Shown here: positions 1 to 64,000 of the stretch, piece by piece
Layout: every line of letters starts with the position of its first letter
Numbering within the stretch: position 1 is the stretch's first letter
Assembly (NCBI RefSeq): GCF_003050935.1
Contig: NZ_QAOX01000006.1
Span: 124,001-188,000, forward strand
Source: Luteibacter sp. OK325
GTDB taxonomy: Bacteria > Pseudomonadota > Gammaproteobacteria > Xanthomonadales > Rhodanobacteraceae
Reading direction: 5' to 3'
Length of the DNA stretch: 64,000 nucleotides
Program-made: the position numbers and the translations under genes
The notes under the pieces: generated by a model
What the model was told of the DNA's origin: nothing
The model's input: only the letters and a program-made list of their open reading frames with translations
The model's database searches: none

Positions 1-179
1 AGCAGGTTCTGGCAGAGCCCTTTGCCCGCTTCGATCGCCAGCTCCGGATCATCTGGAAGATTGGCCATGCCTTCGATGGCGGCGATTTCGCTGTAGAGGA
101 AATCGCGCATGAAGAATGAATGCGAAAGGCGCGCTCGACTGAAGGCTTCGGCGGCCCGAACGGTTTTCGGTGCTTTCAT
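1..179 (-). CDS. Partial gene: N-terminus of a protein resembling the peptidase M15A family
   Basis: Reading leftwards from an ATG at 179, an open frame runs off the window edge after 59 codons. It starts MKAPKTVRAAEAF and contains SHSFFMRDFLYSEIAAIEG followed by NLPDDPELAIEAG and LCQNLL. The pattern of an aromatic-rich 'F-R-DFL-SE-A---G--N-PDDPEL' stretch then a Leu-rich helix recalls the start of M15-type (D-Ala-D-Ala carboxypeptidase-like) proteins, but the Zn-binding part is outside the window. The family call is tentative; only the existence of a coding start is well supported. Confidence 0.45.
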   Translation of the reverse strand, partial: MKAPKTVRAAEAFSRARLSHSFFMRDFLYSEIAAIEGMANLPDDPELAIEAGKGLCQNL

Positions 180-327
180 GGAGGGTTCGGCCAAAACACG
201 TTGACCGCACTTTACCCCTTTCAACCGATCAGCTCTTGATGAAAGCCGGCAGCGCGGGCCGCCCGCCCTCACCGCCACGGAACAAACCTGCAAGGTGCGC
301 GGGGTCACCTGCTGCTACGTTGAAGGC

Positions 328-1446
328 ATGAGGTTTCGTATCGGCATCGTGGGCGGTTCCATGGGCGGCCTGTTTGCAGCCAGCCTGTTGCGCAAGGCTG
401 GCCACGACGTACAGGTTTTCGAACGCTCCGAGCGCGGGCTCGACGGTCGCGGTGCGGGGCTGGTCGGCCAACGCGAGTTGTACGCGATCCTGCGCATGCT
501 TGGTTGCGAACAGGCGGCCCGCGTCGGCGTGCTGGCACACGAACGAATCACCTTCGCGCGTAACGGCAGCGTCGCCGAGCGAGACGTGACACCGCAGACA
601 CAGATTTCCTGGGACCACCTATATCGCACGGTCCGTCACCTGCTGCCGCCCGCGGCCTACCGCGTCGGAGCACGCGTGGCGCGTGTCGAGAACTCACCGT
701 CGGCGGCGACGATCGTGCTGGACGATGGAGAAGCGCTTCGCTTCGACCTGGTCATCGGAGCCGATGGCGTCGGCTCCATCGTGCGTTCTGCCGTGAGCCA
801 CGGCCCCACGGCGAGCACTTACGCGGGCTATGTCGCCTGGCGCGGATTGATTGACGAAACCACGCTCCCTGCCGAAGCGGCCAGGGTGCTTTCCGAGCGC
901 TTTGCCTTCTTCCACATGCGCGGATCCCAGATCCTCGGTTACCTCGTTCCGGGTCCCGGCGGTGAAACCGCGCCAGGACGGCGGCGCTACAACTGGGTGT
1001 GGTATCGGCAAGCCGCCGAAGGCGTTGCCCTGGACCGCTGCCTCACCGGGAGCGACGGCCGCCTGCGCGAGTTTTCCGTGGCGCGTGGTGACATGCCGGC
1101 CCTTCTTCGCGACGAACTGGTGGCCGCTGCCGGCGACCTCCTGCCCTCACCGTTTGCCCTTGCCGTGGCGGCCGAACCCACCCCCTCCCTTCAGGCGATC
1201 TTCGACTACGAAAGCACGCGCATGGTGCGCGACCATGTGGCCCTGCTCGGTGACGCCGCCTTCGTGGTGAGGCCGCATACCGCCATGGGCGTGGCCAAGG
1301 CGGCGGGAGACGCAATGGCGCTCGCGGCCGCCCTCGACCGCCTTCCACTGGAGCGGGCCCTGTTCGTCTATGAAGCCGAGCGGCTGGCCGAAGGTCACCG
1401 CATCGCCGTCTACGGCAGGGAACTCGGACGCCCCCTCTCCGCCTGA
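328..1446 (+). CDS. FAD-dependent aromatic monooxygenase (2,6-dihydroxypyridine 3-monooxygenase-like)
   Basis: A class A flavoprotein hydroxylase of 372 residues from the ATG at 328. That start is preferred to an upstream in-frame codon at 295 because it places the Rossmann strand at the very N-terminus. Residues 5-13 give the dinucleotide fold (GIVGGSMGG). A DG motif (VIGADGVGS) lies near residue 152 and the GD motif (LLGDAAF...RPHTAMG) near 305. The mid-protein GYLVPGPGG and RRRYNWVWYR stretches are characteristic of the 2,6-dihydroxypyridine 3-monooxygenase substrate domain. These enzymes use NAD(P)H and O2 to hydroxylate aromatics in the cytoplasm. The true substrate is unknown, since no ring-cleavage genes lie nearby. 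Confidence 0.85.
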   Translation: MRFRIGIVGGSMGGLFAASLLRKAGHDVQVFERSERGLDGRGAGLVGQRELYAILRMLGCEQAARVGVLAHERITFARNGSVAERDVTPQTQISWDHLYRTVRHLLPPAAYRVGARVARVENSPSAATIVLDDGEALRFDLVIGADGVGSIVRSAVSHGPTASTYAGYVAWRGLIDETTLPAEAARVLSERFAFFHMRGSQILGYLVPGPGGETAPGRRRYNWVWYRQAAEGVALDRCLTGSDGRLREFSVARGDMPALLRDELVAAAGDLLPSPFALAVAAEPTPSLQAIFDYESTRMVRDHVALLGDAAFVVRPHTAMGVAKAAGDAMALAAALDRLPLERALFVYEAERLAEGHRIAVYGRELGRPLSA

Positions 1447-1548
1447 ACTGCCGACCCACGCACACTTGTCACATCCGGACCCTGCGCGCGATAGACGGCG
1501 ACATTGTCCGCCCCATATGCTTGGGCGAAGGGGAAACGAGGTTAGACC

Positions 1549-1881
1549 GTGTCCGAAGTGACGACTAAGAGCATCCTCCACACGCGCACGTCGCATTTCG
1601 TGTCGGGGGTCGCCACAGGGATGGCCATTACCGGACCGACCGACGACGGCTTTCTGCACCTGCACTTCTTCCGCGAAGTGCAGCGCATCACCAATGACGA
1701 TGTACCGGCCCGCTCGCTGGTGCCGAACGAAGTGGAGCTTGCCTGGGCTCATGCGGAGGCGAACATCCACCTCCACCGTGAGGAGATCGCCGTGATCTCG
1801 ATACCGGTAGGCCGCCTGCCCGTCATCAGCACCAGCATCGCCCGCGCCATGCGTTTCGTGGCCACGCTGGCGACGCGATAG
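1549..1881 (+). CDS. Hypothetical protein, 110 aa
   Basis: Reads from a GTG (MSEVTTKSIL) and ends one base before the stop of the convergent oxidoreductase gene. The product is soluble, mixed alpha/beta in appearance, with the stretch EVQRITNDDVPARSLVPNEVELAWAHAE split around its middle, and no signal peptide or membrane segment. I do not recognise the family. Codon use matches its neighbours, and the reading frame fills the space between two clear genes, which supports it being real. The start codon is uncertain because no strong ribosome-binding site precedes it. Confidence 0.6.
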   Translation: MSEVTTKSILHTRTSHFVSGVATGMAITGPTDDGFLHLHFFREVQRITNDDVPARSLVPNEVELAWAHAEANIHLHREEIAVISIPVGRLPVISTSIARAMRFVATLATR

Positions 1882-3012
1882 TCAGACCGGAGGAAACCTC
1901 ACGTGCATGCCGTCGTGCATCGAGCGTTCGGCCGCTTCGATGAGGTCGTGCATGCGGATGGCATCGTTGAAGTCGGGCGCGGTGCGCTCGCCCGTGGAAA
2001 CATCGTGTGCATAGGCTGCGTACAGATGCGCCAGCTCAAGCACGGCCGAAGGCAGGCCCGATGACGGCAAGCGATCGTATGCCGCCGGCACGGCCATCGT
2101 CACGAGCGGCTGGTCGTCGCCGTGCACACCGGTAATCACGTAGTCGTCGCCGACGCCGCCGAAGGCTGAGCGGTTGACGATCCGCAGATCGCCGGCATCT
2201 CCGGTGATGTCGATCTGCACACCCGACCCGTTGCGCTTGCCGCCTTCCACATGTACCGAAAGCACCGCACCGCCGGGTAGCATGCCGCTGAGCACCAGCT
2301 GGTCGGGAGTGGTCGTCGGGATGACTTCGCCGGTCTCGCGGATGGTGACCTTGTCGAACTGGTTAACCAACAGGGCCGAGATGGTCGTCGGCCAGCCCAC
2401 GGCCGTCAGCAGCATGTCGACGAAGTGCCCGGCGTAGATCGCCACCACGCTGGAGAAGTTCTCCTGCGGCGCGGTCCAGCGAAGTGATTGCCCGCGCAGC
2501 GCCTGGAAGTAGTTCATGCTCACGTGCATGCGCACCGAGCGCAGCTTGCCGACGAAGCCTTCTTCGATAAGGTCGCGCAGGTAACGCGTATGCGGTGCCG
2601 TGCGGCGCTGCAGACCGACCACATGGCGCACGCCCTGCGCGCGCGCGGCGGCTTCCAGTTCACGCGCCAGGGCGGCGTTCAAGGTCAGCGGCCATTCGCA
2701 ATAGACATCCTTGCCCGCGGCGATGGCGGCACGAACGGCCTCCTCGTGCTGCGGCGCCGTGGTCAGCACGACCACAAGGTCAACCTCCGGGTGGTTGACC
2801 AGGGCATCGAGCGAGTCGACCACATGGCGGAAACCATACTGCTGCGCGCCTTCGGCGGCCGCCGAGGCACGCTGGCTGTAGATCGCGGACAACTCGTACT
2901 CGGGAAGGAGGTCAAGAACGCGAACGTGGCCATGCTTTGCCCAGTTGCCGAAGCCGACCAGGCCGACGCGGATCGGCCGGCGACTCGATGAAGTCTTGGA
3001 AAGCGTGCTCAT
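1882..3012 (-). CDS. Gfo/Idh/MocA family oxidoreductase (Gal80-like EWP subtype)
   Basis: Predicted NAD(P)-dependent sugar or polyol oxidoreductase of 376 residues. The N-terminal Rossmann motif is VGLVGFGNWAKHGH (residues 17-29), and the strand VDLVVVLTTAP follows at about 78-87. The family's usual EKP catalytic-loop lysine motif is here CEWPLT (E106-W107-P108), as in the Gal80-like branch, where Lys is replaced by Trp. C-terminal residues 140-370 form the mixed-sheet substrate domain. It lies downstream of, and on the same strand as, a LysR regulator and an OYE reductase. With the Lys missing, a binding or regulatory role, or a non-canonical dehydrogenase, is possible. Confidence 0.82.
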   Translation of the reverse strand: MSTLSKTSSSRRPIRVGLVGFGNWAKHGHVRVLDLLPEYELSAIYSQRASAAAEGAQQYGFRHVVDSLDALVNHPEVDLVVVLTTAPQHEEAVRAAIAAGKDVYCEWPLTLNAALARELEAAARAQGVRHVVGLQRRTAPHTRYLRDLIEEGFVGKLRSVRMHVSMNYFQALRGQSLRWTAPQENFSSVVAIYAGHFVDMLLTAVGWPTTISALLVNQFDKVTIRETGEVIPTTTPDQLVLSGMLPGGAVLSVHVEGGKRNGSGVQIDITGDAGDLRIVNRSAFGGVGDDYVITGVHGDDQPLVTMAVPAAYDRLPSSGLPSAVLELAHLYAAYAHDVSTGERTAPDFNDAIRMHDLIEAAERSMHDGMHVRFPPV

Positions 3013-3108
3013 AGAAGGAATGCCTCGTAAAGGGAATGACCCTTTTATGCGGGCGTTATTCCACGGTCATAAGTGGTTTGCGGCTCCGCATACTTCGTCC
3101 GCACAGGC

Positions 3109-3999
3109 TCACTTCGCCGGAAAAAGATTCGCGCCGAAGTAATCGAGGAAGGCACGCAGGCGCGGGGCCATGTTGCGGCTGGACGGCCACACGGCACGGA
3201 ACACGTTCTCATGATCGAGGAAGTCGTCGAGAACACGTACGAGACGTCCCGCCTTCACGCCGGGCCCGACGGTGAAATCGGGTACGCAGGTGATGCCGCA
3301 ATCGGCTTCGGCCATTTCCAGCAAGGGCGCGAGCGTACTCGCCGCGGCGGCAACCGGTAACGGAACATCGGGGCCTTTGTTGTCCTGCCGGAAAGGCCAG
3401 CGCTCAAGCTTCCCTGTCGTGGGAAACCGATGGTGGAGACAGGCGTGACTGGCCAGGTCCGCCGGCACCTTCGGCGTGCCGGCGCGCTTGAGATAACCCG
3501 GCGACGCGACCAGCACCAGGTGGTACAGACCCAGCCGCCGCGACATCAGGCGTGAATCCACGCCTTCGCCCGTGCGGATGGCCACGTCGAAGCCTTCGTT
3601 GACGATATCGACCAGACGGTCGCTGTAATCGAGATCGAGCTCGATCTCGGGGTACTTCGCCATGAATCCGGCCAGCGTCGGTGCGAACAGACCGCCGAGG
3701 ATAGGCAGACTGACGCGCAACCTGCCGCGTGGCGTGGCCCGGTTGCCGGCCAGCTCGCGCTCGACGTCGCCGATTTCCTGGAGGATCCGCCGGCAACTCT
3801 CCAGCAGCATCTCGCCTTCCGGAGTCAGCGAGATGCTTCGCGTGCTGCGATGGAACAGGCGCACACCCAGGTGTGCCTCCAGCCGGGCAATGGTCTTGCC
3901 GATGGCCGACGAGGACAACCCGAGGATGCGCCCGGCCTGCGTGAAGCTGCGTGTCTCCGCAGCATGGACGAAGGTGGCTAGGGAACTCAGGCTGTCCAT
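3109..3999 (-). CDS. LysR-type transcriptional regulator
   Basis: A LysR regulator of 296 residues. The N-terminal winged helix-turn-helix spans about residues 1-60 (SLATFVHAAETRSFTQAG, then SSSAIGKTIARLE and HLGVRLFHRSTRS). It is followed by the linker helix and the periplasmic-binding-like effector domain (RLRVSLPILGG onward). I chose the ATG at 3999 over one at 4020 because GAGG lies 7 bases before it and LysR proteins begin right at this point. It sits 64 bp downstream of the OYE-type reductase and upstream of the Gfo/Idh/MocA gene, all leftward, so it may control one or both; effector unknown. Confidence 0.9.
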   Translation of the reverse strand: MDSLSSLATFVHAAETRSFTQAGRILGLSSSAIGKTIARLEAHLGVRLFHRSTRSISLTPEGEMLLESCRRILQEIGDVERELAGNRATPRGRLRVSLPILGGLFAPTLAGFMAKYPEIELDLDYSDRLVDIVNEGFDVAIRTGEGVDSRLMSRRLGLYHLVLVASPGYLKRAGTPKVPADLASHACLHHRFPTTGKLERWPFRQDNKGPDVPLPVAAAASTLAPLLEMAEADCGITCVPDFTVGPGVKAGRLVRVLDDFLDHENVFRAVWPSSRNMAPRLRAFLDYFGANLFPAK

Positions 4000-4063
4000 G
4001 GCAGGGGCCTCATCCGGCATCGGGTAGCTTGCATCGTGCGGCCTGTCGCCCTTTCAGGCAATC

Positions 4064-5215
4064 TCAGGCGATGGCAGCCTCGGCGTGCGCCGGATAGTCC
4101 GTATAGCCGGCAGCGGTGCCACCGTAGAACGTGTCACGGTCATAGTCCGCCAGCGGAGCACCGTCGGCGATACGCGACGGCAGGTCCGGATTGGAGATGA
4201 AGTAGCGACCGAAGGCGACCAGGTCCGCGCTGCCCTCGGCAAGGATCGCCTCGGCCGATGCCGGCGTGAAGCCACCCGCGGCGATCAGCGGACCATGGAA
4301 GAATTTGCGCAGCAGGCGCGAGGCGACCGGATTCTGGTCCTTCGACGTATCTTCCGCGTTACCGAGCACGCGCGGTTCGATCAGGTGCAGGTAGGCCAGG
4401 TTGAGCTTGTCGAGCTCGGCTGCGACGTACGTGAAGAGCGCTTCCGGGTTCGAGTCCTTCATGTCGCCGAAGCTGCCGCTCGGGCCCAGGCGAACCGCAA
4501 CGCGGTCGCTGCCCCAGACCGATATGGCCGCGCTGGTGATGTCGAGCAGGAAGCGGGCACGTTTCTCGATGGTTCCACCAAAGCCATCCGTGCGCTTGTT
4601 CGAGCCGTCCTGCAGGAACTGGTCGATCAGGTAGCCGTTCGCGCCATGAATCTCGACGCCGTCGAAGCCAGCCTGCTTGCCGCGCACGGCGGCCAGGCGG
4701 AACTGCTCCACCATGTCGACCACTTCGGCTTCGGTCAACGCCCGGTGCGGCGAACTCGGCACCCAGCCGTTCGCGGTGTAGGCGACGCCTTCATAGGCCA
4801 CTTCAGAAGGGGCCACCGGGGCACCGCCATCGGGCTGCATGTCGAAATGCGACTGGCGGCCGGCATGGAACAACTGCAGGAAGATCACGCCGCCCTTGGC
4901 ATGCACGGCGTCCGTCACGCGCTTCCAGCCCGGAATCTGTGCGTCAGAGTAGATGCCCGGCGAGCCCAGGTAGCCACCGCCGTTCGGCGTGACCACGGTT
5001 GCCTCGGACACGATATAGCCACCCTTGGTGGCGCGCTGGCGGTAGTACTCGACCATCAGGTCGCCCGGGACATCGCCCGGCTGCTCGGAGCGCATGCGGG
5101 TCAGCGGCGCCATGACCACGCGGTGGTCGAGGCGGAAGGGACCGATGGAGGTGGGTTCGAGGAGCTTGCGGGTCATGGCAGTCGGCCGGTAGTGAAGGAG
5201 AGATCGCGGAGACAT
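4064..5215 (-). CDS. Alkene reductase, old yellow enzyme family (NemA-like)
   Basis: FMN-dependent NAD(P)H ene-reductase acting on activated C=C bonds or nitro compounds. The TIM-barrel opens with KLLEPTSIGPFRL and VVMAPLTRMRS. The substrate-binding His-x-x-Asn pair is visible in EIHGANGYLIDQFL, followed by GSNKRTDGFGG, and the FMN-phosphate region is AAGGFTPASA and VAFGRYFISNPDLP. The start at 5215 is preceded by GGGGAAG; the family's conserved beginning (MTRKLLEP) would correspond to a start at 5176, and I cannot decide between them. It is followed by a LysR gene, the usual partner of such detoxifying reductases. Confidence 0.9.
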   Translation of the reverse strand: MSPRSLLHYRPTAMTRKLLEPTSIGPFRLDHRVVMAPLTRMRSEQPGDVPGDLMVEYYRQRATKGGYIVSEATVVTPNGGGYLGSPGIYSDAQIPGWKRVTDAVHAKGGVIFLQLFHAGRQSHFDMQPDGGAPVAPSEVAYEGVAYTANGWVPSSPHRALTEAEVVDMVEQFRLAAVRGKQAGFDGVEIHGANGYLIDQFLQDGSNKRTDGFGGTIEKRARFLLDITSAAISVWGSDRVAVRLGPSGSFGDMKDSNPEALFTYVAAELDKLNLAYLHLIEPRVLGNAEDTSKDQNPVASRLLRKFFHGPLIAAGGFTPASAEAILAEGSADLVAFGRYFISNPDLPSRIADGAPLADYDRDTFYGGTAAGYTDYPAHAEAAIA

Positions 5216-5309
5216 CCGCGCTTCCCCATCAGTTGGGCCCCCCTTCGCCCCCCCGGTAGACGGGCGGGCGTCCAGTCACTGCGGCCTCGAATTCCGCAAT
5301 GAGAGGCGA

Positions 5310-6902
5310 TCAGGGACTCTGCCGGTCGTTCTCGGCAGAGATCTCCTGCATATCGAGATCGCGTTCGAAGTAGTGCAGTAGTTCATCGTGGATCTGGCCT
5401 GACCGGTGCAACCGCAGCAGCTCCCTACGCCCCGCCGCGATAGCCGCCAGGATCACGTCGTAGTGCGCCTCGCGGCCGCCGGTAAACTCCTGCGGTGCAA
5501 TGGCATAACGTTCGGCGACCGTCGCGCGATACGTGTACTGCTCGAGCAGACGCGGATGGATCAGGTGGCCGTCGCTGTCATACGCATGTGCCTTGACCGC
5601 TTCCAGCTGGGCTATATCGATGAGCCTGTTCGCCTGGCCCTCATTGAGGTGGCTCGTGTCGACATGCACGGCACCATCGAGTTTCAGCCAGCGGATGACA
5701 GGGGCGATCGTACCGCCCTGCACTATCACCGTCACCAGGATCACGGCAAAGGCCGCGGCGAGCGTCAGGTCGCGTCCGGGCATCTCCTCGGGCAAGGACA
5801 GCGCGATAGCCAGGGTCACCACGCCGCGCATGCCTGCCCAGCTGAGCAGGAACGAGGCCGAAGGCGATGCTGGTGCCACCTTCTTTCCGACGAGCCGGGC
5901 GAGCGGCGCGCGCAGGTAGTCCGTGGCATAGATCCACACGAAACGGGAAAGAATCACGGCGGCGAGGACGGCGAGGATCGGCACGCCCAGGGCGTCCAGC
6001 GCACTACCGATGCCGCCAAGACGCTCGACCACACCACGAAGCGAGAAGCCGATGAGGATGAACACGAGGGCTTCGAGCAGGAAGATCATGACGGTCCAGA
6101 ACGCGGTGGCGCGCATCCGCATATTGGCCGGGAAAATGTCGTGCTGGTACCAGCCCAGCAGGATGCCGTTGGTCACGACCGAGAGCACGCCGGAAACATG
6201 CAGGCTTTCTCCGCCGATATAAGCCGCCCACGGTGACAGGCAGGCCGCTGTGATCGCCAGGTAGACGTGGCTGATGCGACGGACCACCTGGACCGCAGCG
6301 AAGCCGACCACGGCACCCACGGCGATACCACCCGCCGCCAGGCCCACGAAGCTCAGCGCGGCCGCGTGCGCACTGAACGCACCGGTAAGTGCGGCGGCAA
6401 CCGCGAAGCGGAACAGGACCAGACCCGTAGCGTCATTGAGCAGGCTCTCGCCCTCAAGCAGAACCATCAGGCGTCGCGGCAAACGCACCTTGCCGAGCAC
6501 GGCCTTCGCGGCCACGGCGTCTGGCGGCGACACCACGGCACCCAACGCGAAACAGGCGGCCCAGGGCAGCGAAGGTACGATCCAGTGAACGGTGGCACCG
6601 ACGGCAAGCGTAGTGAAAGCCACCGCACCGATGGCGAGCCACAGGATCCCACCCAGGTATTTACGGAAGTCAGACCAGACCGTGAAGTACGCGCCATCCT
6701 GCAGCAGGGGTGGCAGGAACACGATCAGCACCAGCTCCGGGTCGAAGGTCACCGGTGGTATGCCAGGCAGGAAAGCGATGCCGATGCCGCCGGCCAGCAG
6801 GGCCGCGGCGGAAGGCAGGCGAAAACGCCGTGCAATCAGCTCGAGGGCAAGGATCGCGACCAGAAGAATCAGTACGAACTTGAACGTTTCTGTCGACGAC
6901 AT
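5310..6902 (-). CDS. Na+/H+ antiporter, CPA1 (NhaP-like) family
   Basis: Inner-membrane monovalent cation/proton antiporter of 530 residues with about 12 hydrophobic segments over residues 1-420. The CPA1 core motifs are visible: VVSPPDAVAAKAVLG on the discontinuous helix (ion-binding Asp), LLEGESLLNDATGLVLF, and SWAGMRGVVTLAIALSLP. A roughly 110-residue cytoplasmic tail (from about 425) is hydrophilic and probably regulatory. It is transcribed divergently from a LysR gene with only 69 bp between the start codons, so the LysR protein is a candidate regulator. The substrate (Na+, K+ or Li+) cannot be read from sequence. Confidence 0.92.
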   Translation of the reverse strand: MSSTETFKFVLILLVAILALELIARRFRLPSAAALLAGGIGIAFLPGIPPVTFDPELVLIVFLPPLLQDGAYFTVWSDFRKYLGGILWLAIGAVAFTTLAVGATVHWIVPSLPWAACFALGAVVSPPDAVAAKAVLGKVRLPRRLMVLLEGESLLNDATGLVLFRFAVAAALTGAFSAHAAALSFVGLAAGGIAVGAVVGFAAVQVVRRISHVYLAITAACLSPWAAYIGGESLHVSGVLSVVTNGILLGWYQHDIFPANMRMRATAFWTVMIFLLEALVFILIGFSLRGVVERLGGIGSALDALGVPILAVLAAVILSRFVWIYATDYLRAPLARLVGKKVAPASPSASFLLSWAGMRGVVTLAIALSLPEEMPGRDLTLAAAFAVILVTVIVQGGTIAPVIRWLKLDGAVHVDTSHLNEGQANRLIDIAQLEAVKAHAYDSDGHLIHPRLLEQYTYRATVAERYAIAPQEFTGGREAHYDVILAAIAAGRRELLRLHRSGQIHDELLHYFERDLDMQEISAENDRQSP

Positions 6903-6971
6903 GATGGCCCCTGCGGAAGCGGGAGATCCCGCACCGTCACAAGCATAGACGAGGAGGACTATCCTTTGCGG

Positions 6972-7910
6972 ATGGACCGTATCGAAGCTATGAAAGTGTT
7001 TGTCGCCGCCCTGGACGAAGGCAGCCTTGCAGCCGCCGGACGGCGGCTTTCACGATCACCGGCCGCGGTGAGCCGAGCCATCGCCTTCCTCGAAAATCAC
7101 GTCGGTGCGGAACTGCTGCACCGGACCACCCGGTCTATCCGGCTCAGTGAAGCAGGCGAGCGCTACGCGGCTGCATGCCGTCGTGTGCTGGCCGAGCTGG
7201 ACGAAGCCGATCTGAGCGTGGCGGGCGAACGGGCATCGCCGCGCGGGACGCTTACGATCACCGCGCCGCCAGTGAGCGGCGAAGACATTCTTCGTCCCGT
7301 CGTCGATGCTTTCCTGGAAGCGTATCCGGACGTATCGGTCAACTTCATGCTGCTCGACCGCCATGCCAACCTGGTCGACGAGGGCATCGACATCGCTTTA
7401 CGCGTGGGCGATCTGCAGGACTCTTCCATGGTCGCCACTCGCGTCGGTGGCAATGTGAAACGAGTCGTGGTGGCATCGCCGACGTATCTGGCATCCCGTC
7501 CGGCCATTCGCGAGCCCGGCGACCTGCTCCAGCACCGGATCATCACCACGACACATTTTGGCCACGATACCTGGGTGTTCCCACCGGCGCCGGGCAGCTC
7601 CGTGCCGCGCTCGATCCGCTTCAAGCCGCGACTCGTGGTGAACAGCGTGCGGGCCGCCATGGCCTCCGCCGTGGCCCACCACGGCGTGACGCGCCTGTAC
7701 ACCTACCACGTTGCCGACCGCGTCCAGGACGGGTCCCTTCGCCTGGTGCTCCGTCACGCCGAGTCGGCCGGGCTCCCCGTGCACCTGATCACACCGAACG
7801 GTCGGCTCGCCGTGCCCAAGGTGCGCAGCTTCGTCGACTTCGCCGTGCCGTTGCTGCGTGCCGAGTTCGCGCGCTTGATGGCCCAGGCCGACGCGCTCGG
7901 CGGCGAGTGA
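6972..7910 (+). CDS. LysR-type transcriptional regulator
   Basis: A LysR protein of 312 residues starting MDRIEAMKVFVAALDEG. The open frame extends far upstream (to 6267) only because it runs antisense to the antiporter gene; the ATG at 6972 begins the helix-turn-helix (GSLAAAGRRLSRSPAAVSRA, then LHRTTRSIRLSEAG). The effector-binding domain begins near residue 92 (GTLTITAPPVSGEDIL). It is divergent from the Na+/H+ antiporter with a 69-bp shared promoter region and ends 15 bp from the convergent DsbA-family gene. The MDRIEAM..F and RLSRSPAAVSRAI style matches the group of LysR proteins that act on neighbouring redox or transport genes. Confidence 0.9.
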   Translation: MDRIEAMKVFVAALDEGSLAAAGRRLSRSPAAVSRAIAFLENHVGAELLHRTTRSIRLSEAGERYAAACRRVLAELDEADLSVAGERASPRGTLTITAPPVSGEDILRPVVDAFLEAYPDVSVNFMLLDRHANLVDEGIDIALRVGDLQDSSMVATRVGGNVKRVVVASPTYLASRPAIREPGDLLQHRIITTTHFGHDTWVFPPAPGSSVPRSIRFKPRLVVNSVRAAMASAVAHHGVTRLYTYHVADRVQDGSLRLVLRHAESAGLPVHLITPNGRLAVPKVRSFVDFAVPLLRAEFARLMAQADALGGE

Positions 7911-7925
7911 CGCCGCTGCCGCCAC

Positions 7926-8588
7926 TCAGCGCTGCGCGGCGGCCGCTTCCGTTAGCAGTCGCACATAGCCCTGTGGATCCTGCGAGCCGGAAAAGAACGG
8001 CTTGTCGTTCATGAAGTAGCTGGGCACGCTGGAAACGCCGGCCTTCTGCACGGCAGCCTCCCGCTCGCGTACCTCGCCTTGCAGCGACGTTGAACGATCT
8101 ACGGCTTGCGCAGCCATGCCAACACTGCCGGCAAGCGTCTCGAGCACCCCGTGATCGCTCACGTCCCGTCCCTCGGTGAAGTACGCGGCGAACATCGACT
8201 CGACCAGGCGCGTCTGCAGCAAGGAACCGCCTTCCTTCCAGGCCAGGCGCAGCAGCGCGTGCGCGGCCAGCGTGTGCGACGTGCGGGTCTGCTTGTCGTA
8301 GTTGAAGACGGCACCGAGCGGACGGCCCGCGGCAACGGCGCGCGCGTCCATCGCCTGTGCGTTCTCCCAGCTGCCGAAGCGGACGCTGCGGAACGTACGG
8401 CGATCCATGCCATCCGGCGGCAGGTTCGGATTCAGTTCGAACGGAATCCACTCGAGTTCAACGTCGATGCCCTGCTCCGCAAGCATCGCGATGGCCTTGT
8501 CCAGGCTGCGCTTGCCAATGAAGCACCAGGGGCAGATCACATCGGCGACGACCTGGAGTTTGAGTACGGTGGTGTTCTGCACTTGCAT
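7926..8588 (-). CDS. DsbA family oxidoreductase (FrnE-like, cytoplasmic)
   Basis: Thioredoxin-fold protein of 220 residues. The start at 8588 (MQVQNTTVLKLQVVAD) is preferred because the thioredoxin beta-strand follows at once. Active site C19-P-W-C22 (VICPWCFIGKRSLDKA) is followed by a helical insertion (residues 65-170), and the cis-Pro loop is GVSSVPSYF near 195. No signal peptide is present, so like FrnE it should act in the cytoplasm. CPWC with this insertion is typical of the 2-hydroxychromene-2-carboxylate isomerase/FrnE branch. It lies 81 bp downstream of the SDR gene on the same strand and may be co-transcribed. Confidence 0.88.
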   Translation of the reverse strand: MQVQNTTVLKLQVVADVICPWCFIGKRSLDKAIAMLAEQGIDVELEWIPFELNPNLPPDGMDRRTFRSVRFGSWENAQAMDARAVAAGRPLGAVFNYDKQTRTSHTLAAHALLRLAWKEGGSLLQTRLVESMFAAYFTEGRDVSDHGVLETLAGSVGMAAQAVDRSTSLQGEVREREAAVQKAGVSSVPSYFMNDKPFFSGSQDPQGYVRLLTEAAAAQR

Positions 8589-8669
8589 GAGAGTGTTCCC
8601 GGTAATCACGTTGCGAGCAGACCTGCGCACCCGCGTTGCTCCGCGGGCGCGCAAGTCTGTGGTGAGAGA

Positions 8670-9380
8670 TCAGCGACCGGCGTTCTGGCCACCGTCGACA
8701 TAGAGCACTTCACCCGTGGCGAAGCCGGCGCCTTCCAGGTACAGCACCGCGTCGGTGATGTCGCTGATCTCGCCGATGCGCTTCATGGGATTGAAGGCGG
8801 CGAGGGTCGCGAAGGTTTCCGGCGAATGGATCGGGGTCTTGATGAAGCCGGGGGACACGGCGTTCACGCGAATACCCTTTTCGCCGTATTCCACAGCCAG
8901 CTCCTTCGTGACCGAGGTCAGGCCACCCTTGGTCAGGTTGGCCAGCGCCGTCGGGACACCGGCAATCGCCTGGTTGACGAAGGTGGTCGTGATGCTGACG
9001 ACGTGACCACTTCCCTGCTTCTCCATCTGGGCGATGGCACGCTGGGTGATATGGAAGAAACCGGCCAGGTTGGTCGAGATCATCGCGGCGAAGTCGTCCG
9101 CCGTGTAGTCGGTGAACGGCTTGGCAATGAAGATGCCCGCGTTGTTCACCAGGGTGTCGATGCGGCCAAACTTTGCCAGTGCTTCACGCACGACACGCTC
9201 GGCGGTGGCCGCCTCGCCGATGTCGCCGGCAACAGCGAGCACGTCCGGATCGCTGCCCTGGACGATGGAACGCGACGTCGCGACAACGCGAAAACCCTTC
9301 GCGCGATAAGCCTTTACCAGGCCCTCGCCAATGCCCTGCGAACCGCCGGTAATGATGGCGACTTTCTGTTCGTTGCTCAT
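8670..9380 (-). CDS. SDR family oxidoreductase lacking the catalytic Tyr
   Basis: Classical-size short-chain dehydrogenase/reductase (236 residues) with the cofactor motif TGGSQGIG (11-18), NNAG near residue 84, and the C-terminal RVNAVSPGFIKTP. GAGGAGATCGAC precedes the ATG, giving a firm start. The usual Tyr-x-x-x-Lys is replaced: at the position four residues before the conserved Lys (ALANLTKGG) there is Ala, not Tyr, and the preceding Ser region reads SITTTFV. It is therefore either a divergent enzyme using another proton donor or a non-catalytic NAD(P)-binding protein. The DsbA-family gene follows downstream. Confidence 0.88.
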   Translation of the reverse strand: MSNEQKVAIITGGSQGIGEGLVKAYRAKGFRVVATSRSIVQGSDPDVLAVAGDIGEAATAERVVREALAKFGRIDTLVNNAGIFIAKPFTDYTADDFAAMISTNLAGFFHITQRAIAQMEKQGSGHVVSITTTFVNQAIAGVPTALANLTKGGLTSVTKELAVEYGEKGIRVNAVSPGFIKTPIHSPETFATLAAFNPMKRIGEISDITDAVLYLEGAGFATGEVLYVDGGQNAGR

Positions 9381-9527
9381 GTCGATCTCCTCAAGGGTCC
9401 GACGATCGGTCGATCGCCGGCGGCTCCGATCGAGCCGATGGAACCCAAGTTGGGGACCGGGTGGAACATGCTGAATGGCTGGCCGAAGGCAGTGACTCTT
9501 CCGCCGGCCGCAACAATGCCCGCCGCT

Positions 9528-10466
9528 TTACTTACCCGGATCCGTTGCTCCGAGCTCGCCCGTGTAGTGGGCCAGCTGTGCCTCCACGTCCGGATTCTTC
9601 TGCAGGCCCTCCTTCATCAGCTGGCCGATCTTCACCTGTGCCTGCGGGCGCTGTACCGACGTGATGAAGGCTGCCCATCCCGCGCCGATTTCGTTGTCGG
9701 GCGGTAATGAGGGACCATTGACCAGCTGCTTGATGTCGGCAATGGCCTGCTTGTCGAATCTGGCGATGCGTCGCGCGAGCGCGTCCACAAAGCCGTCCAG
9801 TTCGGCGTCGGGCAGCGAGCGGTTGACGTAGCCGTAGCGCTCGGCGATGTCGCCGTTGATGTCGTCACCGGTGAGAAGAACTTCCAGCGCACGGCCGCGC
9901 CCCATCAAACGGGGTAGCCTCGCCATCGGGCCACCACCGGGTACCAGCGCGGCACCGACTTCCCATTGCGACAGGATTGCCTTTTCGCGACTGGCGAAAC
10001 GCATGTCGCTGGCCAGTGACAACTCGCTTCCCACGCCTGTGGCGCGGCCACGAATCGAGACGATCGACACCACGGGAGCCCTGCTCAGCCGAACGAGCAT
10101 GTCGGGCAGCGGAGGCAATCCCGTTGGCCCGGGCGGAAGGCCGGTGGTCTTCTCCAGTGCCGGTACGAAATCGTAGTGGGTCAGGAAGAACCCGGGAACG
10201 TCGCTGTCGAAGACCACGACACGAAGGTCCGGATCTTTCTCTATCGCCGTGATCACTTCATTCAACTGCGGAATGGTTTCCGGCCCGAAGATGTTGAACG
10301 GCGGATTGTGCAAGGTGACCCGCCAGTAGGCTGGCGAGACCTGCCGGACCTTGATCTCCTGTTTGACCGGCGCAGCGCCGTGGTCGGCGGCGGCGCCTTC
10401 CGCGGCGAAGGCCGCACCCGTGACGGCGACAAGCAGCATCGCTCCCGCAATGAGACATGTTTTCAT
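9528..10466 (-). CDS. Exported enoyl-CoA hydratase/isomerase-fold protein
   Basis: A crotonase-superfamily protein of 312 residues with an N-terminal Sec signal (MKTCLIAGAMLLVAVTGAAFAAEG, cleavage after AFA near residue 21). The crotonase core is present: NPPFNIFGPETI, VVVFDSDVPGFFLTHYD, then the oxyanion/active-site region RATGVGSELSLASDMRF (Glu kept) and WEVGAALVPGGGPMARLPR (second Glu kept), and the C-terminal helical region. Crotonases act on CoA thioesters in the cytoplasm, so an exported one is unexpected. GAGG lies 7 bp before the ATG. It is divergent from an exported NTF2-like gene. Confidence 0.85.
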   Translation of the reverse strand: MKTCLIAGAMLLVAVTGAAFAAEGAAADHGAAPVKQEIKVRQVSPAYWRVTLHNPPFNIFGPETIPQLNEVITAIEKDPDLRVVVFDSDVPGFFLTHYDFVPALEKTTGLPPGPTGLPPLPDMLVRLSRAPVVSIVSIRGRATGVGSELSLASDMRFASREKAILSQWEVGAALVPGGGPMARLPRLMGRGRALEVLLTGDDINGDIAERYGYVNRSLPDAELDGFVDALARRIARFDKQAIADIKQLVNGPSLPPDNEIGAGWAAFITSVQRPQAQVKIGQLMKEGLQKNPDVEAQLAHYTGELGATDPGK

Positions 10467-10650
10467 GAGGCCACCTCGTTTTGCGTTTTCGTGTTACGCA
10501 ACAGCACGTCTGCCGTGATCGCCAGATATAACTTGCAGCAGCTCAAAATTTATTGTCGCTTTACGCCATGGGGCTGGCCAATTGACAGATATGAATCGAT
10601 CAGGACGGTGCGTATAACCGGAGAGGATTGCCAACGCTGGAGGACGATCG

Positions 10651-11139
10651 ATGCGCTTACTCGCCGTTGTACCCATTGCGCTGTTAATTCTCGTTCCCCT
10701 TCCCGTTCATGCCGCATGGCACGCCGCGAATCCGGCAGCTGCGGAAGCCGTGAAGAACCCCCGGATCGCCGCTGTGCTCGACGCGACCACACGCATGGAC
10801 AAGGCGATCCTGGCTCATGATGTTTCCGCGTTTGGTGACACCTTCACCGAAGACGCTGTCGTCAATAACCCCTTCAACACGATTGCGAGAAAGGCCGACG
10901 CTGTTAACAACCTGCGAACGCGAATGATCGACTACACGTCGCTGGACCGCTCGATTGAGTACGCAGCAACCAGGGGTGCCCACGATGTGGTCCTGATGGG
11001 CGAAGAAACGCTGACGCCTGTCGGAAAAGCACGCTTTGCCGGCAAGACCGTTCACCGGCGGACCACTGAGGTCTGGACTGACGAAAGTGGCCCATGGAAA
11101 CTGGCGATCCGCCAGGCGACCATTTATTCCGCAGATTGA
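10651..11139 (+). CDS. Exported SnoaL/NTF2-like fold protein
   Basis: A 162-residue protein with a Sec signal peptide (MRLLAVVPIALLILVPLPVHA, cleavage near residue 21) followed by an NTF2-like alpha+beta cone: MDKAILAHDVSAFGDTF, DAVVNNPFNTI, and the last strand WKLAIRQATIY. GGAGG seven bases upstream supports the ATG. The family includes DUF4440/SnoaL proteins, which bind small molecules or act as lyases/isomerases; no specific function can be read. It is divergent from the exported crotonase-like gene with 184 bp between, so both may share an envelope role. Confidence 0.75.
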   Translation: MRLLAVVPIALLILVPLPVHAAWHAANPAAAEAVKNPRIAAVLDATTRMDKAILAHDVSAFGDTFTEDAVVNNPFNTIARKADAVNNLRTRMIDYTSLDRSIEYAATRGAHDVVLMGEETLTPVGKARFAGKTVHRRTTEVWTDESGPWKLAIRQATIYSAD

Positions 11140-11187
11140 CCGCCCGCGTTCTAGAATCCCCACATTCCCGAGGGAGATTCCAGTCGC

Positions 11188-11652
11188 ATGACCGATCCGA
11201 CCCTAGACGAGCTAGCCAGCGAAGAAGCGGCGCTGCAGTTCGACCGCTTCAGCCTCGATGACGCCTGGGCCATCGGCAACGCGTTGCGCGAAGGTGCGCT
11301 GGCCCGTTCGGGCGCCGTAGCCATCGAGATCGCCCTGCGCGACCGTCCGCTGTTCTACTCCACGACGCCGGGCGCCGATACATCCAACGGCAGCTGGATC
11401 CGCCGCAAGCGCAACACCGTGCTCGCGCTCGGCACGAGCACCCTCGTCGTCGGGATGAAGCTGGTTAAGGCAGGCCAGACCCTCGAAGAACGCTACGGAC
11501 TGGCTCCCGGGGAGCATGCTTCCGATGGTGGCGGCTTTCCTCTGCGCCTGCGCTCACTCGGTGTCATCGGAGCGATCACCGTATCGGGCATGCCCTCGCT
11601 GGAGGATCACCGGCTGGTCACGGAAGTACTTCGCTCGTTCCTTCAGCGCTGA
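11188..11652 (+). CDS. UPF0303 family heme-degrading-domain (GlcG/HbpS-like) protein
   Basis: A cytoplasmic protein of 154 residues matching the UPF0303/Haem_degrading fold. The start LDELASEEAALQFDRFS and the core ALARSGAVAIEIALRDRPLFY, then NGSWIRRKRNTVLA, and the end VIGAITVSGMPSLEDHRLV are the conserved blocks. GAGGGAGATTCC precedes the ATG. Relatives are related to GlcG and HbpS, which bind heme or small ligands; the biochemical role of UPF0303 itself is unsettled. Its 3' end overlaps the convergent GMC oxidoreductase gene by 35 bp. Confidence 0.85.
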   Translation: MTDPTLDELASEEAALQFDRFSLDDAWAIGNALREGALARSGAVAIEIALRDRPLFYSTTPGADTSNGSWIRRKRNTVLALGTSTLVVGMKLVKAGQTLEERYGLAPGEHASDGGGFPLRLRSLGVIGAITVSGMPSLEDHRLVTEVLRSFLQR

Positions 11653-13246
11653 TCGGCGCTGCCGCGGGCACGTGACTCATCACGTGCTCGGCGATGGCCG
11701 TGATGGTAAGGCTTGGGTTGACGCCGAGGTTGGCCGATACCACGGATCCGTCGCACACATAGAGGTTGCGATAACCATGGACGCGCCCACGACTGTCGCA
11801 GACGCCCGTGCCGGCATCCGGGCCCATCACGGCACCGCCCAGGCAATGGGCGGTCATTGGGATGTCGAGAAAGATCTCGGAAAGCGAAGTCATGGCTACC
11901 CCGCCCGTCGCTTGCGCAGCCTTCAAGGCAAAGGCGTTCGCGGCGGGAATGAACGTCGGAATCTTCGGTCCTTCGGTGACGAGGCGACGGCGAAACGGCC
12001 AGAACCAACGGCGCCCGAGTCGCATCGTAAGCTGCCCATCGAGCGTCTGCATGCAGAGCAGGATCATCGATTCACGTGCCCAGTGCTTCGTGCGCACGAG
12101 CCGGAACAAGGCGCGCGGCCGTGTCAGAAGCATGAGTAGCACCGTGAATAGCCAACTCGATCGACGGTGACGCCCCGTGGCCATCACCGTCGTCAACAGG
12201 CCCATCACGTCCGAGCCCGCCGGGTAGCGCGTGGCCTCGATATGCGTATGCGCGTCGATGTAGATGCCCGACCCGATGGCGACACCGCGCGAGAGATCTT
12301 CGGTGGAACCGGGAAAGCGAATACCAATCAGCGACTCGGCGTTGGTGCGTACGCCACGCCCGAGGGCAGGCGATATCGCAGGTAGCGCCCCGCTCTCGCG
12401 CAGACGGAACAGCAGGTCCTGCGTGCCTAGCGAGGATGCGGCAAACACCACGCCCTTGCAGCGCAGGCGTGCCAAAGCCCCACCCTTGCGTGTCGTGACG
12501 ACGTAGCCACCGGAACCGTCCAACGCGTCGCCGATCGGGCGCACGTCGACCACGCGCGTCTGCTCGATGACGGTCACGCCGCGTTTCTCGGCGAGGTAGA
12601 GGTAGTTCAGGTCCAGCGTGTTCTTGGCCCTGTACCGGCAACCTACCATGCATCCGCCGCAACCAACGCAGGCATGCCGGTCAGGGCCTTCACCACCGAA
12701 GTACGGGTCGGCATAGGTCTTGCCCGGTGCCTCGTCCTCGTCGCCGAAGAAGACACCGACGTCCGTCGCATAGAAGCTGTCCCCGACACCAACGGACTGC
12801 GCCATGTCGCGCAGGCGGAAGTCCGCCGCCGCGAGTCGTTCGTTGGTTGTCACACCGAGCATGCGCCGCGCGGTGGCGTAGTGCGCCGGCATGATTCGCT
12901 CCCAATCTTCCAGGCCCGCCCAGGTGCCCTCGCGCCAGACACCCCGTGGCGGCTCAAGCAGGGTCTGTGCATAGGTGATGGAACCGCCGCCGACCGCGTT
13001 GCCATGTAGCACGACCACGTGGCGGAAGAAGCGCATGCCGAAGAAGCCGTGCATGCCGAGCGAAGGCGCCCACAACCATCGTGAAAGTCGCCAGTTGGTC
13101 GTCGGCAACGTTTCGGGTGTCCACCGCCTGCCCTGCTCGATCACCGCGACGCGGTAGCCCTTTTCAGCCAGTCGTAGCGCCGACACGCTCCCGCCGAAGC
13201 CGGAGCCGATGACGACGAAGTCAACATCGGGCTCAGGGCTTTGCAT
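11618..13246 (-). CDS. GMC family oxidoreductase (cholesterol-oxidase-like) with a ferredoxin-type Cys cluster
   Basis: FAD-dependent glucose-methanol-choline oxidoreductase of 542 residues. The Rossmann motif is VVIGSGFGGSVSALRLAEKG (11-30), the GMC loop is LHGNAVGGGSITYAQTL (80-96), and the C-terminal active-site region includes TAHCLGGAVMG and the GMC signature GSVVSANLGVNPSLTITA. Between them lies C193-x2-C196-x2-C199-x3-C203, followed by RYRAKNTLDLNYL: the spacing of a [4Fe-4S] ferredoxin motif, seen in the cholesterol-oxidase-like branch. Its ATG overlaps the stop of the upstream glyoxalase-fold gene (TGATG), so the two are translationally coupled. Substrate likely an alcohol or sterol-like molecule, unproven. 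Confidence 0.88.
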   Translation of the reverse strand: MQSPEPDVDFVVIGSGFGGSVSALRLAEKGYRVAVIEQGRRWTPETLPTTNWRLSRWLWAPSLGMHGFFGMRFFRHVVVLHGNAVGGGSITYAQTLLEPPRGVWREGTWAGLEDWERIMPAHYATARRMLGVTTNERLAAADFRLRDMAQSVGVGDSFYATDVGVFFGDEDEAPGKTYADPYFGGEGPDRHACVGCGGCMVGCRYRAKNTLDLNYLYLAEKRGVTVIEQTRVVDVRPIGDALDGSGGYVVTTRKGGALARLRCKGVVFAASSLGTQDLLFRLRESGALPAISPALGRGVRTNAESLIGIRFPGSTEDLSRGVAIGSGIYIDAHTHIEATRYPAGSDVMGLLTTVMATGRHRRSSWLFTVLLMLLTRPRALFRLVRTKHWARESMILLCMQTLDGQLTMRLGRRWFWPFRRRLVTEGPKIPTFIPAANAFALKAAQATGGVAMTSLSEIFLDIPMTAHCLGGAVMGPDAGTGVCDSRGRVHGYRNLYVCDGSVVSANLGVNPSLTITAIAEHVMSHVPAAAPISAEGTSEVLP

Positions 13247-13635
13247 CAGGGGTGGACCGGCGAGCAGATTTCCACGAGGCAGCCATTGAGGTCACGCACA
13301 TAGCCTACCCTCTGGCCCCAAGGCTTGGCTTCCACTGCTTTCACGGCGAGCGCTCCGGCGCCCACGGCTTGTTCATAGGCGGCCTCGGGCGATTCGGTGA
13401 CCAGGCAGATCTCGATGCCGGCAGGCAGGTCGCGTGGACTGTTCGGGCGGATGGCGAGGCCATTCATCTCGGCCATGGTCTCGGCGGCAAAGCTGAGCGT
13501 TGTCTCGCCGGTGTCCATCTCGGCATACAGGCCACTGTCGTGGATGAAGCGTCGCTGCAAACCGAAGGCCGACTCGTAGAAAGCGACGGTCGCGGCGACA
13601 TCGGAAACATAGATGAGGGTGTAGCCAAGGCGCAT
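13246..13635 (-). CDS. VOC (glyoxalase/bleomycin-resistance fold) protein
   Basis: A 129-residue vicinal-oxygen-chelate protein with both beta-alpha-beta-beta-beta repeats. The first starts LGYTLIYVSDVAATVAFYESAFG and contains TGETTLSF; the second starts IEICLVTESPEAAYEQAV and ends GYVRDLNGCLVEICSP. The metal-ligand Glu positions (end of each repeat) look conserved, with Glu in LVEIC. The start at 13635 is chosen because the first strand begins there. It couples to the GMC oxidoreductase gene by a one-base TGATG overlap and follows the AraC gene by 69 bp. Confidence 0.88.
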   Translation of the reverse strand: MRLGYTLIYVSDVAATVAFYESAFGLQRRFIHDSGLYAEMDTGETTLSFAAETMAEMNGLAIRPNSPRDLPAGIEICLVTESPEAAYEQAVGAGALAVKAVEAKPWGQRVGYVRDLNGCLVEICSPVHP

Positions 13636-13704
13636 GAGGTCTCTCCCGTTGACAGACCAGAGCGTAGCCTTCGCTCCGAAGGTCGCCTTGAACAAATCGG
13701 CCAG

Positions 13705-14514
13705 TCAGTCGAAGGCCATACCTATGAGGACCAGAGGCGGCCGCGCGCCGGGCGTAAAGCCGCCATGCCGGCGGAACTCGCGGGTCATGTGTGCCTGGTC
13801 GCTGTAGCCTCCCTCGAGCGCGGCGTCGACCAGGCTGAGGGGGTGATCGTCGCGCGTGAGCAACCGCATCGTGCGCTGAAAGCGAAGCACCGATGAGTAC
13901 GCCTTGAACGACAAGCCGAGCGAATGCGACAGATGGCGGCGGAGCGTACGCTCAGGCATGTCGACGGCGACGGCGACCTCTTCGAGGCCGAGCCGCCCAC
14001 CGCCGACGTGAACGAGTTCTATCGCCCTCTGCACAGGCGACGGAAGCTCGCTCGCGGATGCCGCGCGCTGTCGCGCGACGCCACGAATCGTCACGGCGAG
14101 TGCGGCGGGAGTCGCTGCGACACGGAGCGATTGCGCATGGGCGCCGAGCACGTCGTCCACGTCGTTGTCGAAGATGCCACCGTCACGCAACGCCGCTGAT
14201 TCGACACCGAGGCAGGCCCCTCCCCGTCCGGGCCGGAAACGGATGCCGAAAAAACGATCGCCGCGAGCCACCGGCACACCGGTCCAACGTTGCGCAGGGC
14301 CGACGATCAGTAGTCGAAGGTCCTCGACAGGGCAGTCATCTTCGCCGCGAAAGGCGACGATGAGATCCATACGGCCATCGGGCAGGACCACATGCACACC
14401 ATCGGATGATGCCGTGAAGGTCCACTCGGCCTCGATGGCGTGTGGCGTCGCCGTCGATTCGGCATGTTCGTGATAGTCGGAGGGCCATGGCATAGCCCGG
14501 CGATTCTCGGCCAT
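13705..14514 (-). CDS. AraC family transcriptional regulator
   Basis: A regulator of up to 269 residues. The N-terminal half (to about 150) is a beta-rich sensing domain with PDGRMDLIVAF and GDRFFGIRFRPG, as in the small DUF6597-type AraC proteins. The C-terminal half carries the two AraC helix-turn-helices: LGLEEVAVAVDMPERTLRRHL and SLVDAALEGGYSDQAHMTREF, ending GFTPGA. An alternative start at 14493 (MPWPSDYHEH) is equally plausible; neither has a good ribosome-binding site. It sits at the head of the glyoxalase-GMC pair and is the obvious candidate regulator. Confidence 0.87.
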   Translation of the reverse strand: MAENRRAMPWPSDYHEHAESTATPHAIEAEWTFTASSDGVHVVLPDGRMDLIVAFRGEDDCPVEDLRLLIVGPAQRWTGVPVARGDRFFGIRFRPGRGGACLGVESAALRDGGIFDNDVDDVLGAHAQSLRVAATPAALAVTIRGVARQRAASASELPSPVQRAIELVHVGGGRLGLEEVAVAVDMPERTLRRHLSHSLGLSFKAYSSVLRFQRTMRLLTRDDHPLSLVDAALEGGYSDQAHMTREFRRHGGFTPGARPPLVLIGMAFD

Positions 14515-14597
14515 CCGGAGGCTTCGCGACAGTCACCAGACGGGCATGGTTGCGCGGGCACCTCTTCGGGACAGCGATGACGTGGGTGCCGCCGAGG

Positions 14598-14765
14598 TCA
14601 GGTGCCAACCTTCCTCGTCGGCCAGAACAACGTGGGTGCGATGTCGATGTCTGTCCAGCCGACGTGCACCGTCGTGCCGGTCGTCGGGAGCTGGAGGACA
14701 TCGCGGTAAAACGCCAGGCAGGCGTCCACGTCGGTGGACGGCAAAGTCAGTCGGGTGATGCGCAT
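14598..14765 (-). pseudogene. Truncated VOC-fold gene remnant
   Basis: From an ATG at 14765 the frame reads MRITRLTLPSTDVDACLAFY and continues VHVGWTDIDIAPT to a TGA after 55 codons. The beginning is a textbook VOC first strand and helix, but a complete domain needs about 110 residues. Only about 83 bp remain before the AraC start, so no frameshift repair could restore a full protein. Alternative frames downstream give no convincing VOC continuation. It is probably a 3'-deleted gene; a functional mini-protein cannot be excluded. An intact MerR-type promoter lies just upstream. Confidence 0.6.
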
Positions 14766-14792
14766 GTGAGGCTGGCTCGGTTGGGGAACCCC

Positions 14793-14823
14793 ATTGAACA
14801 ACCTCAACCGAAGTTGAGGTCAA
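14793..14823 (-). promoter_or_regulatory. MerR/SoxR-type operator-promoter
   Basis: A perfect inverted repeat, ACCTCAAC-CGAA-GTTGAGGT (14801-14820), sits between a leftward -35 TTGACC (14823-14818) and a -10-like TTCAAT (14798-14793), giving a 19-bp spacer. The overlong 19-20-bp spacer with the dyad inside it is the hallmark of promoters twisted open by MerR-family activators, and the arms resemble the SoxR box (CCTCAAG..CTTGAGG). It points at the truncated VOC gene. No MerR gene is present in the window. Confidence 0.6.
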
Positions 14824-14873
14824 GCAAGAACGTACACGACTTGCGTACACATGCCGGGCGTAGCCTTGGGTGC

Positions 14874-15092
14874 ATGACACACCGTGACGATCTGCAACGC
14901 ATGCTCGACCGCCTTGCCACCGAGGTGCAGGCCGGTTTGCATGAAAATCCCGATCCGGATGCCTTCTGGCCGACGTTCGCGACGCAGTCGAACCTGGTGC
15001 TGGAGGCGGCGGGGCCGGAGCACTTCGACTGGGTGAGCTCGGAGGTGTCGTCGATTCTGATGCAACATGGGATTTCGGTGCCGGAGGCCTAG
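14874..15092 (+). CDS. Hypothetical protein, 72 aa
   Basis: A small soluble, acidic, largely helical protein beginning [19 protein letters not shown]. It contains [16 protein letters not shown] and ends [14 protein letters not shown]. No signal peptide or metal motif is visible and I do not recognise the family. The ATG at 14874 starts a region of normal codon use; the longer open frame upstream runs antisense through the VOC remnant and is not coding. It ends about 20 bp before a palindromic repeat. Confidence 0.6.
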
Positions 15093-15113
15093 CGGCAGGC
15101 CCGGTGTTACTTC

Positions 15114-15195
15114 TGTGGGAGCCGCTTCAGCGGCGATCCCGCCGCAGCGGACCAGGTTGCCGCCCGCACCCATCGTCGATGAATCGGCTCCCACA
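15114..15195. repeat. Paired short palindromic repeat (mixed type)
   Basis: Two inverted copies of the GGGAGCCG repeat flank a variable 30-bp core. The left copy is the GCTTCAGC type (TGTGGGAGCCGCTTCAGCGG), while the right copy, read in reverse, is the GATTCATC type (TGGGAGCCGATTCATCGACG). The arms could fold as a stem-loop on either strand. It lies between the 72-aa gene and the CocE-type hydrolase. Confidence 0.85.
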
Positions 15196-15283
15196 AAAGC
15201 CCGTCCATGCCAGAAGTCACGGATTTACCTGCTTAGGACAATTTGCCAGACTCGGCCGATCGTCCCGACAACAAGGCTTCAGC

Positions 15284-17275
15284 ATGCGACCGTCGCGCCC
15301 TGCCCTCTCTCACGTCAGGACCGCGTTGTCGGTCGGCGTCGCTTCCTTCTGTCTTGCCCTGCTTGCGGAGCCCGTCGCGGCCCAGGCCGTCCAGACGCCC
15401 GAACAGAAAGCACTCATCGCCAAGCGCATCGATCTGGAAAAGCAGCTCGAGGATGCGGCGGTCATCGACCGCAAGGTGATGGTGAAGATGCGCGACGGCA
15501 AGCGCATGGCCGCGGATGTCTATCGACCGAAGAATGCCAGCGGCAAGGTGCCGACGATCTTCGTGCGCACGCCTTACAACTTCAATTTCTGGGACGTGAA
15601 GAATGGCGCCCCGCGCGACATGACCCGCGAGCTCGCCGCCGTGAAGCACGGATACGCATACGTCGAAATGAACGAACGTGGCCACTACTTCTCTGAAGGC
15701 AACTACGACATCCTCGGCGCGCCGCTCAGCGACGGCGTGGATGCCGTGCGCTGGATGTCCACGCAGCCCTGGTCCAACGGCAAGGTCGGCACCACCGGCT
15801 GTTCGTCCACCGCCGAATGGCAGATGGCCGTCGTCGCGGAAAACGAGCCGGCGCTGGCCACGTTCAACGTGCAAGGCTTCGGCGCGGGTGTCGGCAAGGT
15901 CGGCCCCTACTACGAGCAAGGCAACTGGTATCGCGGCGGCGCCGTGCAGATGCTGTTCCAGGCGTGGATCTACGGCGAACAGAACCAGGTTCGACCGATG
16001 TTCCCGGCGAACACCTCGCAGGCCGACCTCATCCGCGTCTCCAAGGCCTTCGACCTCGATCCGCAGATGCCGCCGGTGGACTGGGACCAGGCATTCTGGC
16101 ATCTGCCCGAGAACGACATCCTCAAGGCTGTCGACGGTCCCAAGGGCATCTTCGCCGATGCCATGGACGTGCCCACTGGCGGCAACATGATCGCGCGCGC
16201 GCCGAACAGCCCCGCCTGGCGCAAGGGCGGCCTGTGGCACGACAACATGAAGATCAACAAGCCGGGCCTGTGGTTCATGAGCTGGTTCGACGTGTCCGTT
16301 TCGCCGAATCTCGCCGCCTTCAACGAGGTGCGCGCGACGGCGCCGAAAGCCGTCGCGGACGAGCAGTACGCGATCATCGCGCCGGTGCTGCACTGCGCTT
16401 ATACGCGCGCCACCGAACACACCATGATCGGCGACCTCGACGTCGGCGATGCCCGCTTCGATTACGAAGGCCTGGTGTTCGGCTGGTTCGACAAGTTCCT
16501 CAAGGGCGTGGACAGCCCCGTGGTCGATAAGCAGCCCAAGGTCATGTACTACGTGATGGGCGAGAACAAGTGGCGCAACTCGCCCACGTGGCCGCCGGCC
16601 GGTGCGATCACGCGCGACCTGTACTTCACCAGTGGCGGCAAGGCCAACACGCTCTACGGCGACGGCAAGCTCGTCGACGCGGCCGGTGGCACCGACCAGC
16701 CCGACAGCTTCATCTACGACCCGGCCAATCCGGTCACGACGCTGGGTGGCGGCGGCTGCTGCCAGGGCAACGCGGTGAAGTTCGGCTCGTTCGACCAGAA
16801 CCCGCAGCTGGCTCGCAACGATATCCTGGTTTACGACTCCGAACCCTTCAAGGAAGGCACCGAAGTCAGCGGACCGATCACGGTCACGCTCTACGTTTCC
16901 TCCGATGCGAAGGACACGGATTTCACCTTCAAGGTGATGGACGTCCGTCCGGACGGCAAGGCATTCAACATCACCGAGAACATCCAGCGCATGCGTTACC
17001 GCGAGGGATACGACAAGCCGCCGGTGTGGATGAAGGACGGCGAGGTCTACAAGGTGACCTTCCAGCCGATCGACACCAGCATGTTCTTCTATCCCGGACA
17101 CAAGCTCCGCGTGGCGATCTCCAGCAGCAACTTCCCGCGCTTCGACCGCAACCTCAATACCGGTGGCAACAACTACGACGAGGCCAAGGGCGTGATCGCG
17201 CATAACGCGGTGCACCACGATGCGGCGCATCCGTCGAAGATCACTTACACCATCGTGCCGCGTACGACGCCCTGA
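15284..17275 (+). CDS. CocE/NonD family hydrolase (X-Pro dipeptidyl-peptidase S15 fold), exported
   Basis: Serine hydrolase of 663 residues. The start at 15284 gives a Sec signal peptide ending AEPVAAQA (about residue 34). The alpha/beta-hydrolase domain begins [18 protein letters not shown] with TIFVRTPYN; the nucleophile Ser lies in [12 protein letters not shown] near residue 176. The Asp/His of the triad lie in later loops (candidate His in [14 protein letters not shown]). The C-terminal jelly-roll ([17 protein letters not shown], then [20 protein letters not shown]) is the X-Pro peptidase C domain. Relatives hydrolyse acyl or amino-acid esters and glutaryl-cephalosporins. It is probably a periplasmic esterase or peptidase; substrate unknown. 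Confidence 0.9.
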
Positions 17276-17333
17276 CGGCGCGTCGTCGCGGGGCGGCATC
17301 AGGGACGGTCCGCTGCCGTACGACCTCCCGCTG

Positions 17334-17478
17334 CCGCGGGATCGCCGCTGAAGCGGCTCCCACACAAGACCTGCGCAGGTCTCATGTGGAAGCCGCTTCA
17401 GCGGCGAGCTCTTGCGTTATGTGGGAGCCGCTTCAGCGGCGAGCTCTTGCGTTATGTGGGAGCCGCTTCAGCGGCGAT
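17334..17478. repeat. Palindromic repeat cluster with a 35-bp tandem repeat
   Basis: An inverted copy (CGCCGCTGAAGCGGCTCCCACA) is followed by three direct copies of the GCTTCAGC-type repeat. The three direct copies start at 17385, 17420 and 17455. They repeat with an exact 35-bp period that includes the spacer GAGCTCTTGCGTTA; the first carries one change (GTGGAAGCC). It fills most of the gap between the hydrolase and the convergent lipoprotein gene and may act as a bidirectional terminator. Confidence 0.9.
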
Positions 17479-17489
17479 GGCGCGCCCGA

Positions 17490-17819
17490 TCACCCCGCCC
17501 TGCAATCAGCCAACACCTTCCCCGAAGACGCCGTCACACACTGGCTGAACCCGCTCGGCAGGTGGTCGACGCGCAAGGCTTCGGTGACGGGCAACGAGAA
17601 AGCGCGAACCACGGCACCTTCGTTGAACACCGTGTAGTAACAGCGCCCGCTCCGGCTCGCCTTGCACTCGAACCACGCGCGCCCCATACGCACGTCGGTG
17701 AGGCTATCGAGCACCACTTTTCCGTTTTCTTGCGCCGTGGCCACGATGCTGCGGTTCTGCGCGTCGGTGCAACCGGCGAGGTTGAGGAAGCAGTAAATGA
17801 TGGCTAACAAAGTGCGCAT
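17490..17819 (-). CDS. Small lipoprotein, 109 aa
   Basis: A predicted lipoprotein with the signal sequence MRTLLAIIYCFLNLAGC and the lipobox LAGC (Cys17). The mature part is about 93 residues with four further Cys (FECK, GRCYY, SQCVT, ADCRAG), which suggests two disulfides outside the cytoplasm. It lies 14 bp downstream of the LytTR response regulator on the same strand, so it is probably the last gene of the histidine kinase-regulator operon and could be a sensor accessory or an output. No family recognised. Confidence 0.75.
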   Translation of the reverse strand: MRTLLAIIYCFLNLAGCTDAQNRSIVATAQENGKVVLDSLTDVRMGRAWFECKASRSGRCYYTVFNEGAVVRAFSLPVTEALRVDHLPSGFSQCVTASSGKVLADCRAG

Positions 17820-17833
17820 GGAAGTCTCCTTCG

Positions 17834-18601
17834 TCACATGGCGCGGAAAATGGCCATGAACGGCTGACTCACATTCAGGGTTTCGGGGCGGCCACGCAGG
17901 CGCAGGCAGCCTTTGCCGGTGTCGTCCCGCTCTACGGAAGCGACCTGGCGCAGGTTGACGATGGTGGAGCGATGGATCTGGCGGAACGTCTTCGGGTCGA
18001 GCTGGCGAAGCAGGTCGCGAATCGGACGACTCAGCAGCGCGTCGCCCTCCGCCGTGGCGACCACCGTGTACTTGTTGTCCGCGCGGAAGTAGATGACGTC
18101 CTCGACGAGGATCAGGCGAGTGGCCTTGCCGACGCCCGCGGTAATCCAGGTCAACGGCTCGTCGGGCATCTCGTCGAAGCGCTCGATCATGTCCTTGGCC
18201 AGATCGCCGGTGCGACGTGCGTGCCGGGCCGCATCGGCGAGCCGGCTGCGCAGCCGCGTCACGGTCTGCGCGAGGCGCTCGGCGACCACCGGCTTGAGCA
18301 GGTAGTCGATCGCACCGCGTTCGAAGGCATCGACGGCGTACTGGTCGTACGCGGTCACGAAGACCACCAGCGTGTGCGGGCTGGCATCCGCGGCCGCGGC
18401 CGCCACCTCCATGCCCGTCAGGCCCGGCATGCGAATGTCGAGAAAGGCGACATCCGGCTGGTGGGTGGCGATGGCTTCGAGCGCCTCGCCACCGTCCTCG
18501 CATACCGCCACGATCTCGAGCTCGGGCCAGGCCTTTGCCAGTTCACGCTGGAGGGCCGCGGAGAGCAGCTTCTCGTCTTCGGCAACGATGCACTTAGGCA
18601 T
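17834..18601 (-). CDS. LytTR-family response regulator
   Basis: A two-domain regulator of 255 residues. The receiver domain (1-120) has the acidic pair E9-D9/E10 region (IVAEDEKLL), the phospho-acceptor D55 in AFLDIRMPG, the Thr in VFVTAYD and the Lys in LLKPV. The C-terminal LytTR DNA-binding domain begins near 155 with ILVEDVIYFRADNKYTVV and ends QIHRSTIVNLRQVASVE with LNVSQPFMAIF. Its ATG overlaps the histidine kinase stop by 8 bp (ATGCCTAA). LytTR regulators bind paired short repeats; targets are unknown. Confidence 0.93.
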   Translation of the reverse strand: MPKCIVAEDEKLLSAALQRELAKAWPELEIVAVCEDGGEALEAIATHQPDVAFLDIRMPGLTGMEVAAAAADASPHTLVVFVTAYDQYAVDAFERGAIDYLLKPVVAERLAQTVTRLRSRLADAARHARRTGDLAKDMIERFDEMPDEPLTWITAGVGKATRLILVEDVIYFRADNKYTVVATAEGDALLSRPIRDLLRQLDPKTFRQIHRSTIVNLRQVASVERDDTGKGCLRLRGRPETLNVSQPFMAIFRAM

Positions 18602-19835
18602 GATCGCTCACTCCTTTGGCCGGCAACGTGATCGTCGCGGCGACTCCGTTGGGAAAGTTGTTGCCAATGGTGAAACTTGCCGTCGCGCCATAAGTCAGGC
18701 GCAGACGCTCGCGCAGGTTCTTCAGGCCGATGCCGGTGCCTGAGCCTTCGCTACGAAAACCCATGCCGTCGTCGGCCACGGTCAGCGACAGCGCCCCGCC
18801 TTCCACACGGCCGCGGATCCATACGCCGCCGCCACCGGGTTTCGGTTCGAGGCCATGCTTGATGGCGTTTTCCACCAGGGTCTGCAGCATCATCGAAGGC
18901 ATCGGTAAGGCGGCGAGTTCGTCGGCTACCTCGGTGTGCACCGTGAGGCGCTCGCCCATGCGCAGCTTCATGATTTCCAGCCACGACGTGGAACGTTCGA
19001 GCTCCTGACCGAGGGTCGACAGCGAGCCATCGGTACGCGGCAGCGAGCGGCGCAGGTAGTCGATCAGGTGACCGAGCATGCGATCGGCGCGGGCCGGATC
19101 GGTGCGAACCAGTTCCTGTGCACTGGCCAGCGTGTTGTAGAGGAAGTGGGGCTCTACCTGTGCCTGCAGCAAGCCGAGCTGCGCTGCCGTCAGCGCTTTC
19201 TCCATCGCTGTCTGACGCACGTCGGCACGTTCACGATTGCGCCGCTCCGCCAGCCGCTGGGTCATGGCACGAACGAGGGTTTCGACATGCTCCAGGGACG
19301 CTCCACCATCCGGGTTGAACCAGTCCATCCAGGCACTGCTATCGGGCTCGCAGACGAACATGACGCTGCTCGAACCATCGGATGGCGTGATCGTGGCCGA
19401 CACCCGCGTATTGCGGTCGAGGGTGGCGTGTTGCGGCATCCCGCGGCGCCGCGGGCTCTCACCGGGCAGGAAGCGAACCAGTGCACGTATCTGCAAGCCA
19501 CCGCGAACGCCGCTGATGTCCTGCACGTTCGGTAGTTCACGGATCACGGCGTCGACGATGTCGAAGGCTTCGTCGGCGGCGTAAGGGACCTCGACGCGAC
19601 GGCGCTGACGGTTGGACAAGGTCTCGGCGTCGACGCGCCCGGCGATGCTGCGTACACGGTACAGGTGGGTCACGCCCCGGCCCAGCGCCACGAGCAGGCC
19701 AATGAACCAGGCCAGCGTGACGAACCAGGGCAGATCGCCGTGGTGCCAGTCGAACATGCCGAACACCACCAGCAACATGCACCAGGCGGCGAACCATGCC
19801 ACGAGGATACGACCGAGGAACTTGAGGCTTGCCAT
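18594..19835 (-). CDS. LytS/YehU-type sensor histidine kinase
   Basis: Membrane histidine kinase of 413 residues. Two N-terminal transmembrane helices (about 7-27 and 38-58) are separated by a short loop. A cytoplasmic region (about 81-185) of alternating strands and helices follows, and then the His_kinase domain with the phospho-acceptor His230 in QVEPHFLYNTLASAQ. The ATPase domain has N-box LVENAIKHGLEPK and G-boxes VADDGMGF and GTGIGLKNLRERL. The linker between membrane and kinase is unusually long for this type and may be an extra sensor. It overlaps the response regulator by 8 bp. Confidence 0.92.
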   Translation of the reverse strand: MASLKFLGRILVAWFAAWCMLLVVFGMFDWHHGDLPWFVTLAWFIGLLVALGRGVTHLYRVRSIAGRVDAETLSNRQRRRVEVPYAADEAFDIVDAVIRELPNVQDISGVRGGLQIRALVRFLPGESPRRRGMPQHATLDRNTRVSATITPSDGSSSVMFVCEPDSSAWMDWFNPDGGASLEHVETLVRAMTQRLAERRNRERADVRQTAMEKALTAAQLGLLQAQVEPHFLYNTLASAQELVRTDPARADRMLGHLIDYLRRSLPRTDGSLSTLGQELERSTSWLEIMKLRMGERLTVHTEVADELAALPMPSMMLQTLVENAIKHGLEPKPGGGGVWIRGRVEGGALSLTVADDGMGFRSEGSGTGIGLKNLRERLRLTYGATASFTIGNNFPNGVAATITLPAKGVSDHA

Positions 19836-20037
19836 CGCATGGCTCCGATGCTGGATTGCCGGGGAGCATACGATGGCGTGCGGCCGTTCCTCGACGCGTT
19901 TCCGACGAAACGCCGGATTCGCCGACGAAACCCCTTCTGCGCCGCAGCATGACCTCGTCGCCCTGATAGGCCATGCTCGGGCGGTTGGCTCTAGCGGTGG
20001 GGACCGCGAGCCACATCAAAGACAAAGGGGTTAACGC

Positions 20038-20379
20038 ATGGCCTTGTTGCTCGTCGTTTTCGCTGTCGTTGTTCTCGCGATCTATCTCGGTATCAACATG
20101 CTGCCGAAGAATCATCCCGCCAACTGGCTGCTCGGCATCGTCGGTGGCGCCTGCCTCGTCCTCGCCTGGTACGCCATTTTCAGACCGATGATGATTGCCA
20201 CGGGCGGTTCCGACCCGTCACTGATCACACTCGGCCTGCATGCGGCCGGCATCGTCTCCTGCGTTCTTGGCATCGTCTGCCTGGGCGTGTGCGTGTGGCG
20301 CGACCCGGCACGCTTCTGGATGCTTTCGATCGTCTTCATCGGCGTGATCGGCGCCACCCAGGTCACCGCGCTCGGCTGA
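20038..20379 (+). CDS. Small integral membrane protein, 113 aa
   Basis: Four hydrophobic segments (about residues 2-18, 28-48, 64-86 and 92-110) separated by short loops fill the protein; a loop at PKNHPANW is the only polar stretch of note. AAAGGGG precedes the ATG with 6-bp spacing. I do not recognise the family. It is transcribed away from the histidine kinase across a 202-bp gap and converges on the LD-carboxypeptidase gene, 12 bp away. Confidence 0.75.
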   Translation: MALLLVVFAVVVLAIYLGINMLPKNHPANWLLGIVGGACLVLAWYAIFRPMMIATGGSDPSLITLGLHAAGIVSCVLGIVCLGVCVWRDPARFWMLSIVFIGVIGATQVTALG

Positions 20380-20391
20380 GCGCGGCGCCTC

Positions 20392-21321
20392 CTAGGGCTT
20401 GTAGGGATACCCGCTGGCCAGCAGGTCGGCGGTTCCCGCGGATACGTCGAGCACCGCACGGGCGCCGAACGGCAGGGTCCATTTGTCCTGGCCATGGCCG
20501 AACGCCAGGCCCCGCACGATGGGGATGCTGCAAGCGGCGGCAAATCGCTCCAACGCATGATCGATGTCGTAGCCGTTGTCGTACTCGCTCACGCGCTGTC
20601 CGCCCAGACCACCCAGGATGATGGCCCGCTGGCCGGCGAGCACGCCGCTCAGCTGGAGCTCGTAGAGCATCCGCTCGACGCGATACGCCTGTTCGCCGGT
20701 TTCCTCGAGGTAGAGGATGCCGTCGTCGATCACCGGCAGGTACGGTGTGCCGATGAGGCTGCATAGCGCCGAGAGATTGCCACCCCAGAGGGTGCCCTCG
20801 ATGCGGAGATCCTCCTGCCCTTCCGGGCAAACCCAGGCGATGTCGGTGCGCGGTGACTGCAGGGTCTGCCAGAAATGCCGCCACGTGTTTTCACGCAGGT
20901 AGCCCGCGCCGAAATCCTGCACGAGCATGGGCCCGAACAGCGAACCGATGCGGCTGCGCGCATACAGTGCGCACTGGATCACGGTGAAGTCACCATGGCC
21001 GACCAGGACGCAGGAACGTTCCGAGAACCGGGCGGCGAGCCCCGCGTAGTCGAGGTGTTCAAGCAGCGCGATGGCGCCGTAGCCGCCGTGAATGGCCATG
21101 ACCACGTCAGGAAGGGGCAGGTTGGGGTCGGCGAGCTGATTGATATCCGCCGCGCGCTCGGCGTCGCTTCCGGCAAAGCGCAGGTCCACGCGGTCCACGA
21201 CGCTGGCGCCGAGAACGGTGTGGCCCGCGGCCTGCAGGCGTTCTATACCTCGTTGGCAGGCGGCGCGATCTGCTGCGTAACCAGAGGGAGCAATAAGACG
21301 TATCTCGAATCGTTTAGGCAT
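20392..21321 (-). CDS. ldcA: LD-carboxypeptidase (LdcA, S66) homologue with Ser-to-Gly nucleophile change
   Basis: Close in length (309 aa) and sequence to E. coli LdcA, the cytoplasmic enzyme that trims tetrapeptide to tripeptide in murein recycling. Matching blocks are LIAPSGY, RGIERLQAAGH, HGGYGA, EGTLWGGNLSALCSLIGTP, FRVERML-like YRVERMLYELQLSGVL, and FGHGQDKWTLPFGA. The triad Glu (in EGTLWGG) and His (in FGHGQ) are kept. The nucleophile, Ser106 in E. coli (GHSDFTAIQ), is Gly110 here (GHGDFTVIQ), encoded GGT at 20992-20994 or close by. The start at 21321 matches the family start. It is either inactive, repurposed for binding, or a sequence error. Confidence 0.88.
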   Translation of the reverse strand: MPKRFEIRLIAPSGYAADRAACQRGIERLQAAGHTVLGASVVDRVDLRFAGSDAERAADINQLADPNLPLPDVVMAIHGGYGAIALLEHLDYAGLAARFSERSCVLVGHGDFTVIQCALYARSRIGSLFGPMLVQDFGAGYLRENTWRHFWQTLQSPRTDIAWVCPEGQEDLRIEGTLWGGNLSALCSLIGTPYLPVIDDGILYLEETGEQAYRVERMLYELQLSGVLAGQRAIILGGLGGQRVSEYDNGYDIDHALERFAAACSIPIVRGLAFGHGQDKWTLPFGARAVLDVSAGTADLLASGYPYKP

Positions 21322-21502
21322 GAGTGGCAGTGCGTGAATTGCACTACCAATACCTCTACGACCGCATGAAGGCAACCCGAAGTTGTGTGGACCGGCTTCA
21401 CATGCGTCTGCTCGGTTGCTCGCCAATGCCATCCCCACGCGTGCTGAACCGGCTTCGCGCCGGCGTTGGGATCGTTACGGCACGATCCGTGTGCCGTGAT
21501 GT

Positions 21503-22483
21503 TTACCAGCCTTCGAACTCTTCGGCCGCCGCGAGGTCGTCCGCAGGGGCATTGCGGATGAGCGTTTCACGCGGCTGCTCGCCGAACACGCTGCGATACT
21601 TTTCCGCGAAGCGCGAAAGGTCCCACATGCCGCAGCTGAGCGCGACGGACTTGACCGAACGCCGGCCGGCCTCCGCCGTGACCAGGCTGCGATGTGCGGT
21701 GCACAGGCGAAGCATGGCGAGGTACCGGTTCGGCGGAATGCCGAGCAGGTCGTCGAACGCATAACGCAGGCCACGCTCGCTGGCCCCCGCTGCCTGGCAG
21801 AGCTCCTGCGAATAGATATCGCGGCGAAGGTTGGCGCGCATGAAGCGCTCGGCGCGGCGCATCACCTGGTAATGTGCACGCCGTCCGCGCGATGCCACCG
21901 GCCGCTCTTCGGGCGACGAACCCAGGGCCACGCGGATGTGCTCGTCCAGAAGGTCTTCAACCGGACCGAATGCCATGTCCTCGGCGTCGTGCACGCGCTC
22001 GCGTATCTGCCGATAGGCACGCTTGAGATGCTCGGAGGTAACCGAGAACAAACGCAGCCGCTGAGCGGCCATGTCCACGTCGGCATGATCCGAAGCCATG
22101 AATCGCGAGCGGAAGCGCGCGTACGGAGCCACCACCAGGGTGAACTGCGTACCCCGTTCGAACATGAAATCGGTCGGCGTGCCGCGCAACAGCGTCACAC
22201 CCATTTCCGATTCGACACTGACGCCCTGGCACCAGCTGCGTTCACCGGTCTCGTGCAGGTAGACGAGCATGCACGCGTCGTCCGGCACGGTGAGCGAACC
22301 TCGCACGTCGAAATCGATATGCCCGGTGAGATAGGTCACGCCGTCGTGTGGCGTGGACGCGATCGACGCGCGGGGCCGGGCCGGGCTGAGGGTCAGCAGA
22401 TCGACCTCGCACATGCCGAGCGCCGCACCCAGGGTGACCAGATCGTAATCTTCCAGCCCCTGCACGTTGGAAGGGCGAGTCAT
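21503..22483 (-). CDS. AraC family transcriptional regulator
   Basis: A regulator of 326 residues: an N-terminal cupin-like sensing region (about 35-150, with DGVTYLTGHIDFDVRG and GTQFTLVVAPYARFR) followed by an AraC domain. The two helix-turn-helices are ELCQAAGASERGLRYAFDDLLG (first) and SVKSVALSCGMWDLSRFAEKYRSVFGEQP (second). The product resembles AraC_binding_2-type activators that respond to small aromatic or amine effectors. Its promoter must lie in the 278-bp gap to the right, shared with nothing else on that side. Target genes are not evident. Confidence 0.9.
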   Translation of the reverse strand: MTRPSNVQGLEDYDLVTLGAALGMCEVDLLTLSPARPRASIASTPHDGVTYLTGHIDFDVRGSLTVPDDACMLVYLHETGERSWCQGVSVESEMGVTLLRGTPTDFMFERGTQFTLVVAPYARFRSRFMASDHADVDMAAQRLRLFSVTSEHLKRAYRQIRERVHDAEDMAFGPVEDLLDEHIRVALGSSPEERPVASRGRRAHYQVMRRAERFMRANLRRDIYSQELCQAAGASERGLRYAFDDLLGIPPNRYLAMLRLCTAHRSLVTAEAGRRSVKSVALSCGMWDLSRFAEKYRSVFGEQPRETLIRNAPADDLAAAEEFEGW

Positions 22484-22761
22484 GCGCCTACCTCCCCGCG
22501 GTTGGTTGTTCCTTGCATCGGCGAGACAGCGTCATTCGCATGACATGCGGTCCCAGCAACGCCCCATTCGTTGCCCATCCCTATCCGAACGCGAACCCTT
22601 CCCATATGTACCCCCGCAACATCCATCGGCAGGCGACGCCCGCACGCGACTAAACCTCCATCGGTCGACATGACCCCCTTTTCTCAAAGAGACAACGCCG
22701 ACGCCATAACTAACGATGTAATGCAGCGAAAGCCAGCACTTTGTGAATATGCCGAATTTGC

Positions 22762-24150
22762 TTAGCGACTGTCGGAAGCGATTGATGAATTTGGTAAAAG
22801 TGCCGCTTGTGCGAGTCCAGAGACTACACCCAGAGAGGGGTCGCCGTGCACGACGCGAATGCCGGGGAAACTTGCGCCCACCCGATCACGGACCTGCGGC
22901 GAGCGGGAGGTGCCGCCGGTGAGAAAAACGCTCGCGGGAGGCTCACCGATATCCACCTGGGCCTGGTCGAGGAGGCGTCCCATGCGGTCGAGGAAGTCCT
23001 CGGACGCGGCATGGAAGTCGCCGGCAACGGCGTCGATCTTCAGACCTGCCTCGATAAAATCCAGCGAAGCCGAAGCGACATCGGACGCCGAAAGGTCGAT
23101 CTTCATCCGCTCGGCGGACTGGTTCAGTCGGGTAGTCGCTCCGCTTCCCTGGAGGGCACGAAGGCGGGAACCAAAGGGCTCGTCCACCTGGCGATAGTCC
23201 TGTTTGCGGAATTCGCGCTGCTTGGGCAGGTTGTGCACGCTGGCCGCTTCGACGAAGTGGTGCACCGGCACGCCGCTCAGGTCTTTGCCGAACCGCGGCA
23301 TGAAGCTGTGCAGGCTCACGCCCACATCCAGATCGGTGCCGCCACGCGGCAAACCCCAGCTGCGATGCATGACCGGCACCTCGCCGGCACCCAGTTCGGC
23401 GTAGGCGACGTCGGTGGTACCGCCGCCGATGTCGACGATGATCGCCCGCTGCCGTTCCGCCAGCGACTGGTGGTAGTGCATCGCCGCGGCGGCCGGCTCC
23501 TCGAGGAAGGAAACCTCGTCGAAACCGGCGATTCGTGCGGCTTCGCGCAGGATAGACAGGGCCTGCTCACCGCCCGCCGCGCCCATCGAGCTGCGGAATT
23601 CGACCGGGCGGCCGATGACCGCTTCGCGAACGGGCGTGCCGAACTGACGCGTCGCCACCAGGCGAACATGCTCGAGGATATGCGCCGCGATGCTCACGAT
23701 GGTCTTGCGCACCCGCGGGTCGAGTTTGTAGCCGAACATCGACTTCGGCGATTCGATCAGGTTGCCGGTGCCTTCTTCGAGATAGGCATCCACGGCTTCC
23801 TCGCCGAACAGGGCGTCCTGGAAGCTGGCGACGGACGCCGAAGCCTCGCGCGTGCGCTCCTCCATCCACTGCCGGCGTACCACGCGAATGGCGTCGCGAC
23901 GCAGGTCCATCTCACCGCGCGGGGTGCGGCCAGCCTGACGCTCGTCGGTGCGCGCGGAGCGCATGAAGGCGTCGACCTGGGCCTCCAGGACCGGGGTCAG
24001 CACGAAGTCGTCCACGTTGGGCACGACTTCGGGGAAAAACACCGCGGTGCGGAACTGGCTGGCGTCGCCGAAACGGACCAGCTCGAGCTGACCATCCACG
24101 ACAGCCGCGGCGGCCGAGTAGCTGGTTCCGAAATCGATGCCGATACGCAT
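22762..24150 (-). CDS. yegD: YegD-type Hsp70 family protein
   Basis: An actin/Hsp70-fold ATPase of 462 residues. The phosphate-1 loop is GIDFGTSYSAAAAV (residues 4-17), phosphate-2 is IIVDIGGGTTDVAYAE (about 245), and the adenosine motif is VFLTGGTSRSPQV (about 410). There is an inserted segment between about 60 and 150 (FMRSARTDERQAG, SKMFGYK-like SPKSMFGYK). It ends right after the nucleotide-binding domain, with no substrate-binding domain, as in E. coli YegD, whose function is still poorly defined. Transcribed alone; the divergent M28 peptidase gene starts 122 bp away. Confidence 0.88.
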   Translation of the reverse strand: MRIGIDFGTSYSAAAAVVDGQLELVRFGDASQFRTAVFFPEVVPNVDDFVLTPVLEAQVDAFMRSARTDERQAGRTPRGEMDLRRDAIRVVRRQWMEERTREASASVASFQDALFGEEAVDAYLEEGTGNLIESPKSMFGYKLDPRVRKTIVSIAAHILEHVRLVATRQFGTPVREAVIGRPVEFRSSMGAAGGEQALSILREAARIAGFDEVSFLEEPAAAAMHYHQSLAERQRAIIVDIGGGTTDVAYAELGAGEVPVMHRSWGLPRGGTDLDVGVSLHSFMPRFGKDLSGVPVHHFVEAASVHNLPKQREFRKQDYRQVDEPFGSRLRALQGSGATTRLNQSAERMKIDLSASDVASASLDFIEAGLKIDAVAGDFHAASEDFLDRMGRLLDQAQVDIGEPPASVFLTGGTSRSPQVRDRVGASFPGIRVVHGDPSLGVVSGLAQAALLPNSSIASDSR

Positions 24151-24272
24151 GGGGAAGGTCTTCCGGGGACGGGATAACCGACCATTATGGGGCCGCGGCC
24201 GGCCGGGCGACAGGCCCGGCCTTACGGCTACACTCGGGATCCACCTTATCCACCCAAGGGGAATCTCCGCCG

Positions 24273-26018
24273 ATGCGTCGCCTCGCTCTCGCCTGCCTGA
24301 CCGCCCTGACCCTGGCGGCCTGCCAGTCCCACGACGAAGACAAGACGGCGGCCGCCGCGCCGCCCGCCCCTGCCAAGGCCGTCACCTCGCCGCCTCCACC
24401 GCTTCCGGCCGTGGCCAACGAGCAGCACACCTTCAGCCCGGAGATCACGCCCGATGACTTCGCGGCCCACCTGAGGGTTATCTCATCCGACGAGTACGAC
24501 GGCCGCAAACCCGGCACGCTGGGCGAGCGCCTGACGACCAATTACATCATCGAGCAGTTCAAGCGGATGGGCCTGGAGCCGGGCAACAAGGGTGAATGGG
24601 TGCAGACCGTACCCGCCGTCTCGACCGCCCTGAACGACCAGTCCAACGTGAAGCTCGATGTCGCCGAGGGTGGTGGCCAGGAAGCGTTCGCCTTCGGCAG
24701 TGAGATGGTCGCAGGCACCCTGCAGGCCAGGGCCGACGTGGACCTCAAGGATTCGGACGTGGTTTTCGTGGGTTACGGCGTGAACGCCCCGGAAGCCCAG
24801 TGGAACGACTTCGACGGCGTGGACGTGAAGGGCAAGACCGTGATCGTCCTGGTCAACGACCCGGGCTGGAACGCGAACGATCCCAAGCTGTTCAAGGGTC
24901 GCGAGATGACCTACTACGGTCGCTGGACGTACAAATTCGAAGAAGCGGCCCGCCAGGGCGCCGCGGCCGCGTTCATCGTCCACCAGACCGAGCCCGCCGC
25001 CTACGGCTGGAACGTCGTGCAGAGCGGCTGGTCCACGCCGAAACTCGACCTGCCCGAAAGCGAGGACCCCTCGCCGCGCCTGCCCGTCGCCGGGTGGCTT
25101 ACCCACGAAGCGGCGCAGCGTCTGTTCGCCAGGGCCGGCAAGAATTTCGACGACCTCGCGAAGCAGGCCGACGTGCGCGGCTTCAAGGCGGTGCCGCTGG
25201 ATGCGAAGGCATCCATCCATTTGCAGAGCACGATCACGCATTCGCTGAGCAACAACGTCATCGGCATGGTGAAGGGCAGCGAGAAGCCCGATGAAGCCAT
25301 CGTCTACACCGCGCACTGGGACCACCTCGGCCACGATCCTTCGCTGAAGGGTCACCCGATTTATAACGGTGCGGTCGACAACGGCACCGGCATTGCCGCC
25401 CTGCTGGAGATCGCCGGCAAGTTCGCCCAGGACAAGCCCAGGCGCACGGTGCTCTTCGCCGCGGTGACGATGGAGGAGTCAGGCCTGCTTGGTTCGGAAT
25501 ACTACGTCGCCCACCCGCCCTTCCCGCTCAACAAGACGGTCGCCGACATCAACATGGACGCCTTGCCGATCATCGGTGCGACGAAGGACATGGAAGTGGT
25601 CGGTCTCGGTCAGGGTGATCTCGAAGACATGTTCGCCGAGGTACTCAAGGCCGACGGTCGCGTCGTCAGCGGCGATGCCTCACCCGAGAAAGGCCACTAT
25701 TTCCGCTCCGATCACTTCAACTTCGCCAAGGCCGGCGTGCCTGCGCTCGCCGCGAACGGTGGCATCGACATGGTGGTCGGTGGAAAGGCGGCCGGCGAAG
25801 CAGCCGCCGACGACTACGTAAAGAACCACTACCACCAGCCCACCGACGTCTACGACATGCGCTGGAACTTCGACGGCGTCACGCAGAACGTCAAGGCCTT
25901 CTACGCCCTCGGCGAAAAACTCGCCGACAGCGACGTCTGGCCCGTATGGAAAGACGGCAGCGAGTTCAAGGCCATCCGCGAGAAGTCCCTGGCTGCGACT
26001 GCGAAGAAGAAGAAATAG
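24273..26018 (+). CDS. M28 family metallopeptidase lipoprotein with PA domain
   Basis: Zinc aminopeptidase of 581 residues anchored by a lipoprotein signal (MRRLALACLTALTLAAC, lipobox LAAC, Cys17). A Pro/Ala-rich linker follows. The PA (protease-associated) domain occupies about 150-290 (VVFVGYGVNAPEAQW, KTVIVLVND). The di-zinc M28 core has His in YTAHWDHLGH (about 347), Asp in GAVDNGTGIAALLEIA, the Glu pair in TMEESGLLGSEYY, Asp in DINMDALP and His in YVKNHYHQPTD. It ends with a poly-Lys tail (TAKKKK). Likely releases N-terminal residues from peptides in the periplasm. Confidence 0.93.
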   Translation: MRRLALACLTALTLAACQSHDEDKTAAAAPPAPAKAVTSPPPPLPAVANEQHTFSPEITPDDFAAHLRVISSDEYDGRKPGTLGERLTTNYIIEQFKRMGLEPGNKGEWVQTVPAVSTALNDQSNVKLDVAEGGGQEAFAFGSEMVAGTLQARADVDLKDSDVVFVGYGVNAPEAQWNDFDGVDVKGKTVIVLVNDPGWNANDPKLFKGREMTYYGRWTYKFEEAARQGAAAAFIVHQTEPAAYGWNVVQSGWSTPKLDLPESEDPSPRLPVAGWLTHEAAQRLFARAGKNFDDLAKQADVRGFKAVPLDAKASIHLQSTITHSLSNNVIGMVKGSEKPDEAIVYTAHWDHLGHDPSLKGHPIYNGAVDNGTGIAALLEIAGKFAQDKPRRTVLFAAVTMEESGLLGSEYYVAHPPFPLNKTVADINMDALPIIGATKDMEVVGLGQGDLEDMFAEVLKADGRVVSGDASPEKGHYFRSDHFNFAKAGVPALAANGGIDMVVGGKAAGEAAADDYVKNHYHQPTDVYDMRWNFDGVTQNVKAFYALGEKLADSDVWPVWKDGSEFKAIREKSLAATAKKKK

Positions 26019-26035
26019 GTTCTTCGCACGCTTTC

Positions 26036-26106
26036 TGTGGGAGCCGCTTCAGCGGCGAAAGGCAGTCTGCCCGCAACCCCCATCGCCGGCATAGCCGGCT
26101 CCCGCA
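26036..26106. repeat. Paired short palindromic repeat between convergent genes
   Basis: A GCTTCAGC-type copy (TGTGGGAGCCGCTTCAGCGG) is paired with an inverted copy of a third type whose reverse reads GGGAGCCGGCTATGCCGGCG. A further fragment GGAGCCGGCTA follows at 26108. It lies between the convergent M28 peptidase and porin stop codons, where a stem-loop could end transcription from both sides. Confidence 0.85.
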
Positions 26107-26120
26107 AGGAGCCGGCTACC

Positions 26121-27551
26121 TCAATAATTCACCTGCAACTGCACGCGAAGAAGCTGCCCATCGATACGACGATAAGGCGCCGTACTGACATCCGTACGGC
26201 GCATGTTCGCCCACGCCACCGCCAGTTCGACAGCATTCGACGGCTGCCATTCAACACCCGCTTCCAGCTCATCCACCTGCATCTTCGGCGCATTGGTGTC
26301 GAACTTCGCCGCCCCGCGATAGGTCTGCCACTTCGCGTACGGCATGAGTGAACCGTAGCCGCCGTCGAACTTGTACATCACCTGCGCGTAGCCGCCACGC
26401 AGCGATTGCGTGCGAATGGTCCTCCTCGCGACATCGAGCTCCGGGCCCTGCCCCACCGTCCACTCAGCCTGGAATCCGAACGGCTGCGGGTAATACACCA
26501 CGTGTGCCGCAACGCGACGGTCCGTCGAGCCGGCGACGGGTGCGTCCACCGTCGGTGTAAACGTCGCGCCACCGATGCTCGCCGAGCCGGTCGTCACCTT
26601 GTAGCGCCCCGAGTACGCGTCCGCGCCGACTTCCAGATACTGCCCATTGGCGAACTTGAACGGATAGGAGAAGTGGATCACCGAGTGCAGCTGGTCGTTG
26701 CGGTCCGGGCGATTCGCACCCTGCCCGTTGTACACACCGACGCCGAACACACCGTAGTCGCCGGAGCCCTTCAGGCCCGACTTGACCAGGTAGGCGTAGC
26801 GCTCCTTGATTTCCTTCGGCGTCCAGTAGAAGAACACGCCGAGGTCGCGCTCGTCGCGCACGGCGGAATTGAGTGCATCGGCGCGATCGAGCGCGAGACG
26901 GTTCTGGCTGGACTGCAGGTCTTCCCAGCCGTAAGGAATCTTCGACTGACCTGCACGAATGCGATAGGTCTTGTCCTTGTCCAGCCAGAGGTCCGCATAC
27001 GCGTCACGCAGCTGGGCGAAGTTGCCCGTGCTCGAGCCGGTGGGCGTGCTGGCGAAATCCGGCTGGATGTAAATCGACATCTTGTCGGTGACATCGCCAC
27101 TGATCACGACGCGCGCACGACGAATGCCGAAACCCTGTTCGCGGCCGATGTAACGATCGCCCGGTGACTTGAGGTCCTTGGCGTCACCACCGACTTCCTG
27201 GTTGTAGCGCATCTGCAGGTAGCCACGAATACCGATCTTGTCGTACCAGGCCTTGCCGGCCGGCGCCGATGATGTCGCGGTTCCGGCGGACGTCGCGGCA
27301 GCATTTGCCGTCGCGGAAGCGCTCGCAGGCACCGTCGCACGGGCGGAGGCCGCCGTGGCGGTGGCCACGGGCGCCGGGGTCTCCGTGACCTGCGCGAACT
27401 TGCCCAGGCGCTGGCGGCCCGGCCCCGGTTCCGCAAATAGCTGCCGGGTGGTCGTATCAACGTAGAGCTCGATCGCTTCCTGCGGGGCGCCCTCGGCGGC
27501 CGCGGTACCGCACATCGTCCAGAAGGCGGCGGCCAGGGGGAATCGTTTCAT
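26121..27551 (-). CDS. OprO/OprP-like outer-membrane porin
   Basis: A porin of 476 residues with a signal peptide (MKRFPLAAAFWTMCGTAAAEG, cleavage near 19). Residues about 60-100 form an Ala/Thr/Ser-rich low-complexity linker where many relatives have a coiled coil. The barrel begins IGIRGYLQMRYNQEVGG and has the family block GFGIRRARVVISGDVTDKMSIYIQPDF, then LRDAYADLWLDKDKTYRIRAGQSKIPYGWE, and ends on a C-terminal aromatic (LQVNY), which favours BAM insertion. Similar to phosphate-selective porins O/P; the solute is not evident. Divergent from a TonB-dependent receptor. Confidence 0.9.
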   Translation of the reverse strand: MKRFPLAAAFWTMCGTAAAEGAPQEAIELYVDTTTRQLFAEPGPGRQRLGKFAQVTETPAPVATATAASARATVPASASATANAAATSAGTATSSAPAGKAWYDKIGIRGYLQMRYNQEVGGDAKDLKSPGDRYIGREQGFGIRRARVVISGDVTDKMSIYIQPDFASTPTGSSTGNFAQLRDAYADLWLDKDKTYRIRAGQSKIPYGWEDLQSSQNRLALDRADALNSAVRDERDLGVFFYWTPKEIKERYAYLVKSGLKGSGDYGVFGVGVYNGQGANRPDRNDQLHSVIHFSYPFKFANGQYLEVGADAYSGRYKVTTGSASIGGATFTPTVDAPVAGSTDRRVAAHVVYYPQPFGFQAEWTVGQGPELDVARRTIRTQSLRGGYAQVMYKFDGGYGSLMPYAKWQTYRGAAKFDTNAPKMQVDELEAGVEWQPSNAVELAVAWANMRRTDVSTAPYRRIDGQLLRVQLQVNY

Positions 27552-27855
27552 GGGTGATTGGCTCCGAAAATACTCATAGAAAGTGTTGAGAAAAACCTCA
27601 AACGTCTGCGATAGTGAAGATTAATGACGCTAAACGTCGTTAACGCGCCCGATGGATGGGCACGTTATCGGTCACCCATTGCACTTCCATGACAGTGGCA
27701 AGCCGCGCCAGGCCGCGCAGGTTTCTGCGTTGCAACACTTCCGTCATGACCACGTCACAAGGGATAATTCGCAAAGACGCGCCCTCGCCAGGGGACCGGC
27801 TCGAACGCAGTTGGCGAGGCACTCTCACCCCAGCACCTCCCAGGCGGAACACACC
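27552..27855. other. 304-bp divergent regulatory region (porin / TonB receptor)
   Basis: Non-coding stretch between two outer-membrane protein genes reading outward. It contains one clear inverted repeat (27621-27643, listed separately) in an AT-richer patch. I see no RNA gene or convincing small ORF in it. Both promoters should lie here. Confidence 0.6.
27621..27643. promoter_or_regulatory. Inverted repeat, candidate operator
   Basis: TTAATGACG (27621-27629) and CGTCGTTAA (27635-27643) are inverted arms matching at 8 of 9 positions, separated by CTAAA. The site lies about 70 bp from the porin start and 210 bp from the receptor start, in an AT-rich patch. The length and symmetry fit a dimeric repressor or activator; the protein is unknown. 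Confidence 0.5.
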
Positions 27856-30114
27856 ATGTCTCTCGTTAGCTCGCGCCGTATGCCGCGACGTCTCGTTATT
27901 GCCCTGTCCATCGCCACGGCACTCACCGCTGGCTCGGCCATGGCCCAGGACGCCGCGCCCACTGCCCCGAAGGTCAAGACGGCCACGCTGGAGACGGTCA
28001 CCGTCACTGCTGAAAAGCGCACGGAAGACCTGCAGAAGGTGCCCATCTCGATGACCGTGATCACGGCCGAGAAGCTCGAAGCGTTCGGCCAGTCCGGTGA
28101 CGGTGTGCTCCAGCTCGCCGCCCGCGCGCCGAGCGTGTATGCCGAGACGTCGTATGGCCGCGAGTTCCCGCGCTTCTACATTCGCGGCCTCGGCAACAGC
28201 GACTTCGACCTCAACGCGTCGCAGCCGGTATCGATGGTTTACGACGACATCGTCCAGGAAAACCCCATCCTCAAGGGCTTCCCGCTGTTCGATCTGGAAC
28301 AGGTGGAAGTGCTGCGCGGCCCGCAGGGCACCCTGTTCGGCCGTAACTCGCCTGCTGGCGTGATCAAGTTCGAATCGCGCAAACCGACGCAGGAAACCGA
28401 GGGCTACGCCCGCGTGTCTTACGGCTCGTACGGCACGGCCAATGCCGAAGCCGCGCTCGGCGGCAAGATCAGCTCCGACTGGTCCGGCCGCGTGTCCGCG
28501 ATCGCCCAGCACCGTGATGGCTGGATCGACAACGATTACAAGGGCAAGAAGGACGACCTCGGCGGTTACAACGACCGTGCCGTCCGCCTGCAGGCGCTGT
28601 ACAAGCATTCCGACGATTTCGACGCCCTGATCAACGTGCACGGCCGCCTGCTCGATGGTAGCGCCATGGTCAACCGCGCCAACGCGATCACCCTGGGCAG
28701 CGACCAGTTCGTGCAGGGCTTCGATCGCGACTCGGTTTCGCAGGACGGCAACAACAAGCAGCACCTGTTCACCTGGGGCAGCAACCTGCACCTGAACTGG
28801 CACTTCGGCGATCTCAACTTCACCTCGATCACCGGCCTCGAGCGCGCACAGACCTACAGCCTGGGCGACGTCGATGGTGGCTACGATGCTTCCGAGACAC
28901 CGGCCCGCCCGAGCGATACCAACCGCGTCACGCCCTTCTATTCCGAGACCGCGGACGCCCTGCCGAAGGATCGCCAGATCAGCCAGGAGTTCCGTCTGTC
29001 CAATGACAGCGCCGAGCGCCTGAAGTGGCAGGTCGGTACGTATTACTTCGACGAAGACGTCGCGATCACGAACTACTCGTACGACACACTGAACAACCAC
29101 GCCCTCAACGGCCTGGTCGACCAGAGCCAGCACACCAAGGCCTGGGCGCTGTTCGGCTCCACCGACTATCAGTTCACCGACGTGTTCGACGTCCGCGCGG
29201 GCGCCCGCTGGTCGCACGACAAGCGTGACTTCAGCGCGGAGCGCTTCATCGGCTTCACCGGCCCGGTGGGCCCGCTCACCTCCAAGCCGACCGACTCGCG
29301 CTGGAGCGGCGACCTCACCGGTACCTGGCAGCTGTCGAAGAATGCGAACGTGTACGCACGTGTCGCCAACGGTTTCCGCGCACCCAGCGTGCAGGGCCGG
29401 ATCAACTTCTCCAACAGCATCTCGACGGCGAGACCGGAAACGGTCACCTCGTACGAAGTGGGCTTCAAGTCGACCACGGAAGACAACAAGCTCCGTTTCA
29501 ACGCCGACGTCTACAAGTACAACATGCACAACCAGCAGCTGACGGCAGTCGGTGGTGCGAGCAACGTCACCGAGCTGATCAACGCGAAGAAGACCGAAGG
29601 CTACGGTGCCGAGTTCGATCTCGAGGCCTACCTGACGCCGCAGTTCTACATGACCGCCGGCGGCAGCTATAACCACACCGAGCTGAAAGACAAAAACCTG
29701 GCCATCGCGCCATGCGGTGGTGGCTGCACCGTGCTCGATCCGCTCAATGCCTCGGGCAATGCGCTGATCGACGGCAACACGCTGCCCAACGCGCCGCAGT
29801 GGATCGGCACCTGGACCGCGCGCTACGGCATCCCCTACGGCGAGAGCGGCGAGTTCTTCGTCTACACCGACTGGAACTACCGCAGCGAAGTGAACTTCTT
29901 CCTGTACGACTCCGAAGAGTTCAAGAGCAAGCCCTTCCTCGAAGGCGGCATTCGTGTCGGCTACAACTGGGACTTCGGCAAGCGCGAGATCGCCCTTTAC
30001 GGTCGCAACATCACCGACAAGAAGGTGATCACCGGCGGTATCGACTTCAACAACCGCACGGCCTTCGTCAACGACCCGCGCATTATCGGCGTGGAGTTCC
30101 GCGCGGAGCTGTAA
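27856..30114 (+). CDS. TonB-dependent outer-membrane receptor
   Basis: A receptor of 752 residues. The ATG at 27856 gives a signal peptide (PRRLVIALSIATALTAGSAMAQ, about residues 10-31). A TonB-box-like segment lies at ETVTVTAEKRTEDL. The plug domain contains QVEVLRGPQGTLFGRNSPAGVIKF (about 150-175, split here by Gly-rich turns). The 22-strand barrel follows and ends GVEFRAEL, with Leu rather than the usual Phe at the C-terminus. The plug style (VPISMTVITAEKLE) matches the large group of Xanthomonadales/sphingomonad receptors that import carbohydrates, terpenoid or siderophore-like ligands. The ligand is not predictable here. A strong terminator follows at 30140. Confidence 0.93.
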   Translation: MSLVSSRRMPRRLVIALSIATALTAGSAMAQDAAPTAPKVKTATLETVTVTAEKRTEDLQKVPISMTVITAEKLEAFGQSGDGVLQLAARAPSVYAETSYGREFPRFYIRGLGNSDFDLNASQPVSMVYDDIVQENPILKGFPLFDLEQVEVLRGPQGTLFGRNSPAGVIKFESRKPTQETEGYARVSYGSYGTANAEAALGGKISSDWSGRVSAIAQHRDGWIDNDYKGKKDDLGGYNDRAVRLQALYKHSDDFDALINVHGRLLDGSAMVNRANAITLGSDQFVQGFDRDSVSQDGNNKQHLFTWGSNLHLNWHFGDLNFTSITGLERAQTYSLGDVDGGYDASETPARPSDTNRVTPFYSETADALPKDRQISQEFRLSNDSAERLKWQVGTYYFDEDVAITNYSYDTLNNHALNGLVDQSQHTKAWALFGSTDYQFTDVFDVRAGARWSHDKRDFSAERFIGFTGPVGPLTSKPTDSRWSGDLTGTWQLSKNANVYARVANGFRAPSVQGRINFSNSISTARPETVTSYEVGFKSTTEDNKLRFNADVYKYNMHNQQLTAVGGASNVTELINAKKTEGYGAEFDLEAYLTPQFYMTAGGSYNHTELKDKNLAIAPCGGGCTVLDPLNASGNALIDGNTLPNAPQWIGTWTARYGIPYGESGEFFVYTDWNYRSEVNFFLYDSEEFKSKPFLEGGIRVGYNWDFGKREIALYGRNITDKKVITGGIDFNNRTAFVNDPRIIGVEFRAEL

Positions 30115-30139
30115 GGCTTTCGCGACATCGATCGGCCAA

Positions 30140-30173
30140 CGGCCGGCCCTTTGCAGGGCCGGCCGTTTTCGTT
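30140..30173 (+). terminator. Rho-independent terminator of the TonB receptor gene
   Basis: An 11-bp perfect GC stem, CGGCCGGCCCT / AGGGCCGGCCG, with a TTGC loop, is followed by TTTTCGTTT. It lies 25 bp after the receptor stop codon. Confidence 0.9.
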
Positions 30174-30189
30174 TGGGGTCGCCAAACCC

Positions 30190-30272
30190 TGTAGGAGCCG
30201 ATTCATCGGCGATCCCGCATCAGCGGGCAAGGTTCCCGCTAACTCCCATTCGCCGCTGAAGCGGCTCCCACA
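30190..30272. repeat. Paired short palindromic repeat (mixed type)
   Basis: A left GATTCATC-type copy (GTAGGAGCCGATTCATCGGC) and a right inverted GCTTCAGC-type copy (CGCCGCTGAAGCGGCTCCCA) enclose CGCATCAGCGGGCAAGG. One base of the left arm is changed (GTAGG for GTGGG). Confidence 0.85.
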
Positions 30273-30381
30273 GGTCTGCGCAGGGCTCGCCTAAACCTTT
30301 CCGCCCAAAGCCGCATCAGAGCTAGTGCCACCGACGCACCCCACCAGCACAGCGCGGCACGGCATAGGCCATAAGTCATAT

Positions 30382-30442
30382 GGAATTTCACGAAATTCCG
30401 GTTGACGACCGAAAATCTGGTGTTATAGTTCACTACAACACC
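30382..30442 (+). promoter_or_regulatory. Promoter with a YtrA-type GGTG-N16-CACC operator
   Basis: A -35 TTGACG (30402-30407) and -10 TATAGT (30424-30429) are 16 bp apart. Overlapping the -10 is the dyad 30419-30442, GGTG at one end and CACC at the other with exactly 16 bases between, and 10 of 11 arm positions paired. GGTG-N16-CACC is the site reported, as I recall, for a YtrA-type GntR regulator in Xanthomonas citri. The operon encodes such a regulator, so this is probably its autoregulatory site. Just upstream, GGAATTTC-AC-GAAATTCC (30382-30399) is a second, perfect palindrome that could bind another factor. Confidence 0.75.
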
Positions 30443-30472
30443 GGTCACCCACACCACCACTGGAGTAGCACC

Positions 30473-30658
30473 ATGAAAAACAACCTCAACCTCGCCGCCC
30501 TCGCCGCCGCCTTTGCCATCGCCACCGCTTCCCTGGCCGGCTTCCACAGCACCTCCACCACCGCCGCCCCGATCAGCGAGATCAACGGCACCCACGTCAC
30601 CGACCTGGCCCCGATCGTTGTCTACGCCGACGCCGACGCCAACGTCGCCTCCCTGTAA
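30473..30658 (+). CDS. Short exported peptide (61 aa) of the GntR-ABC operon
   Basis: Begins MKNNLNLAALAAAFAIATAS, a hydrophobic N-terminal segment resembling a Sec signal or anchor, preceded by GGAG at a good distance. The C-terminal part contains INGTHVTDLAPIVVYADADA, which aligns with VNGVRVVDLPALEVRPTDAD in the next gene. It is the first gene after the GGTG-N16-CACC promoter and therefore the most highly expressed product if the operon is induced. No known family; a role as a small envelope peptide, ABC substrate, or signal is inference. Confidence 0.75.
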   Translation: MKNNLNLAALAAAFAIATASLAGFHSTSTTAAPISEINGTHVTDLAPIVVYADADANVASL

Positions 30659-30696
30659 CCCCTGAAGACCTGCAGCAAAGTCATCGGAGTCGAATC

Positions 30697-31032
30697 ATGA
30701 AAGCGCCGAACCTCATCGCACTCACCGCCTCTGTACTGATCGCCGGAACCAGCGTGTTCGCCCTGCGCTCCTTCGATGACCGCGCCGCTGCACTGGTCGC
30801 CGCACCCCATTTCGTCAACGGCGTCCGCGTCGTCGACCTGCCTGCTCTCGAAGTGCGGCCCACCGACGCCGATGTGCGCGAGGCAGCCCTGGCCAGCGAG
30901 GCCACCCTGGATTCGGCAGCTGCCGCCATCAAGCGCAGCGCGGAAGATCGCGCCGCTGCACTTATCGGCGCGCAGCTGGCCATGCCCTACTATTCGTTTG
31001 GTAATGCACTGCGCCGCACGGCCAAGGATTAA
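30697..31032 (+). CDS. Exported protein (111 aa), paralogue of the preceding peptide
   Basis: Begins MKAPNLIALTASVLIAGTSVFA, a signal-peptide-like start with GGAG upstream. After it, VNGVRVVDLPALEVRPTDAD repeats the motif [IV]NGxxVxDLxxxxVxxxxAD of the first peptide. A longer, Ala-rich helical tail with SEDRAAALIGAQLA (also similar to DDRAAALVAAP earlier in the same protein) follows. It ends 3 bp before the GntR gene. Unrecognised family; the shared motif suggests both products bind the same partner or target. Confidence 0.75.
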   Translation: MKAPNLIALTASVLIAGTSVFALRSFDDRAAALVAAPHFVNGVRVVDLPALEVRPTDADVREAALASEATLDSAAAAIKRSAEDRAAALIGAQLAMPYYSFGNALRRTAKD

Positions 31033-31035
31033 TAC

Positions 31036-31410
31036 ATGTCCATCACCTGGAACGACAGCGTCCCGATCTACCGCCAACTCCGCGAACGCGTAGTGGCGAT
31101 GATCCTGGACGGCGCCTTGAACGAAGGCGACCCGCTGCCGTCGGTACGCCAGGTCGCGGGGGATTTTCAAATCAACCCGCTGACCGTTTCCAAGGCGTAT
31201 CAGGAGCTGGTCGACGAACAACTGGTTGAGAAACGGAGGGGTCTTGGCATGTTCGTTATCGATGGGGCGCGCGATGCGCTGCTCAAGAGTGAAAGGGAGC
31301 GCTTCCTGCGCGAAGAATGGCCGGCGCTGTTTGCCCGCCTCCAGCGCATGGGCCTAGACCTCAAGACTTTGATGCGTGAAGCCCAGGGCTCCACGGAGGA
31401 TCCGTCATGA
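31036..31410 (+). CDS. GntR family regulator, YtrA subtype
   Basis: A 124-residue regulator: the wHTH (SVPIYRQLRERVVAMILDG, GDPLPSVRQVAGDFQINPLTV, then LVEKRRGLGMFV) occupies the first 75 residues. A short C-terminal helical extension follows, with no large effector domain, which defines the YtrA type. These dimeric repressors control ABC transporter operons in which they sit. The stop overlaps the ABC ATPase start by 4 bp (ATGA), showing coupling. Predicted to bind the GGTG-N16-CACC site at 30419-30442. Confidence 0.92.
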   Translation: MSITWNDSVPIYRQLRERVVAMILDGALNEGDPLPSVRQVAGDFQINPLTVSKAYQELVDEQLVEKRRGLGMFVIDGARDALLKSERERFLREEWPALFARLQRMGLDLKTLMREAQGSTEDPS

Positions 31411-32264
31411 CCGCGGTCGTTACCGCCACCGGCCTGAGCAAACGCTACAAGTCGTCGCAGGCTCTGGACGGCGCCAGCTTCCAGATCGGGTCGGGCCGCA
31501 TCGTCGGCCTGATCGGCCCAAACGGTGCCGGCAAGACCACGGCACTGAAGGCCATCCTCGGCCTGACCACCTTCGAAGGCCAGCTCAACGTCCTCGGCCT
31601 GGATCCGCGCAAGGATCGCGACAAGCTGATGGAACAGGTCTGCTTCATCGCCGACGTGGCAGTCCTGCCACGCTGGATCCGGGTGAAGGACGCCGTCGAC
31701 TTCGTCGCCAACACACACCCCCGCTTCGACCGTAGCAAGTGCGATGCCTTCCTGGCCCGCACGAAGCTGCAGCCGCAGCAGAAGGTGAAGCAGCTGTCCA
31801 AGGGCATGATCGTGCAGCTGCACCTGGCGCTGGTGATGTCGATCGACGCCCGCCTGCTGGTGCTGGACGAGCCCACGCTCGGCCTGGACATCCTCTATCG
31901 GAAGCAGTTCTACCAGAGCCTTCTGGAAGACTACTTCGACGAAGAGAAGACCATCCTGGTCACTACCCATCAGGTCGAAGAGATCGAACACATCCTCACC
32001 GACCTCATGTTCATCCGCGACGGCAAGATCGTGCTCGATACCGACATGGACAGCCTGGGCGAGCGTTTCGCCGAAGTGCTGGTCGGCGCCGAGTTCGCAC
32101 ACGCAGCCCGGGAACTGAAGCCGCTTGATGAGCGCCAGGTCTTCGGCAAGAGCATTTTCCTCTTCGACAACGTCAGCCGGCCCGAGCTGGAACGCCTGGG
32201 CGAGGTACGACGCCCGTCGATCGGCGACCTCTTCGTCGCCACCATGAAGGGCACCTACGCATGA
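31407..32264 (+). CDS. ABC transporter ATP-binding protein
   Basis: A 285-residue ATPase with Walker A GPNGAGKTT (37-45), Q-loop near VCF (78-80), ABC signature LSKGM (130-134, in place of LSGGQ), Walker B LLVLDEP (150-156), D-loop GLD, and switch His in VTTHQVEEIEHI. The C-terminal ~70 residues follow a pattern common in YtrB/CcmA-type exporters. It overlaps both neighbours by 4 bp (ATGA). Probable function: powering the downstream permease to export a lipid, peptide or antibiotic-like molecule. Confidence 0.93.
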   Translation: MTAVVTATGLSKRYKSSQALDGASFQIGSGRIVGLIGPNGAGKTTALKAILGLTTFEGQLNVLGLDPRKDRDKLMEQVCFIADVAVLPRWIRVKDAVDFVANTHPRFDRSKCDAFLARTKLQPQQKVKQLSKGMIVQLHLALVMSIDARLLVLDEPTLGLDILYRKQFYQSLLEDYFDEEKTILVTTHQVEEIEHILTDLMFIRDGKIVLDTDMDSLGERFAEVLVGAEFAHAARELKPLDERQVFGKSIFLFDNVSRPELERLGEVRRPSIGDLFVATMKGTYA

Positions 32265-33223
32265 AAACCTTCTACTGGCTGGTCAAGCGCGAGTTCTGGG
32301 AACACAAGGGTGGCTTCTTCTGGGCCCCGGTGGTCACCGGCATCGTCTTCCTCGTGCTCAACGGCATGGGCATCGTCCTTGGCGAAGTGTTCGGGCGGCG
32401 ATTCGGCGGCCTGCAGTTCGGCGGCGGCAATGTCCACCTGCAGAGCGACATGAGCCTGGCGGATCTCCGAAACGCGGGAGCCGGCATCGACATCATGCTC
32501 TACGCCGTCGCCGCCATCATCCTGGGCGTCACCGCCATCGTGGTCTTCTTCTACTGCCTGGGTGCGCTCTACGACGACCGTCGCGACCGCAGCATCCTGT
32601 TCTGGAAATCGCTGCCGCTGTCGGATTCGTCCACCGTACTGTCCAAACTGGCGAGTGCCGCCCTCCTCGCTCCCGCCATCTCCATCGTCGTCGGCGTGAT
32701 CGTGGGGCTGGTACTGGCAATGTTCCTGGCCGTTGTCGCCCTGGTTCATGGCATCAACCTCTGGACCCTGCTGATGGCGGCGCATCCGTTCCGCGTCGTG
32801 GGCACCCTGGTGCTGCTGATCCCACTGTATGCAATCTGGGCGCTGCCGACGCTGGGCTGGTTACTGCTCTGCTCGGCCTGGGCGAAGAGCAAGCCGTTCC
32901 TCTGGGCTATCGCCCTGCCAGTGGGCTCCGGCGTCATCGTCTCCTGGTTCGGCCTGATGGGTGTGCTCAACCTTTCGAGCGACTGGTACTGGAAGAACGT
33001 GGTCAGCCGCCTTCTTGGCAGCCTGATTCCGGGCAGCTGGGTCGGCAATGCCTCGCCGCTGGTCATTTCGGACCACTCCGATCCATCCGCGATGCTCAAC
33101 AGCCTCGACCTGGCCTACCACTACAGTGCCCTTGCCAGTCCGTCGCTCTGGATCGGCGCCATCGCCGGCATCGCGATGATCGCCGGAGCCATCTGGTTCC
33201 GCCGCTGGCGGGATGAAAGCTGA
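32261..33223 (+). CDS. ABC transporter permease (ABC-2 type, YtrC/D-like)
   Basis: A 320-residue membrane protein with about six transmembrane segments (roughly residues 22-45, 88-110, 135-160, 180-205, 213-235 and 290-308). It opens with KTFYWLVKREFWEHKGGFFW, typical of ABC-2 permeases associated with GntR/YtrA operons. Two consecutive loops carry RRDRSILFWKSLPLSD, a conserved ABC-2 feature. Overlap of 4 bp with the ATPase supports one transcript; a terminator follows at 33236. Confidence 0.9.
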   Translation: MKTFYWLVKREFWEHKGGFFWAPVVTGIVFLVLNGMGIVLGEVFGRRFGGLQFGGGNVHLQSDMSLADLRNAGAGIDIMLYAVAAIILGVTAIVVFFYCLGALYDDRRDRSILFWKSLPLSDSSTVLSKLASAALLAPAISIVVGVIVGLVLAMFLAVVALVHGINLWTLLMAAHPFRVVGTLVLLIPLYAIWALPTLGWLLLCSAWAKSKPFLWAIALPVGSGVIVSWFGLMGVLNLSSDWYWKNVVSRLLGSLIPGSWVGNASPLVISDHSDPSAMLNSLDLAYHYSALASPSLWIGAIAGIAMIAGAIWFRRWRDES

Positions 33224-33235
33224 TAACGATGCAGC

Positions 33236-33265
33236 GACGGCCCCTTCGGGGGCCGTCTTGCTTTC
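33236..33265 (+). terminator. Rho-independent terminator of the GntR-ABC operon
   Basis: A 9-bp stem GACGGCCCC / GGGGCCGTC with a TTCG loop (33236-33257) is followed by TTGCTTTC. It starts 13 bp after the permease stop. Confidence 0.88.
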
Positions 33266-33349
33266 AGGGGTTCCTGGTAGACAGAAAGACGGGCAAGGTC
33301 TAAAAACCAAGGCGACACGAGCTTGCGTCCACCGCAGGGGATCCTCGCC

Positions 33350-36300
33350 ATGACGACCGAAGACGCCGCCCCAGCGGAGCCCATCGCGGAGAGCGAACGC
33401 AACGCACTGGCTGGACGCCGCGCCGCTGCTCGTATCGACCCCGCCGCGCCGCGCATAGGGCTCGCCTTGTCCGGCGGCGGCATTCGTAGTGCCACGTTCT
33501 GCCTTGGCGTACTTCGCGCCCTCGCCCGCAACAAGGTGCTGCATCGCTTCGATTACCTCTCCACCGTGTCGGGCGGCGGCTATATCGGCTCGGCCTTCGG
33601 ACGGCTGTTCCACGAAGGCTCCGAGGGCGATCCCACAGCCGTAGAAGCGGGAATCGCCAACGACGGCTCACTGTTTCTCTGGTGGCTACGCAACAACGGT
33701 CGCTTCCTTGCGCCCGCGGGTGCTGCGGACCTGGTTCAGGCGCTGGCCAGCCAGCTACGCGGCTTTCTCGCCACCCAGGTGGAAACCGCGGTCCTGATCA
33801 TGCTGTTCGCCTGTGCAATCACCCTGCCGCACCTCGCTTATTCGTTCGCCTATGCGGTCAGCGACGGTTTGCCCGTCTCCATGAGCCTCTGGTGGTACTG
33901 GGTGTTGCCCCTTCCTGCCGCGGGCGCGGTGACCATGTGCTATGCGTACTGGTTTCTCGGTAAGGAGACCGGCGGAGGCCTCGCCACGGCGATGCTCGCG
34001 ACGGTCGTCGGCGTCTATCTCGCCGTGCAGGCCCATGCGACTCAACTCGCCTTCGATGGCGTTCTGCTATCGCTCGGCGCCATCGGCATGCTGCCCTCGC
34101 CCGTCGCCTGGATCTGTGCTCGCGTCAGTGGGCTTCGGCGCTCCGAGGAAACCAACCGCGTCCGCTATACCAAGGCACTGGCGTGGTGCCTGAAGGCCAT
34201 GGCGGTGGTCTTCGCCTTTGGCGTACTCGATATGCTCAGCTGGACCACGCGCCTGTGGCTGCAGCAGCTCGGCGGCGACCTCGCCAGTGGTCATGTCGCC
34301 ACGGGTGTCGGCATCACCACGGTGCTGATCGGCATTGCGCGTTTCATCCTGCCGATGCTGCAGACCGGCAGCAAGAACGGTATCGCGAAGCTGCCGTGGG
34401 GCATGCTGGCCAACATCCTCGGCCTGATCCTGGTCATGGCCCTGGCGCTGTTCTGGATGACCATTTTCCAGACCGTCATCTTCCCGAACGCCGGTGACGA
34501 CCTTGAGGGACTCCTGCACAATGCCTACGCGCGCTGGGGCACGGTGGCCGCGATCAGCCTTGTCTACGTACTGCTCAACGGCCGGGCGCTGCAGCAGCTC
34601 AACCGCTCCTCGCTGCATTTCTACTATCGGTCCCGCATTGCGCGTGCCTATGTGTCGGTGGGCAACATCAAGGGATCCGCCACGACGTGCCCGCGCTTCC
34701 CCGATAGCCCTATGGTGGCGAACACGCGCACGCTCACCGAGGGAACGGCGAAGGTCACCTCACTCATGGACGGTGACGACACGCCCATGACGAACTACAC
34801 ACCGCACCGCTTCGGCGGGCCGATCCACCTCGTGAACTGTTGCATCAACCAGACCGTCGACGATCGCACGGGCACCTATAACGCGGATCGCAAAGGCATC
34901 AGCCTTACCGTCAGTTCGCTCGGCGTCGAAACCGGGACGCATGCCGTCGAGCCTCAATCGAACACCTTGCTGAGGTCGACGACGGTCGCCGAATGGATTG
35001 CGATCTCCGGCGCTGCCCTGGGTTCGGGCATGGGCTCGCTGACCCGGCCCGGGACCGCGGCGATGGCCTTCCTCAGCGGCCTGCGCCTGGGCTATTGGCA
35101 AGACAACCTGACCGTTGGCTACGTGAAAAAGCGCGGCCTCGTGCGCAAGTACTTCGCGATGCTGCGCGAGATGTTCGCCCGTTTTCCGGGCCTTGGCAGC
35201 CCTGACTGGTATTTGTCCGACGGTGGGCACTTCGACAACACGGGCGTCTACGCGCTGCTGAAACGGGAACTGTCGCTGATCGTGCTCGCCGACTGCGGTG
35301 CCGACCCGGACTATCGCTTCGCCGATGTCGAGAACCTGGTGCGCAAGGCGCGCATCGATTACGACGCGACCATTTCGTTCGTCGACCCTGCCGGTCTCGC
35401 CGCCCTGGCCGGGCCGCTGGCGACCCTGTTCGGCACGCCCGATTCGATTTCGAACGGGCCGGGCGAGGCGCACCTGCTGCTGGCGCGAATCGCGTACGCG
35501 AGTGGCGGCCACGGCACGCTGCTCATCGTGAAGCCGCGCACCACCATTGACATGCCGCTGGACGTCGCGGGATACGCGGACCGCGAGGAAACGTTTCCCC
35601 AGCAGAGCACGAGCAACCAGTTCTTCAGCGAAGAACAGTGGGAAAGCTATTGCGAGCTCGGCACGATCCTCGGTGCGCCGATCGATCCGTCCCTGCTCAA
35701 CCACCTGCCTTCATGGGCGTGGAGCGCACCGGTGATCGGTGCCAATTCGGCGTTGCTGTCGCCGACGACCACGCCGCTGACGCGTACGCAGCGCATCGCC
35801 ACCACGGTCGGCACATCCATCGGTATCGGCGCCCTCCTGACCGCCGTGCTCGCCGGCTGGCAGGCCTGGGACGCGCACAAGCAGCAAATGGTCGAAGTCC
35901 GCGCAGCCGGCATCGCGCAGGCAAAGGAAGTCAACGACCAGGTGAAGAAGGTGCTCGACGATCTCGATGCCGCCGAGCAGCAGTACTCGGCGTTCACGCC
36001 GAAGCTGGACGTGACGCTCAACGGGCTCATGCTCGAGATTGCCAATGTACCGCTGAGCGACGAACAGACGGCCAGCCTCCAGGACGTCGCCAACCTGCTA
36101 TCGCCCATCTGCAACCGCACACCGGATGGCAACCTGCAGGACCAGTGCACGAAGGACCTGACGCGCTTTGCGGGAAGTAGCGTGGCTCCTGGCAGCTTCT
36201 GGGATGTCTCGATGAAGAATTACATGGGCTGGCGGGATCCGCAGGCCGTGGCCTTCGTCTCGGCAAGGACGCATGCCGAGACCACCAACGACATGGATCC

Positions 36301-36886
36301 AGGCGGGTCGGTGAACACCGGTGCAGGGCCCTCCCCCGCCCCTGCCGCAGTGAGCCCCCCGCCGCCACCGCCTGCATCCGTCGCCGTCGCCACGATTACG
36401 CCGGCATTGCCAGATGAGATGGGACCGCCTCCCGCGCCGCCACCGCCGATGCCTTCAAGGGCGGCGGCCGCGAAACCCGTGTCCCTTCCGGTCGATGTGA
36501 CTCAGTTGCACAAGACGGCACTCGACGCCTGCAGCCAGAACGGCCAGTCCTTCATGCTCTACACGCAGATCTACGACGAAGCGCAGCGTGCCGACGTGTT
36601 GAAGAGCCTGACGCCCGTCCGCGAGCTGGGTATCAACGTGCCCGGCATCGAGAATGTCACCCAGACCGCCAAACGCAACGGACGCCATGCACCGTTCGAG
36701 TGGAAGACGCCTACCGTGCTCTACGCACCCGACGGCAAGGCCTGCGCCACCGCCCTGGTCAACTGGGCAAACGCAGCCATTCCCGCACTGGCACGTGCGC
36801 CAGCGCGGGCGATCGCCATGCCCCCGGGTGTGGGTACGGCCAACACGCTCGAACTGTGGATTCCGCGACCAAGGGCAAAGAACTAG
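33350..36886 (+). CDS. Very large patatin-like phospholipase with an inserted membrane domain
   Basis: A 1178-residue protein from the ATG at 33350 (an upstream TTG is less likely). Patatin motifs are split: oxyanion loop GLALSGGGIRSATFCLG and nucleophile Ser (about residue 74) in STVSGGGYIGS at the N-terminus, then the catalytic Asp (about 624) in LSDGGHFDNTG. Between them, about 144-410 holds roughly seven hydrophobic helices. A further helix (about 818-840, IGIGALLTAVLAGW) precedes a charged helical segment, a Pro-rich linker (about 988-1040) and a compact C-terminal domain (QIYDEAQRADVLKSL, ending LELWIP). Likely a membrane phospholipase or acyl hydrolase; no known system partner adjoins it. 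Confidence 0.85.
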   Translation: MTTEDAAPAEPIAESERNALAGRRAAARIDPAAPRIGLALSGGGIRSATFCLGVLRALARNKVLHRFDYLSTVSGGGYIGSAFGRLFHEGSEGDPTAVEAGIANDGSLFLWWLRNNGRFLAPAGAADLVQALASQLRGFLATQVETAVLIMLFACAITLPHLAYSFAYAVSDGLPVSMSLWWYWVLPLPAAGAVTMCYAYWFLGKETGGGLATAMLATVVGVYLAVQAHATQLAFDGVLLSLGAIGMLPSPVAWICARVSGLRRSEETNRVRYTKALAWCLKAMAVVFAFGVLDMLSWTTRLWLQQLGGDLASGHVATGVGITTVLIGIARFILPMLQTGSKNGIAKLPWGMLANILGLILVMALALFWMTIFQTVIFPNAGDDLEGLLHNAYARWGTVAAISLVYVLLNGRALQQLNRSSLHFYYRSRIARAYVSVGNIKGSATTCPRFPDSPMVANTRTLTEGTAKVTSLMDGDDTPMTNYTPHRFGGPIHLVNCCINQTVDDRTGTYNADRKGISLTVSSLGVETGTHAVEPQSNTLLRSTTVAEWIAISGAALGSGMGSLTRPGTAAMAFLSGLRLGYWQDNLTVGYVKKRGLVRKYFAMLREMFARFPGLGSPDWYLSDGGHFDNTGVYALLKRELSLIVLADCGADPDYRFADVENLVRKARIDYDATISFVDPAGLAALAGPLATLFGTPDSISNGPGEAHLLLARIAYASGGHGTLLIVKPRTTIDMPLDVAGYADREETFPQQSTSNQFFSEEQWESYCELGTILGAPIDPSLLNHLPSWAWSAPVIGANSALLSPTTTPLTRTQRIATTVGTSIGIGALLTAVLAGWQAWDAHKQQMVEVRAAGIAQAKEVNDQVKKVLDDLDAAEQQYSAFTPKLDVTLNGLMLEIANVPLSDEQTASLQDVANLLSPICNRTPDGNLQDQCTKDLTRFAGSSVAPGSFWDVSMKNYMGWRDPQAVAFVSARTHAETTNDMDPGGSVNTGAGPSPAPAAVSPPPPPPASVAVATITPALPDEMGPPPAPPPPMPSRAAAAKPVSLPVDVTQLHKTALDACSQNGQSFMLYTQIYDEAQRADVLKSLTPVRELGINVPGIENVTQTAKRNGRHAPFEWKTPTVLYAPDGKACATALVNWANAAIPALARAPARAIAMPPGVGTANTLELWIPRPRAKN

Positions 36887-36898
36887 ACGCTATGCCGA

Positions 36899-38296
36899 TC
36901 AGCCACCACCGCCACCGCCACCGTGGATGCCGCCCTTGGTCAGGGCGGCAGGATCGAGCAGCTTGGCCAGCTCGGCCTTCGACAGGCCGGTGGTTTCGAG
37001 TGCGACCTCCATGATCGGGCGCTTTTCCTTGTAAGCCTGCTTGGCCGTGGCGGCGCCCTTCTCGTAGCCGATGACCGGATTGAGTGCGGTCACGAGGATG
37101 GGGTTCTTGTCGAGCGCCTCGCGGATGTGTTCTTCGTTGACCTTGAAGCCGGCGATGGCCTTGTCGGCGAGCAGCACGCTCACGTTGGCGAGGATCTCGA
37201 TCGACTGCAGCAGGTTGTACGCGATCACCGGCAGCATGACGTTGAGCTGGAAGTTACCCGACAGACCGCCGATCGCGATCGTCGCGTCATTACCGATGAC
37301 CTGGGCGGCGACCATCGCGGCGGCTTCCGGAATGACCGGATTCACCTTGCCCGGCATGATCGACGAGCCCGGCTGCAGTGCAGGCAGTTCGATCTCACCC
37401 AGACCTGCCAGCGGGCCGGAATTCATCCAGCGCAGGTCATTGGCGATTTTCATCACGGCTACCGCGAGCGCACGAAGCTGGCCAGAAAGTTCGACCGGGG
37501 CGTCCTGGGCGGCCATGCCCGCGAAATAGTTCTCGGAGGACTCGAACTTCACGCCGGTGAGCTTCGACAGCTCGACGGCAACGGCCGGACCGAACTTCGG
37601 GTCGGCGTTGATGCCAGTGCCCACGGCGCTACCCCCTTGCGGCAGGCGACGGGTGCGCTTGAGGGTATCGGTGATGCGTTCCGAGGCGTCGGCAATCTGC
37701 GCCGACCAGCCGGAGAGTTCCTGGCCGAAGGTGATCGGCATCGCGTCCATCAGGTGGGTGCGGCCAGTCTTGACCACCTTCTTCAGTTCTTTGGCGCGTG
37801 TGTCGATCGTCTTGCGCAGGTGCTTGAGCGCCGGCAGCAACTTCTCGGTCGTCGCCAGCGTGGCGCTGACCAGGATCGCCGTGGGGATGACGTCGTTGGA
37901 GCTCTGGCCCGCATTGACATGATCGTTCGGGTGCACGGTCGCGCCGGCGGCCGCGGCCAGGTGCGCAATCACCTCATTGGCATTCATGTTGGAGCTCGTA
38001 CCCGAACCGGTCTGGAAGACATCGATCGGGAAGTGCTCGTCGACGCCACCGGCGGCCACCTGCTCGGCGGCGGTCCGGATGGCCTTGGCCGAGACCTTGT
38101 CGAGGTGCCCGAGCTTGACGTTCGCCTCCGCTGCCGCCGACTTGATCAGGCCCAGCGCTCGGATGAACTCGCGTGGCATGGTCAAACCCGACACCGGGAA
38201 GTTATCCACCGCCCGCTGGGTCTGGGCGCCATACAGGGCTTTAGCGGGTACCTTCAACTCGCCCATGCTGTCGCGTTCGGTGCGGAACTTGCTCAT
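36899..38296 (-). CDS. fumC: Class II fumarate hydratase
   Basis: Fumarase C, interconverting fumarate and malate in the TCA cycle. The superfamily signature GSSIMPGKVNPVIPE (about 318) is intact, as are SGSGTSSNMNANEVIA (about 97-112), GRTHLMDAMPITFGQE with its catalytic His, and the active Ser loop. Length 465 fits homotetrameric FumC. The C-terminus is extended by a glycine run: GGIHGGGGGGG directly before the stop. It is divergent from purB across a 240-bp gap that holds a repeat pair, and ends 12 bp from the patatin gene stop. Confidence 0.96.
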   Translation of the reverse strand: MSKFRTERDSMGELKVPAKALYGAQTQRAVDNFPVSGLTMPREFIRALGLIKSAAAEANVKLGHLDKVSAKAIRTAAEQVAAGGVDEHFPIDVFQTGSGTSSNMNANEVIAHLAAAAGATVHPNDHVNAGQSSNDVIPTAILVSATLATTEKLLPALKHLRKTIDTRAKELKKVVKTGRTHLMDAMPITFGQELSGWSAQIADASERITDTLKRTRRLPQGGSAVGTGINADPKFGPAVAVELSKLTGVKFESSENYFAGMAAQDAPVELSGQLRALAVAVMKIANDLRWMNSGPLAGLGEIELPALQPGSSIMPGKVNPVIPEAAAMVAAQVIGNDATIAIGGLSGNFQLNVMLPVIAYNLLQSIEILANVSVLLADKAIAGFKVNEEHIREALDKNPILVTALNPVIGYEKGAATAKQAYKEKRPIMEVALETTGLSKAELAKLLDPAALTKGGIHGGGGGGG

Positions 38297-38374
38297 GCGG
38301 GGATGCCTCGGTGGGAGATTCCCCTACAGTAAGGCCCCCTGATGCATTTTTGAACGTGCCGGCCCCCTATTCCC

Positions 38375-38471
38375 TGTGGGAGCCCTTGTGGGAGCCGCTT
38401 CAGCGGCGATCCCGCGGCAGCGGGGGGCAACCTGCGGCAAGCACCCATCGCCGGCATAGCCGGCTCCCACA
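38375..38471. repeat. Paired short palindromic repeat upstream of purB
   Basis: A partial copy (TGTGGGAGCCCT) leads directly into a full GCTTCAGC-type copy (TGTGGGAGCCGCTTCAGCGG), with a far inverted copy of the GGCTATGCC type (CCGGCATAGCCGGCTCCCAC). It looks like an interrupted duplication of the left arm. It lies between divergent fumC and purB. Confidence 0.85.
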
Positions 38472-38500
38472 GAAAGCCTCACGCCCGTCTCGCGGTATAA

Positions 38501-39904
<1,404 letters not shown>

Positions 39905-39992
39905 TAGCGCGACGGCAATACTCGCAAAAAAAGGCGCCGCCGTTTGAGTGAGCGGTTGAGGCGCAGAGCCTTCGGTGACGTAGCGACGCAGA

Positions 39993-40127
39993 GCCTTCGG
40001 TGCCCACCCTCGCTGCTCAGACAGTCCTCCGCGTTCGGTCCGGAAGGCCGCTTCGCGGCCCATGTACCTATTTGGCCTGCGGCCGCTCACTTGTGCGGAA
40101 CTCGCCTCGAGGGTGGGCACCGAAGAC
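39993..40127 (+). mobile_element. MITE-like element, copy A
   Basis: 135 bp bounded by 20-bp terminal inverted repeats matching at 19 positions: GCCTTCGGTGCCCACCCTCG at the left and its inverse at 40108-40127. Inside is AGGCCGCTTCGCGGCC, a small hairpin, then CATGTACCTATTTGGCCTGC. No coding capacity. Copy B is about 90% alike in the opposite orientation, so the two form a long inverted repeat. The shape is that of a non-autonomous transposable element or a large REP-type unit. Confidence 0.7.
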
Positions 40128-40313
40128 TCTCCCGAGCCCTGAGGTTCGCGTGGGTCGAGCCAAAGCGCGTGGCAGCATCGTCAGCCAGCACGCCGGCACA
40201 GGCGCGACGGACATGATCGGCAACTGCGTACCAGCAACCGCTTCCGCATCGCCCTGGTGTTGCGGGAGCGGCCACGCAACGGCTCTCCTCCCACTCCACC
40301 GTATCGTTGTGAG

Positions 40314-40451
40314 AGACCTTGGTGTCCACCCTCGAGGCGAGTTCCGCACAAGTGGAGCGGCCGTAGGCCAAATAGATACATGGGCCGCGAAGCGGCCTTC
40401 CACACCGAACGCGGAGGACTGTCTGAGCAGCGAGGGTGGGCATCAAGGTCT
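40314..40451 (-). mobile_element. MITE-like element, copy B (inverted)
   Basis: 138 bp whose reverse complement matches copy A nearly throughout: ends AGACCTTGGTGTCCACCCTCG-like and its inverse, with 19 of 21 end positions paired. The inner hairpin GGGCCGCGAAGCGGCC and CAAATAGATACATG block correspond to copy A. Slightly more diverged terminal repeats suggest it is older than or independently mutated from copy A. Confidence 0.7.
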
Positions 40452-40593
40452 CCCCCGCGATGCGCCCAAGTGCACAGAGCGATGGCGGAGCCGAGCCCCG
40501 CGAGGCCGAAGGCGAGCCATGTGCGAGGTGCGAGGTGCGAGGTGCGAAAGAGTGCCCGCGCCCCGACAATCCACAATGAACCAAAATCAGGCA

Positions 40594-40767
40594 TCAGTGA
40601 TGGTCGTGATATTCACAACCATCGTCATGATGGTCACGGTCGTCGCAATGATGATTGGGACCATTGTTGTAGCGGTCCGGTCCACCATCGCGGTGATCGC
40701 GGATGATGCAACCGCTGAGTGAGGCAACGAACGAAAGAAGCATCGCGATGAAAAGCAGGCGTTTCAT
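40594..40767 (-). CDS. Tiny His/Asp-rich lipoprotein, 57 aa
   Basis: An ATG at 40767 with GGAG 6-8 bp upstream opens 57 codons. The signal MKRLLFIAMLLSFVASLSGC has the lipobox LSGC, with Cys20 as the lipidation site. The 37-residue mature part is packed with His and Asp: DRDHHDDGCEYHDHH ends the protein, 8 His and about 10 Asp in all, plus two Cys. Such composition suggests binding of Ni, Zn, Cu or Co at the cell envelope. No long antisense gene explains the frame. Not recognised as a named family. Confidence 0.75.
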   Translation of the reverse strand: MKRLLFIAMLLSFVASLSGCIIRDHRDGGPDRYNNGPNHHCDDRDHHDDGCEYHDHH

Positions 40768-40899
40768 AGGTCACTCCGGGGATAGCGACGGCGAATTGCG
40801 TGGTTGCAACGTACGCGCAGCCGGATCAATGAGTGATGAATCTCTGCCCGCCCCAAGGGTCAACCCGGTCGCGGCCCCAACGCAGCTACAATGCCGCCC

Positions 40900-42102
40900 A
40901 TGGCCATCCAGACCCCCACCCGCAAGACCCTCCCGATCGAAGTGCGCGGCAGCGCCAGCCAGCCGCTCGGCATGAGCGCGTCGCAGTTCCTGCGCGACTA
41001 CTGGCAGAAGCGTCCGCTGCTCATCCGCAATGCCTTCCCGGACTTCCAGCCGCCGATCCAGCCCAACGACCTCGCCGGCCTCGCCTGCGAAGAGGGCGTG
41101 CTCGCGCGCCTCATCATCCATGACGAGAAACGCGATCGCTGGACCGTCAAGAGCGGCCCGTTCGAGGAAGCCGAATTCGGCAAGACGCCCAAGCGAGACT
41201 GGACCCTGCTGGTGCAGGACGTCGACAAGTGGGACACCGATGTCGCCGGCCTGCTCGGCCACTTTTCCTTCCTGCCGAGCTGGCGCGTGGACGACGTGAT
41301 GATCTCCTATGCCGAGGACGGCGGCGGCGTCGGCGCGCATGTCGACCAGTACGACGTCTTCCTGCTCCAGGGCATCGGCCAGCGCCACTGGGCGATCAGC
41401 GACGACCCGGACGCCCCGCTGGACTTCCGCACCGACGTCGAACTGAAGCAGCTCAAGGAGTTCCTGCCCACTCACGAGTGGCTGCTCGAACCCGGCGACA
41501 TGCTTTACCTGCCGCCCGGCGTGCCGCATGACGGCATTGCCCTCGGCGACTGCATGACCCTGTCGGTCGGCATGCGAGCGCCGTCGCAGGCGGAACTCAC
41601 CGGCGACCTCGCGGATTTCCTCGCCGAGCGTATGCCCGACGAACTTCGCTACACCGATGCCGACCTCGTTCCCGCCAAGCGCGTGGGTGAAATCGACACC
41701 GCCGCATTGAACCGGCTGCGCCAGGCGCTGCCGTTCGCTGCGGCGCTCGACCGCGACCTGCTGGGCGACTGGTTCGGTCGCTTCATCACCCGCTATCGCA
41801 ACGCCCAGGTGCCGGCCGCACCGCCGAAAGCCAGCACCGCCGCGGCACTCGACAAGGCGCTCGACGCCGGTGCCGCCCTGGTCCGCCACCCCTTCGCCCG
41901 CCTGGCCTGGGTACGCGGCAAGAAGGACGCGACGCTCTACGTGAGCGGCCATGCCTACCCCTGCCCCGTCGACCTGGCCGAACGGCTCTCGGCGGAGCGC
42001 GAGTTCCGGCTCGACGGCGCGGTGAACGCCGCCGGCCGCGAGGTCCTGCTGGCTCTGGTCAACGAGGGCCAGCTGGTGGTCCGTAAGGGTCGCCGCCGGT
42101 GA
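40900..42102 (+). CDS. JmjC/cupin-type ribosomal-protein oxygenase (RoxA/YcfD-like)
   Basis: A 2-oxoglutarate/Fe(II) oxygenase of 400 residues. The JmjC core has the iron facial triad H147-x-D149 (GAHVDQYDVFLLQ) and H210 (YLPPGVPHDG); LLIRNAFPDF (about 40-49) and SYAEDGGGVGAHVDQYD are family hallmarks. The C-terminal winged-helix region (about 290-400) is as in YcfD, which hydroxylates an Arg of ribosomal protein L16. The ATG at 40900 is chosen because the family start (PIEVRG..) follows soon after. A 164-residue gene overlaps its stop (GTGA). Confidence 0.9.
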   Translation: MAIQTPTRKTLPIEVRGSASQPLGMSASQFLRDYWQKRPLLIRNAFPDFQPPIQPNDLAGLACEEGVLARLIIHDEKRDRWTVKSGPFEEAEFGKTPKRDWTLLVQDVDKWDTDVAGLLGHFSFLPSWRVDDVMISYAEDGGGVGAHVDQYDVFLLQGIGQRHWAISDDPDAPLDFRTDVELKQLKEFLPTHEWLLEPGDMLYLPPGVPHDGIALGDCMTLSVGMRAPSQAELTGDLADFLAERMPDELRYTDADLVPAKRVGEIDTAALNRLRQALPFAAALDRDLLGDWFGRFITRYRNAQVPAAPPKASTAAALDKALDAGAALVRHPFARLAWVRGKKDATLYVSGHAYPCPVDLAERLSAEREFRLDGAVNAAGREVLLALVNEGQLVVRKGRRR

Positions 42103-42593
42103 CCGAAAAAGCGGACACGGTGCTGACCGTCGAGGACCGGGCCGGCCTCGAGGTGGCCCATGTTCGCCTGCTGTCCCAGGCCCGCTACCGCGCTGCGATA
42201 TATCTGCCGCGCATGGAGATCGGGATCTTCGACAGTGAGGGGATCCTCACCGAACTGCGCCGGCTCGCCACCAGCGGACGGCCGGCCCAGATCCGCATCC
42301 TTACCCACGACGTCGAGCAGGCCCACCGCGAGGGGCACCGGCTGATCGCCCTCGCCCAGCGCCTGCCCACGGCCGTCTCCATCCGTATGCCCGTGGACGA
42401 ATCGCACCTTGGCTATGCCTCGGCGTTCATCTGCGATACCACCGCTGGCTACCTGTTAAGGCCCGTGGCCAGCCGTTACGAGGCACGGGGCGATCTGGAC
42501 GCCCCGGGTGAGACCTCTCGCCTCATGGCGTATTTCGACGAAGTCTGGGAGCGGGCCGAGCCGGCCTGGCAGATAAGACCACTCGGGATCTGA
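42099..42593 (+). CDS. DUF7931-type protein (PLD-like fold)
   Basis: A 164-residue protein starting with GTG, overlapping the oxygenase gene by 4 bp, so translation is coupled. It begins MTEKADTVLTVEDRAGLEVA and contains the family stretches RYRAAIYLPRMEIGIFDSEG and RILTHDVEQAHREGH, then DESHLGYASAFICDTTAGYLLRP. The alternating strand/helix pattern with His and Asp resembles a phospholipase-D-like half, but no HxK motif is seen. Often adjacent to RoxA or GNAT genes in related genomes, as far as I recall. Function unknown. Confidence 0.75.
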   Translation: MTEKADTVLTVEDRAGLEVAHVRLLSQARYRAAIYLPRMEIGIFDSEGILTELRRLATSGRPAQIRILTHDVEQAHREGHRLIALAQRLPTAVSIRMPVDESHLGYASAFICDTTAGYLLRPVASRYEARGDLDAPGETSRLMAYFDEVWERAEPAWQIRPLGI

Positions 42594-42725
42594 AAGGCAT
42601 ACGAAACGTGAATCCGGGTTGGCGCGGCGCAACACCACGGAGCTATACTTAACGGATTCTTATGCCGCGGCGCGTCCCCACGAGTCCAGCGGCAGCCCGT
42701 CCTTTTCGTGTGTGCCGGTGGTGAC

Positions 42726-45578
42726 GTGAGCGCAAACCTGATCCGCGAGTTTTCCGAATCCTCCCAACTCGCCGGCGGCAACGCCGATTACGTAGAGCAA
42801 GTCTACGAAGCGTGGCTGGCCGATCCCGGCTCCGTTCCGGGTGAATGGGATACCTATTTCAAATCCTTCAAGGGTCGCGAGGCCGGTGATATCGCCCATT
42901 CCGGCGCGATCGCCCGCATCGAAGCCGCGCAGAAACAGCGCCGCACGGCTGCCCCGGCACCCGCCGCCGGCTCCGCTGACAACGCCTACGCGCAGAAACA
43001 GGCCGGCGTACTGCGCCTCGTCACGGCCTATCGCTCGCGCGGCCACATCGCGGCGCAGCTCGATCCGCTCGGCCTGACTATCCCGGATATCGAAACGCCC
43101 GACCTCGGCCTGGCCTTCCACGGCCTGTCCGACGCCGACCTCGGTACCGAGTTCGACGCCGGTACCTTCGCCGGTGGCGGCCAGCGCATGACGCTGCGCG
43201 ATCTCCTCGCGAAGCTCAAGCACATCTATACCGGTACCGTCGGTGCCGAGTTCATGTACATCTCCGACTACGAGCAGCGCTCGTGGATCTACTCGCGCCT
43301 GGAAAAGGCCGCCGGTTCGCCGGGCCTGCAGAAGGCCGAGAAAGTCCGCGTGCTCGAAGCCCTCACTGCCGCCGAAGGCCTGGAGCGTTTCCTCCATACC
43401 AAGTACGTCGGCCAGAAGCGCTTCTCGCTCGAGGGCGGTGACAGCATGATCCCGATGGTCGACGACATCGTCCGCGCCGCCGGCGACAACGGCGTCAAGG
43501 AAGTGATCATCGGCATGGCCCATCGCGGCCGCCTCAACGTCCTGGTCAACATCCTCGGCAAGGCACCCTCGCAGCTCTTCAATGAGTTCGAAGGCAAGTT
43601 CGAGCACGACGACAGCCCGATGCACACGGGTGACGTGAAGTACCACCTCGGCTTCTCCGCCGACGTCAAGACGCCGAACGGTGGCGTGCACGTCGCGCTG
43701 GCGTTCAACCCGTCGCACCTGGAAATCGTCAACCCGGTGGTCGCCGGTTCCGTGCACGCGCGCCAGTCGCGCCGCCGCGACACCGCCCGCGAAAAGTCGA
43801 TGGCCCTGCTGATCCACGGCGACGCCGCCTTCGCAGGCCAGGGCGTCAACATGGAGTTGATGCAGATGTCGCAGGCCCGTGGCTTCGCCATCGGCGGCAC
43901 GCTGCACCTGGTGATCAACAACCAGGTCGGCTTCACCACGTCCAAGCGCGAAGACGCCCGCTCAACGCTGTACTGCACCGACCTCTCCAAGATGGTCAAC
44001 GCGCCGGTCTTCCACGTGAACGGCGACGACCCGGAAGCGGTGATCCAGGTCACCCGCCTCGCTTACGAGTTCCGCAAGCAGTTCAAGAAGGACGTGGTCA
44101 TCGACCTCGTCTGCTACCGCCGCCATGGCCATAACGAGGCCGATGAGCCGGCTGCGACCCAGCCGCTCATGTACCAGGTCATCCGCAAGCGTCCGACCAC
44201 GCGCGACCTCTACGCGCAGACGCTGGTGAAGTCCTCGACCATCGGCGCGGACGACGGCCAGAAGATGCTCGACGATTACCGTGCCCGCCTCGAGAAGGGC
44301 GAGCCGCTGATCGCGATCGAACCGAATCCGACCCGCGACATCCCGGTCGACTGGAGCCGTTTCCAGAAGACCAGCCTGTCCATGGAAGTGAATACGGGCG
44401 TCCCGCGCGAGCAGCTGGTCAAGGTGCTCGACACGATCCTCACCCTCCCGCCGGATGTCACGCTGCATGCGCGCGTCGCCAAGATCTACGACGACCGCCG
44501 CAAGATGGCCGCCGGTGATCTTCCGGGTGACTGGGGCTTCGCCGAGAACCTCGCCTACGCCACGCTCATCGCCGAAGGCAACGACCTGCGCATCGTTGGC
44601 CAGGACGCCGGCCGCGGTACGTTCTTCCATCGCCACGCCGTGCTGCACGACCAGAACAGCGACAACACCTACCTGCCGCTGGGCCAGATTCGCGCCGACG
44701 CCCGCGTCGACGTCATCGACTCGCTCCTGTCCGAAGAAGCCGTCATGGCCTTCGAATACGGCGAAGCCACCACCTCGCCCGACCAGCTCACCATCTGGGA
44801 AGGCCAGTTCGGCGACTTCGCCAACGGCGCCCAGGTCGTGATCGACCAGTTCATCAGCTCCGGCGAAGCCAAGTGGGACCGCCTCTGCGGACTCACGCTA
44901 CTTCTGCCGCACGGTCAGGAGGGCGCCGGTCCGGAGCACTCCTCCGCCCGTCTGGAGCGCTTCCTGCAACTGTGCGCGCTGGACAACATGCAGGTCTGCG
45001 TGCCGACCACGCCGGCGCAGGCGTTCCACATGATCCGTCGCCAGCAGGTGCGCCCGGTGCGCAAGCCGCTGATCGTGATGACGCCGAAGTCCCTGCTCCG
45101 CCACAAGCTGGCCGTCTCTTCGCTGGACGACCTCGCCAACGGCAAGTTCCAGCTGGTGATCGGCGAACACCGTGACCTGCCTGCCAAGAAGGTCAAGCGC
45201 GTCGTCCTGTGCTCGGGCAAGGTCTACTACGACCTGCTCGAAGACGCCGACAAGCGTGGCCTGACCGATGTCGCCATCGTGCGCGTCGAGCAGCTCTACC
45301 CGTTCCCGCGTCCGGAAGTCTCGGCCGAACTGGAAAAGTTCGCTTCCGCCAAGGAAGTGGTCTGGTGCCAGGAAGAACCGATGAACCAGGGCGCATGGTT
45401 CCAGATTCGTCACCACCTCCAGGCCTGCATCGGTTCGAAGCAGAGCCTGTCCTACGCAGGACGCTCGCGTTCGCCGTCGCCGGCTCCGGGCCATCTCAAT
45501 ACCTATATCGCCGAACAGACGGCGCTCGTCGAGCAAGCGCTCGTCGCGCCAGTCGGCACCGATCACGCAGCGGAGTAA
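42726..45578 (+). CDS. sucA: 2-oxoglutarate dehydrogenase E1 component
   Basis: Thiamine-diphosphate E1 subunit of about 950 residues that decarboxylates 2-oxoglutarate and passes the succinyl group to SucB. It begins [23 protein letters not shown], matching the E1 start of related species; the GTG at 42726 is therefore preferred to the GTG at 42708. ThDP motif [19 protein letters not shown] with NNQVGFTTS follows (about 370-410). The receiving E1 active-site region [20 protein letters not shown] [18 protein letters not shown] lies near 265. First gene of sucA-sucB-lpd, 7 bp upstream of sucB. Confidence 0.96.
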
Positions 45579-45585
45579 GGCAAGC

Positions 45586-48340
<2,755 letters not shown>

Positions 48341-48355
48341 TCGCCTGTGTGACCG

Positions 48356-48397
48356 AAGCCCGCTCATGCCGTTAGCATGGGCGGGCTTTGTCGTTTC
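48356..48397 (+). terminator. Terminator downstream of lpd
   Basis: A 14-bp stem with one G-T wobble, AAGCCCGCTCATGC / GCATGGGCGGGCTT, loop CGTTA (48356-48388), followed by TGTCGTTTC. It lies 15 bp after the lpd stop. Confidence 0.8.
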
Positions 48398-48429
48398 TGG
48401 GTGTGGTGTGGTTACCAGAAGGTGCTTTG

Positions 48430-48508
48430 TGTGGGAGCCGATTCATCGGTGATAGGCGCCTCGGCGTCACCGCTCCGTTGGCTTTTCGCCGATGAATCGG
48501 CTCCCACA
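48430..48508. repeat. Paired short palindromic repeat (GATTCATC type)
   Basis: Left copy TGTGGGAGCCGATTCATCGG and right inverted copy CGCCGATGAATCGGCTCCCA flank 38 bp. Both arms are the GATTCATC type, so the whole unit can fold into a long stem. It sits between the lpd terminator and the LOG gene. Confidence 0.88.
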
Positions 48509-48545
48509 ACCGCGCATCTTCCGGTAAGCACACAGGAGACTCCTT

Positions 48546-49136
48546 ATGCGTGACATCAAATCCCTTTGCGTCTACTGCGGCTCCAGCAGCGGCGCAAACC
48601 CGGAATACACCGAGGCCGCGAAAGCCTTCGGTACCCGCCTGGCGAAAGAAGGCATCGCCCTCGTTTACGGCGGCGGCAAGGTGGGCCTGATGGGCAGCGT
48701 GGCCGACGCGGTGCTCGCCGCCGGCGGTCGCGTCATCGGTGTCATCCCGCGTCAACTGGTCGAAAAGGAAGTCGCCCACACCGGCCTTTCCGAGCTGCAG
48801 GTGGTCGAGACCATGCATGAGCGCAAGACGCGCATGTACGAACTCTCCGATGCCTTCGTCGCCCTGCCCGGCGGCTTCGGCACCATGGACGAAATGTTCG
48901 AAATGCTCACCTGGGCGCAACTCGGCCTGCACAGCTACCCTTGTGCCTTCCTCGACGTTCGCGGTTTCTACGCGGGGCTTTCCGCCAGCATGGACCACAT
49001 GGTCGCTGAGGGCTTCGTCAAGAAGAACCAGCGCGACCAGGTCTGGTTCGGCGCCAGCATCGACGCCTTGTTCGACTGGATGAAGCACTACGAGTCGTCA
49101 TACACGCCAAAGTGGATCACCTCCGACGCCGTCTGA
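48546..49136 (+). CDS. LOG family protein (Rossmann-fold nucleotide phosphoribohydrolase)
   Basis: A 196-residue LOG/TIGR00730 protein. Conserved motifs are VYCGSSSGANPEY near the N-terminus, LVYGGGKVGLMGSVADA, the catalytic region ETMHERKTRMYELSDAF (MHERK) and LPGGFGTMDEMFEMLTWAQL (PGGxGTxxE). The family cleaves nucleoside 5'-monophosphates to base and ribose-5-phosphate; plant members make cytokinin. AGGAG lies 8 bp before the ATG. It stands alone between lpd and the PilH-like gene. Confidence 0.9.
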   Translation: MRDIKSLCVYCGSSSGANPEYTEAAKAFGTRLAKEGIALVYGGGKVGLMGSVADAVLAAGGRVIGVIPRQLVEKEVAHTGLSELQVVETMHERKTRMYELSDAFVALPGGFGTMDEMFEMLTWAQLGLHSYPCAFLDVRGFYAGLSASMDHMVAEGFVKKNQRDQVWFGASIDALFDWMKHYESSYTPKWITSDAV

Positions 49137-49164
49137 TCCGCCAATCGGAGGCTCGAATACCGAC

Positions 49165-49191
49165 CCAAAACCTTGTCAAAACAGGTTTTGG
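49165..49191. promoter_or_regulatory. Perfect inverted repeat, candidate operator
   Basis: CCAAAACCT (49165-49173) and AGGTTTTGG (49183-49191) are perfectly inverted over 9 bp with the 9-base spacer TGTCAAAAC. It lies 160 bp upstream of the PilH-like gene and 28 bp after the LOG gene. No T-run follows, so an operator is more likely than a terminator. Confidence 0.5.
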
Positions 49192-49350
49192 CCGTTCCAC
49201 CATTGATACAAGCGCGCCGGCCGGTAGAATGAGCGCACGCCAGAGGCGCAACGCGCGACGTTTTTACGTCACCGCAGCATTCGAGACGGCCGCCTGGAAG
49301 GCGGACGTCACCAAGGACAACGCATCGGGCCTGGTCCCGGGGGAAAGTGA

Positions 49351-49716
49351 ATGGCTCGTATCCTGATCGTCGATGATTCGCCGTCGCAGCTGCTGGGCAT
49401 CAAGCGCATCGTTGAGAAACTGGGCCATGAGGCCATCACGGCCGAGGACGGTGCGCAGGGCGTGGAAGTCGCCAAGCGCGAACTCCCCGACCTTATCCTG
49501 ATGGACGTGGTCATGCCGAACCTCAACGGATTCCAGGCCACGCGTACGATCAGCAAGGAAGAGACGACCAAGCACATCCCGATCATCCTGGTGACCACCA
49601 AGGACCAGGACACGGACAAGGTCTGGGGCCTGCGCCAGGGCGCCAAGGACTACGTGGTCAAGCCGATCAAGGAAGAAGAACTGGTCAAGGCGCTCAAGGA
49701 GCACCTGCCGGGGTGA
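49351..49716 (+). CDS. pilH: PilH-like single-domain response regulator
   Basis: A 121-residue CheY-fold receiver with no output domain. Acidic pocket DDS (8-10), phospho-acceptor D52 in LILMDVVMPNLNG, conserved Thr in ILVTTKDQDTDKVW, and Lys in DYVVKPIKEEEL. The ILIVDDSPSQ, MPNLNGFQATR and TTKDQDTDKVWGLRQGA phrases are those of PilH of the Pil-Chp twitching system. No PilG or PilI/J genes adjoin, so the partner kinase is elsewhere. GGGGGAAAGTGA lies just before the ATG. Confidence 0.87.
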   Translation: MARILIVDDSPSQLLGIKRIVEKLGHEAITAEDGAQGVEVAKRELPDLILMDVVMPNLNGFQATRTISKEETTKHIPIILVTTKDQDTDKVWGLRQGAKDYVVKPIKEEELVKALKEHLPG

Positions 49717-49765
49717 TGGAACCTGCCGGGCTGATGGAGGCGGCTTCGCCGCGGTGGTTCTGATT

Positions 49766-49836
49766 CGCCGATAAATCGGCTCCCACGGAGCACGCTACGT
49801 AGCCGGGCCCGCTTGGTGGGAGCCGATTCATCGGCG
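49766..49836. repeat. Paired short palindromic repeat (GATTCATC type, inverted order)
   Basis: Here the order is reversed: an inverted copy (CGCCGATAAATCGGCTCCCA, one change) comes first and a direct copy (TGGGAGCCGATTCATCGGCG) second, 27 bp apart. It separates the pilH-like gene from the convergent cbpA gene. Confidence 0.85.
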
Positions 49837-49866
49837 AATGAAAAGACAGCGGCGCAGCCGCCGCTA

Positions 49867-50784
49867 CTACCCCTGCCGCGGATCGAACGCCGCAAACGCA
49901 TCCTTGAATTCCGCGTACGCCGCCTGCTCCTCGTGGGTTTCAGGTACCGGCACGCGAATTTCCAACACGACGATCTGATCGCCCGGCTCCGAGCCCGGCA
50001 GGCCGCGCCCCTTCAGGCGTAGCTTGCGGCCCGACTGCGAGCCCGCGGGGATACGCAGGTCGACATGACCACCCAGCGTCGGGACCGGCACCGTGGCGCC
50101 CAGGGCGGCCTCCCAGGGTGTAATCGGCAATGTATGCGTCACCGTGCGGCCTTCCAGACGGAAGCGGGCATCGTCGCGGATGCCGATCTCGAGCAGGAGA
50201 TCGCCCGAGGGACCACCGCCCATACCCGCGTGCCCCTGCCCGCCGAGGCGAATGGTCTGGCCTGGCGTGATGCCGGCCGGAATCTTCACCTCGAGCACGC
50301 GCTCGCTGCCCGAGGCGTCGTTAAGCACCACGCGCGTCTTGCCGCCGTTGAAGGCGGTCTGCAGGTCGGTCTCGATCTTCGCCTGGATGTCACGGCCGCG
50401 CCTAGCCTGCGACTGCTGCTGCCCCCGGCCACGGCTGCCGCCACCGAACAGGCTTTCGAAGAAGTCGCTGAAATCGCCGCCACCGCGGCCGCCCATGTCG
50501 CCGAAGTCGTAGCTTCCGCCGCCCTGGCCAAAGCCCGGAGGCGGCCGGAACTGCTCACCCTGGCGATAGCCGCCGGCGCGGAGCTGGTCGTAGGCCCGGC
50601 GCTTCTCAGGGTCCTTCAGCGCCTCGTTGGCCTCGTTGATCGCCTTGAACTTGTCCTCGGCGCCCGGCTCCTTGTTCTTGTCCGGATGGTACTTGCGGGC
50701 GAGCTTGCGGTACGCCGCCTTGATCTCGGCGTCGGTCGCTTCGGGCTTCACCCCAAGGGCTTCGTAATAATCCTTGAACTCCAC
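49867..50784 (-). CDS. cbpA: CbpA-like DnaJ-domain co-chaperone
   Basis: A type II J-protein of 305 residues. The J-domain (1-65) has HPD at 33-35 ([10 protein letters not shown]). A Gly/Phe-rich region (about 75-125, [24 protein letters not shown]) follows, with no zinc finger, then two C-terminal substrate-binding domains (about 130-290, e.g. [22 protein letters not shown]). It stimulates DnaK and, in E. coli, CbpA also binds DNA. It lies downstream of hsp20 on the same strand, separated by a terminator-like hairpin. Confidence 0.92.
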
Positions 50785-50802
50785 AGGCTCTCCCGGGCTT
50801 GT

Positions 50803-50852
50803 GTCAAAAACAAAAAGCAGAATGCCCGCGGTGGCGCATGTCCACCGCGGGC
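50803..50852 (-). terminator. Terminator between hsp20 and cbpA
   Basis: Reading left, an 11-bp stem GCCCGCGGTGG / CCACCGCGGGC (50824-50852) is followed by ATTCTGCTTTTTGTTTTTG. It lies after the hsp20 stop and 19 bp before the cbpA start, so cbpA is either expressed by read-through or from its own start nearby. Confidence 0.85.
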
Positions 50853-50874
50853 CAGTTTACAAGCTTAGAGCGAA

Positions 50875-51327
50875 TCAGCCCGCGGCGTTGATCTCAATAC
50901 GCCGCGGCGCGCTCTGCGCCTTCTTCGGAATCGCAATTTCCAGCACACCGTGGGCGCCCGAGGCGGTGATGCCCTCGGCGTTGGCGCTTTCCGGCAGGGT
51001 GAAGCTGCGCTTGAAGGCGCCGGTGGCGCGCTCCACGCGGCTGAACTTGCCTTCGGTCTCGCTGGCAAACGCCTTGCGCTCACCCTTGATGCTGAGCACG
51101 TTCTTTTCCATCTCGATCTCGATGTCGGCGAGGTTCACGCCAGGCACATCGGCAAGAATCAGGAAACGGCCGTCCTCTTCACGAATGTCCACGTGCGGCG
51201 CCCAGGCGCTCTGCGTGGCGGTGACCGGCGCGGCGATCTCGTTGCCGAAGAGCTGTTCGAAGACGTTGCGGACGTCGCTGCCGAACACCGGCGCACGACG
51301 GAACGACACATGACGAAGCTGGTTCAT
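50875..51327 (-). CDS. Small heat-shock protein, Hsp20/alpha-crystallin
   Basis: A 150-residue ATP-independent holdase. The alpha-crystallin domain (about 45-140) begins WAPHVDIREEDGRFLILADVPG and contains LSIKGERKAF, FSRVERATGAFKRSFTLPES and the terminal AHGVLEIAIPKK. The start at 51327 (MNQLRHVSF) is chosen because GGGAG precedes it; the upstream codon at 51342 is TTG without a good site. It heads a leftward chaperone pair with cbpA and is divergent from a peroxiredoxin gene. Confidence 0.9.
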   Translation of the reverse strand: MNQLRHVSFRRAPVFGSDVRNVFEQLFGNEIAAPVTATQSAWAPHVDIREEDGRFLILADVPGVNLADIEIEMEKNVLSIKGERKAFASETEGKFSRVERATGAFKRSFTLPESANAEGITASGAHGVLEIAIPKKAQSAPRRIEINAAG

Positions 51328-51485
51328 CTGTTTGACTCCCAAGAAGTTTTTCGGCCATGTGGCCGTCTGGAAACAAACATATGACCGACCCGCCCGGATT
51401 CAAGTGCCGCTGCCCGCCGCAGCGGGTGGGCCCGACACAGCGTTCGCGCTAAGCTCGGTTATCTCTCCTCGCAAAGGAACTCCCC

Positions 51486-51968
51486 ATGACCATCGCAGTT
51501 GGCGACACCCTTCCGGATCACACGCTTACCCAGTTCGGCGATGGCCTCGAGACGATCTCGAGCACCGACGTCCTCGGCAAGGGAAAGGTCGTCGTTTTCG
51601 CCGTGCCTGGCGCGTTTACGCCCACCTGCTCGAACAAGCACCTGCCCGGCTACATCCAGCACATGGAAGATTTCCGCGAGCGCGGCATCAAGGTTGCCTG
51701 CGTCTCGGTCAACGATGCCTTCGTCATGCATGCCTGGGGCATTTCGCAAGGCGTACCCGACGACCTGCTGATGCTGGGTGACGGCAATGCCACGTTCGCC
51801 AAGGCCCTTGGACTGGAACTGGACGGCACGAAAAACGGCATGGGCATCCGCGCGAAGCGTTTCGCCATCTATGCCGAAGACGGCGTGGTGAAGATCGTGC
51901 ACGTGGAAGCGCCGGGCGAGTTCCGCGTGACCTCGGCCGAAGCGATGCTCGAGGCCATCGACGCCTGA
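51486..51968 (+). CDS. Peroxiredoxin, Prx5/AhpE-like (1-Cys)
   Basis: A 160-residue thiol peroxidase. The peroxidatic Cys48 is in AVPGAFTPTCSNKHLPGY with Thr45 two before it, and the second Cys72 of Prx5 type is in KVACVSVND. The catalytic Arg lies near GMGIRAKRFAIYA. No Cys follows near the C-terminus (it ends EAMLEAIDA), so the resolving Cys of human Prx5 is absent; a 1-Cys mechanism with an external thiol is expected. AAGGAACTCCCC precedes the ATG. Divergent from hsp20; both are stress genes. Confidence 0.9.
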   Translation: MTIAVGDTLPDHTLTQFGDGLETISSTDVLGKGKVVVFAVPGAFTPTCSNKHLPGYIQHMEDFRERGIKVACVSVNDAFVMHAWGISQGVPDDLLMLGDGNATFAKALGLELDGTKNGMGIRAKRFAIYAEDGVVKIVHVEAPGEFRVTSAEAMLEAIDA

Positions 51969-51979
51969 TCTTGGTTCCT

Positions 51980-52061
51980 TGCAGGAGCCGATTCATCGGC
52001 GATGGATGCTCGCGACAACATGGCCCGCTGGCGCGGGATCGCCGATGAATCGGCTCCCACA
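51980..52061. repeat. Paired short palindromic repeat (GATTCATC type)
   Basis: Left copy TGCAGGAGCCGATTCATCGG (two changes at the outer end) and right inverted copy CGCCGATGAATCGGCTCCCA enclose about 40 bp with GATGGATGCTCGCGACAAC. Lies between convergent peroxiredoxin and gyrA genes. Confidence 0.85.
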
Positions 52062-52095
52062 AAGCTCCCCCGCGCCCCATGCGACGACGCAAAAA

Positions 52096-52121
52096 AAACC
52101 CGCCTTTCGGCGGGTTTTTCG
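52096..52121 (-). terminator. Terminator of gyrA (bidirectional)
   Basis: A 9-bp stem AAACCCGCC / GGCGGGTTT with a TTTC loop (52096-52117). T-runs lie on both sides (eight A's to the left, TTTTTCGTTTTT to the right), so it can end transcription of gyrA reading left and of the peroxiredoxin gene reading right. Confidence 0.92.
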
Positions 52122-52124
52122 TTT

Positions 52125-54764
52125 TTACGCTTCGGTCGGCTCGTCACCGTCACCGGTGGGGCCGCTTTCGATCGGCGGCAGATCGGCAGCGACGTCACCG
52201 TCGATGACTTCGCCCTCACCTTCGATCTCCAGCTCTTCTTCGGCTTCCAGGCGAACCACGCCGATGAGCGTTTCGTCCTTCGGCAGCTTGATGAGCGTCA
52301 CGCCCTGCGTATTACGGCTGAGCTGCGAGACTTCCGACACGCGCGTGCGGACCAGCGTGCCCTGGTCGGAGATCAGCATCAGCTGCTGCGTCTCGGTGAC
52401 CTGGGTAGCCGCGACGAGGTTACCATTGCGGTCCGAGCACTGGATGGCGATGACGCCCTGTGTGCCACGGCCCTTCTTCGGGAACTCGTCGAGCGCGGTG
52501 CGCTTGCCGAAGCCGCGTGCCGTCGCGGTGAGAATGTTGCCATCACCCGCGGCCACGATCAGCGAGACCACTTCCGCATCTTCAGCCAGGCGCATGCCGC
52601 GCACACCGGTGGCGGTACGACCCATCGAGCGGACCGTACCTTCGTCGAAGCGCACCGACTTGCCGTTGGAGGCGAACAGCAGCACGTCGCTCTCACCGCC
52701 GGTCATCGCGACATCGACCAGGGCATCGCCCTCGTCGAGGTTGATGGCGGCCTTGCCCTTCTGCAGCTGGAACGCGAACTCCGTCAGCGGCGTCTTCTTT
52801 ACCGTGCCCTTGCGGGTGGCGAAGAACACGAAACAAGTCGGATCGTATTCGCGCACCGGCAGCAGGGCCTGCACTTTCTCACCCTCACCCAGCGGCAGCA
52901 GGTTCACGATCGGCTTGCCACGCGCACCCGGGCCGGCTTCCGGCATCTGGTACACCTTGAGCCAGTAGACGCGGCCGGTGCTGGTGAAGGTCAACAGCGT
53001 GTCATGGGTGTTGACCACCCAAAGCTGCTGCACGACGTCTTCGTCCTTCAGGGCCGAGGCCGAGCGACCCTTGCCGCCACGCTTCTGCGCGCGATAGAGG
53101 CTGGCCGGCTGGCGCTTGATGTACCCGGTGTGCGAGAGCGTCACCACCACGTCTTCCGGCGCGATGAGGTCGAGCACGTTCAGGTCTTCCTGCGAGTGCT
53201 GGATCTCGGTGCGACGGTCGTCGCCGTAGTCGGTGCGGATCTGCTCGAGCTCTTCGCGGATGACTTCGAGCAGGCGCGACGGGTTCTCGAGGATTTCGAT
53301 GAGCGCGCGGATCGTGTTGAGGATCTCGCGGTATTCGTCCGAGAGCTTTTCCTGCTCAAGGCCGGTGAGGCGATGCAGACGCATCTGCAGGATTTCGGTG
53401 GCCTGGGCTTCGGACAGCTGGTAGCCGTTCTCGTTCAGGCCATCACGTGGATCCATGTCTTCCGGACGCGATGATTCGGCACCCGTGGCGGCGAGCAGCG
53501 CCTTGACCAGGCCCGGCTCCCAGCGACGGGCGACCATACGCTCGCGCGCCTCGGACGACGACGCGGAGGTACGGATCAGCTCGATCATCTCTTCGATGTT
53601 GGCGAGCGCGACCGTGAGGCCTTCGAGGATGTGCGCGCGCTGGCGTGCCTTGCGCAACTCGAAGATGGTGCGGCGCGTGACGACTTCGCGGCGATGGCGA
53701 ATGAAGGCCTCGAGGATATCCTTGAGGTTCATCAGCTTGGGCTGGCCGTCGAGCAGGGCCACCATGTTGATGCCGAAAGTCACCTGCAACTGGGTCTGCT
53801 GGAACAGGTTGTTCAGCACGACGTCGCCCATGGAATCGCGGCGAATCTCGATGACCACGCGCATGCCGTCCTTGTCGGACTCATCGCGCAGTTCGCTGAT
53901 GCCCTCGAGCTTCTTTTCCTTGACCAGCTCGGCGATCTTCTCGATCAGGCGAGCCTTGTTCACCTGGTACGGCAGCTCGTGGACGAGGATCGTCTCGCGG
54001 CCGTTGGCCTCGGTTTCGATCGACGTGCGCGCACGCACGAGGATGCGGCCGCGACCGGTGCGGTATGCCTCGACGATGCCGGAGGAGCCGTTGATGATGC
54101 CGGCGGTCGGGAAGTCCGGGCCGGGAATGAAGGTCATCAGCTCATCGACGCCGAGCGAGGGATCCTCGATCAGGCCGAGCACGGCGTTGATGACTTCAGT
54201 CATGTTATGCGGCGGGATGTTCGTCGCCATGCCGACCGCGATACCTGCCGAACCGTTGACGAGCAGGTTCGGCACGCGGGTCGGAAGGACCAGCGGCTCG
54301 TGTTCGCTTTCGTCGTAGTTCGGCCCGAAATCGACGGTTTCCTTGTCGATATCGGCCATCAGCTCGTGCGTGAGGCGCGCCATGCGCACCTCGGTGTATC
54401 GCATGGCCGCGGCGTTGTCGCCATCGACCGAACCGAAGTTGCCCTGGCCGTCGACGAGCATGTAGCGCAGCGAGAACGGCTGCGCCATGCGAACGATCGT
54501 GTCGTAAACCGACGCGTCGCCGTGCGGATGGTATTTACCGATCACGTCACCGACCACGCGGGCCGATTTCTTGTACGGCTTGTTCCAGGCGTTGCTCAGC
54601 TCGTTCATGGCGAACAGTACGCGTCGATGTACCGGCTTGAGGCCGTCGCGTACGTCGGGCAGTGCGCGCCCGACGATGACGCTCATCGCGTAGTCGAGAT
54701 AGCTCTGGCGCATCTCGTCTTCGATGTTGACGCGGATGACTTCTTTGGCGAGTTCTGCCATCAA
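52125..54764 (-). CDS. gyrA: DNA gyrase subunit A
   Basis: ATP-dependent type II topoisomerase breakage-reunion subunit, 879 residues. It starts with [20 protein letters not shown] after a short lead, has the 5'-phosphoryl Tyr in [10 protein letters not shown], and DNA-gate helices [15 protein letters not shown]. The C-terminal half holds the six-bladed pinwheel with GQGGKGRS-like [13 protein letters not shown] and [14 protein letters not shown] repeats, ending in an acidic tail. The residue matching E. coli Ser83 is Ala (HGDASVYD). Only the gyrA gene is here; gyrB is not in the window. Strong terminator downstream. Confidence 0.97.
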
Positions 54765-54900
54765 TCGGCTTCCTGGATATCCATCAATAGGCCCCCGCCG
54801 GCCGCGCGATTCGCGGTATCGCGACGCGGCCGACCCAACCCGTCAATAGTAGCACAACGGGCGTTGAAAAGATAGCTAAAAGTCGTTTTAAATCAATGAC

Positions 54901-55314
54901 TTACGCAGGTGTCTTGGTGGCACCGAAAAGCAGTGTCCTGGCAAACAGGAAATTCGCCACGGAACCACCCACCGAGCCTGCCGCCACAGCCACCGCGGGC
55001 CAGGCACGAAGCGCGGGGAACGCCTCGAAAACGAGGATGTAGATGCCGTTGTTTATCACCGCGCCGACCGCCATCAGGCCCATCCAGCGAATCCATTCGG
55101 CGCCCTGGCTCCGGCCAGAATCCCGTTGCGCGAATGTGTGGTTACGGTTCCACCACCAGGTGACCGTCGCGGCGCTGAGGAACGAAACGACGCGCGCGGT
55201 GTACACGTTCCACCCGGCCATGCGTACCAGTCCCTGGGCGATGCCTGCATCCACGATGAAACCCAGCAGGCCACCCACCGCGAAAAGCACGACTTCGCGG
55301 CGCAGACGACTCAC
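54901..55314 (-). CDS. GtrA family membrane protein
   Basis: A 137-residue protein with four transmembrane helices (about residues 8-27, 38-57, 76-95 and 106-125), the fold of GtrA-like proteins, which are thought to flip undecaprenyl-linked sugars. The family feature [17 protein letters not shown] and [11 protein letters not shown] are visible. It starts with GTG, overlapping the mtnA stop (GTGA), so it is translated from the same message. Partner glycosyltransferase genes are not nearby. Confidence 0.85.
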
Positions 55315-56324
55315 GGGAACAGGATCCGCATCTGTTCTTCGTCGGGCTTGAGGATCACGCCGCGCTCGGTGACGATCGCGTCGATCAGTTCTGCCGGCGT
55401 CACGTCGAAGACCGGATTCCAGGCGTCGGCGCCTTCGATCACCGTGCGCGTACCGGCCACCGAGAGCAGCTCGGCGGCATCACGCAGCTCGATCTCGATG
55501 TCCTCACCGGTGGCGGTCGCCATGTCGACCGTGGTCGACGGTGCCACCACCATGAACTTCACGCCATGGTGGCGCGCCGCGATGGCGAGCTGATAGGTGC
55601 CAATCTTGTTAGCGGTGTCGCCGTTGGCGGCGATGCGATCCGCACCGACGATCACCCACTTCACCTTGCCGTCCTTCATCAGGTGCGACGCCGCGGAATC
55701 CGCGATGAGTTTGGACGGAATACCGTCACGCACGAGCTCCCACATGGTGAGGCGCGCGCCCTGCTGCCAGGGACGGGTCTCACCGGCATAGACCTGCTCG
55801 ATGTTGCCCATGGCGACGCCGGCGCGGATCACGCCAAGGGCAGTGCCATAGCCCGCGGTGGCGAGCGAACCGGTATTGCAGTGGGTGAGCACGTGCGAGC
55901 CCGCTTCGATCAGCGAGGCACCGAGTTCACCCATGTGACGATTCGCGGCCAGGTCTTCATCCTGGATGGCCTGCGCTTCCATCTCTAGAGCGGCGGCGTC
56001 GACACCTTCCAGCACACGCCGGTTCATGCGATCCAGCGCCCACATCAGATTCACCGCCGTCGGTCGCGCGGCGCGCAAGGTAGCCATGGCGGTGACGAGG
56101 TTTTCGCCTGTCTGTGCGGCTAACACGACGCCCCAGGCCGCGGCGATGCCGATCGCCGGCGCACCGCGTACGGCGAGCTCACGAATGGCGCGGGTCACGT
56201 CACCCGAATTCCGGCTGTCGAACCAGATTTCTTCCGCCGGCAGGCGACGCTGGTCGAGAAGGCGAAGGCGATCGCCCTGCCACTGCACGGCGCGAATGGA
56301 GTCGTGGGAGTCGTTCGTAGTCAT
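55311..56324 (-). CDS. mtnA: 5-methylthioribose-1-phosphate isomerase
   Basis: Enzyme of the methionine salvage pathway, 337 residues, converting methylthioribose-1-phosphate to methylthioribulose-1-phosphate. The catalytic Cys is in [17 protein letters not shown] and the Asp in [31 protein letters not shown] lies in the N-terminal part. Other mtn genes are not adjacent. It overlaps the gtrA-like gene by 4 bp, an unusual pairing. Upstream lies the 18-bp tandem repeat. Confidence 0.95.
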
Positions 56325-56340
56325 GCCGCCATTATCGCAT

Positions 56341-56402
56341 CTGTAGAAGCCGATTCATCTGTAGAAGCCGATTCATCTGTGGGAGCCGATTCATCGGCGA
56401 TG
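56341..56402. repeat. 18-bp tandem repeat running into a palindromic repeat
   Basis: Three consecutive 18-bp units: CTGTAGAAGCCGATTCAT twice (56341, 56359) and CTGTGGGAGCCGATTCAT (56377), the last being the first arm of a standard GATTCATC-type repeat that ends at about 56402. Two of the units differ from the standard by AGA for GGG. The last 12 bp lie inside the DUF2165 gene end. Confidence 0.92.
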
Positions 56403-56897
56403 CTCTTCCAGCTCCCCATCCACCTGATTAACAAAAACCAGCACCCCGATCACCGCCATGTAAAACCGGAACGCCCCTTCCTGACCGTTCCACACCTTCG
56501 ATTGCCACATGGCGAACCACTCGCCGCCGACCACCATGAAGCCGAAGAACCAGACGACGAAGCCGAGGCCGCAGCCTGCCACGACCCAGCGTTTAGCCGC
56601 CTGGAAATCGGACGCCCGCTGCCGGCGCGCGCGCCACAGGACGACACCGCCCCACAGGAGCAAAACACCGGTCGCCGCCTCACCCGCGATGATCAGCACG
56701 TAACCGACGTGCCACATCCATGGCCGGGTGATCGCACGATCCAGCAGCGCGTTCTCCGGGAACGTCGTATCCATCGACAGCACATGCTGCACGAAGGCGA
56801 AGTTGGAGCCGTAGTCGACGAGGTTGTCGTACGCGACCACGAGCGCAAAAGCGGCCAGGGTCAGCGAGAGGAGGATCTTGGTCACGCGCGCGGTCAT
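56391..56897 (-). CDS. DUF2165 family membrane protein
   Basis: A 168-residue protein from the ATG at 56897, chosen because GGAG lies 8 bp upstream. Four transmembrane segments (about 5-25, 60-82, 104-128 and 140-160) with the DUF2165 blocks YDNLVDYGSNFAFVQHVLSMD, RPWMWHVGYVLIIAGE and GGEWFAMWQSKVWNGQ. The last codons and the stop (GAG CAT CGC CGA TGA) fall inside a palindromic repeat. Function is unknown; it is followed 66 bp later by mtnA on the same strand, so they may be co-transcribed. Confidence 0.85.
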   Translation of the reverse strand: MTARVTKILLSLTLAAFALVVAYDNLVDYGSNFAFVQHVLSMDTTFPENALLDRAITRPWMWHVGYVLIIAGEAATGVLLLWGGVVLWRARRQRASDFQAAKRWVVAGCGLGFVVWFFGFMVVGGEWFAMWQSKVWNGQEGAFRFYMAVIGVLVFVNQVDGELEEHRR

Positions 56898-56924
56898 GCG
56901 AAGCACTCCATGCCTGGGAACCGA

Positions 56925-57992
56925 CTAGCGTTTGGCCAGCCAGTCGTGAATCGCCGGCGGCACCTGGGCCTGCGCCCTGCCGGAGACGTAAATACCGATA
57001 TGCCCGCCCTTGAACGCCAGGGCGGTGTAATCCTTGCTGCCAATAGCGCCAGCCATCGGCGTGGACGCCGCCGGCGGCACCAGATGATCCTGCTCAGCGT
57101 AGATGTTCAGCACCGGCTGGGTGATCTTCTTCAGGTCGATCACCTTGCCACCGATGCGTGCCTCACCCTTGATCAACTGGTTCTTCTGGAAGAAATCGCG
57201 CGCGAATTCGCGGAAGGCTTCACCGGCCTGATCGGGCGAATCGAAGATCCACTTCTCCATGCGAAGGAAGTTTTCCACTTCCTTCGGGTTGTCGAGGATG
57301 TCCACGAGGCCGACGTACTTCTGCTGGTTCAGGCGAACCGGCTTGAGCGTGAGGTAGGCGAAATTCATCACGTCCGCCGGCACGTTGCCGTACGTGTCGA
57401 CAAACAGGTCGATGTCGATGTTGCGGGCCCAGTGCGACAGCATGTTATCGGGTGTGTGGAAGTCTACCGGCGTCACCATGGTGACCAGGTTGCGCACCTT
57501 TTCCGGGTGCAGCGTGGCGTAGCAGAGCGAGAATACGCCGCCCTGGCAGATGCCAAGCAGGTTGAGTGATTCAAGCGCGTGACGCTGCCGGATCACATCG
57601 ATGCAACGATCCAGGTAGCCGTCGATGTAATCCTCGAGGGTCAACCAGCGGTCGGCGCCATCGGGATATCCCCAGTCGATGAGATACACATCCTCGCCCT
57701 GGGCGAGCAGGTTGCGCACCATCGATCGATCTTCCTGGAGGTCCACCATCCACGGTGTGTTGACCAACGCGTAGCAGATCAACAGGGGCGTTTTCGCCGT
57801 CGGCTTCTTCGCGCCCTTGAAGTGCCAGAGGGTGAGCTTGTCTTCGGTATACACGGCCTCGCGCGGCGTCGTGCCGAGTTCGATCGGGCCGACGTGCTTC
57901 AGCGTTTCCATGCCCGCTTCGAGCTTGCGACGGAACGCTTCGACTTCCGCACGCGCACTCTCCGGATCGAACGAAAACGGGTTGCCGCTCAT
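56925..57992 (-). CDS. phaC: Class III polyhydroxyalkanoate synthase, PhaC subunit
   Basis: A 355-residue alpha/beta hydrolase-like synthase subunit polymerising hydroxyacyl-CoA into PHA. The lipase-like box is LLGICQGGVF with the catalytic Cys149 (the same position as in Allochromatium), Asp in AEQDHLVPPAAS (about 302) and His in FKGGHIGIYV (about 330). At 355 residues it is class III, which needs PhaE. It overlaps phaE by 4 bp (ATGA), giving matched subunit amounts. It is followed by the DUF2165 gene on the same strand after 27 bp. Confidence 0.95.
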   Translation of the reverse strand: MSGNPFSFDPESARAEVEAFRRKLEAGMETLKHVGPIELGTTPREAVYTEDKLTLWHFKGAKKPTAKTPLLICYALVNTPWMVDLQEDRSMVRNLLAQGEDVYLIDWGYPDGADRWLTLEDYIDGYLDRCIDVIRQRHALESLNLLGICQGGVFSLCYATLHPEKVRNLVTMVTPVDFHTPDNMLSHWARNIDIDLFVDTYGNVPADVMNFAYLTLKPVRLNQQKYVGLVDILDNPKEVENFLRMEKWIFDSPDQAGEAFREFARDFFQKNQLIKGEARIGGKVIDLKKITQPVLNIYAEQDHLVPPAASTPMAGAIGSKDYTALAFKGGHIGIYVSGRAQAQVPPAIHDWLAKR

Positions 57993-58870
57993 CGCGCCCT
58001 ACCCTTCTTCACGGCCGACTTCGCGCCCCGCAACGCAGCCACCTCGGCACGCAGAGACTCCACTTCCGCCACCAGCCCATGCATCTGCCGTAACTCACGA
58101 CGCATCGCCTGCAAACGCTCACCAAGGCTATCGACCTCGGTACGCGTCGGCATGCCAGCCTGCCGTGTGAGGCGCTCCACCTGCTTCTGCTGCAACACCT
58201 TCAGGCGCATCTGCGCATTCACGAGCGCGGCGTAGACCTCGCGGAATTCGCCGGACAGCGCGGCCTCGCCGTAATTCTCTTCGGCAAGATTCACCCAGCG
58301 GTCGTAGACCGAGCGCATGGATTCGGCATCCGTCGGTGCTGACTGCTCGCGAAGGGCGGCACCGGCACGCTCGTTAACGCCCTGCAGCAGGGTCTGGAAA
58401 CGTGCGTAGTGTTCGACGTAATCGATCCAGGCACGGAACAGGGCCTGTTGCTCTTCCTGTTGCTCGCGCGTGAGGCCGAAGGCCGGCATGGACAGCGCCT
58501 CGCGCGCCATTTTGGCCCACTCGTCGAAACGTTCGGTACCCGGCTGCGGCATCTCGGCACCGGCCGGGGCGCCGTAGCCAAAAGGCGCCGCGCCCGGTGG
58601 CGGCCCGTAACCGAACGGAGTGGCTCCCGGCCCACCAAAGGGCGGCACACCGCCCATGGCAAAGGGGACGGCACCGGGCTCGCCGGCAGCCATCGAGCGC
58701 ATCCAGTCGCCATACCCGGTCAGGCCGCTGAACATCCGTCCCATGATGTCGGCGGACGGCGAAGCGGTCGACGACTGACTGGCGGGATCGAACTGGCGCG
58801 ACCATGTTTCCAGGCCAGCTCGCACAAAGGCCTGGTATTGGTCGATGAAGTCGGTGGATTTGTCTGCCAT
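57989..58870 (-). CDS. phaE: Class III PHA synthase, PhaE subunit
   Basis: A 293-residue accessory subunit of the class III PHA synthase. The start at 58870 (MADKSTDFIDQYQAFV) is chosen as the first Met before the conserved N-terminal helix. The first half has a Gly/Pro/Phe-rich segment (about 65-95, GGVPPFGGPGATPFGYGPPPGA in pieces), longer than in typical PhaE. The middle has the PhaE block WIDYVEHYARFQTLLQ, and the C-terminus is a coiled coil (about 215-275) ending KKGRAR. First gene of the phaE-phaC pair. Confidence 0.92.
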   Translation of the reverse strand: MADKSTDFIDQYQAFVRAGLETWSRQFDPASQSSTASPSADIMGRMFSGLTGYGDWMRSMAAGEPGAVPFAMGGVPPFGGPGATPFGYGPPPGAAPFGYGAPAGAEMPQPGTERFDEWAKMAREALSMPAFGLTREQQEEQQALFRAWIDYVEHYARFQTLLQGVNERAGAALREQSAPTDAESMRSVYDRWVNLAEENYGEAALSGEFREVYAALVNAQMRLKVLQQKQVERLTRQAGMPTRTEVDSLGERLQAMRRELRQMHGLVAEVESLRAEVAALRGAKSAVKKGRAR

Positions 58871-58912
58871 GCGGGTATGGTACGGCACGAAACGAGCGGA
58901 CGCGCCGGTTCG

Positions 58913-61282
58913 TCAGGGTGTGATCGTGAAGACGGCTTGCTGGCTGGCCCTGGAGCTACCCCCCACCCACACGGTGTACTGGGTCGGCTCGACAACCTCG
59001 ACGCTTTTCGCGTTCCAGAACGACAATTCCGAAAAGCCCAGCCGGAACGTGACCTGCCTGGACTCCCCGGGCTGCAGCTCGACACGCTGGAAGCCCTTCA
59101 GGCTGCGTATCGGCTGTTCGATGCTGGCACCGAGGTTGCGCACGTAAAGCTGCACGACTTCGGTGCCCGCACGCTGGCCCGTGTTCGTCACGGTGGCGGA
59201 CACGGTGACCACATCGTTAGCGCCCGTACTCTTCGCTTCCGCCAACGGTACGTTGGCGCGTGACACCTGGACGTCTGAATAGCCGAAGGTGGTGTAGGAC
59301 AGGCCGTGGCCGAAGGCGTAGAGCGCATCGTTGGGCACATCGATATAGCGCGAGATGAACGCCGTGTCTCGGGAAGGCGGCTTCGCGAGGTCGGCATCGC
59401 CCGGCGGGCGACCGGTCGGAAACTGATCGTAGTAAAGCGGCTCCTGTCCTACCGCACGAGGGAAGCTCATGGTCAGCTTGCCACTGGGTGCCACGTCGCC
59501 AAACAGGACGTCCGCTACGGCATTGCCTGCCTCCGTGCCGGGAAACCACACGGCCATGATCGCAGGCACATGTTGGTCGGCCCAGTCGAGCACCAGCGGG
59601 CGCCCCGAGAACACCAGCAAAACCACGGGTTTTCCGCTGGCAACAATTCGCTTCAGGAGTGCCTGCTGGTTGCCCGGCAGGTCCAGTTGCGCCCGCGAAC
59701 CCGCTTCACCACTCATGCGCGACGATTCGCCAAGCGCCATCACCACCACATCGGCCTGGGCTGCCGCTTCGATCGCTTCCGCGAAGCCGGCCTCTGACCC
59801 CGTCTCGACGTCGGTGCCGCGCGCGTAGAGCAACTCGCCACCTCGCGCCTTCATGCGTGCGGCAAGGCCACTGCGCAACGTGACGACGTCGGGGAAATGC
59901 TGCGCACCACCCCAGGCGCCTTGCATCTCGCCGGCCGCATCGGCCAGCGGTCCGATCAGTGCCAGCTTCTTTACGTGGCTATCCAGAGGCAGCACCGGGG
60001 TCACGCCCTGCCCGCCATTCTTCAGCAGGACGAAGGATTCCCCGGCTGCGCGCCGTGCGAGAGGCCGATGCGCTTCCACCGCCTGCGTTACCTCGGTGCC
60101 GCGCGCATACGGATGTTCGAACAACCCCAGTGCGAACTTGACGCGCAACACGCGTCGCACGGCCTCGTCCACGGTGGCCATGGACAGCCTTCCTTCCTCG
60201 AGTAGCTTCGGAATCTGGGTGTCGTAGAAGTGGCTCATCATGTCCACCTCGACACCAGCCTGCAGCGCTTTCCGTGTCGCGGTGGCGGCGTCCAGCGCCA
60301 CGCCATGATGAGTCAGCTCCATCACCGCCGTGAAGTCGCTCACCACGAAACCGTCGAAGCCCCATTCCTTTCGCAGGATATCCGTCATGAGATAAGCATT
60401 GGCCGTGGCGGGCACACCGTTGAGCGCGTTAAACGCGCTCATCATCGTCGCCGCACCCGCATCCACGGCCGCACGATACGGCGGCAGGTACACCTGGCGC
60501 AGGCGGATGTCGGACATATCCGTGGTGTTGTATTCGCGCCCCGCCTCGGCCGCTCCATAAGCGGCGAAATGCTTGACGGATGCCGCCACACTTTCCGGAT
60601 CGGCCAGGTCACTGCCCTGGTACCCGCGAACATAAGCGCGCGCCATGGCGGCACCGAGGTAGGCATCTTCGCCCGCACCTTCGGTCGAACGGCCCCAGCG
60701 CGCATCACGCGAGATGTCGACCATGGGCGAGTAGAACCATTTCACTCCCGCCGTCGTTGCCTCCACGGCGGCCATACGAGAGAGCTCCTGCACCAGCGAT
60801 GGGTCCCACGTCGCGGACAGGCCGAGCGGTACGGGGTAGATGGTGCGATAGCCGTGAATGATGTCGGCGCCGAACAGCAGCGGGATGCCGAGCCGGCTAT
60901 GCAGGGCCGCCTCCTGAAACTGGCGGGTCTTCGCGGCACCAGTCACGTTGAGCATCGAGCCCAGTTCGCCCCGGCGTGCCAGCGCGAGTGCATCGACCTG
61001 TGTCTGCGTTTCCGGGTTAACGGCAATAGCGTCGCCATCCTTGGGTATGGAACCGCCAGTGGCACCGTATTGCACCAGCTGCCCGATCTTCTCCGCCAGC
61101 GTCATGCGGGCCAACAGCGCATTCACCTGCCGCTCGATCCGCGGCGATGCCAGTTGCCCGTTCGATACCGGGACGGCCGGGTCATCGACGGCAGCTGTGG
61201 CGTTGGCCAAAGCGGTCAGCGTGAGGGATGCGCTCAGAAACAGCGCAGGCAGGCACAGGCGATGACGGAGCAGTGAGCTCAT
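58913..61282 (-). CDS. bglX: Glycoside hydrolase family 3 beta-glucosidase (BglX-like)
   Basis: A 789-residue periplasmic enzyme with a Sec signal (LCLPALFLSASLTLTALANATA, about residues 9-30). GH3 N-domain: GADIIHGYRTIYPVPLGL, KWFYSPMVDISRDARWGRS, and the nucleophile Asp (about 316) in GFVVSDFTAVMEL. The GH3 C-domain (about 400-620) has the candidate acid/base region RMSGEAGSRAQLDLPG. The fibronectin III-like domain (about 685-775, VTVSATVTNTGQRAGTEVVQLYV) completes the BglX layout. A LacI-type palindrome 49 bp upstream suggests sugar-dependent control. Likely hydrolyses gluco-oligosaccharides. Confidence 0.95.
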   Translation of the reverse strand: MSSLLRHRLCLPALFLSASLTLTALANATAAVDDPAVPVSNGQLASPRIERQVNALLARMTLAEKIGQLVQYGATGGSIPKDGDAIAVNPETQTQVDALALARRGELGSMLNVTGAAKTRQFQEAALHSRLGIPLLFGADIIHGYRTIYPVPLGLSATWDPSLVQELSRMAAVEATTAGVKWFYSPMVDISRDARWGRSTEGAGEDAYLGAAMARAYVRGYQGSDLADPESVAASVKHFAAYGAAEAGREYNTTDMSDIRLRQVYLPPYRAAVDAGAATMMSAFNALNGVPATANAYLMTDILRKEWGFDGFVVSDFTAVMELTHHGVALDAATATRKALQAGVEVDMMSHFYDTQIPKLLEEGRLSMATVDEAVRRVLRVKFALGLFEHPYARGTEVTQAVEAHRPLARRAAGESFVLLKNGGQGVTPVLPLDSHVKKLALIGPLADAAGEMQGAWGGAQHFPDVVTLRSGLAARMKARGGELLYARGTDVETGSEAGFAEAIEAAAQADVVVMALGESSRMSGEAGSRAQLDLPGNQQALLKRIVASGKPVVLLVFSGRPLVLDWADQHVPAIMAVWFPGTEAGNAVADVLFGDVAPSGKLTMSFPRAVGQEPLYYDQFPTGRPPGDADLAKPPSRDTAFISRYIDVPNDALYAFGHGLSYTTFGYSDVQVSRANVPLAEAKSTGANDVVTVSATVTNTGQRAGTEVVQLYVRNLGASIEQPIRSLKGFQRVELQPGESRQVTFRLGFSELSFWNAKSVEVVEPTQYTVWVGGSSRASQQAVFTITP

Positions 61283-61330
61283 GCATTCTCCGGGAGCAAG
61301 CCGCCGGCTGGCGACGGGAACGAACCGGGA

Positions 61331-61346
61331 ATGTAAACGTTTACAT
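61331..61346. promoter_or_regulatory. LacI-family operator palindrome upstream of bglX
   Basis: ATGTAAACGTTTACAT is a perfect 16-bp palindrome with the central CG typical of LacI/GalR-family sites. It lies 49 bp before the bglX start codon, near where the promoter must be. No LacI gene is in the window, so the repressor acts in trans. Confidence 0.75.
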
Positions 61347-61371
61347 GCCTCCTGGTAAACCGCAGAAAGGA

Positions 61372-61449
61372 TGTGGGAGCCGCTTCAGCGGCGATCCCGC
61401 AGCAGCAGGCCAGCACAGGCAAACCTTCGCCGCTGAAGCGGCTCCCACA
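61372..61449. repeat. Paired short palindromic repeat (GCTTCAGC type)
   Basis: Left TGTGGGAGCCGCTTCAGCGG and right inverted CGCCGCTGAAGCGGCTCCCA flank CAGCAGCAGGCCAGCACAGG. Both arms are the GCTTCAGC type. It sits between the bglX operator region and the pnp terminator. Confidence 0.9.
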
Positions 61450-61467
61450 AGTACGCGGCAACTGTCC

Positions 61468-61503
61468 AAAAAAAACCCGACATCTTTCGATGCCGGGTTT
61501 TTT
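61468..61503 (-). terminator. Terminator of the rpsO-pnp operon
   Basis: A stem CCCGACATC / GATGCCGGG with one A-C mismatch and a TTTC loop (61476-61497) has eight A's on the left, which read TTTTTTTT on the leftward transcript. It lies 22 bp after the pnp stop. Confidence 0.92.
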
Positions 61504-61524
61504 GGAGACACGTCAGGCGATGGT

Positions 61525-63630
61525 TCAGCCCGTGACGTTCTCGTCTTCGGTGACAGCCTTCATCGACAGGCGGATACGGCCCTGCTTGTCGACTTCGAGG
61601 ACCTTGACCTTGACGATGTCGCCTTCCTTGAGCTTGTCCGAGACCTTCTCGACGCGCTCGCTGGAGATCTGCGAGACGTGAACGAGACCGTCCTTGCCCG
61701 GCATGATCGTGACGAATGCACCGAAGTCCATCAGCTTGGCGACCTTGCCCTCGTAGATGCGGCCCGGCTCGACGTCCGAAACGATCTGCTCGATGCGCTT
61801 GCGCGCGGCTTCGGCGGCTTCGCGGTTGACCGACGCGATGACCACGTTGCCGTCATCGGTGATGTCGATCGTGGTGCCGGTCTCTTCGGTGATCGAACGG
61901 ATGGTCGCGCCACCCTTGCCGATGACTTCGCGGATCTTGTCCGGGTGGATCTTGATCGTGAGCAGGCGCGGTGCGAACTCGCTCATTTCCGAGCGGGCTT
62001 CGGTGATGCACTTGGCCATTTCGCCGAGGATATGCAGGCGACCGCGCTTGGCCTGGGCCAGCGCCGTGCGCATGATTTCTTCGGTGATGCCGTCGACCTT
62101 GATGTCCATCTGCAGCGCGGACACGCCATCGGCGGTACCGGCTACCTTGAAGTCCATGTCGCCGAGGTGATCTTCATCACCGAGGATGTCGGAGAGCACG
62201 ACGAAGTCGTTGCCTTCCTTCACCAGGCCCATGGCGATACCGGCGACCGCCGACTTCAGCGGGACGCCCGCATCCATCATGGCCAGCGACGAACCGCAGA
62301 CCGAAGCCATCGACGAGGAGCCGTTCGACTCGGTGATTTCCGAGACGACGCGGATGACGTACGGGAACTCTTCGATCGTCGGCTTGACAGCCTGCACGCC
62401 GCGCTTGGCGAGACGGCCGTGGCCGATTTCGCGACGCTTCGGGCTACCGACGCGACCGGTTTCACCGACCGAGAACGGAGGGAAGTTGTAATGGAAGAGG
62501 AACGTGTCCTTCCACTCGCCTTCCGGCGCGTCGATGAGCTGCGAGTCACGGGTGGTGCCGAGCGTGGCAACGACCAGGGCCTGCGTCTCACCGCGGGTGA
62601 AGAGCGCCGAACCGTGCGTGCGCGGCAGGACGCCGACGCGCACCGAGATCGGGCGGACGTCGTCGAGCTGGCGGCCGTCGATGCGGACCTTCGTGCTGAG
62701 GACGCCGTCGCGCAGGGTGCGGTACTCGACTTCGCCGAAGGCGTTGCCGATGTCGCCATCGGTCCAGCCATTGGCTTCGGCTGCGGCGGCGATGGTCGTC
62801 TTCACGTCGCTCTTGAGCGCGCTGACGACGTCACGACGGGCGAGCTTGTCGCGGATCTGGAAGGCTTCGGTGAAGCGGTTGCCGACGGCGGCCTTGACCG
62901 CGTCGAACAGTGCCGTCTTGGCGACCGGAGCGTCCCACTTGAACGTCTTGACGCCGGCTTCGGCGACGAAGGCGTTGATCGTGTCGACCGCGAGCTGCAT
63001 CTGCTGGTGACCGAACACCACCGCGCCGAGCATGACGTCTTCGCTGAGCAGCTTGGCTTCCGACTCGACCATCATCACGGCGCTGGACGTACCGGCGACG
63101 ACGAGGTCGAGGTCGGAGGTCTTCAGCTGTGCTGCGGTCGGGTTGAGGATGTACTGGCCATTCGCGTAACCGACGCGAGCCGCGCCGATCGGGCCCTTGA
63201 AGGGCACGCCGGCGAGGCGCATCGCAGCCGAAGCACCGAGCAGCGCCGGGATGTCACCGTCGACTTCCGGGTTCAGCGACACAACCTGTGCGATGACCTG
63301 GATTTCGTTGCGGAACTCTTCCGGGAACAGCGGACGAAGCGGACGATCGATCAGGCGCGAGGTAAGCGTTTCCTTCTCGGTCGGACGGCCTTCGCGCTTG
63401 AAGAAGCCACCCGGGATGCGACCCGCGGAGTAGAACTTCTCCATGTAGTCGACCGTGAGCGGGAAGAAGTCCTGGCCGTCACGCGCCTTGGGGGCAGCGA
63501 CGACAGTGACCAGAACGACAGTGCCGCCCATGCTGACCATGACCGCACCGGATGCCTGGCGGGCAATTTCGCCCGTCTCCAGTGTGACTTCGTGACTACC
63601 GTACTGGAATGACTTGGTTACTTTCGCCAC
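61525..63630 (-). CDS. pnp: Polyribonucleotide nucleotidyltransferase (PNPase)
   Basis: A 701-residue phosphorolytic 3'-5' exoribonuclease of the RNA degradosome. Two RNase PH domains (about 1-215 and 310-540, with [24 protein letters not shown] and [16 protein letters not shown]), the KH domain (about 555-620, [22 protein letters not shown] in two parts) and the S1 domain (about 620-690, [18 protein letters not shown]). It starts with GTG 24 bp after the rpsO stop, preceded by GAGGAGATCACG. Terminator downstream at 61468. Confidence 0.97.
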
Positions 63631-63654
63631 CGTGATCTCCTCGTCCTGTTCGTT

Positions 63655-63921
63655 TTAGCGGCGCAGGCCGAGACGTTCGATCAGGGTCTGATAGCGACCC
63701 AGGTCGTTTGCCTTCAGATAGGAAAGCAGCTTCTTGCGCTGGTTGACCATCTTCAGCAGGCCACGACGCGAGTGGTGGTCCTGCTTGTGAGCCTGGAAAT
63801 GGTCCTGCAGCTGCAGGATGTTGGCGGACAGCAGGGCGACCTGGACTTCGGTCGAGCCGGTGTCATTTTCCTTGCGGCCGAAATCCTTGATGATCTGACC
63901 GGTCTGTTCGGGGGTAAGCAT
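63655..63921 (-). CDS. rpsO: 30S ribosomal protein S15
   Basis: An 88-residue four-helix ribosomal protein binding 16S rRNA and needed for early 30S assembly. It begins [20 protein letters not shown] and has the conserved [26 protein letters not shown] and [18 protein letters not shown] blocks. AAGGAATCGATTCAC precedes the ATG. It is followed after 24 bp by pnp. A 51-bp near-perfect palindrome lies 24 bp upstream in the likely leader. Confidence 0.97.
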
Positions 63922-63945
63922 GTGAATCGATTCCTTAAAAGCGGG

Positions 63946-63996
63946 TGCGAAGCTTGCGCAACCTCAGCGGTCCGCTGAAGTTGCGCAAGCTTCGCA
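63946..63996. other. 51-bp hairpin in the rpsO-pnp leader
   Basis: TGCGAAGCTTGCGCAAC (63946-63962) and its inverse (63980-63996) form a 17-bp perfect stem, continued by TCAGCGG/CCGCTGA around a one-base loop with one C-A mismatch. The whole is almost self-complementary. In the leftward direction it ends 24 bp before the rpsO start and is followed by ACCCGCTTTTAAGGAA, so it could be an RNase III site, an upstream gene's terminator, or both. Confidence 0.75.
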
Positions 63997-64000
63997 AAGT

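Follow-up and report, generated by a model that had tools for sequence, protein, structure and literature searches.

A predicted self-repressed YtrA/HpaR1-type envelope operon in Luteibacter, led by two small paralogous proteins, one of them with an aromatic C-terminal tail

Within the 64,000 nucleotides of Luteibacter sp. OK325 DNA analysed here (the window), a GntR-family regulator and two ABC transporter genes are preceded by two small genes, P1 and P2, and the reading that we prefer, with a probability of roughly 0.48, is that these genes form an envelope operon of the YtrA/HpaR1 type that represses itself and in which P2 is most likely a small accessory of the transporter made together with it, in a position like that of YtrG. 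The gene order, the homologies, the operator, the conservation of the P2 tail and its absence from P1 are the observations from which this reading proceeds. What appears to be new here, judged from the sequences, is the P2 family itself, namely a group of fast-evolving small leaders whose C-terminal tail is aromatic (P-Y/F-Y/F-S-F type); the combination of such a regulator with a GGTG-N16-CACC site is already published for Xanthomonas. The features are as follows.

30138-30167, + strand: terminator-like stem-loop that follows the gene of the TonB-dependent receptor and bounds the unit upstream (consensus scan only)
30402-30429, + strand: promoter-like TTGACG-16 bp-TATAGT (consensus scan: 1 found, 0.7 expected in shuffles)
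30419-30442, strand (.): predicted operator GGTG-N16-CACC, GGTGTTATAGTTCACTACAACACC, 24 bp, for GntR (YtrA/HpaR1-type)
30473-30658, + strand: P1, 61 aa, with a hydrophobic N-terminus and one TonB-box-like motif; tail-less paralogue
30596-30631, + strand: TonB-box-like 12-mer of P1, VTDLAPIVVYAD
30697-31032, + strand: P2, 111 aa, conserved leader with N-terminal anchor/signal, central motif and C-terminal tail
30829-30864, + strand: central motif of P2, VVDLPALEVRPT, with weak TonB-box similarity
30982-31002, + strand: C-terminal tail motif of P2, MPYYSFG (residues 96-102)
31036-31410, + strand: GntR-family regulator, YtrA type, 124 aa; presumed HpaR1/YtrA ortholog
31407-32264, + strand: ABC transporter ATPase
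32261-33223, + strand: ABC-2-like permease (Pfam score below cut-off)
33236-33257, + strand: terminator-like stem-loop, end of the unit (consensus scan only)

Read directly from the sequence, the spacing is 38 nt between P1 and P2 and 3 nt between P2 and GntR, and the ATGA overlap of reading frames noted in the sequence-only reading is present at both the GntR/ATPase and the ATPase/permease junctions; such spacing suggests that all five genes (P1, P2, GntR, ATPase, permease) share one transcript. The patatin-like gene downstream was dropped as a member because a terminator-like stem lies between, and the idea of a mobile operon was abandoned on account of a gene order and an operator that are constant across the order; over 28000-36000, G+C runs at 0.60-0.67 (500-base steps), with no break visible by eye. 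The trio of GntR, ATPase and permease was found in 36/36 loci of families f2-f12, and, as in Ytr-type operons, the genes of a small membrane protein, of YtrA and of an ABC transporter stand together, the leaders being judged partly by eye. The permease scores 22.1 bits on PF13346 (cut-off 25), and its structure model (pLDDT 78, pTM 0.75) has no PDB match at E <= 0.001, its weak matches including ABCG proteins.

Taken alone, the TTGACG-16-TATAGT promoter call is weak. That said, a -35 element (TTGAC) keeps its distance to the operator in 118 of the 126 distinct upstream regions of family f1, and in 18/48 elsewhere, and the GGTG-N16-CACC palindrome had been correctly described as covering the -10 box, which 30419-30442 overlaps. 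The pattern GTGT-N14-ACAC occurs no more than 720 nt ahead of GntR in 208/214 loci (repeat fetches included), as compared with 4 matches per 1,464,983 nt elsewhere in those same loci, and in the Luteibacter genome 30419-30442 is the sole operator site found with the two patterns tried. The regulator matches PF00392 with 53 bits over residues 12-74 of 124, so that, with its N-terminal GntR winged helix, it has the domain and the length of the YtrA subfamily, whose members measure about 120-130 aa in total. Its closest relative in the PDB is 3tqn (113 aa), and a match to the regulator is present in 144 of 150 genomes of the order, as the single one in 140 of those 144. The operator, in turn, is a long palindrome of about 24 bp with distant half sites, and a passage of PMC6746942 gives 24 bp as typical of YtrA-type operators; GGTG-N16-CACC itself is known as the motif of X. 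citri YtrA. Match and palindrome together bear out the proposal of a regulator of YtrA type whose own operon carries a matching operator, and the regulator is presumably the ortholog of HpaR1/YtrA of Xanthomonas.

P1 and P2 are, by their sequences, true paralogues. Their proposed relatedness holds both in BLASTP (E 2e-4) and in a comparison of a P1 profile with a P2 profile built without Luteibacter (98.3% probability, E 1.2e-14), results on which a chance likeness was dropped; at E <= 10, a P2 profile matches only P2 and P1 in its own genome. The motif described as C-terminal in both is indeed common to the two, but it is C-terminal in P1, whereas in P2 it is central (approximately residues 37-59 of 111) and the C-terminal hallmark is the MPYYSFG tail, missing from P1. 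Signal-like N-termini, also proposed earlier, are general: a 19-residue hydropathy of 1.6 is reached by 107/110 P2 and 23/24 P1 proteins, and such N-termini, of Sec-signal or anchor type, would bring both proteins into or across the inner membrane. P2 looks to be under purifying selection (median dN/dS 0.20, 19 sequences). P1, with a median dN/dS of 0.61, is seemingly under weak constraint, and the notion of a pseudogene was dropped given this value and a frame that is open in 23/23 Luteibacter loci (18 distinct sequences). Beyond Luteibacter, a separate P1 was found in one locus of another genus, and 86 of 110 loci are without it. Searches of Pfam and NCBIfam assigned P1 to no family and yielded only sub-threshold matches for P2, whose AlphaFold model is poor and unfit for structure search (pLDDT 62.6, pTM 0.21).

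Among loci chosen on GntR, a tail-bearing leader is present in all 112 from five families (80 in f1; f2, f3, f4 and f12 together 32) and in none of the 15 from five others (f5, f7-f10), in all 15 of which the leader combines a hydrophobic N-terminal stretch with a different hydrophobic end (by eye, unscored). A regular expression for the tail matches 157/157 in f1 (121 distinct 40-residue ends), 20/20 in f2, 2/2 in f3, 6/6 in f4 and 5/5 in f12, with 1/214 matches in the antisense window and 24/1070 in shuffles; it was defined after the sequences had been seen, and 9/9 loci of f2, f4 and f12 added afterwards (L219-L227) match it. The suggestion that the peptides travel with the GntR-ABC trio stands for P2, found with GntR in 110/110 loci, 80 of them selected on GntR alone; a separate P1 was found only in Luteibacter and the one other locus, and the peptide pair was dropped as a conserved unit, a single leader being the rule outside Luteibacter. 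P2 also precedes GntR in 23/23 distant f1 loci chosen on P2 (L168 being the same place as L023) in one f4 locus so chosen, and in 8/8 complete f1 loci that had yielded no leader before. One sampled f1 genome (G078) has neither GntR nor P2, and nine loci outside the order gave no credible tail-bearing leader, and in two of them operator and GntR stand too close for a leader to fit. Mean column identity is 43% for P2 and 62% for the permease; P2 is far more variable than its neighbours, unlike an obligate subunit, which speaks against an accessory role. A protein search with an f2 leader returned names for 2 of 23 relatives, both hypothetical, and no publication on the tail family was met in the open-access literature searched.

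On the preferred reading, a GntR dimer seated on the palindrome over the -10 would shut the operon off. Its release, perhaps triggered by envelope stress as the analogy with Bacillus YtrA suggests, would let the cell produce an ABC-2-like transporter and further repressor along with one or two small proteins. P2 would be the ancestral leader, with an N-terminus facing inward, a single hydrophobic segment (anchor or signal) and, outside, a short periplasmic portion with the conserved aromatic tail, and would act as an accessory at the inner membrane, possibly in contact with the transporter; since the P2 model is poor, no P2-permease interface could be examined. P1 would then be a Luteibacter duplicate in which the anchor and the central motif survive while the tail has been lost.

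Could the peptides instead be cargo of the ABC transporter, exported as signals or small antimicrobial peptides with GntR as the sensor? The operon does hold an exporter, and NCBIfam gives PmtA as the top match of the ATPase (141.2 bits, cut-off 350) and PmtR as the second match of GntR (51.8 bits, cut-off 200), both far below cut-off. However, Sec-type hydrophobic N-termini would make an inner-membrane exporter unnecessary, none of the five operon genes is a modification or immunity gene, and P1 is missing from most loci, so we regard this reading as improbable, and the earlier idea of a secretion or signalling unit working through the exporter finds no support. It is very improbable that the leader frames merely serve translation coupling or cis regulation and yield no working protein. 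In favour of that view, the leader ends 1-7 nt ahead of the start of GntR in 181 of the 191 loci that gave a match, and P1 is weakly constrained; against it, the tail is conserved at the protein level across five families, P2 has the low dN/dS given above, and Rfam, at the gathering threshold, has no family in 29900-33400.

The remaining alternative, in our opinion unlikely, is that P1, motif-bearing leaders and XAC0231-type proteins occupy TonB in place of the receptors, lowering or redirecting the opening of importers upon GntR relief. On a matrix of 30 Luteibacter receptor boxes (leave-one-out median 18.4, 10th percentile 8.3), the P1 12-mer has a receptor-like score of 17.2, reached by 0/1000 shuffles, and 8.3 is reached by 23/24 P1-type proteins, which are related and hence not 23 independent cases, by 78/110 P2-type proteins and by 1 of 297 position-defined control ORFs, which were called mechanically and many of which are not genes; an initial control with ORFs removed by motif, a procedure favouring the TonB-box claim, gave 3/339. 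A rougher first scoring, with several anchors mis-set, also placed P1 (17.8) second to the receptor gene (21.6), the only one of 51 other window genes to exceed it, the next being at 7.7. In five f2 genomes, moreover, the shared motif sits in a secreted XAC0231-type repeat protein, and in all five a second operator site, the only other one found, lies 29-30 nt before its gene; GGTGT-N14-ACACC is upstream in 10/10 XAC0231-type loci, with scores of 13-24 against a median of 49 for leader sites on the same matrix. The best repeats of the five proteins score 13.3-21.0 (0-3/1000 shuffles) on the f2 matrix, made of the receptor boxes of genome G233 (10th percentile 11.0). As precedent, passages of PMC5413942 report a TonB-box peptide that binds TonB with a KD of 9.4 uM, and the ETVIV pentapeptide, supplied in the medium to block the action of TonB, which went with a bacitracin phenotype. 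On the other side, P1 falls below the 10th percentile on the f2 matrix, at 8.6 (10/1000 shuffles), the P2 of the window reaches just 3.8 on the Luteibacter matrix (208/1000 shuffles), and 10.7, just under the 10th percentile, on the f2 matrix (4/1000), and two of the five XAC0231-type proteins are indistinct from shuffles when scored with the Luteibacter boxes (161 and 176 of 1000). What is more, the likeness was spotted first and scored later, leaders of several families are without the motif by eye, and a short beta strand can resemble a box by convergence. Quite unlikely, in our estimate, is the broader proposal that the order makes its own TonB-box peptides, with one to four periplasmic boxes, switched by YtrA/HpaR1 together with an ABC transporter, which would occupy TonB and thereby throttle or re-route import under envelope stress. 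On this proposal, the box would be split off in cis in Luteibacter (P1) and in trans in the Xanthomonadaceae-type genomes of f2 (XAC0231 type), pointing to a separable working part.

Work on YtrA/HpaR1 in Xanthomonas has dealt mainly with its effect on virulence. Here, its operator is conserved in different families of the order, also in soil genera, ahead of the genes for a small membrane protein and for an ABC transporter, and the old job of the regulator would therefore lie at the envelope. The aromatic tail, as the most constant part of the leader, offers an obvious target for mutagenesis. Were the TonB-box likeness functional, a cell would have one control over all TonB-driven importers at once, something not met in the literature searched, where no publication on TonB-box leaders was met either.

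As for known systems, the window's GntR shares with HpaR1 of Xanthomonas the operator type, the YtrA-type GntR architecture and the order-wide occurrence. Unlike the HpaR1 regulon, Luteibacter shows one operator site, before its own operon. HpaR1 is reported to regulate itself negatively and many processes positively, the latter not suggested by a site over the -10; the passages on HpaR1/YtrA mention neither leader genes nor tail. The staphylococcal Pmt exporter likewise combines a small GntR with ABC genes, the proteins of the window falling below both Pmt cut-offs. Its cargo peptides are encoded elsewhere and are without Sec signals. XAC0231 itself is said to have been named by Zhou, Yan and Wang in 2017 as a target of X. 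citri YtrA. The f2 relatives of its family (NF052303, cut-off 140 bits) have the N-terminus and the LPxVxVRPSA motif in common with P2-type leaders, and differ from P2 in having two to four motif copies, no tail and a separate locus; P2 scores 15.2 bits, and the three f2 repeat proteins tested are also below cut-off (65-72 bits). In TonB-dependent receptors and colicins, the TonB box is a 12-residue hydrophobic strand after an N-terminal hydrophobic stretch, matched by P1 in score, but P1 and P2 have neither plug nor barrel nor a known partner. Finally, in passages of PMC12772383, the ytrGABCDEF operon of Bacillus subtilis unites a small transmembrane protein, the YtrA repressor and an ABC transporter, of which YtrG is not predicted to be a part. 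That operon has two ATPases, two membrane subunits and YtrF, as against one ATPase and one permease here, and it is by operon position and architecture, rather than by sequence, that P2 is likened to YtrG.

The operon is a partly known regulator-transporter unit with an overlooked leader family. When the DNA is read directly, the coordinates and lengths given in the sequence-only reading prove correct: five genes on the + strand, with a promoter-operator ahead of them and a terminator-like stem after them.

27652-30114, + strand: TonB-dependent receptor, the immediate upstream neighbour of the operon
30419-30442: predicted operator, GGTG-N16-CACC
30473-30658, + strand: P1, 61 aa
30697-31032, + strand: P2, 111 aa
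31036-31410, + strand: GntR regulator
31407-32264, + strand: ATPase
32261-33223, + strand: permease
33323-36886, + strand: 1187-aa protein, N-terminal part patatin-like (28.5 bits vs a Pfam cut-off of 27.7), parted from the operon by the terminator-like stem

The upstream receptor has a relative at the same place in 18/23 Luteibacter loci, some of these loci being short, and its TonB box was the top-scoring segment among the window genes in the first TonB-box scoring.

P2 precedes GntR in 110/110 loci, 80 of them picked by GntR alone and 30 by P2. Within the order Xanthomonadales, the P2 profile is positive in 83/299 genomes, namely 72 of f1 (the family of Luteibacter), 10 of f2 and one of f4. 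Of 34 more distant or previously unfetched P2-profile places taken for inspection, 24 (23 in f1, one in f4) have GntR, ATPase and permease immediately downstream of the P2 relative, whereas the other 10, all in f2, hold repeat proteins with no such trio nearby. The trio is present in all 36 loci taken from families f2 to f12. Among 10 f1 genomes re-examined after each had drawn a blank in one of two earlier searches, nine have GntR, in a whole locus in eight and a cut one in the ninth; all eight whole loci carry a leader ending, by eye, in the MPYYSFG-type tail of P2, and seven have the strict operator pattern. The tenth, G078, has neither GntR nor P2. A Dyella-like operon whose GntR is 93% identical to that of the window also lies on a contig labelled Candidatus Eremiobacteraeota (L047), which is probably misplaced.

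The proposed relatedness of the two peptides is borne out by BLASTP (E 2e-4) and by a profile-profile comparison of P1 (8 sequences) with P2 (11 sequences, non-Luteibacter), in which 54 columns align at a probability of 98.3% and E 1.2e-14; in their own genome, P2 and P1 are the sole matches of the P2 profile at E <= 10. The shared motif had been called C-terminal, which is true of P1, where it ends the protein, but not of P2, where it lies mid-protein; P1 is without the P2 tail. A single leader is the rule outside Luteibacter. Namely, a separate P1 occurs in 24/110 loci: all 23 from Luteibacter (including the window and some species twice, with 18 distinct P1 sequences) and L023, which belongs to another genus and shows the motif twice. 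Used as a database query, P1 gave 36 candidates in all, the organism being named in nine (eight Luteibacter, one "Rothia"). Simple pairwise estimates on these short genes give a median dN/dS of 0.61 for P1 vs 0.20 for P2 (19 sequences each), P1 being under less constraint. Three records of P2 or P1 relatives (P0001, P0008, P0178) bear unlikely database names: alpha/beta hydrolase, an acyltransferase, Rothia nasimurium.

The tail is the constant part of the leader. The search for it covered the terminal part of ORFs that stop about the GntR start and used a regex (P, two positions that are mostly Y/F, one mostly S and one mostly F) defined after the first sequences had been seen. It was met in 157/157 f1 loci, a number that counts some loci more than once (121 of the ends are distinct) and takes in loci reached via P2 itself, and in 20/20 of f2, 2/2 of f3, 6/6 of f4 and 5/5 of f12. 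In unbiased, GntR-chosen loci the counts are 80/80 for f1 and 32/32 for f2, f3, f4 and f12 together, and the tail is present in 9/9 f2, f4 and f12 loci fetched once the regex was already set; the controls gave 1/214 (antisense window) and 24/1070 (shuffles). The regex matched in none of the loci of f5 (0/3), f7 (0/1), f8 (0/4), f9 (0/3) and f10 (0/4), and beyond the order in 1/9, that one not credible. By eye and unscored, each of the 15 loci of the order without the tail has a leader ORF whose N-terminal part holds a hydrophobic stretch and whose end is of a different, hydrophobic kind. When an f2 leader, lengthened upstream in frame by 15 residues, was searched against proteins, 23 relatives came back, two of them named, both 'hypothetical protein'.

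The predicted operator GTGT-N14-ACAC lies upstream of GntR in 208/214 loci, with 4 matches elsewhere in the same loci (1.46 Mb); it is absent there in L036, L184, L207, L215, L216 and L218. TTGAC stands at a fixed distance before it in 118/126 distinct f1 regions and 18/48 others. Two f1 loci, L036 and L308, have leader and GntR, the stretch upstream being without the strict pattern. Beyond the order, in L211 (family f51), GntR and operator are of the same kind as in the order, and a 165-aa leader, in which the motif can be made out three times by eye, occupies the stretch from about 550 to 50 bases ahead of GntR. The window GntR, 94-100% identical to that of eleven Luteibacter records (L036-L046), has relatives in 144/150 genomes of the order at E <= 1e-15, in single copy in 140 of those; at E <= 1e-22 it is found in 12/229 genomes of the class, nine of them beyond the order. 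It is very probably the HpaR1/YtrA regulator. According to the literature, the X. citri YtrA-like regulator recognises GGTG-N16-CACC, a typical YtrA site being 24 bp long (PMC6746942); HpaR1/YtrA of two Xanthomonas is written as one regulator (PMC7831014); and HpaR1, which is XC_2736 (PMC8995066), is present in almost all of the Xanthomonadales, Xylella excepted, and regulates itself negatively (PMC8546981).

With a relaxed operator pattern, each of 5 f1 genomes has exactly one site and each of 5 f2 genomes has exactly two, the reversed control pattern matching nowhere in these ten. In f2 the second of these stands 29-30 nt ahead of a secreted-looking protein with three or four LPxVxVRPSA-type repeats, and such a site is the best operator match in 10/10 f2 repeat-protein loci from the P2-profile places. 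GGTG-N16-CACC reportedly goes back to Zhou, Yan and Wang 2017, who are said to list XAC0231 among the direct targets. Judged by sequence, the repeats of the proteins behind the second operator in L238, L240, L241, L242 and L244 resemble TonB boxes in tandem. Inspection by eye shows motif and tail together in the leaders of f1 and in some leaders of f4 and f12 (L146, L186, L187), and apart in f2; to go by this distribution, P1 of Luteibacter would be a second separation that arose independently.

The idea of TonB-box likeness preceded its scoring, for which 12-residue matrices were built from 30/56 plug-domain matches in the own genome and 30/70 in the f2 genome G233, the ones for which loci were returned; receptor boxes, left out one at a time, score a median of 18.4 (10th percentile 8.3) on the Luteibacter matrix, the f2 values being 23.9 and 11.0. 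P1 scores 17.2 on the former, equalled by 0/1000 shuffles, and 8.6 on the latter (10/1000), under the 10th percentile. The window P2 reaches 3.8 on the Luteibacter matrix (208/1000), under the 10th percentile, and 10.7 on the f2 matrix (4/1000), where that percentile is 11.0. Five XAC0231-type proteins score 8.3-15.8 on the Luteibacter matrix, two no better than shuffles (161 and 176/1000), and 13.3-21.0 on the f2 matrix (0-3/1000). The value of 8.3 on the Luteibacter matrix is reached by 23/24 P1-type and 78/110 P2-type proteins, both sets consisting of related sequences, and by 1/297 control ORFs. The latter, of 55-170 aa and with a hydrophobic stretch near the N-terminus, were drawn from the same loci, with position as the sole ground for exclusion; they were called mechanically, and many of them are not genes. 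An inhibitory role of TonB-box peptides is physically reasonable, because, according to PMC5413942, such a peptide binds TonB with a KD of 9.4 uM and ETVIV in the medium is used to stop TonB action. Peptides engaging TonB would be the most interesting reading; that said, P2 is most likely an accessory of the transporter, akin to YtrG, and this we favour over other readings.

As to known systems, three of the f2 repeat proteins score 65-72 bits against NCBIfam XAC0231, whose cut-off is 140. At the gumB promoter, HpaR1 is reported to use another, closely spaced repeat (PMC4730234), which differs from the operator found here. Finally, Acinetobacter has another GntR-ABC operon which consists of other genes and has an activating GntR (PMC13104710).
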